Positions 1 through 32,884 of a stretch of DNA of 32,884 nucleotides are shown here, one piece after another. The stretch comes from an uncultured Pelagibacteraceae bacterium (GTDB lineage Bacteria > Pseudomonadota > Alphaproteobacteria > Pelagibacterales > Pelagibacteraceae): the NCBI GenBank assembly GCA_902561465.1, contig CACEPH010000008.1, positions 1-32,884 of the forward strand, read 5' to 3'. Every line of letters begins with the position of its first letter. The first letter of the stretch is position 1. Under the pieces are notes generated by a model that worked only from the letters and a program-made list of their open reading frames with translations, made no database searches and had not been told where the DNA came from. The position numbers and the translations under genes are program-made.

Positions 1-1
1 T

Positions 2-370
2 AAAAAAATTAGACTTTTCGGAATTGATGCTCCAGAAAAAAAACAAATCTGTCAAAAGATATATATGAGTTTTCTTATATTTAATTTTCAAAAGAAGTAC
101 AAATGTGGTGAAAAATCAACTTCAGAATTAGCAAAAAAATTAAAGAATAAAAAAATCAAATGCATTCTTGAGAAAAAAAAAGATAAATATAAAAGAAATA
201 TTGGAACTTGCTATCTTAAAAATCAAGATATTAATAAATGGCTCGTAAGAAGTGGTTATGCAATAGCATATAAAAGATATTCAAAAAAATATATATTAGA
301 TGAACAATATGCCAAAGAAAGTAAATTAGGAATATGGGCAAGTCGGAAGCTAAACACGCAGGACAATTAA
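2..370 (+). CDS. thermonuclease-like (SNase) protein, 5' end outside window, 3' end broken
   Basis: The open frame continues to the window edge upstream of the ATG at 65, and codons 2-64 read KKIRLFGIDAPEKKQICQK, the typical first strand of the staphylococcal nuclease fold. The rest of the fold follows: the KCGEKSTSELAKKL helix, DKYKRNIG (equivalent of DxYxR with the catalytic Arg), WLVRSGYAIAY and the C-terminal helix ending in GIWAS. SNase family proteins cleave DNA/RNA and are often exported, but any signal peptide would lie outside the window. After GIWAS (codons to about 343) the frame reads only eight unrelated residues, RKLNTQDN, and stops. Those bases belong to the phosphoglycerate mutase frame that begins there, so the usual SNase ending (GIWxxxF..P..WR) is missing. 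The fold is almost whole and could still work. The ATG at 65 is internal and is not the start. Confidence 0.75.
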   Translation, partial: KKIRLFGIDAPEKKQICQKIYMSFLIFNFQKKYKCGEKSTSELAKKLKNKKIKCILEKKKDKYKRNIGTCYLKNQDINKWLVRSGYAIAYKRYSKKYILDEQYAKESKLGIWASRKLNTQDN

Positions 371-939
371 TTAAAGAACTTAATATTAAATTCGATGCAT
401 ATTTTACTTCAGAGTTAAAAAGAGCAGTAAATAGCTTAGACATAATCTTGAAAGTTTTGAACGAAAAAAATGCTCAGATTAATAAAACCACTAAATTAAA
501 TGAAAGAAATTATGGCAACCTCACTTCTCTAAATAAAGATGAAATTATAAAAAAATATGGCAATGAACAGGTAAAAATTTGGAGAAGATCATATAATATT
601 CGTCCACCTGCCATGGATACAAAACACCCATATAAAAATAAAATTGATTTAAATAGTTCTAGTGAATCTTTGAAAGATACTTATGAACGTGTATTGCCAT
701 ACTATAAAGAAAAAATAGAACCACTTATTTCACTAAAAAAGAACGTTTTAATTGTATTTCATGGAAATAGTTGTAGAGCATTATTAATGAAACTTTTTAA
801 TATTTCTGAAAATAAAATTATTGAATTTGAAGTGCCAACAGGAAATCCATTGTTAATCAATTTTGATCAGAACTTAAAGGTGAATGATTTTAAATATCTT
901 GATAAAAAAAGAGCTAAAAAGATACTATTTAATGTTTAA
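334..939 (+). pseudogene. gpmA: 2,3-bisphosphoglycerate-dependent phosphoglycerate mutase, N-terminus lost
   Basis: The frame matches GpmA from SEAKHAGQLIKEL onward: LNERNYGNL (LNERHYGxL), the block YGNEQVKIWRRSY, and FHGNSCRALLM, which carries the second active-site histidine. It ends with PTGNPLLINFDQNLK. GpmA interconverts 3- and 2-phosphoglycerate. Intact enzymes are about 230-250 residues and begin with RHGxSxWN, holding the phosphorylated histidine, about 30 residues before the SEAK helix. Here only 'MGK' precedes SEAK, and in-frame upstream DNA belongs to the SNase-like gene in another frame. The enzyme therefore lacks its nucleophile and should be inactive as read. The ATG at 334 is probably fortuitous, being part of the SNase GIW codons. 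The 3' end overlaps the convergent nucleotidyltransferase stop by 15 bases. A chimeric assembly is the alternative to a real deletion. Confidence 0.85.
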
Positions 940-1614
940 ATTTTTATAAACATCTAAATTACTTACATGCAAAAAATTGATATTGCTCTCCATGCCAAAT
1001 AATTCTTTTTTTTTAATTAATTCTTCCCAAATTTTATTCATTGAAAAAACTCTCTCATTTACATTTGAAAAAATCTTAGGTTTCATAATTTGTAGACCCG
1101 TGTAGATATATTGTAAATCTTTTTTATTTTCTTTGTTAATTAAATTATTTTTCAAATTAAAATCTCCCTTCAAGTTTTGATCAAAACTTTTAACCTTGTT
1201 TACAACAAGGATAGAGCAGTTTTTATCACCTAAAAAAAAATCGTTTTCCATTTTCTTAAACTCCTTTACATAATTTAAGCTCCAAATGGTATCAGGGTTT
1301 ATGCACAAAAAACTTTCATTAAAATATTTAAGTGCATTTAGTATACCTCCTCCGGTATCTAATATTTTTTCTTTTTCGTTAACTATAGTGATAGTTAAAT
1401 TAAATTTTTCATTATTAACATAATCTATAATTTGTTCTGAAAGATGGTGAACATTAATTACAACGCTATTTATGCCTGCGGCCTCAAGAAATTTTAATGT
1501 TTTAAATAATAATGTTTCGCCTCCTATTTTTAATAATGGTTTAGGACATTTAAGAGTTAATGGATGAACTCGCTTACCATAACCGGCTGCAAGGATCATT
1601 GCTTTTTTAATCAT
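925..1614 (-). CDS. nucleotidyltransferase, MurU-like (sugar-1-phosphate nucleotide transferase)
   Basis: A 229-residue NTP_transferase family protein. The N-terminus AMILAAGYGKRVHPLT is the GxGxR nucleotide-binding signature, followed by KPLLKIGGETLL, the HHLSEQI segment, LDTGGGILNA, and NPDTIW with the metal-binding aspartate near residue 108. The short single-domain length, without a left-handed beta-helix, fits MurU (N-acetylmuramate-1-phosphate uridylyltransferase of cell-wall recycling) or mannose-1-phosphate guanylyltransferase-like enzymes. Substrate cannot be decided from sequence alone, and no amgK partner lies in the window. The gene starts 14 bases after lpdA and runs in the same direction, so it is probably read from the same transcript as the 2-oxoglutarate dehydrogenase genes. 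Its stop overlaps the convergent gpmA remnant by 15 bases. Confidence 0.8.
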   Translation of the reverse strand: MIKKAMILAAGYGKRVHPLTLKCPKPLLKIGGETLLFKTLKFLEAAGINSVVINVHHLSEQIIDYVNNEKFNLTITIVNEKEKILDTGGGILNALKYFNESFLCINPDTIWSLNYVKEFKKMENDFFLGDKNCSILVVNKVKSFDQNLKGDFNLKNNLINKENKKDLQYIYTGLQIMKPKIFSNVNERVFSMNKIWEELIKKKELFGMESNINFLHVSNLDVYKNLNIK

Positions 1615-1628
1615 GCTTCTTGTAGATA

Positions 1629-3032
1629 TTAGAAATGAATTGGCCTTTTATCAACCGCCATAGCTGCTTCTTTTACTGCCTCACTATGTGTAGGGTGAGC
1701 ATGACAAGTCCTTGCTATATCTTCAGCGCTCGCACCAAATTCCATTGCAAGAGCTAGTTCAGCAATCATTGTTCCTGCTAGAGAACTTATTATTGAAACC
1801 CCCAGCACTTTATCAGTTTTTTCCTCAGCTATTATTTTAACAAATCCTTCAGTATCTGAATTAACTTTTGCCCTAGAATTAGCTAAAAATGGAAATTTTC
1901 CAACTTTATATTTTATTTTTTCTTTTTTAAGTTGCTCTTCAGTTTTACCAACGGTTGCCACTTCAGGTGAAGTATAAACAACAGCAGGAATAACATTGTA
2001 ATTTACATGTCCTGCCTGTCCAGCAATTATTTCTGCAACTGCTATGCCTTCGTCCTCGGCCTTATGGGCTAACATTGGTCCTTTATCTATAACATCGCCA
2101 ATGGCATAAATATTTTTAATTGATGTCTCCAGTTTCTGGTTAACTGTAATTTTTTTATTATTTTGTTTTATGCCTAATTTAACTATATCGTCACCTAAAT
2201 TAGGTTTTCTGCCTACCGCAACCAAAACTTTATCACACTCTATTCTTTCTCTTTTCGCTGTCTCATTACTTGTAAAATCTACAATCGCTTTGTTTTTTAC
2301 TATCCTTACTCCTGTAACTTTCGAATTTAATTTAAAATTAATACCCTGCTTAGTGAGAATTTTTAAAAATTCACTTGAAATATCTTTATCCATACCTGGG
2401 ATTATATGATCTAAAAATTCAATTACTGTAACGTTTGAACCTAATCTTTTCCAAACACTTGAAAGTTCTAGACCAATATACCCGCCTCCTATAACAATTA
2501 ACTCTTTAGGGACCTTTTCAAAAGATAATGCTCCTGTTGATGAAACTATAATTTTTTCATCTATTTTAACTCCTGGCAAAGATGTCGGAATTGAACCCGT
2601 TCCTATTACAATATTTTTAGCTTTATAATTATTTTTTTTTCCAGAGCTATCAGTAACTTTTACTGTATTTTTATCTAATATATAGCCTTTACCTTTTAAA
2701 TGAGTAATTTTGTTTTTTTTAAATAAAAATTCTACTCCTTTTGTTAGCGTTAATATTGATTTTTTTTTATTATTCATCATTTTTGAAAGATTTAGTTTTA
2801 CGTTGCTAACTTCAATGCCTAAGTTATTAAATTCTTTTTGAATTTTGTGGTACATTTCGGAAGAATTGAGGAGGCTTTTTGATGGTATGCAGCCAACATT
2901 TAAACAAGTTCCACCTAAAGTTTCGCCTACTTCCACGCAAGCTGTTTTGAGACCCAGTTGTGCTGATCTTATTGCACAAACATATCCTCCGGGACCAGCT
3001 CCAATTACGACAACATCGAAATCATTATTCAT
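1629..3032 (-). CDS. lpdA: dihydrolipoyl dehydrogenase (E3)
   Basis: A 467-residue flavoprotein, the family's usual length. It reoxidises dihydrolipoamide on the E2 subunit and passes electrons to NAD+ in the 2-oxoglutarate dehydrogenase complex. Visible landmarks are the FAD-binding VVVIGAGPGGYV (residues 7-18), the redox disulfide in GGTCLNVGCIPSK (Cys43 and Cys48), the NAD-binding VIGGGYIGLELSSVWKRLG, the second FAD site NIYAIGDV, and the C-terminal HAHPTHSEA with the catalytic His446/Glu451 pair. It lies 2 bases downstream of sucB, so it is the dedicated E3 of this complex, although it may also serve pyruvate dehydrogenase and glycine cleavage if no other copy exists. No odd features. Confidence 0.97.
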   Translation of the reverse strand: MNNDFDVVVIGAGPGGYVCAIRSAQLGLKTACVEVGETLGGTCLNVGCIPSKSLLNSSEMYHKIQKEFNNLGIEVSNVKLNLSKMMNNKKKSILTLTKGVEFLFKKNKITHLKGKGYILDKNTVKVTDSSGKKNNYKAKNIVIGTGSIPTSLPGVKIDEKIIVSSTGALSFEKVPKELIVIGGGYIGLELSSVWKRLGSNVTVIEFLDHIIPGMDKDISSEFLKILTKQGINFKLNSKVTGVRIVKNKAIVDFTSNETAKRERIECDKVLVAVGRKPNLGDDIVKLGIKQNNKKITVNQKLETSIKNIYAIGDVIDKGPMLAHKAEDEGIAVAEIIAGQAGHVNYNVIPAVVYTSPEVATVGKTEEQLKKEKIKYKVGKFPFLANSRAKVNSDTEGFVKIIAEEKTDKVLGVSIISSLAGTMIAELALAMEFGASAEDIARTCHAHPTHSEAVKEAAMAVDKRPIHF

Positions 3033-3034
3033 TA

Positions 3035-4384
3035 TTAAAGATCTAAAAATAGTCTACGTGGTTCTTCAAGACACTCTTTAATTGTTTTTAAAAAAGAAAC
3101 AGCTTCCTTGCCATCAATTATTCTATGGTCATATGACAAAGCCAAATACATTATAGGTCTTATAACAACACTGTTTTCCTTTACTACAGGTCTTTCTATA
3201 ATGTTATGCATACCCAAAATACCTGTTTGAGGCGGATTTAATATCGGTGTAGAAAGCATTGAACCATAAATTCCTCCATTGCTAATAGTAAAGGTTCCAC
3301 CTTGAAGATCATTAATTGTAATTTTACCTTTTTGTGCCTTTTCTGATAATAAAAATATATTTCTTTCTATATCAGCAAAAGATAACTCGTCTGCTTTTTT
3401 TAATACAGGGACTACCAGTCCTCTATTTGTTCCTATAGCAATAGAAATATTATAATAATTCTTATAAATAATAGAATCTCCTTCTATTTCTGCATTTACA
3501 GATGGAAAATTTTTTAAAGCTACAACTGAAGCTTTAACAAAAAATGACATAAATCCTAATTTAACTGAATATTTTTTTTGAAAATCTTCTTGATAGTCTT
3601 GTCTCATTTGCACAATACTTTGCATATCAACTTCGTTAAATGTGGTTAGCATTGCAGCACTATCTTGTGCTTGTTTTAATCTTTTTGCGATAGTTAACCT
3701 TAATCTTGTCATTTTGACACGCTCCTCAGGTCCGTGGGTGATTTTTCTTTTTGATTCTTGAGGAGTGTTGCCCATTAAATTAATTAAATCACCTTTTAAA
3801 ATTCTTCCTTCTTTTCCAGTACCTTTAATTTTTGATATATCAATATCATTTTCTTCAACAATTTTTCTTACTGAAGGAGCTAAATGTTTTTTAGCTTTGG
3901 GAGGTACATATTTTTTTTCCTCAGTCTCGATAATTTCTTCCTCTGCCAAAGTATCTAAAACTAATGCTCCATTAGAGTTTTCATCAATAACTTCTTCCTT
4001 TAATGGTAAAGCTTCTTCTTTTTTGGAAATTATTTTTCTTTCTTTCTTTTGTTCTTGAACAATAACTTTTTTAATAGCTTTTTTTGGTGGTGCGTATGAT
4101 TGTTGTTTTTTTTCCTCTGTCTTTGTTTCTTTAATTGAGTCAGATTTTTCTGAACTTACAAGGCCCAACAAAGTTCCAACTCCGACTGTATCTCCTTCTT
4201 TTACTTTAATTGAAGATAAAGTTCCGCTTAATGGTGAAGGAACTTCAACATTTACTTTGTCTGTTTCAAGTTCTACCAAAGGTTCGTCGGTATCCACTTC
4301 TTCGCCAACCTGCTTTAGCCATTTTGATACGGTAGCCTCTGTTACCGATTCTCCTAAAGATGGTACTAAAATTTGATTCGACAT
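3035..4384 (-). CDS. sucB: dihydrolipoyllysine succinyltransferase, E2 of 2-oxoglutarate dehydrogenase
   Basis: E2 core of the 2-oxoglutarate dehydrogenase complex; it moves the succinyl group from E1 to CoA through a swinging lipoyl arm. Domains in order: lipoyl domain (residues 1-75) with the modified Lys43 in ETDKVNVE; a long Lys/Glu-rich linker (about 80-165); the E3/E1-binding peripheral domain ([12 protein letters not shown] through GRILKGDL, about 168-204); and the catalytic domain ending in [12 protein letters not shown] with His420 and Asp424 of the HxxxDG motif. At 449 residues it is somewhat longer than common SucB proteins (around 400-430), the excess being in the linker. It starts 2 bases after the sucA stop and is followed 2 bases later by lpdA, which strongly suggests translational coupling. 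Confidence 0.97.
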
Positions 4385-4386
4385 TC

Positions 4387-7278
4387 CTAGATAAGTACCT
4401 TTTCTACTATTTGCTTTTGTTGGTCAATATGCCTTTTTATATACCCTGTAGCTGGTGAAGCAGCTGGTTTTCTTCCAATATACCTCACTTCTTTGTTTTC
4501 AGCATCTATATAATTTAGTGCCCATTCAATATAATTACGGGCAGAATTCCATGCACCCATATTTTGAGGCTCTTCTTGACACCAATAGAACTTTGCATTC
4601 TTTCTAAATCTTTTTAATTCTGTTGCTAAAGTTTTTACAGGAAAAGGATATAATTGTTCTATTCTAACAAAATACACTTTGTCATTTTTTATTTTTTCTC
4701 TAGCTTCTAAAAGATCAAAATAAATTTTACCCGAGCATAATATTACTTTTTTTATTTTTTTATCCTCTCTAATACTAATAAGACCATAGTCTTTTATTCC
4801 GGCATGATCTGGTAGAATTCTATGGAAAAAATTTTTTTTCGTAAAATCTTCTATATTAGATACACATCTTTTATTTCTTAATAGAGATTTTGGAGTCATT
4901 ATAATTAAAGGTTTACGGAACTCTCTGTGCATCTGTCTTCTCAATGCATGAAAATAATTTGCTGGCGTCGTACAATTAATAACCTGAATATTTTCTTGAG
5001 CACATAACTGTAAAAATCTTTCTAATCTTGCTGATGAGTGTTCTGGACCTTGACCCTCATAACCATGTGGAAGCAGCATTACCAAACCGCTGGCTCTAGC
5101 CCATTTTCTTTCGCCAGATGCAACAAATTGGTCAATTATTACTTGTGCTCCGTTCGCAAAATCTCCAAATTGAGCTTCCCATACGACTAGTGATGTAGGC
5201 TCTGATAGGGCATAACCATGTTCAAAACCAAGCACTGCAAACTCTGAAAGTAAACTATCAATGACCTCAAAACGTTTCTGCTTTTGTGAAATATTATTTA
5301 GTGGAGTGTAATACTTGTTATTATTTTGGTCTCTTAAAACAGAATGTCTTTGCGAAAAAGTTCCTCTTCCAGAATCTTGTCCTGAAAGCCTAACAGGATA
5401 TCCCTCATCTAAAAGAGTAGCAAAAGCTAACTGTTCCGCTGTTGCCCAATCAAAACCTTTTCCACTTTGGAACATTTTTTTTTTATTTTGAAAAATTTTT
5501 TTTATAGTTGAATGAGCCTCAAAATCCTTTGGAATATAAGTTATTTTTTCTCCAATCTTTTTTATTTTATCTAATGAAACTCCTGTAACACCTCTTTTAT
5601 CCTTACCTCTTTCAGGTTTAAATCTGCTCCATACACCTTCGTACCACTCAAGTTTTGGTTTATAACTTTTTGCAGTTTTAAATTGTTCATCAAGAAGATT
5701 TTTAAATTCTGTTTTCATTTTATTAAATTCCTCTTTTGTAATAGTTTCTTCTTTGATGAGTTTATTTCCGTAAACATTTACAGTTGTAGGATGTTGTTTT
5801 ATTTTTTTATACATTAATGGCTGCGTGAAAGAAGGTTCATCTCCTTCATTGTGTCCAAATCTACGGTAACAAATCATATCTATGACGACGTCTTTATTAA
5901 ATTTTTGTCTAAACTCAATTGCTATTTTTGCACAATGCACGACTGATTCAGGATCGTCTCCATTACAATGAAGTATTGGAGCTTCAACTACCTTTCCTAA
6001 ATCTGAAGGGTAAGGACTTGATCTTGCAAATCTTGGATTTGTTGTAAAACCTATCTGATTATTTACTATTATATGAATAGTTCCCCCAGTATTATGCCCA
6101 GGAAGTCCTGACATTGCAAAACATTCTGCGACAACTCCTTGTCCCGCAAAAGCTGCATCTCCATGCAATAAAACAGGAATTACTTTGTTTCTATTTTTAT
6201 CTTTATGAAAAAATTGTTTGGCTCGAACCTGCCCTAATACTACAGGATTAACAGCTTCAAGATGTGAAGGATTATCAGTTAAGCTTATATGTACTAAATT
6301 GCCATCAAATTCTCTATTTGATGAAGCTCCTAAATGATATTTAACATCTCCTGTGGAATCAGCAGGTGTACTGTTAAATTCACCGGCAAATTCATTAAAT
6401 ATTCTTTTATAGGATTTTTGAAGCAAGTTAGCTAATACATTCAATCTACCTCTGTGAGGCATGCCAATTTTTACTTCCTTAACTCCTAATTGCCCACCAC
6501 GCTTAATGATTTGTTCAAGCGCGGGTATTAAAGACTCAGCCCCATCTAAACCAAACCTTTTAGTACCAACAAATTTGACTGCTAAATATTTTTCAAAACC
6601 TTCAGCTTGTATTAATTTATTTAAAATGGCTTTCTTTCCATTGTTGGTAAATTTTAATTGATTTTCTTCTTTTTCCATTCTTTCTCTAAACCATACTTTT
6701 TCAATTGGATCAGCAATATGCATATATTCCACGCCAATAGTTGAACAATAAGTTTTTTTAAGAAAAGAAAGTATTTCATTAACTGTTGCGTAACTACGAT
6801 TCATATAAGAGTGAATATAAATTTTTTTATTATAATCTTCTTTTTTAAATCCATGGTCTGCAGGATGCAATTCGTGTAAATATTTTCTTTCCATCATGCC
6901 TAATGGATCTAAGTTTGCTATTAAATGTCCTCTAATTCTATATGCTCGAATTAAAGCAATAGCTTTTACTGACTGACTCTTTTGTATTTCAAAGTTTTCT
7001 TGAGAAGTTGATTCTCCATTCGTTGGTTGCTGTTTATTTTTTTCTATAAAATTTTGTTTTGGTATATTATTTTTTTTACGTCCCCAAGTTGGTCCAAGTA
7101 TTTCTTTTTTTACAATTTCTTTGTCTTCACCAAGTCCATCAAAAAATTCAACCCAGCTTTGAGGAATTGCTGAAGGATTTTTGAGATATTGTAAGTAAAT
7201 CTCATCAACAAAAGAACTGTTAATTCCATGTAAAAAAGAAGTTTGTTCTAAAATCGTATTAAATTTTTTAGAGGTCAT
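4387..7278 (-). CDS. sucA: 2-oxoglutarate dehydrogenase E1 component
   Basis: A 963-residue thiamine-diphosphate enzyme that decarboxylates 2-oxoglutarate and succinylates the E2 lipoyl group. The N-terminus ([19 protein letters not shown], then SWVEFFDGL) is the E2-binding segment typical of OGDH E1. Further landmarks are [43 protein letters not shown] near the ThDP site, the metal/ThDP stretch [21 protein letters not shown], and the transketolase-like C-terminal half ([33 protein letters not shown]). Length agrees with proteobacterial SucA (about 930-990). It follows sucD after a 42-base gap and precedes sucB by 2 bases. Confidence 0.98.
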
Positions 7279-7320
7279 TTAAAGTTAAAATAAATATGGC
7301 TTATTATAAAATTGAAAAAA

Positions 7321-8196
7321 CTATCTTGCAAGTTTGTCATATAAAGTTTTTCCTATTTCAGCTGGTGAATCTGCTATTAAAATGCCACAAGACTTCATCT
7401 TTTCTATTTTATCCTCTGCTCCTCCTTTTCCCCCAGATATAATAGCCCCGGCGTGTCCCATTCTTCTTCCAGGTGGAGCTGTTATACCAGCTATAAATCC
7501 AACAACAGGTTTTTTAACTTTTGAAGATTTTATAAACTCAGCCGCCTCTTCTTCAGAGCTTCCTCCAATTTCTCCAATCATTAAAATAGATTTGGTTTCA
7601 TCATCTTTAAAAAAAAGTTCTAAACAATCTATAAAGCTAGTTCCATTAATTGGATCCCCTCCAATGCCTATAACTGTTGATTGACCCAACCCATTTTCAC
7701 TTGTTTGGGCAACGGCTTCATAAGTAAGTGTTCCAGATCGTGAAACTATTCCGCAAGAACCTTTTTTATGAATTTCTCCGGGCATAATTCCAATTTTGCA
7801 TTCGTTAGGAGTAATAATTCCTGGACAATTTGGTCCAATTAAACGAGATTTAGATTTAGAAATTCTTTGTTTAACACTTATCATATCTAAAATTGGTATG
7901 CCTTCTGTAATACAAACAATTAAAGGAATCTCGCTATCAATAGCCTCTATAATAGCTTGGGATGCAAATTTAGCGGGCACATAAATCATTGTTGCATCCG
8001 CTTTAGTTTTTTCAACTGCCTCTCTAACAGTATTAAAAACTGGTCTTTCTAAATGTGTTTGTCCTCCTTTTTTTGGAGTTACTCCACCAACCAAGTTTGT
8101 TCCATAGGCAATGGCTTGTTTAGAATGAAAAGTGCCATGTGTACCAGTAAAACCCTGACAAATTACTTTTGTATTTTTATTTATTAAAACTGACAT
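7321..8196 (-). CDS. sucD: succinyl-CoA synthetase (ADP-forming) alpha subunit
   Basis: A 291-residue alpha subunit that binds CoA and carries the phosphohistidine of the succinyl-CoA to succinate plus ATP step. CoA-binding [11 protein letters not shown] is at residues 15-25, GPNCPGII at 121-128, and the active-site His248 sits in [13 protein letters not shown]. Length matches the family (about 288-295). The start ATG lies 2 bases after the sucC stop, so alpha and beta are made in coupled, roughly equal amounts. sucA follows after 42 bases, the largest gap inside this operon. No deviation from family motifs is seen. Confidence 0.97.
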
Positions 8197-8198
8197 TT

Positions 8199-9359
8199 CT
8201 ATTTAGTTGCATTTATTATTTTTTTCGCAGCATCCGCCAAATTACTTGCAGATATAATTTTTAAATTAGATTTTTTTAATATTTCTTTACCCAGTTTTAC
8301 ATTAGTTCCTGCTAATCTAACTACCAATGGTACTGACAATTTAGTTTCTTTTGCAGCTTCCACAACTCCTTGTGCAAGCACATCACATCTCATAATCCCA
8401 CCAAAAATATTAATTAAAATTCCTTTAACATTTTTATCTGATAATATAATTTTAAATGCCGCTGAAACTTTTTCTTTTGAAGCACCACCACCTACATCAA
8501 GAAAATTGGCAGGTTCTGATCCGTACAGCTTAATTATATCCATGGTTGCCATTGCCAGGCCAGCGCCATTTACCATGCAACCAATAGATCCATTTAATTT
8601 TATGTATGATAAATCATGTCTACTTGCTTCAACTTCTTTGGGATCTTCTTCATCTAAATCACGAAGTTCCAGTATTTTTGGTTGTCTAAAAATTGCGTTA
8701 TCATCAAAATTCATTTTCGCATCTAAACAAATTAATTTTCCAGATTTACTTACAATTAAAGGATTAATTTCAATAAGACTTGCATCCTTTTCTTTAAAAA
8801 TTTTAAACAAAGTATTAATTAAATTATTTGCATCTTTTTTTTGAATTTCTTTCAGTGAAAAAGGTCGAATAATATTTTCAACATCTTTTTTATTAATTTC
8901 TTTATCTAAATCTATTTTTATTGTTGTTATTTTTTCCGGACTTTTGGATGCAATTTTTTCTATATCCGTTCCTCCTTGAGAACTAGTAATAAATGCAATT
9001 TTAGAACTTTTTCTATCGACCACACATGAGAGGTAAAATTCTTTATCAATATCCGTTGCTTCTTCTATATAAATTTTTTTCACTTTTTGCCCTTTTGGTC
9101 CAGTTTGATGAGTTATTAAAGTCTTACCAAGCATTATCTTTGTCTCTTTTATTAAATCTTCTTTATTTTTTACCAATTTTACTCCACCAGCCTTGCCTCT
9201 TCCTCCTGCATGGATTTGTGCTTTTATAACTAAACTTTTTTTATTTAGTTTTTTAATTTTTTCTTCTATTTCTGTTAATTTTAAAATTATTATTCCGTTC
9301 GGAACAGCAACTTTATAATTTCTTAAAATTTCTTTAGCTTGATACTCGTGAATGTTCAT
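8199..9359 (-). CDS. sucC: succinyl-CoA synthetase (ADP-forming) beta subunit
   Basis: A 386-residue ATP-grasp subunit that binds nucleotide and succinate. It begins [17 protein letters not shown] as in essentially all bacterial SucC proteins, continues with [17 protein letters not shown] (ATP-grasp lysine and glycine loop), EINPLIV, the [12 protein letters not shown] metal-binding stretch, the power-helix region [15 protein letters not shown], and the succinate-site [11 protein letters not shown]. Length is usual (about 388). It starts 4 bases after a membrane protein gene that is not part of the TCA cycle, so transcription of the sucC-sucD-sucA-sucB-lpdA run probably begins upstream of that gene, unless a promoter lies inside it. 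Confidence 0.97.
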
Positions 9360-9363
9360 TTAA

Positions 9364-10956
9364 TTAGATGCACTCTTTTATTTCGTGAAAAGAAAGTTTA
9401 TTTTTTACCAAAAAATTATTTTTGAAACACTTTTCTGGAAAGTATATTTTTATCCTATCAAATTCCATTTCTTTTTCGGTAAAACTTACCAAATAAATAA
9501 CTTTAATGTTATTTTTTTCTAAATTTTTATTTACGAAATCTTTATAATAATTAAAATACTTATGATTTTCAGTGGGATGGGTATTATGATCAAGATACCA
9601 CCTATTTAAAATATTTAAATCTTCATCCAAAACAAGAGAAAAAAATTGATAATGGGTAATTACAACTTTTTTTCTTTGATCTTTTCTTAAAAGTTCAATG
9701 GCTTCATTGATGAATAATAATTCTTTATTTGGATTTTTAGAATATTCTAAAGGCGTAATCCATTTTAAATTTTTTAACTTAGAACTTAACGCAGAGGCTG
9801 GTATAGCTTTTTCTAAATTTATATTTTCTAGATCCATAAATTTTCTATCTAAATTAAATCTGTAATGATATTTAAATGTAGATATTGCAACAACTATAAT
9901 CACGAATAACTTAAAATAATATTTGCTATTAATGGTATCTAGGTTGATGTGTAAAAATCCTGATAAAATTGGTATCAGTGCAAAAATAAATATTTGATTA
10001 GCTGTAATTAATTGATGAAAAATAAATAAAAAAGTTGAAACTATAACTAATGAATTTATTAAAATTAGATAATTATCTATTTTTTTAAACTTATTAAATG
10101 CATTTTTTAAAGTTACAAATATAAGTGGTGCTAAAAAAATATGGATAAACTTAAAATCGCCTATTAATCGATTAAAATTTAATTGATCTACTAAACTAGT
10201 AAAAGCTGATTGATCGTCTGTAATTCTGGCGCCTCCAACTGTAAGTGGAAATAAAATATATTGATAAACGAAATCTTTCAATGGTGTCTTGGAAATTGTT
10301 AGAAATATTGCAAAACAAAATAAAATAAAAAAACTTCCAGATATAAAAAATTTAAAATTATTTAAATTCTTTTTTGAAAAAAAGTAATAGAAAATTATAA
10401 TTATTAAAACTAAATTAATATAAGAAGAAGGGGTTTGTTGAGACAAAAATGCCAAAACCATTGTCACTGGTAACAAAAACCACAAAATATTTGATTGTTT
10501 TTTAATTGCTAAACAAATTAAAAAAATTGAAATTAAAGATAATACAAACGAATGTTGATATGCAAACGGCGTTCCAGAGACTGGATAACAAAGTGTCGCG
10601 ACACTTAGTGCGTAAAGAAAACTGTAAAATTTACTAAGATTTAAATTAGTAAACGTAAAATATGTAACTAGTGAAATTAAAATATTAAAAAAGCAAGCGT
10701 GTATTACATATGAAGACCACTTAGACCCTAATATTAAAAAAAATAAAGCCTGAAGATAATCAACAAACAAACCTTGGAATATCCAAAAATCTCTAATTGG
10801 ATACTTGCCTTTAAGAATACTAAAACCGGTATCAAAAAAAGCAAAGGTGTCTATTGGCATAACACCTAGGTTTCCACTCATCCAATTAATTAGAAATGCG
10901 AAAATACCAATAAAAGCAATATATAAAAAATTAGATTTTAATATTTTTAAATTCAT
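9364..10956 (-). CDS. polytopic membrane protein, GT-C/PMT-like glycosyltransferase candidate
   Basis: A 530-residue protein with about ten hydrophobic segments in the first 360 residues and a soluble C-terminal third. The first extracytoplasmic loop reads DTFAFFDTGFSILKGKYPIRDFWIFQG, the arrangement seen in GT-C (PMT/ArnT-like) lipid-linked sugar transferases: an acidic residue, then G-x-P-x-RDF before the second membrane segment. That is the only family clue, and the sugar and acceptor cannot be told. It lies 4 bases before sucC and is divergent from a methyltransferase, a 93-base gap separating them. The pair looks like a surface-polysaccharide islet placed inside a TCA gene array. No signal peptide distinct from the first membrane helix is evident. 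Membrane protein is certain; glycosyltransferase is an inference. Confidence 0.65.
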   Translation of the reverse strand: MNLKILKSNFLYIAFIGIFAFLINWMSGNLGVMPIDTFAFFDTGFSILKGKYPIRDFWIFQGLFVDYLQALFFLILGSKWSSYVIHACFFNILISLVTYFTFTNLNLSKFYSFLYALSVATLCYPVSGTPFAYQHSFVLSLISIFLICLAIKKQSNILWFLLPVTMVLAFLSQQTPSSYINLVLIIIIFYYFFSKKNLNNFKFFISGSFFILFCFAIFLTISKTPLKDFVYQYILFPLTVGGARITDDQSAFTSLVDQLNFNRLIGDFKFIHIFLAPLIFVTLKNAFNKFKKIDNYLILINSLVIVSTFLFIFHQLITANQIFIFALIPILSGFLHINLDTINSKYYFKLFVIIVVAISTFKYHYRFNLDRKFMDLENINLEKAIPASALSSKLKNLKWITPLEYSKNPNKELLFINEAIELLRKDQRKKVVITHYQFFSLVLDEDLNILNRWYLDHNTHPTENHKYFNYYKDFVNKNLEKNNIKVIYLVSFTEKEMEFDRIKIYFPEKCFKNNFLVKNKLSFHEIKECI

Positions 10957-11049
10957 TTAGAATTAATTATATGATTATCAAATAAAAAGTTTATATTCCT
11001 TTTTATATCAGTTACTAATTTTTTTATATAGCTATTTAAAATAAATTTT
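10957..11049. promoter_or_regulatory. divergent intergenic region with a possible minus-strand promoter
   Basis: This 93-base AT-rich gap is the longest in the window and the only divergent one, so it must drive the plus-strand methyltransferase and at least the membrane gene on the minus strand. On the minus strand a perfect TATAAT occurs at 10971-10966, with no good -35 box 16-18 bases upstream. It lies only 9 bases before the ATG at 10956, which would give a leaderless or nearly leaderless message. On the plus strand TTTATA (11002-11007) and TATATA (11025-11030) are 17 bases apart but weak. In DNA this AT-rich, such matches arise by chance. Confidence 0.3.
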
Positions 11050-11856
11050 ATGTTAAAAATTTTAAATAAAATACAATTTTCCAAAGAAGAAAATAAAATG
11101 AAAAACATTGGAAATGTTGAAGCGGCAATAAAGCTATTTAAAGAAAGCAAATCTAAAAACTTAAAATTCTTGCTAAAAAAAAGATTTGATTGGATGAACG
11201 AATTTATCAAACCTAATGATTTTGGTGTAGAACTTGGTTCGGGCCCAGGATTTTCAAAAGAATTTATAAAAAGTAAAAATTTTAAAATTTCAGATTTAAG
11301 TAATCATGAACATCTTGACTATAAAAATATTGATGCTCAAAATACTAAATTTGATAGTGAAACTTTTGATTTTGTCATTGCTTCAAATATGATTCATCAT
11401 ATTCCATATCCAATTAAATTTTTCAGAGAGGTGAATAGAATTTTAAAAAAGGGAGGCAAATTAATAGTATTCGAATCCTATTGCTCAATCGCCTTTCAAT
11501 TAGCAACGATCATTATGAAACACGAAGGTTTTGATTTTACTATGAATGTTTGGGATGAAAAAGAACCAAAAAGTGATGAGCATGACATTTGGGCAGGTAA
11601 TATTGCTGTACCACATCTTATATTCGATAATAAAGATGATTTTAATAAAAATTTAGGAAACCATTTTGAAATAAAATATGAAAAGTTAACAGAATGTCTT
11701 ATTTTTTTAAATTCTGGTGGCGTTTCTTCTAAAACTTTTTATATACCTATGAATAATTTTTTTATCAAACTATTAGATATTATGGATTTAATCTTAACTA
11801 AATCTTTTCCAAAAATTTTTGCTATGGGGAGAAAACTCGTTTTAGTAAAAAAATAA
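11050..11856 (+). CDS. class I SAM-dependent methyltransferase (Methyltransf_11 type)
   Basis: A 268-residue protein with Rossmann-fold methyltransferase motifs: GVELGSGPGFS (motif I, SAM-binding glycine loop, about residues 58-68), DFVIASNMIHHI (motif II/post-II) and VNRILKKGGKLIVFESY (motif III). The small-molecule or glycan acceptor cannot be deduced. Two starts are possible: ATG at 11050, without a clear ribosome binding site, and ATG at 11098, preceded by AAAGAAGA at a reasonable distance. I keep the longer one because the intervening residues look coding, but confidence is modest. It is the only complete plus-strand gene in the window. It is divergent from the GT-C-like membrane protein and its stop is only 4 bases from the convergent mdh stop. 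Confidence 0.85.
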   Translation: MLKILNKIQFSKEENKMKNIGNVEAAIKLFKESKSKNLKFLLKKRFDWMNEFIKPNDFGVELGSGPGFSKEFIKSKNFKISDLSNHEHLDYKNIDAQNTKFDSETFDFVIASNMIHHIPYPIKFFREVNRILKKGGKLIVFESYCSIAFQLATIIMKHEGFDFTMNVWDEKEPKSDEHDIWAGNIAVPHLIFDNKDDFNKNLGNHFEIKYEKLTECLIFLNSGGVSSKTFYIPMNNFFIKLLDIMDLILTKSFPKIFAMGRKLVLVKK

Positions 11857-11860
11857 AAAT

Positions 11861-12802
11861 TTATAGTTCTGGATCTATCTTTTGTGCTGTTTTATATAAT
11901 TCTTGAACAGCCTTAATTGATAAATTAAATTGTTCTTTTTCCTTATCAGATAGCTTAACTTCTACAACTTTTTCTACTCCATTTTTTCCAATTATTACAG
12001 GAACACCTGCATATAAATTTTTTACGCCATACTCTCCATTAAGATAGCTTGCGCAGGGCAGAGTTTTTTTCATATCCTTAATGTAAGATTCTGCCATTTC
12101 TACTCCTGAAGCTGCTGGAGCGTAATATGCTGAACCTTTTTCTAAAAATTTTATAATTTCAGCACCACCTTTTCGGGTCCTATCAATTATCTTTTCTAAT
12201 TTCACATCTTTAATTAATTGCTTTAATGGTTTGCCATTAACTGTTGTGTGATCTGGTAATGGTACCATTGTGTCTCCGTGCCCACCTAAAACTAAAGTGT
12301 TTATATCTTTAACAGGAACCTTGAGTTCCTGAGATAAAAAATATTTAAATCTTGAAGAATCTAAAATTCCAGCCATCCCTACAACTTTATTCTTTGGTAA
12401 GCCTGAATACTTTTGTAGCGCCATGACTATAATATCTAGGGGATTTGTAATACAAATAACAAAAGCATTAGGAGAATTTTTTTTTATCCCTTCGCTTACC
12501 TGTTTTATTATTTTTAAATTAGTTCCCAATAAATCATCTCTACTCATTCCTGGTTTTCTAGGAACGCCAGCTGTAATTATGATTACATCAGAATTTTTTA
12601 TATCTTCATAATTACTAGTTCCTATAAGATTAACATCAAAACCATCAACTGAGGTGGATTGAGCTATATCTAAAGCTTTACCTTTTGCAACGTCCTCGGA
12701 TACATCAAAAAGAACAACATCTGCAAGTTCTTTAACGCTGATAAGATGAGCAAGTGTTCCGCCGATTTGACCAGCTCCTATTAATGAAATTTTTTTTTTC
12801 AT
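11861..12802 (-). CDS. mdh: malate dehydrogenase (NAD-dependent, LDH-like type)
   Basis: A 313-residue enzyme that oxidises malate to oxaloacetate with NAD+. Visible are the NAD loop GAGQIGG (residues 9-15) with Asp33 for the adenosine ribose (NAD, not NADP), the mobile substrate loop [14 protein letters not shown] with the malate-discriminating Arg82 and Arg88, Asp148/Arg151 in ILDSSR, and the catalytic His175 in [10 protein letters not shown]. This is the lactate-dehydrogenase-like MDH found in alphaproteobacteria, where it typically neighbours sdh and suc genes. It starts 5 bases after the mmsA stop, so it is probably the last gene of the asd-sdhCDAB-mmsA-mdh transcript. The methyltransferase converges on it with a 4-base gap and no visible terminator hairpin. 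Confidence 0.96.
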
Positions 12803-12807
12803 ATAAG

Positions 12808-14301
12808 TTATTTCAATGTTGGCATTACAAAATCAGGATCAGTTTTTATTCCAGAAGGCCATTTTGAAGTTATAGTTTTTAATTTTGTATAAAATCTAAC
12901 TCCCTCAGGTCCATGCATATGTTGATCTCCAAATAAGGATCTTTTCCAACCTCCGAAAGAATGATAAGCAACTGGCACTGGTATCGGTATGTTTATACCA
13001 ACCATTCCAATTTTAATTTTACTAGCAAAAGTTCTTCCAACATCACCATCGCGAGTATATATACTTGTTCCGTTTCCAAACTCATGATCGTTTACCAAAT
13101 TTACAGCAGATTCAAAGTCTTTTACTCTAACAACTGAAAGCACAGGGCCAAATATTTCTTCTTTGTAAATTCTCATTTTTTTTTCCACATTATCAAATAA
13201 ACATCCGCCAATATAAAATCCTTTTTCATAGCCTTGCAGTTTTATGTTTCTTCCATCGACAACAAGTTTTGCACCTTCTTTTACTCCAAGGTCAACATAT
13301 CCTCTAACTTTTTCTAAATGTTCTTTTGTAACTAATGGTCCCATTTCTGAATTTTTATCTAAACCAGGACCTATTTTTAATGATTCAACTTTTTTAGCAA
13401 GTTTGTTTACAAGTTCATTTCCAACTTTACCAACTGCTACTGCAACTGATTGGGCCATACATCTTTCGCCGGCAGACCCATATGCTGCACCCATTAAGCC
13501 ATTAACTGCTTGATCAAGATCGCAATCTGGCATTACAACACAATGATTTTTTGCTCCACCTAAAGCTTGAACTCGTTTTTCATTTTTAGCAGCATTTTCA
13601 TAAATATATTTTGCAATTGGTGTAGATCCAACAAAGCTTATAGCTGCTACATCTTTATTTGTTAATAATGCATCAACTGCTTCTTTATCTCCGTTAACAA
13701 CATTAAAAACTCCATCAGGTAATCCAGCTTCTTTAAATAATTCTGCTAGTTTGATCGAGCAAGAAGGATCTTTTTCTGAGGGCTTTAACACAAATGTATT
13801 TCCACAAGCTATAGCAATTGGGAACATCCACATCGGAACCATTGCAGGAAAATTAAAAGGTGTAATACCAGCACAAACTCCTAGCGGCTGTCTAATTGAC
13901 CAGCTATCAACATCAGTTCCAACATTTTCAGTAAATTCTCCTTTAAGGAGATGAGGTATCCCACATGCAAACTCAACAACTTCTAAACCTCTTGTTAATG
14001 AACCCTTGGCATCTTCATAAACCTTTCCATGCTCTAAAACTATAAGCTTTGTTAATTCGTCTGAATTTTTTTCTATTAATTCTTTAAATTTAAATATAAC
14101 TCTTGCTCTCTGTGCGGGTGGCTTTTTGGACCATTCTATAAATGCTTTTTTTGCTTTTTCGACTGCTAAGTTTAAATCAGCTTTGGAAGCCAAGTTAACT
14201 TCAGCAATTTGTTCACCCGTGGCTGGATTAAATACCTTGGACGTTTTTTTCGAAGATCCTTTGGTTATTTTTCCATTTATAAAATGTTCAATTAAATTCA
14301 T
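12808..14301 (-). CDS. mmsA: methylmalonate-semialdehyde dehydrogenase (CoA-acylating)
   Basis: A 497-residue aldehyde dehydrogenase superfamily member, matching the CoA-dependent MMSDH group. That group turns methylmalonate semialdehyde or malonate semialdehyde plus CoA and NAD+ into propionyl-CoA or acetyl-CoA with release of CO2. Landmarks are [20 protein letters not shown] (residues 141-160), [21 protein letters not shown], and ALGGAKNH (247-254), where hydrolytic ALDHs have the general-base glutamate; its replacement is characteristic of the acylating enzymes. The catalytic Cys281 is in [10 protein letters not shown]. It sits between sdhB (28-base gap) and mdh (5 bases), an unusual place among TCA genes, probably linking valine, inositol or C3 acid breakdown to the cycle. 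Confidence 0.93.
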
Positions 14302-14329
14302 TTCTATTTAAAATGATTTAATTAAGCTT

Positions 14330-15106
14330 CTAGCTTGTTGCAAGCATTTTTTTAATTGATCCTATGGCCTTTGCTGGATTTAAGCCTTTTGGACACGAAC
14401 TTGTGCAGTTCATTATAGTATGACACCTATATAATTTAAGTTTGTCAGCTACCATTTTTAATCTTTCCTTTTTTTCTTCATCTCTGCTATCAGAAATCCA
14501 ACGATAGGCTTGAAGCAAAACAGCTGGACCTAAATAGCTCTCTCCATTCCACCAATAGCTTGGACAAGAAGTTGAGCAACAGGCACACATAATACATTCA
14601 TATAAGCCATCAAGTTTTTCTCTATTTTCTTTAGATTGGCTAATTTCATTTTTTTTTGATGTAGATTTTTTAAACTTTAACCAAGGTTCTATTGATTCAT
14701 ATTGTTTGTATAAAGTGCTTAAGTCAGCTACCAAATCTTTTACAACTTTTAGATGAGGTAAAGGAAAAATGCGTAAATCTCCTTTTATATCTTTATGAGA
14801 TTTCATACATGATAAAGTATTAATCCCATCAACATTCATTGCGCAAGACCCGCACACGCCATGAGCGCATGATCTTCTAAATGTTAATGTTGAATCTATT
14901 TCATTTTTAATTTTATTTAAAATATCTAAAACTTTATTTCCACATGAATTTAAATCTACCTCGAAAGTGTCTTCTCTTGGATTTTCATTTTTTGTGGGGT
15001 CCCATCTATAAACGTGAACTACTTTTAAATTTGAAGATCCGGTTTTATCCTTAAAATATTTCCCTTTTAAAATTTTAGAATTTTTAGGGAGATTAAATTG
15101 TACCAT
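14330..15106 (-). CDS. sdhB: succinate dehydrogenase iron-sulfur subunit
   Basis: A 258-residue electron-transfer subunit that passes electrons from the SdhA flavin to ubiquinone. The [2Fe-2S] cysteines are 80, 85, 88 and 100 ([14 protein letters not shown]...LSC). The [4Fe-4S] set is in CIMCACC (Cys171, 174, 177) with Cys238, and the [3Fe-4S] set is Cys181, Cys228 and Cys234 ([17 protein letters not shown]). All positions expected for the family are present. The start codon overlaps the sdhA stop by one base (TAATG), as at the sdhD/sdhA junction, indicating coupled translation of the complex II subunits. Confidence 0.98.
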
Positions 15107-16881
15107 TAATAAACTCTCTCTTTTGGCGGAAAAGTTTGAACATCATTAGTCAAAGTTGATAAATTAACTGCACGATAATTAATTTTAACTTCTTTTCCAT
15201 CGTGCCAACTTAAAGTATGTTTCATATAATTTTCATCATCTCTCTTAGGGAAATCTTCTCTTGCGTGCGCTCCCCGACTTTCTTTTCTATGGAACGCAGA
15301 CTCCATTGTAGTAATTGCTTGGCGAATTAAATTATCAAATTCCAATGTTTCCATTAAATCAGTATTAAAAACTAAAGACTTATCTTTTACGCATACAGAA
15401 TCCATTCCAACTAAAGGTTTTTTAATTTCTTTAGTTCCCTCCTTTAATGTTTTCTCTGTCCTAAATACTGCACATTTTGATTGCATTGTTTTTTGCATTG
15501 ATAGTCTCAACTCGGATGTTTTATTAGATCCATTTCCGTTTCTTAATTTATCAAATCTGCTAAGAGATTTATCTGTTTCATTTTTAGAAATTTCTTCATG
15601 AGGAGAATTAGGTTTTACAATTTCTGTAGCTCTTCTGGCTGCCGCTTTACCAAAAACTACTAGATCAATTAATGAATTTGAACCAAGTCTATTTGCACCG
15701 TGCACCGAAACACATGCAGCTTCTCCTATTGCCATTAATCCAGGTACTGTTTTCTCACTACCATTAGAAGTTAAAACTTCTGCTTTATAATTTGTTGGTA
15801 TTCCTCCCATGTTATAATGCACGGTGGGTACAACAGGTATTGCTTCCTTTGTTACATCTCTGTGAACAAAAGTTTCCACTGATTCTGAGATACCAGGTAA
15901 ACGATTTTCTATAATTTTTGGATCTATATGATCAATATGTAAATGCAAATGATCTTTATTTTCTCCTATTCCTCTACCTTCATTAATTTCTATAGCCATT
16001 GATCTGCTTACAACATCTCTTGATGCAAGATCTTTAGCTGTAGGAGCATATTTTTCCATAAAACGCTCACCTTTAGAATTTAGCAAGAATCCTCCTTCAC
16101 CTCTAACAGCTTCTGAAATTAAACAACCAATTCCATAAAGACCGGTCGGGTGAAATTGAACAAACTCCATATCTTGTAATGGCAATCCTGCTCGTAAAAC
16201 CATACCATTCCCATCTCCTGTACATGTGTGTGCAGCGGTAGCAGAATAATAAATTTTACCATAACCCCCTGTAGCTAAAATAGTAATATGTGATCTAAAT
16301 CGATGAATTGTTCCATCATTTAAATTCCATGCAAGAACGCCTTTGCATTCACCATTTTTCATTAATAAATCTAATGCAAAATATTCAATAAAAAATTCTG
16401 TCTTATGTTTAAGAGCTTGTCCGTACAAAGTATGTAATATTGCATGCCCCGTTCTGTCTGCGGCTGCACACGTTCTTTGAATTGGTTCATTGCCATAATT
16501 TTTTGTCATACCTCCAAAAGCTCTTTGATATATTTTTCCATCTTTGGTTCTACTAAACGGTACCCCATAATGTTCGAGCTCAATAACGGCTTGTGGAGCT
16601 TCTTTGCAAAGATATTCGATGCAATCCTGATCTCCTAACCAATCAGACCCTTTTACTGTATCGTACATATGCCAACGCCAATCGTCTTCTCCTGCATTTC
16701 CTAAAGCTGCAGAAATTCCTCCTTGTGCGGCAGCTGTATGGCTTCTTGTTGGAAAAACTTTAGAAACACATGCTGTTTTTAAACCAGATTCACTTAATCC
16801 AACAGCAGCTCTTAGCCCAGCACCTCCTGCTCCCACGACTAAAACATCGTATTCATGATCAATTATTTTATATGTGCTCAT
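15106..16881 (-). CDS. sdhA: succinate dehydrogenase flavoprotein subunit
   Basis: A 591-residue catalytic subunit that oxidises succinate to fumarate at the membrane face. The FAD-binding [12 protein letters not shown] is at residues 15-26, and covalent FAD attachment is expected at His48 in [12 protein letters not shown]. Substrate-binding HPTGLYG and EAVRGEGG (catalytic arginine) are present, as are [20 protein letters not shown] and the C-terminal [10 protein letters not shown]. Length matches proteobacterial SdhA (588-600). It overlaps the sdhD stop and the sdhB start by one base each. Confidence 0.98.
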
Positions 16882-17204
16882 TAAATTTTATATATAAATA
16901 AAATTAAAATTGTTAAAGGAATTATTATACTCAATATTGTAACCAAAAGATTTGCGACATTTTTGATTTTTTTATTATGAATATAGTCTTCAAAAATCTC
17001 ACCTAAACTAATTTTGGCATGAAAAAAACCAACAAAAAATACTATGATTGTTAAAAATCCAAATAATGGATTTTTAAAAAAATAAATGGCTTCTGAATAA
17101 TTTTTTGTTGAAAGTGAAATTAATGAAAAATAGAGCCAAACATATAATGGTGCTAAAATTATTGCACTTATCCTATGTAAAATCCATTTTCGCGTTTCGT
17201 TCAT
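16881..17204 (-). CDS. sdhD: succinate dehydrogenase membrane anchor subunit SdhD
   Basis: A 107-residue protein with three hydrophobic helices. The N-terminus [11 protein letters not shown] is the conserved cytoplasmic start of the SdhD family, and [16 protein letters not shown] contains His62 at the heme b ligand position and Tyr74 twelve residues later, the spacing of the quinone-site tyrosine in E. coli SdhD. With SdhC it anchors the complex in the inner membrane and holds heme and the ubiquinone site. It starts one base before the end of sdhC and its stop overlaps the sdhA ATG. Confidence 0.92.
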
Positions 17205-17591
17205 TTAAATAAAACCTCTTGCTAATAGCCAAAATATAATTGTCATAATTAAAGATGAAACAATTACAACTATCCCAGAAATATTTGCAGTTTTAATTTC
17301 AAATCCATAGCCTAGATCCCAAAATAGGTGTCTTAGGCCGCTTAATAAATGGAAACTCATAGACCAAGTAAATCCAATTAATATAAATTTTCCAAAAAAA
17401 CTATTAATTATTAATAAAAATAATTCGTAATTACTTTCACCTAAACTTAAAAGTATCAACCAAAAAAATATTAAGGACAATGCTAGTAGATTTATAACGC
17501 CTGAAATTCTGTGCGCTATTGAAAGCAAAGATGATATTTGCCATCTATAAATTTGAAGATGAGGTGATAATGGATTGTTTGAATCAATCAT
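17205..17591 (-). CDS. sdhC: succinate dehydrogenase cytochrome b556 subunit SdhC
   Basis: A 128-residue three-helix membrane subunit. It shows the SdhC signature NPLSPHLQIYRWQ (residues 6-18), followed by SIAHRISG and, before the third helix, FHLLSGLRHLFWDLGYG, with His81 in the axial heme ligand position. The order sdhC-sdhD-sdhA-sdhB is the standard one. It lies 3 bases downstream of asd, so the sdh genes here appear to be read through from asd, with no room for a promoter in between unless it lies in the asd coding sequence. Confidence 0.95.
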   Translation of the reverse strand: MIDSNNPLSPHLQIYRWQISSLLSIAHRISGVINLLALSLIFFWLILLSLGESNYELFLLIINSFFGKFILIGFTWSMSFHLLSGLRHLFWDLGYGFEIKTANISGIVVIVSSLIMTIIFWLLARGFI

Positions 17592-17594
17592 TAT

Positions 17595-18599
17595 TTACTT
17601 AATATATTTTTTAATCAAAGCATTTGCAATTTGAACAGCATTTAGAGCAGCACCTTTAAGCAAATTGTCTGATACTATCCACATATTTATAGAATTTTTT
17701 TGTGTCTGATCATCTCGTATTCTTGAAATGTATGTTACAAAGTCACCGCTTGATTCAACTGGTGTGATATAACCTCCATCTTTGGTTTCATCTACAACTT
17801 TACATCCAGATGCTTTTTCTAAACATTTTCTAACTTTTTTAGCATCAACTTCAGAGCCAAATTCAATATTCACTGATTCTGCGTGCCCAACAAACACAGG
17901 AACTCTGACGCACGTTGCACTTAAAGATATGTTTGGATCTAAAATTTTTTTTGTCTCAACAGTCATTTTCCATTCTTCTTTTGTATAACGATCTTCCATA
18001 AAAGAATCTATGTGTGGAATAACATTAAAAGCTATTTGTTTTGTAAAATTTTTTGAACTTACTTCTTTTTTATCTAAAACTTTTTTACTTTGTTCTTCTA
18101 ATTCATTCATATGAGCATTTCCTGCACCCGATACAGATTGATAAGTTGAAACAATGACTCTTTTAATTTTAAATTGATCATGCAAAGGTTTTAGAGCTAA
18201 AACTAATTGAATAGTTGAACAATTGGCATTAGAAATAATATTTTTATTTTTATAGTTTTTTAAAGTATCCTCGTTGACTTCTGGAACCACTAAAGGAATT
18301 TCTTTATCCATTCTAAAAATTTTTGAATTATCAATTACAATAGTTTTTTTTGCAGCAATAGGTGCCCATTTTTCTGCTATAGTGCTTCCAGCTGAAAAGA
18401 AAGCTATTTTCACTTTTGAAAAATCAAAATCACTAAGACCTACAATAGAATAGGTTTTTCCTTTAAAAGTTATTTTTTTTCCAATGCTTTTATCGGAAGC
18501 AATAAGATATAAATCACTAAATTCAAAATTTAGTTTTTCTATAACTTCTAAAAGTTTTCTACCGACGTTCCCTGTCGCTCCAACAATTGCTATATTCAT
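17595..18599 (-). CDS. asd: aspartate-semialdehyde dehydrogenase
   Basis: A 334-residue enzyme that reduces aspartyl phosphate to aspartate semialdehyde with NADPH, the branch point to lysine/diaminopimelate, threonine and methionine. The NADP loop IVGATGNVGRKLLE is at residues 4-17, the catalytic Cys127 in SNANCSTIQ, SVSGAGNAH follows it, and the C-terminal half has RVPVFVGHAESVN with the acid/base histidine. Length is usual (330-345). It is separated from the upstream GNAT gene by 45 bases holding no recognisable promoter or hairpin, and it is directly followed by sdhC. Confidence 0.96.
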   Translation of the reverse strand: MNIAIVGATGNVGRKLLEVIEKLNFEFSDLYLIASDKSIGKKITFKGKTYSIVGLSDFDFSKVKIAFFSAGSTIAEKWAPIAAKKTIVIDNSKIFRMDKEIPLVVPEVNEDTLKNYKNKNIISNANCSTIQLVLALKPLHDQFKIKRVIVSTYQSVSGAGNAHMNELEEQSKKVLDKKEVSSKNFTKQIAFNVIPHIDSFMEDRYTKEEWKMTVETKKILDPNISLSATCVRVPVFVGHAESVNIEFGSEVDAKKVRKCLEKASGCKVVDETKDGGYITPVESSGDFVTYISRIRDDQTQKNSINMWIVSDNLLKGAALNAVQIANALIKKYIK

Positions 18600-18644
18600 A
18601 TAAGTAAAGTATTACTATTGTTTTGTAACCAATTCTAGAACATT

Positions 18645-19127
18645 TCAAGCTTTTTCTAAGACTATTGAATTATCAATTTGTTTTGATGGTATTTTCCAAT
18701 ATTTTTTAAGTAATAAATTTGTTTCATCTTTTGAATGAGTAATAAAACCAAATTTTTCATAAAATCGAATTGCCCAAGTAGCATTCTTCCAAGTACCAAC
18801 TAACAAACGCGAGTTTTTATTTTTTTTTAATAAATACTCTAGTAATGCGCTTCCGACTCCTTTGCCTTGATGTGAAGATAAAGTATAAGCATGTCTTATA
18901 AGAATAACTTCTTTCACTTCTTGAACTCCTATGACTCCTACTAATTTCTCATTTTTATGATAACCAAACATATGAACTTGACTATTAAATTCATCGATTA
19001 ATTCTTGTTCGGACATGTAAGGATCGCGCCAACAATTATTCGGAATAACGCCTTTGTATTTTAGTGAAGCTTCATTAATAACATATAGGATTTTAGAAAT
19101 ATCACTTTTTGTGTATTCACTTATCAT
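18645..19127 (-). CDS. GNAT family N-acetyltransferase
   Basis: A 160-residue GNAT-fold protein. It begins [21 protein letters not shown], the usual first strand and helix of the family, and has the acetyl-CoA-binding motif [15 protein letters not shown] and the closing [11 protein letters not shown]. The substrate is unknown. The frame is open further upstream to an ATG at 19184, but that would run 68 bases into dmdA and adds lysine-rich residues not typical of the fold, so I place the start at 19127. This leaves an 11-base overlap with the dmdA 3' end. The overlap argues that it is co-translated with dmdA, yet nothing in the sequence ties it chemically to DMSP breakdown. Confidence 0.82.
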
Positions 19128-20229
19128 TGAATGGTAAATCACAAATTGTACCTTTGGTTTTTTTATCACCAACTTCCAACTCAAAAGAAGTTTTTTTATC
19201 CCAATATTCTTTTTTTATCATTGCGATTCCTACCACTTTTTTGAAATGTGTTGAATAAACAGCTGATCTTAAATGCCCTACTAAACTTTTTCCATTTTGT
19301 AGAGAGCGCTCCTCCATCATTTCTATTTTATCTAAATCTATTTTAACACCCATAAGTTTTCTTTTAATGCCTGCTTTTGAAATTTGGACTAAAGCTTTTT
19401 TTCCCAAATAATTAATATCAGACTCGATATCTATATATTTATCAAATCCACACTCAAAGGGATTATCATTATTGTCGAAATCGTTACCACATGATAAAAG
19501 TCCACTTTCAATTCTTTCAATTAAATTTGGGCATCCAGGTTTTACGTTAAACTCTTTTCCAACTAGAAATAATTCGTCATATAAATTTAATCCTGCTTCT
19601 CGATTTTCTACATAAATTTCATATCCACCTTGTTTGGACCATCCTGAACGAGCTATAAAAAATTTGTTTCCTTTAAATTTAAAATAATCAAAACTAAAAA
19701 ATTTAAGTTCGGTTATTTTTTTACCAAAAACTTTTTCCATTAATTTAAATGATTTTGGTCCTTGAACAGCTAATATATTTACATCTGGTTCGCTAACTTC
19801 GGCTTGGAGTTTTAAACCGCTTGCTAGTCCCTTAGCATAAAGTCCTACATCTGAATCTGCTAATGATATCCACCACTTATTCTCATCTAATTTTAAAACA
19901 ATAGGATCATTTATCATTTTACCTTGTTCATCAATTATTGGAGCATAATAACATCTTCCAACTTTTGACTTTGAAAGATTTCTACAAGTCATTAGTTGTA
20001 CCAATTTTGCAGAATCTTTTCCTACTATCTGAACTTGTCTTTCAGCAGCAACATCCCAGACTTGGACGTGTTCCTTTAGGTGAGAGTACTCTTTTGCTGT
20101 TCCTTCAAATCCAGCAGGCAAAAGCATGTGATTATAAACAGTATAAGAAGTTAAGCCCTGATTCTCTATTCTGTTTGAAAAAGGAGTCCCTCTCAATCGT
20201 CTTGCTTTTGCAATATAAAATTTTTTCAT
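19117..20229 (-). CDS. dmdA: dimethylsulfoniopropionate (DMSP) demethylase
   Basis: A 370-residue member of the GcvT/aminomethyltransferase fold family, recognised as DmdA from close similarity to the Pelagibacter enzyme as I remember it: the opening [17 protein letters not shown], then [75 protein letters not shown] and [15 protein letters not shown]. DmdA transfers one methyl group of DMSP to tetrahydrofolate, giving methylmercaptopropionate (MMPA) and 5-methyl-THF. Glycine cleavage T-proteins share the fold but not this N-terminus, and the neighbouring CoA ligase, acyl-CoA dehydrogenase and MetF genes fit DMSP use. It lies 5 bases after the hydrolase gene and overlaps the GNAT gene. The identity should be confirmed by phylogeny, since GcvT-like paralogues are common in SAR11. 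Confidence 0.92.
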
Positions 20230-20234
20230 AATTA

Positions 20235-21020
20235 TTATTTGTGATTTTTTTGTACAAAATTTTTGACAATTTCTCTCATTTCAAAAGCTTTTTCAAATAC
20301 AATCATATGACCACACTCTTTCAGTACCTCTAGTTGAGAATTTTTAATACTTTCAACCATTTTTTTTCCTTTTTCTAATGGGACCATCTTATCTTTGTCT
20401 CCTAATATACAAAGCGTGGGACAACTTATATTTGCCGCAGCTTTTAAACCATTTTTATAATCATTGCACGCTCTAAGATCTACTGCCAATCCTTCTTGGA
20501 CCTGTCTTGGTGAATTGATAATTTTTTGTACTGGGTTTCCTCCTATAAATTTTTTTACACCTTCATAACCCCATTTCATCATAAGCTCTACTGATTTCAT
20601 GTCACCTCCATCTGCATAATCAATTAAAGTAGGGTTAACTGGCAACTCATATGATCCACCAACAAGAACTAAACTTTTAATTAATTTTGGAAAACGAGAA
20701 GCAAACTCAAGTCCAACTAAACAGCCTTGGGAATGACCAATGAATGAAATTTCATTAATTTTTAATTTTTCCATGGATTTTTTAATCCATTCAGATATTC
20801 CTTCGATTGATTTTATTGCTGGTCCTTCAGAGCTACCATGACCAGGTAAATCTACAGACAAAACACTATAACCATTCGTGGAAAGAAATTGCTCATGTAA
20901 AGACCAAACTATGTGGGTAAGACCGCTACCGTGCATTAAAACAATTACCGGTTTCTTAACATCAAAATCTAATCCACCAGTAGATGCAAAAACATCTTTT
21001 TGGTCTACTTCGAAATTCAG
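20235..21020 (-). CDS. alpha/beta hydrolase, apparently started at a CTG codon
   Basis: An alpha/beta hydrolase with nucleophile motif GHSQG (Ser97 in this numbering), the acid in GDKDKMVP (about Asp210) and the histidine in ECGHMIVF (about His238). The first ATG at 20936 would start within the oxyanion strand at MHGSG and remove the first beta-strand. In-frame codons upstream continue with family-like sequence ([24 protein letters not shown]) and no stop until 21030-21032. The best start is CTG at 21020, preceded by AAGGAG at 5 bases and overlapping the dmdB TGA as CTGA. That gives 261 residues. The substrate is unknown; esterase or thioesterase is possible, for example on a CoA intermediate of the pathway, but this is only suggested by position between dmdB and dmdA. 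Confidence 0.85.
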
Positions 21021-22645
21021 TTGATCTCCTTAGCTTTCTTTCTTAATTCAAATTTTTGAATTTTTCCTGTTGATGTTTTTGGTAATTCACAAAATTCTAT
21101 TTTTTTCGGAACTTTAAAACTTGCTAAAGTTTCTTTACAAAAACTAATTAATTCTTTTTCTGTAACTGGCTTATCTTTTACAGTTTCAATAAATGCGCAG
21201 GGCACTTCTCCCCATTTTTCATCTGGTTTTGATACTACAGCTGCAATGGATACTGAAGGGTGTTTTGCTAAGGTATTTTCTATTTCAATAGATGAGACAT
21301 TTTCTCCACCAGTAATAATTATATCCTTCGATCTATCTTGAATTTTTACATAACCATCTGGATGAATAACTGCTAAATCTCCAGAGTGAAACCATCCATC
21401 TTTCATTGCTTTATCCGTTGCTTCTTTGTCTTTATAATAACCTTTCATTACAATATTTCCTTTAATCATTATTTCGCCCATTGTTTTCCCGTCCTTAGGA
21501 ACTGATTTCATAGTTTCTGGATCCATAACATCAACACCCTCGGTATTAGGATATCTCACTCCTTGTCTCGCTTTAATTTCATTTTGTTTTTCTTCTTCAA
21601 AATTATTCCATTCATCATTCCATGCACACTGTGTGATATGTCCATAAGTTTCTGTTAATCCATAAACGTGCATTACCTCAAAGCCAAGATTTTTCATTTT
21701 CTTAAAAATAACACTCGGAGGTGGAGCTCCTGCGGTTAATACATGAACCTTATTTTTAAGTTTTTTTCTTTCGCTTTCAGCTGCACCTGTTATCATATTT
21801 AAAACTATTGGCGCTCCCCCAAAATGAGTTACATTATGCTTTTCAATTAAATCAAAAATTTTCTTAACAACAATATTTCTAAGGCATATCGTTTTGCCGT
21901 TTAACATTGGAACTGTCCAAGGGTAACACCAACCATTACAATGGAACATAGGAACAATACATAAAAAATTTAATCTGTTTGGCATATTCCATGCTACCGC
22001 ACTTCCTGTAGACATTAAGTATGCTCCTCTATGATGGTACACAACTCCCTTAGGATTACCTGTCGTGCCTGATGTATAACTTAATGAAATGGCTTGCCAT
22101 TCATCTTCGGGTTTTTTCCAAATATAACTTTCATCTCCCGTATTTAAAAATGTTTCATATTCTAAATCTCCAATTTTTTTCAATTTAGATTGATCTGCAT
22201 ATTTGTCGTTTATATCAATAATAATAATTTTTTTTTTTATAGTGCTTAATGCTTTTTTTACTACTTCGTGAAATTGTCTGTCTACAATCAATACTTTCGC
22301 ATCGCTATGCTCCAGAATATATCCTACAGTTTTAGCATCTAGTCTTATATTAATAGTATTCAGTACTCCCCCAGTCATAGGAACTGAATAATGTGCTTCA
22401 AAAATTTCAGGGGTATTACATGCCATAACAGAAACTGTGTCTCCATTGGTGATTCCAATTTTTTCTAGTGCGCTAGCAAATTTAATGCATCTTTTATAAA
22501 TTTCAGACCAAGTATATTTTCGCTCTTCATAAACCAATGCCTCGTAATTAGGATAAATATCCTTGGCTCTTTCAAGAAAAGACAATGGTGTTAATGGAAC
22601 AAAATTCGCATTATTTTTATCAAGATTTTTATCGTAATGACTCAT
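21017..22645 (-). CDS. dmdB: AMP-forming acyl-CoA ligase, likely methylmercaptopropionate-CoA ligase
   Basis: A 542-residue adenylate-forming enzyme. The P-loop SYTSGTTGNPKGVVYHHRG is at about residues 189-207, then VYGLTETYG, GWFHSGDLAV, KIQDRSKDIIITGGENVSS, and the C-terminal PKTSTGKIQKF with catalytic Lys528. Many medium-chain acyl-CoA ligases share these motifs. The assignment to DmdB, which activates MMPA to MMPA-CoA, comes from its overall likeness to that subfamily (YSVPMTGGVLNTINIRLD, HFGGAPIVLNM) and from its place in one gene run with dmdA and a DmdC-like dehydrogenase. The gene lies 6 bases after metF and its stop overlaps the CTG start of the hydrolase. Broad specificity toward other short acids is likely. 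Confidence 0.85.
   Translation of the reverse strand: MSHYDKNLDKNNANFVPLTPLSFLERAKDIYPNYEALVYEERKYTWSEIYKRCIKFASALEKIGITNGDTVSVMACNTPEIFEAHYSVPMTGGVLNTINIRLDAKTVGYILEHSDAKVLIVDRQFHEVVKKALSTIKKKIIIIDINDKYADQSKLKKIGDLEYETFLNTGDESYIWKKPEDEWQAISLSYTSGTTGNPKGVVYHHRGAYLMSTGSAVAWNMPNRLNFLCIVPMFHCNGWCYPWTVPMLNGKTICLRNIVVKKIFDLIEKHNVTHFGGAPIVLNMITGAAESERKKLKNKVHVLTAGAPPPSVIFKKMKNLGFEVMHVYGLTETYGHITQCAWNDEWNNFEEEKQNEIKARQGVRYPNTEGVDVMDPETMKSVPKDGKTMGEIMIKGNIVMKGYYKDKEATDKAMKDGWFHSGDLAVIHPDGYVKIQDRSKDIIITGGENVSSIEIENTLAKHPSVSIAAVVSKPDEKWGEVPCAFIETVKDKPVTEKELISFCKETLASFKVPKKIEFCELPKTSTGKIQKFELRKKAKEIN
21026..21031 (-). promoter_or_regulatory. strong Shine-Dalgarno AAGGAG deciding the CTG start of the hydrolase
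   Basis: On the minus strand the last codons of the CoA ligase gene read GCT AAG GAG ATC AAC TGA. AAGGAG is a full anti-16S match, 5 bases before CTG, and that CTG shares two bases with the ligase TGA. No other start-like codon is placed for this site, and good Shine-Dalgarno sequences are otherwise scarce in this AT-rich window. Confidence 0.7.
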
Positions 22646-22651
22646 AACAAA

Positions 22652-23548
22652 TTAACTTATTTTAGATTCTTTTATAATTTCTGCAATTACTTCTTCTTTT
22701 TTATGTCCCATTAAATGAATTCCTTTAACTCCTTTAATTTCGCGAAAAATTTGAATTAATTCAAGACAAATTTTTTTACTTTCTTCCTTTTGATCTTTTG
22801 CCATCTCTAATCTTTTAACAATTTTATCAGGAACATCTACTCCGAATAAGTTGTCGTTCATCCATTTGGCACTTTTTGCTGAAGCAAATGGACCTAAACC
22901 AATTAAAAATGATGTTTTTTCTAGAATTCCGCCATCTTCTAAAACTTTCATATATTCTTTTAATTTTTTTTCTTCAAAAACATACTGGGTTTGAAAAAAA
23001 TCAATTCCATTTTTAATTTTCCCTAAAATTTTTTCAATGTCTGGTTTTCCTTTTGAAGGAACTTCAGCTCCTCCTATGAATAATTTGGGGGCTGGATCAA
23101 TAGTTCTTCCTGATGGAAATTTTTTATCTTTTCTCATCATATTAGCTGTAGCAACTAAAGTTTTACTATCAATATCTTTAGCAGATTTTGTTTCGGGTTG
23201 GTCTCCTACCTTCGGGTCATCACCTGATAAACAAAGAATATTATGAACGCCCAATGCCGAAGCTCCAACCAAATCACCCTGAATAGCTAATCGGTTACGG
23301 TCTCGAACTGTTAATTGTAATATTGGATCAATATCATTTTGAGCTAAAATAATTGCAGCAGTAAGTGCAGACATATGAACTTTTGCACCTGGACTATCCG
23401 TAACATTAATAGCATCTGCTATATCTTTTAATGGCTCTATTTTTTTTAATAAAGTTTCTTTGCTTGAAGCGTCAGGAGGTGTTGTTTCTGCAGTAAATAC
23501 AAAAACACCGTCGTGCAACTTCTTATGAAGTGAACTTTGATATTCCAT
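22652..23548 (-). CDS. metF: methylenetetrahydrofolate reductase (MetF family)
   Basis: A 298-residue FAD-dependent TIM-barrel protein of the MTHFR family. It shows FVFTAETTPPDAS with the catalytic Glu21 position, the DAINVTDSP strand, LQLTVRDRNRLAIQGDLVGASALG, ILCLSGDDP with the aspartate near the flavin, and FIGGAEVP followed by FFQTQYVFE. MetF normally reduces 5,10-methylene-THF to 5-methyl-THF for methionine synthesis. Located between the dmdB and dmdC genes (6 and 1 bases away), its probable role here is the opposite direction: oxidising the methyl-THF made by DmdA and so feeding one-carbon units to biosynthesis or to CO2. Direction is inferred from context alone. It could also be the cell's only MetF. 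Confidence 0.9.
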   Translation of the reverse strand: MEYQSSLHKKLHDGVFVFTAETTPPDASSKETLLKKIEPLKDIADAINVTDSPGAKVHMSALTAAIILAQNDIDPILQLTVRDRNRLAIQGDLVGASALGVHNILCLSGDDPKVGDQPETKSAKDIDSKTLVATANMMRKDKKFPSGRTIDPAPKLFIGGAEVPSKGKPDIEKILGKIKNGIDFFQTQYVFEEKKLKEYMKVLEDGGILEKTSFLIGLGPFASAKSAKWMNDNLFGVDVPDKIVKRLEMAKDQKEESKKICLELIQIFREIKGVKGIHLMGHKKEEVIAEIIKESKIS

Positions 23549-23549
23549 T

Positions 23550-25319
23550 TTAATTAAATTTAAAATCCATTATATACTTACTTCCAGAAATTGCAGATTT
23601 ATAATGGGAATCTATTCTAGGTAAAACTCGGTTAAAGAAAAAATTTGCAGTTTTAATTTTGTCTTCAAAAAACTTCTTATTTTTACTTAGTTCTTTATAA
23701 CTAACATCTAATACTTTAAGCCAAGAGTAAGCCAGCGCGATTAAACCCAATACCTTTAAATAATCATTGCAGGCTGCACTTACATCATCCTTGGAATTTT
23801 TCATTTTATCTTTTATCCAATTTGTGAAATCCACTGTTAATTTTAAATATTTGTCTAACTTATCAGCTAGTGGTTTTATATTTTTTTGATTTTTATTTTT
23901 TTTAATTTCTGTTTCAATTAATTTAACATAACGGCCTATAATATCTTTGTCTTTGTTAACAAGTTTTCTAAAAACCAAATCAATCGCCTGAACAGAATTT
24001 GTTCCTTCGTATATTGGTGTAATTCTATTATCTCTGTAAAGTTGTTCTATACCTTGATCTTTTGTATAACCATATCCACCAAAAATTTGCATAGCTTCGC
24101 TAGTAATTTCCATTCCCATATCACTAAATAATGACTTAACAACTGGAGTCATTAGAGAAACAAAGTCTAAAGCTTCTTCTTTAATTTTATCATCTTTATG
24201 ATGCAAGCTAACTTCTGTTTGTTGAGCTAGCCAAAAACTTAAAGCTCTCTCACCTTCTATAATTGATTTCATGTTTAATAATGATCTCCTGATGTCAGCA
24301 TGATCGATGATTAGATCTGCTCCATTTTTTGTTTTGCTGCTATTAGATTTTCCTTGTTTTCTCTCTTTCGAATAATTTAAAGCATTTTGATATGCGATTT
24401 CAGATAATCCTAATCCTTGAAGCCCCACAACAATTCTTTCCAAATTCATCATGGTAAACATTGAGCTTAGTCCCTTATTTTTTGGTCCAATCATGTGCCC
24501 AACGGCATTATCAAAATTTAAAACACATGTGGCAGATCCCCTAATTCCCATTTTGCTTTCAATTGAATTCGTAGAAACGCCATTTCTTGAGCCTAGAGCA
24601 CCATCTTCTTTCACTTGGACTTTTGGAACTAAAAATAAACTAATTCCTTTTGTTCCTGAAGGCGCATCTGGAGTTCTCGCGAGAACTAGATGGATAATGT
24701 TTTCGGTTAGATCTTGATCACCAGAAGTAATAAAAATTTTTTGACCAGTTACTTTATAAGTACCATCTGACTGTTCTACTGCTTTTGTTTTTAATAATCC
24801 TAAATCTGTCCCACAAACTGGTTCTGTTAAGCACATTGTTCCGCTCCAAGTCCCCTTAACCATATTAGGAAGAAACTTTTTCTTTATTGAGTCATCTCCG
24901 TGACGATGTATGCAGTTATATGCACCAATACTAAGTTCACTATAAAGTTTAAAAGAAAGACTTGCTGCAGAAAGCATTTCATCAAAGAATGAACTGATCG
25001 TTTTTGGCATTCCTTGACCGCCATACTCTGGATCACAAGATAAAGAAACCCAACCATCTTCAATAAATTTTTTGTAAGCTTCTTTATATCCTGGTGGAGT
25101 TCTTACTACTCCATTTTCCAACTTAGCAGGTTTCTCATCACCAGATTTAGCTAATGGCAATATAAGATTCTCGGTTAACTTAGCTGCTTGTTCCAAAATA
25201 TCTTTTGCAAGATCAGGGTTAACTTCTTTATATTTTTCAAGTGAATTATAATGAGAATTATCTCTCAACTTCTCGAAAAGAAACATCATATCATCTACTG
25301 GTGCTCTATAAGTTGCCAT
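23550..25319 (-). CDS. dmdC: acyl-CoA dehydrogenase, likely MMPA-CoA dehydrogenase
   Basis: A 589-residue acyl-CoA dehydrogenase of the long, about 600-residue type with an extra C-terminal domain, to which DmdC belongs. The start MATYRAPVDDMMFLF, MCLTEPVCGTDLG (residues 162-174, FAD contact), TGQKIFITSGD, GIRGSATC, FGGYGYTKDQGIEQLYRD and TPIYEGTNSVQAIDL are all typical, with Glu438 in the position of the catalytic base. DmdC oxidises MMPA-CoA to methylthioacryloyl-CoA. Several alphaproteobacterial paralogues act on fatty acyl-CoAs, so specificity rests on the cluster. It overlaps the upstream fusion gene by one base (TAATG) and is followed one base later by metF. Confidence 0.85.
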   Translation of the reverse strand: MATYRAPVDDMMFLFEKLRDNSHYNSLEKYKEVNPDLAKDILEQAAKLTENLILPLAKSGDEKPAKLENGVVRTPPGYKEAYKKFIEDGWVSLSCDPEYGGQGMPKTISSFFDEMLSAASLSFKLYSELSIGAYNCIHRHGDDSIKKKFLPNMVKGTWSGTMCLTEPVCGTDLGLLKTKAVEQSDGTYKVTGQKIFITSGDQDLTENIIHLVLARTPDAPSGTKGISLFLVPKVQVKEDGALGSRNGVSTNSIESKMGIRGSATCVLNFDNAVGHMIGPKNKGLSSMFTMMNLERIVVGLQGLGLSEIAYQNALNYSKERKQGKSNSSKTKNGADLIIDHADIRRSLLNMKSIIEGERALSFWLAQQTEVSLHHKDDKIKEEALDFVSLMTPVVKSLFSDMGMEITSEAMQIFGGYGYTKDQGIEQLYRDNRITPIYEGTNSVQAIDLVFRKLVNKDKDIIGRYVKLIETEIKKNKNQKNIKPLADKLDKYLKLTVDFTNWIKDKMKNSKDDVSAACNDYLKVLGLIALAYSWLKVLDVSYKELSKNKKFFEDKIKTANFFFNRVLPRIDSHYKSAISGSKYIMDFKFN

Positions 25320-27547
25320 TAATTCACCAAAGGTTTTCCTGTTGAAAGTGTATGTTTTATTCTAGCTTGAGTTTTTTTCATTTCAATAAGTTTAACAAAC
25401 GCATCTAGTTCTAAAGCATACATGTCATCTTCTGATAATTCTTTATTAACTGTGGTATTACCGCCGCTTAATACAAAAGCTAATTTTTTTCCAACTTCCA
25501 TTCCATGCTCCAAAATTTTCTTTTCTTTGAAAAGTTTTTCAAGTGTTTGAAACATTTTACCTCTAACTTGGCTTCCTGATAACTTAAAAGTTGGCTGTTT
25601 CGGAGGTTTATACCCATCTTTTTTCTCATCTATTAAATCCTGAGAAGCTGAAAGTAGCTTGTTTCTATTCATAATGCTTTTATCTTTATCTAACAAAAAC
25701 TTAAGAGGCATCGCCTCTATTGGTGAAGTAGCTGTCTTACCGTAACCAATAATATCAAATACTTTTTGTGGAGCAAAATCGGGATCTTTTTTAGCTTCTT
25801 GAGCTTGCATCCATCTCCACAACATATTTGTAGTTCCTCCTCCAGCAGGTATTAATCCTACGATTGTTTCGACTAATCCTGTTACAATATTAGTGTGTGC
25901 AACTACATAATCGCTTTGAACTAAAACTTCAAAACCTCCCCCCAAAGCTAAGCCTGAAGGTGCGGAAACAACAACATTATTGCAATATTTTAATTGTTTA
26001 CACGTCATCTGAAAATGGTGAATAAACTTTTCAATAGCTTTCCAATTTTTTTCTTTTGCAAAATCCATAACATAATTCAAATTAACACCAGCCGAAAATT
26101 GCATCCCCTCATTAATAATGATCATATTTTTGTCAGTCGCTTTTTTTAATGCATCCATTGAGTCGTAATCCAAAGTATTGGCTTTAGTGTTAAATTCTAC
26201 AATTTTGTAATCTTTATGTTCATATATAAACGCTGACTTATTATTTTTATTAACTTTTGCTGACTGTTTTATTTTTCCTAAAGTTTCTAAACTTGTATAA
26301 ATTTGTCTTTTTTCGTAAAAAGTTTCAGTTTTTTTTTCGTAAAGATTTTTTATAAATTTATTAGATTTTAATTGACTATCTTTTTCTACAAAAAATTTTA
26401 CTCCGAGCTCTTCAAGCATTTCGAAAGGTCCTTTAGTCCAATTAAAACCAAGTCTCATTGCCTCATCAATATTATTATAATCTTTTGTAACATTAGGGAC
26501 TAAAGAAGATGCATAAAGAATAATTTTTGAAATAACAGACCAGGCATATTTTCCGTATTTATCATTTCTTGAAACAAGCTCTTTTAAATTTATTTTTTCA
26601 TCAATATTAAGATCAATTTTTTTAGATGGAGAGTAATCTTTACTAATTAAATTAATTGCTTCTAGTATTTTCTTTCCATCTTTTTTGTTCATTCTATAAA
26701 ATCCACCTTTTCCTTTTCTGCCAGTATAACCAGTTTCAATTAAATTTTTTATTAATGGAATTTCTTGAGCTACTTCATGAAAGACATCAGATTTTGGCAA
26801 TTCTTTTACAAAGCTTTTTAAAACATCTGCCATTAAATCTATACCGATCAAATCATATAAACCAAAAACTCCCGTTTTAGGAATGCCCATAGGTCTTCCA
26901 AAAACTGCATCGGCTTCTTCTATATCTAGTTTCATTTTAATGGCTTCAGTCATTGCTACTTGCATAGCATAAACACCAACTCTGTTGCCTAAAAAACCCG
27001 GAGTGTCTTTACAAATAATTACACCTTTGCCTAAATTTTCTTCACAAAAATTTTTTAAAAAGTTTATTTTTTTTGTATCATTTATCTCCTCGCTAACAAT
27101 TTCTAACAAACCCATGTATCTAACTGGATTAAAAAAGTGTGTAATGCAAAAATCCTTTTTATCTATATTTGACATTTTGGCAGATAAAACTTTCAAAGGA
27201 ATAGTTGATGTATTTGATGAAATTATTGAATCTTTTTTTCTTGTTTTTGATATTTTTTCATAAAGATTGTGTTTAATGTCTATTCTCTCAACTACTGCTT
27301 CTACAACCCAATCGGCTTTTTTAATAATATCAAAATCCTCTTCTATATTCCCAACTTTAATATTATCAATTTTGCTTTTATCAATTAATAATGGTGGTCT
27401 AGATTCAAGAATTTTTTCTTTTGCTTTTTTTGAAATTTCTGTCTTTAAATCTAGCAAAGTTACTGGGATATTTGCATTGCACAACTGAGCCGCAATTCCG
27501 CTTCCCATGGTTCCTGAGCCAATGACTACAACATTTTTTATATTCAT
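25319..27547 (-). CDS. bifunctional 3-hydroxyacyl-CoA dehydrogenase / enoyl-CoA hydratase, reversed domain order
   Basis: A 742-residue fusion. The N-terminal half is a 3-hydroxyacyl-CoA dehydrogenase: NAD loop VVIGSGTMGSGIAA (residues 7-20), THFFNPVRYMGLLEIV with His137 and Glu149 as the catalytic pair, KDTPGFLGNRV, and TGRKGKGGFY. The C-terminal half (from about 445) is a crotonase-type hydratase with SGLALGGGFE and GLVETIVGLIPAGGG; Glu540 and Glu560 are 20 residues apart like the two catalytic glutamates of FadB. The order is opposite to FadB/FadJ and resembles FadN-like proteins. As first gene of the DMSP cluster, 11 bases after leuB, it may hydrate methylthioacryloyl-CoA in place of a separate DmdD, or serve ordinary beta-oxidation. 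Confidence 0.88.
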   Translation of the reverse strand: MNIKNVVVIGSGTMGSGIAAQLCNANIPVTLLDLKTEISKKAKEKILESRPPLLIDKSKIDNIKVGNIEEDFDIIKKADWVVEAVVERIDIKHNLYEKISKTRKKDSIISSNTSTIPLKVLSAKMSNIDKKDFCITHFFNPVRYMGLLEIVSEEINDTKKINFLKNFCEENLGKGVIICKDTPGFLGNRVGVYAMQVAMTEAIKMKLDIEEADAVFGRPMGIPKTGVFGLYDLIGIDLMADVLKSFVKELPKSDVFHEVAQEIPLIKNLIETGYTGRKGKGGFYRMNKKDGKKILEAINLISKDYSPSKKIDLNIDEKINLKELVSRNDKYGKYAWSVISKIILYASSLVPNVTKDYNNIDEAMRLGFNWTKGPFEMLEELGVKFFVEKDSQLKSNKFIKNLYEKKTETFYEKRQIYTSLETLGKIKQSAKVNKNNKSAFIYEHKDYKIVEFNTKANTLDYDSMDALKKATDKNMIIINEGMQFSAGVNLNYVMDFAKEKNWKAIEKFIHHFQMTCKQLKYCNNVVVSAPSGLALGGGFEVLVQSDYVVAHTNIVTGLVETIVGLIPAGGGTTNMLWRWMQAQEAKKDPDFAPQKVFDIIGYGKTATSPIEAMPLKFLLDKDKSIMNRNKLLSASQDLIDEKKDGYKPPKQPTFKLSGSQVRGKMFQTLEKLFKEKKILEHGMEVGKKLAFVLSGGNTTVNKELSEDDMYALELDAFVKLIEMKKTQARIKHTLSTGKPLVN

Positions 27548-27558
27548 TGGGCTAGATA

Positions 27559-28665
27559 CTATTTAAGTTTTGAAATTATTGCATCACCCATTTGTACGGT
27601 GGATACTTCTTTTTTACCTTTAGATAAAATATCTTTTGTCCTTAGACCGTCATCAAGAACTTTTTGAACTGCTTGATCTAAGTTATCTGCTTCTTTCTCT
27701 AAATCTAATGAATATCTAAGAGCCATAGAAAAACTAAGGATAGTTGCTATTGGATTAGCTTTTCCTGTACCAGCAATATCTGGTGCTGACCCGTGAACAG
27801 GTTCATACATAGATCTCATTTTACCATTTTTATCTTTAGCTCCTAAAGAGGCAGATGGTAGTAAGCCCAATGATCCAGTTAACATTGCAGCTTCATCAGA
27901 TAATATATCTCCAAATAAATTATCTGTTACAATTACATCAAATTGCTTTGGGTCTCTCAATAATTGCATAGCGCAATTATCCGCAAGCATATGATTTAGT
28001 TCTATGTTTTTGTACTCTTCATCTTTAACTTTTTGTACTTCTTCTCGCCAAAGAATTCCTGCTTCCATAACATTTGATTTTTCACATGAAGTAACTTTTT
28101 TATTTCTCTTTTGTGCTAGTTCGAAAGCTACCTTAGCAACTCTAATTATTTCACTGCTAGTGTATGAATGAGTGTTTATTCCTTTTCTTTCTCCATTTTC
28201 GATAGGTTTTATTCCTCTAGGTTCTCCAAAATATATACCACCTGTAAGTTCTCTCACTATCATTATATCTAATCCTGATACTATTTCCGGTTTTAGACTG
28301 GATGCATCAACCAATTGTTTAAAACAAATTGCAGGTCTAAGATTTGCGAAAAGTTTTAGTTCTTTTCTTAATTTTAAAAGAGCTCTTTCAGGTCTTTTTG
28401 AAAATTCTAAGTTATCCCATTTTGGACCTCCTACCGCACCTAATATTACAGCTTCAGATTCCAAAGCTTTGTAGAAAACTTCATCAGTAATAGGTTTTTT
28501 ATGTTTTTCATAAGATGCTCCACCAACTAGTCCTTCCTCGGTTTCAAAATCTAAAGATTTTTTTTTATTAAACCAATGTATAATTTTTTCTACTTCGGAA
28601 ACGACTTCTGGGCCAATCCCGTCACCTGGTAATAATAGTATTTTTCTTTTCTTTGTTTTAATCAT
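27559..28665 (-). CDS. leuB: 3-isopropylmalate dehydrogenase
   Basis: A 368-residue enzyme of leucine synthesis that oxidises and decarboxylates 3-isopropylmalate with NAD+. It shows [13 protein letters not shown], the substrate loop with [60 protein letters not shown], and [20 protein letters not shown] for NAD binding. A TTG nine bases upstream keeps the frame open, but ATG at 28665 is preferred. It follows the leuD stop as TAA-C-ATG, exactly the junction used between leuC and leuD. Length agrees with the family (about 358-370). The next gene downstream is the dehydrogenase/hydratase fusion, so leucine and DMSP genes may share a transcript. Confidence 0.96.
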
Positions 28666-28666
28666 G

Positions 28667-29266
28667 TTAACCAATCCATGGTTTATCTTTTTTTATTTCA
28701 TTTTCATAAGATGATATTTTTTTTACATTTTCTAAAGATAAAGCAATATCATCTAGGCCATTTAATAAACATTTTTTCTTAAAAGGATCTATTTTAAATT
28801 CAATTCTTTTATTTCCAAAAATAATTTGTTGTTCTGAAAGATTTATTTCTATAGTTTCTTTTCTTTCATAATATTGAGCTAGTTCTTCAATTTTTTGCTT
28901 TTCTAAAATAATTGGCAACATCCCATTTTTAAAGCAGTTGTTATAAAAAATATCTGCAAAACTAGTGCTTATTACACATTTAATACCAAAGTCTAACAAT
29001 GCCCAAGGAGCATGTTCTCTGGAAGAGCCGCATCCAAAATTTTTTCCAACTATTAAAATTGGTGAATTATTATATGGTCTTTTGTTTAAAACAAATTCTT
29101 CTATTTTTTTACCATTATCATCATAACGCATTTCAAAAAATAAGCTTTTTCCCAAACCTGTTCTTTTTATAGTTTTTAAAAATTGCTTTGGAATTATCAT
29201 ATCTGTATCGATATTCATCATCGGCAAATGCGCAGGTATACCTTTTAAAATATTAAATTTTCTCAT
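28667..29266 (-). CDS. leuD: 3-isopropylmalate dehydratase small subunit
   Basis: A 199-residue swivel-domain subunit that pairs with LeuC to isomerise 2- to 3-isopropylmalate. It carries [18 protein letters not shown] near the start, [21 protein letters not shown], and [18 protein letters not shown] place the start at ATG 29266, giving MRKFNILKG, the typical LeuD opening, 1 base after the leuC stop. The ATG at 29290 would add eight residues and overlap leuC by 23 bases. Length is normal (about 200). Confidence 0.95.
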
Positions 29267-29267
29267 G

Positions 29268-30671
29268 TTAATTAATAAACTTTCTAACATCGCTTAAATG
29301 TCCATTAATAGCTGCTGCTGCTGCCATCGCTGGACTAACCAAGTGAGTTCTTCCTCCACGGCCCTGACGTCCTTCAAAATTTCTGTTTGAAGTAGATGCA
29401 CATCTTTCCTTAGGATTTAGTTTGTCAGCATTCATAGCTAAACACATCGAACACCCTGGTTCTCTCCAATCAAATCCTGCTTGCTTAAAAATTTTATCTA
29501 GTTGTTCTTCTTCTGCTTGTTGTTTTACTAAACCTGATCCTGGAACAATCATTGCATTAACATGCTGAGCAATCTTTTTCCCTTTGACAATTTTTGCAAC
29601 ATCTCTTAAATCTCCTATTCTTCCATTAGTACAACTTCCAATGAAAATCCTATCAACTTTGATATCAGTCATTTTTGTATTTGGTTTAAGACCCATATAT
29701 TTTAATGATCTATTCATAGACTCTCGTTTATCTTTATCTTTCTCTTTTTCTGGATCAGGAACTATTCCATTAATAGGAACAACATCTTGAGGTGACGTTC
29801 CCCAAGTTACCATAGGACTTATATCGCTTCCGTTTATTTCAACTTCTTTATCAAAACTTGCTTCTGAATCAGATTTGAGTTTAGACCAATATTCTACGGC
29901 CTTATCCCAGCTCGTCTTCTTTGGAGACATCGGTTTATCTTTTAGATATTGAATAGTTTTTTCGTCTGGAGCTATTAAACCTGCACGAGCTCCCGCTTCT
30001 ATGGACATGTTGCAGATTGTCATACGTTGCTCGATATTTAAATTTTCAATTACTGGTCCAGCATATTCAATTACCATTCCGGTTCCACCTGCCGTACCTA
30101 TCTTGCCTATTGTTTGCAGAATAACATCTTTTGAGGTAACACCGGTTGGTAAATTACCAACTACATTAATTTTAAAATTTTTTGATTTTTTTTGAATTAA
30201 GGTTTGAGTTGCTAAAACATGTTCAACTTCTGATGTTCCTATTCCAAAAGCTAACGCGCCAAATGCTCCGTGTGTTGCTGTGTGACTATCTCCACAAACA
30301 ATTACAGTTCCCGGTTGAGTAAAACCTTGTTCGGGTCCAATGATATGAACAATTCCTTGTCTTTTATCATTCATGCCAAAAAGCTTTATATCAAATTCTT
30401 TACAATTTTTTTCTAGTTCTTCTATTTGAATTTTTGATTCTTTATCATCTATTCCACCTGCTCGATTAGTTGTAGGAACATTATGATCAGCAACTGCCAG
30501 AGTAAGATTTGGTCTTCTAACTTTTCTATTTGATAATCTTAAACCTTCAAATGCCTGTGGACTAGTTACTTCATGAATAAGATGTCTGTCTACATATAGT
30601 AAAGTCGTTCCATCTTTTTGTTGATGTACTATATGTTCATTCCAAATTTTGTCGTAAAGAGTTTGGGGCAT
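29268..30671 (-). CDS. leuC: 3-isopropylmalate dehydratase large subunit
   Basis: A 467-residue aconitase-family subunit with a [4Fe-4S] cluster. It begins [14 protein letters not shown] and shows [62 protein letters not shown] (first cluster cysteine) and [11 protein letters not shown] (the other two). All three cluster ligands are present. Length matches bacterial LeuC (about 465-470). Position next to the ffh-rpsP-trmD-rplS genes is the usual alphaproteobacterial arrangement; rplS ends 12 bases before its start. Confidence 0.97.
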
Positions 30672-30683
30672 TGTAAAAAAAAA

Positions 30684-31205
30684 TTATTTTTTTTTTGTTT
30701 CTAATTCTTTTTTTTTAAGTTCCGTTTTTTGTACGGCAGCTTTATCTTTTGCAAGATTTTCTTTTTTTGGTTCAATTTCCTTATCCTGTGATTCTGTCAT
30801 TTGTTGATTTTCGGTTACTTGTTCAGAGATATCTATACCAATACTTTTTTTGATCTTTTCAGAAATTCTTGCTGACTTACCTTTTCTATCTCTTAAATAA
30901 TATAGTTTCGCTCTTTTAACTTTACCTGATCTGATTACTTTAATTGAGCCAATAACAGGACTATATAAAGCAAATGTTCTTTCAACTCCTTCGCCAAAAG
31001 AAATTTTACGAACAGTAAATGAAGAATTAATATCCCTATTTTTTTTGGCTATACAAACACCTTCAAAATATTGAACTCTTTCTCTTTTTCCTTCAAAAAT
31101 CCTAACGCCAACTTTAATTGTGTCTCCTGCAAAAAAATCAGGCAATTTCCTTTTTGCTAAGATTTTTTTTAGACTATCTTTATTTATTTCTTCTATATTC
31201 TTCAT
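30684..31205 (-). CDS. rplS: 50S ribosomal protein L19 with charged C-terminal tail
   Basis: The first roughly 115 residues are a complete L19: [52 protein letters not shown] and [19 protein letters not shown]19 lies at the 30S-50S interface. The remaining roughly 55 residues form a Lys/Glu/Gln-rich low-complexity tail (for example [20 protein letters not shown]) absent from most L19 proteins (about 115-125 residues), giving a total of 173. The start overlaps the trmD stop by 4 bases (ATGA). The tail is in frame and has no stop or rare insertion signs, so it is probably made. Confidence 0.96.
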
Positions 31206-31891
31206 TTTTTATTTTTATATTTTTTCCATAAATCGGGACGCCGGCGTCGTGTTATATCCTCTGATTGATCTAAACGCCAGCCCTTAATTTTAGCGTGATC
31301 TCCGCTTAATAGTACCTCGGGAATATCCTTTTTTTCCCAATTTTGAGGTTTTGTATACTGCGGATACTCTAAAAGGTTTCTTTCAAAACTTTCTTCTTTT
31401 AGTGATTCAGAATTTCCTATTACACCTGGAATTTGTCTGACTATTGCATCAATTATTACAAAAGCTCCTACCTCTCCACCGGATAAAACATAGTCTCCAA
31501 TGCTAATTTCTTCTATATTTCTTGTTTCTAATAACCGTTGATCGACTCCTTCAAAATGTCCACATATAACATTTATATTTTTTTTTAACATTTTTTTAAC
31601 ATTAGTTTGATCAAATTTTTTTCCTTTTGGTGATAAATAAATTATTGATTCATCTTTATTAGAAATATTTTCATCCAAAGCTTTAGCTACAACGTCAGCT
31701 CTCATGATCATTCCGCTTCCACCTCCAAAAGGAGTGTCATCCACAGTTTTGTGTTTATCAATGGCATAATCTCTTATATTAACCACTTCCAATGACCATA
31801 TTTTTTTATCTAATGCCTTTTTATATAATCCTATTCCAAATGGTCCTGGAAACAATTCCGGATATAAAGTAAATACTCTTACCTTCCACAT
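31202..31891 (-). CDS. trmD: tRNA (guanine-37-N1)-methyltransferase
   Basis: A 229-residue SPOUT-class enzyme that methylates G37 in tRNAs to prevent frameshifting. It opens with [14 protein letters not shown], has [29 protein letters not shown], and the trefoil-knot SAM site [15 protein letters not shown], ending with a helical domain containing [14 protein letters not shown]. Length is usual (about 225-250). It starts only 3 bases after the rpsP stop, leaving no room for rimM, which stands between these genes in most bacteria. Confidence 0.97.
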
Positions 31892-31894
31892 TTA

Positions 31895-32374
31895 TTATTT
31901 CTTCGGCTCTTCTTTCTTTGGCTCTTCCTTTTTAGGTTCCACTTTTGGCGCTGCTGCTTTTGGCTCTTCCTTTTTAGGTTCCACTTTTGGCGCTGCTGCT
32001 TTTGGCTCTTCCTTTTTAGGTTCAGTTTTTGCTCCATCTGCTGCAGGTTTTTCAGCTTCCGCACCATCTTTTTTTCTATCTTTTTTTGGAATAGCTTTTT
32101 GCGGATTGTTTCCTTTTGGAGGCATCGGATAAATTTCTGCTTCACCTAATATTCTTGAAACTCTTAAAGTTGGTTTTGCACCTTTACTAATCCAATGCTT
32201 TATCCTTTCTACTTCTAAATTAACTCTTTCTTTTTTTGTTTTAGGTAGTAGTGGGTTAAAAAAACCTACTTTTTCAATAAATCTACCGTCTCTTGGGAAT
32301 CTACTGTCAGCAATCACAATTTTATAAATCGGTCGTTTTTTTGCACCACCCATTGATAATCTAATTTTAAGCAT
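31895..32374 (-). CDS. rpsP: 30S ribosomal protein S16 with repetitive KEPA-rich extension
   Basis: Residues 1 to about 88 are a full S16 (LKIRLSMGGAKKRPIYKIV, ADSRFPRDGRFIEKVGFFNP, ERIKHWISKGAKPTLRVSRI). The remaining roughly 70 residues are a Lys/Glu/Pro/Ala tail with two exact copies of EEPKAAAPKVEPKK and further EEPKK units. S16 is usually 80-90 residues, so at 159 the length is nearly doubled. The tail is acidic/basic mixed and surely disordered. It is the last gene before trmD (3-base gap) and follows the NTF2-like gene after 20 bases. Confidence 0.96.
   Translation of the reverse strand: MLKIRLSMGGAKKRPIYKIVIADSRFPRDGRFIEKVGFFNPLLPKTKKERVNLEVERIKHWISKGAKPTLRVSRILGEAEIYPMPPKGNNPQKAIPKKDRKKDGAEAEKPAADGAKTEPKKEEPKAAAPKVEPKKEEPKAAAPKVEPKKEEPKKEEPKK
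31920..32023 (-). repeat. 42-bp in-frame tandem repeat in the rpsP tail
   Basis: Two identical 42-base units (31920-31961 and 31962-32003) are followed by a 20-base partial third copy (32004-32023). Each unit encodes 14 residues, EEPKAAAPKVEPKK. DNA identity between copies, including silent positions, points to recent slippage or unequal crossover rather than old protein-level repetition. The copy number may differ between strains. Confidence 0.9.
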
Positions 32375-32394
32375 ATTTTTATATTTCCTTTCTT

Positions 32395-32715
32395 TTATTT
32401 TTGAAGTTTTGTAGCACCAGTTTCTTGGTGTACTATTTTTCCATCTTTAAACTTGTAATAGGACATAACTGCTTCTTTATTACCGTCCTTAAAACTTGCA
32501 ATAGCGTGCATGAATCCAACTTCGTTGTTTTCAAAAAGAATTCTCTCTTTATCAAGTTTTACATCTTTCATTCCAACCCATTTAACTACATCATCTTTAG
32601 ACAATGTTTTTCCAGATGCGTGCAATAGAAATTTAAAATCATCGTGTATAATTTCTTTCGCACCGTTTGCATCACCTGCATTTACTACTTTAACTAATTT
32701 TTGTATTATAGACAT
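32395..32715 (-). CDS. small NTF2-like / SnoaL-like fold protein
   Basis: A 106-residue protein with the layout of the NTF2-like superfamily: an N-terminal helix (IIQKLVKVVNAGDANGAKEI), then IHDDFKFLLHASGKTLSKDD, and a run of beta strands (GFMHAIASFKDGN, EAVMSYYKFKDGKIVHQETG). No catalytic signature is clear and many such proteins have unknown ligands; some are isomerases or dehydratases, others only bind. It sits 15 bases after ffh and 20 bases before rpsP, all in one direction, a position where alphaproteobacteria often have rpsP directly after ffh. Function not assigned. Confidence 0.75.
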   Translation of the reverse strand: MSIIQKLVKVVNAGDANGAKEIIHDDFKFLLHASGKTLSKDDVVKWVGMKDVKLDKERILFENNEVGFMHAIASFKDGNKEAVMSYYKFKDGKIVHQETGATKLQK

Positions 32716-32730
32716 TATTTTTTTTCCTTT

Positions 32731-32884
32731 TTATTTTAGTTGGTTAAATATTTCTGGGGGTATTCCATCTTTATGATCACCTTTAGACATTTTTTTCATC
32801 ATATTGGTCATCATTTTAAATTGCTTAAGCAATTTATTTATAGTGGCTGAATTTGCTCCAGAACCACCAGAAATTCTTTTTTTT
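32731..32884 (-). CDS. ffh: signal recognition particle protein Ffh, C-terminal end only
   Basis: The last 50 or so codons are in the window, reading RISGGSGANSATINKLLKQF, then KMMTNMMKKMSKGDHKDGIP, ending IFNQLK. This is the end of the methionine-rich M domain that binds 4.5S RNA and signal sequences: RI..GSG...VN.LLKQF, then a methionine/lysine helix. The gene continues past the right edge. Its position ahead of rpsP is the expected alphaproteobacterial order and supports the identification. Confidence 0.9.
   Translation of the reverse strand, partial: KKRISGGSGANSATINKLLKQFKMMTNMMKKMSKGDHKDGIPPEIFNQLK

Follow-up and report, generated by a model that had tools for sequence, protein, structure and literature searches.

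We asked whether the junction between a truncated nuclease gene and a truncated gpmA gene, found at the tip of a SAR11 contig, arose in the chromosome of the cell or in the preparation of its sequence. The original prediction had named two possible causes, a single deletion and an assembly join, and had added that the cell, if the junction were real, had either lost this glycolytic mutase or used another, which would matter for SAR11 carbon metabolism. The window analysed here is an entire contig of 32,884 bp, of which base 1 is a contig end, from a Pelagibacteraceae assembly of 45 contigs that is 63.15% complete with 0.09% contamination; its placement in SAR11 was right. From these statistics and from its relatives, we infer that the assembly is a single amplified genome. 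All three relatives that could be named (AG-464-G19, AG-464-B15 and AG-439-E07) carry names of the single-cell style.

Two truncated genes meet at the contig tip

The open frame at 2-370 belongs to the SNase family (PF00565, profile match with E=2e-19). It is family-like as far as KESKLGIWAS and then reads RKLNTQDN before its stop codon. The other end of the protein is cut as well, about 45 N-terminal residues being lost at base 1, where the contig ends. The part that is available is 81% identical to the nuclease of a relative, G002, across residues 46-156 and, at the DNA level, window positions 4-337 correspond with 85% identity to the minus strand of locus L044 of that genome, from 3816 to 3483. 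The tip of the contig (1-343, read on the plus strand) thus comes from the interior of an SNase-family nuclease gene and is inverted with respect to its match in G002.

The GpmA-like open frame that follows (334-939) matches TIGR01258 with E=7e-60, the match starting at profile position 31. As called, it encodes 201 amino acids and is opened by an ATG at 334; this codon is located in nuclease-derived DNA and is a spurious chance start. The part that belongs to gpmA (341-939, plus strand) is a gene without its first 33 codons, and its frame begins with SEAKHAGQ at the codon 343-345. By comparison with the nearest relative, G012, 33 residues are missing, where the original prediction had put the loss at roughly 35-40, and among them is the RHG motif with its nucleophilic histidine. 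This motif is absent from the contig and present, behind an intact start, in G012 and in the other relatives translated in the matching frame. The remaining frame is undecayed, with 96% protein identity to G012.

The junction itself lies at 338-343, the nuclease homology stopping at 337 (against G002) and the gpmA homology starting at 341 (against G012). The two sides have no repeat in common and share only about three bases, probably an overlap of 3 nt (AGT, 341-343). The first description of the junction, an SNase-like frame ending family-like at GIWAS and a GpmA-like frame from about 343, was therefore accurate; what it missed is that the nuclease is also cut N-terminally and that the nuclease piece is inverted relative to its native position. 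None of the 22 other genomes of the genus gave an alignment covering both sides of the junction in the arrangement of the window. We also looked for the nuclease in viral contigs and for gpmA in phage records and found nothing, so that no evidence points to a phage origin.

Native gene order in the relatives

In the relatives, the order is RND pump, SLT (minus), DUF1476 (minus), VanZ (minus), gpmA (plus) and nucleotidyltransferase (minus); in two genomes an SNase gene (minus) is found in addition. DUF1476, the ATPase inhibitor subunit zeta, lies between SLT or the nuclease and VanZ. Among the relatives compared, only G002 (L044, 3435-3950) and G023 (L045, 4578-5045) have the nuclease between SLT and DUF1476, and G023, which belongs to another genus of the family, repeats the order of G002 with one small gene more between VanZ and gpmA. 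The other relatives fetched with the region have SLT, DUF1476 and VanZ on the minus strand and gpmA on the plus strand, without the nuclease; VanZ was undetected in G003. Several other relatives carry a nuclease of about 50% identity elsewhere in the genome, and the placement of the gene is patchy.

From 341 to 5933 the window runs collinear with G012 (93% DNA identity). To the left of this the similarity breaks off abruptly, and G012 continues with the intact start of gpmA, followed by a VanZ-like gene on the opposite strand. On the right, gpmA is followed by a nucleotidyltransferase gene (925-1614, minus strand), its native neighbour in all relatives whose contigs extend there, and the contig is therefore native rightward of the junction. 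In AG-464-B15 (G009; L046, 5373-6058), the nucleotidyltransferase gene beside gpmA is broken into two frames that overlap, which suggests an assembly frameshift.

The comparison with G002 brings the two parts of the junction together. Window positions 343-2000 match the plus strand of L044 at 4739-6400 (76%), in the same 3-kb stretch that holds the minus-strand match of the nuclease piece. Since one stretch is matched in inverted and then in direct orientation, the first 340 bases or so of the window are inverted nearby DNA. In G002, the nuclease and gpmA point in opposite directions with DUF1476 and VanZ in between, and about 1.25 kb separates the two points that are joined in the window.

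Origin of the junction

The native order decides against a deletion. Each gene does lack the end that is turned towards the other in the contig, as expected if a single deletion had fused two neighbours. However, G002 and G023 carry them on opposite strands of one locus with two or more genes between, and from such a divergent arrangement a deletion cannot produce two genes head to tail on one strand; an inversion-type event is needed. A deletion would require a plus-strand nuclease upstream of gpmA, found in none of the relatives examined. Under the G002/G023 order this half of the original prediction is ruled out, and we give it practically no weight. Its other half, an artefact of some kind, is supported. 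A plain assembler misjoin, of unamplified origin and involving no chimeric molecule, would agree with the position of the junction at a contig end. Nevertheless, assemblers misjoin at repeats and the two sides have none in common, and an inverted join over so short a range is specific to multiple displacement amplification (MDA) (PMC1855051), which makes a misjoin very unlikely.

A real inversion of some 1.25 kb, reaching from the nuclease 3' end to the 5' end of gpmA, would have split both genes and inactivated the sole phosphoglycerate mutase of this SAR11 cell or strain. If its breakpoints lay at L044 3483 and 4739, it would yield exactly the right-hand junction that we observed, and its left-hand junction would fall past the contig end. 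A search of the assembled 63% of the genome did not turn up the reciprocal junction. Moreover, the remainder of the nuclease gene and the DUF1476, VanZ, SLT and RND genes have no copy elsewhere in the assembly. The native left side of gpmA is thus unassembled, an intact gpmA is as a consequence not visible in this cell, and the assembly by itself cannot choose between an inversion and an artefact. The choice comes from other evidence: the inversion would abolish the only known mutase, yet the rest of the gpmA frame is undecayed, the junction recurs in no other genome of the genus and it happens to lie within 343 bases of a contig end. A chromosomal inversion is, in our judgement, highly improbable.

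We therefore favour, with a probability of about 0.92, an artefact of single-cell whole-genome amplification by phi29 MDA that was extended into the contig tip. Chimeric joins are known in single-cell assemblies (PMC10523443). Of the 475 MDA chimeras that Lasken and Stockwell (2007) sequenced from a single E. coli cell, 406 were inverted; 337 of these 406 joined segments less than 10 kb apart, and 93.5% of the inverted chimeras within this distance had complementary bases at the junction (PMC1855051). The inverted join over less than 10 kb with a short overlap is thus the commonest phi29 MDA chimera (337/475; PMC1855051). We took as marks of such a chimera that the second segment is inverted, that no more than 10 kb separates the joined points and that the junction has a complementarity of 2-21 nt. 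Here the second segment is inverted (4-337 on the minus strand and 343-2000 on the plus strand of the same G002 stretch) and the span is about 1.25 kb in the G002 order; these features, together with the contig tip and the probable 3-nt overlap, make an amplification artefact the most likely explanation. From them we infer the following course. A nascent strand, copied by phi29 polymerase leftward through gpmA, would be displaced near base 341. The freed 3' end would re-anneal to single-stranded DNA some 1.25 kb away, where the nuclease gene has its own 3' end, and synthesis would then proceed in the opposite direction. The assembler would have added about 340 bases of the chimeric product to the contig and stopped. 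The loss of the RHG motif is attributed to this chimera, and the junction, though present in the contig, is almost certainly not biological.

Phosphoglycerate mutase in the Pelagibacterales

The proposed loss or replacement of the mutase finds no support across the order. Of the 40 Pelagibacterales genomes searched, 37 have gpmA, and none of the 14 with a completeness of 90% or more lacks it. Of the two alternative mutases that the original prediction had named, GpmI and GpmB, the cofactor-independent GpmI (PF06415) was detected in none of the 40, the same search being positive in 6 of 14 control genomes, E. coli and B. subtilis among them. A real loss of gpmA would therefore take out the only known mutase. 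A search of the literature on SAR11 phosphoglycerate mutase returned nothing useful. We expect that gpmA is intact in the living cell, and the junction is without consequence for SAR11 carbon metabolism.

Other contig ends

Forty-two contig tips of the assembly were compared with the relatives. Nine are native to the end, the present one is inverted and the rest are uninformative except for the right end of contig C5; given the nine native tips, chimeric ends are not general in this assembly, which counts against an amplification artefact. At the right end of C5 (L118, 615-2484), the last 600 bases match a site 45 kb from the match of the preceding 1.26 kb in G014, on the same strand. This is possibly a second chimeric tip, or ordinary gene movement, and a genus-wide search did not settle the matter.

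Contigs also end inside gpmA in G004 (C47), G010 (C28) and G022 (C3), and no more than about 200 bases before its start in G012 (C21) and G006 (C45). Breaks in or beside gpmA are somewhat more frequent in these single-cell-style assemblies than a rough chance estimate of 2-3, and the gpmA region may be a weak spot of coverage. In AG-439-E07 (NODE_3; L057, 4908-5370), the reading frame of gpmA shifts near residue 60, where the sequence is rich in A and T (AAAAAAGAGCTTTTAAAAG), and the contig terminates within the gene; this is either a sequencing or amplification error or a second damaged gpmA.

Comparison with known systems

The tip of a single-cell contig can imitate a broken essential gene, with a spurious start codon and open reading frame. 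Before gene loss is claimed near such an end, a comparison with relatives should show whether an inverted short-range join is present. The 198 or so remaining residues fit the 2,3-bisphosphoglycerate-dependent phosphoglycerate mutase family (TIGR01258) and the native downstream neighbours are in place; the gene differs from this family in that nuclease DNA has taken the place of its first 33 codons, which include the catalytic RHG motif. The nuclease piece resembles the PF00565 nuclease of G002 across the available part, whereas it is only an internal piece, inverted, with its C-terminus lost at the junction and its N-terminus at the contig end. The junction as a whole is like the inverted phi29 chimeras of Lasken and Stockwell (2007; PMC1855051) in its inversion, its span of less than 10 kb, its probable short overlap and the single-cell style of the data. 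It differs from them in that those chimeras were found in reads and this one is in the contig tip of an assembly whose amplification history is presumed.
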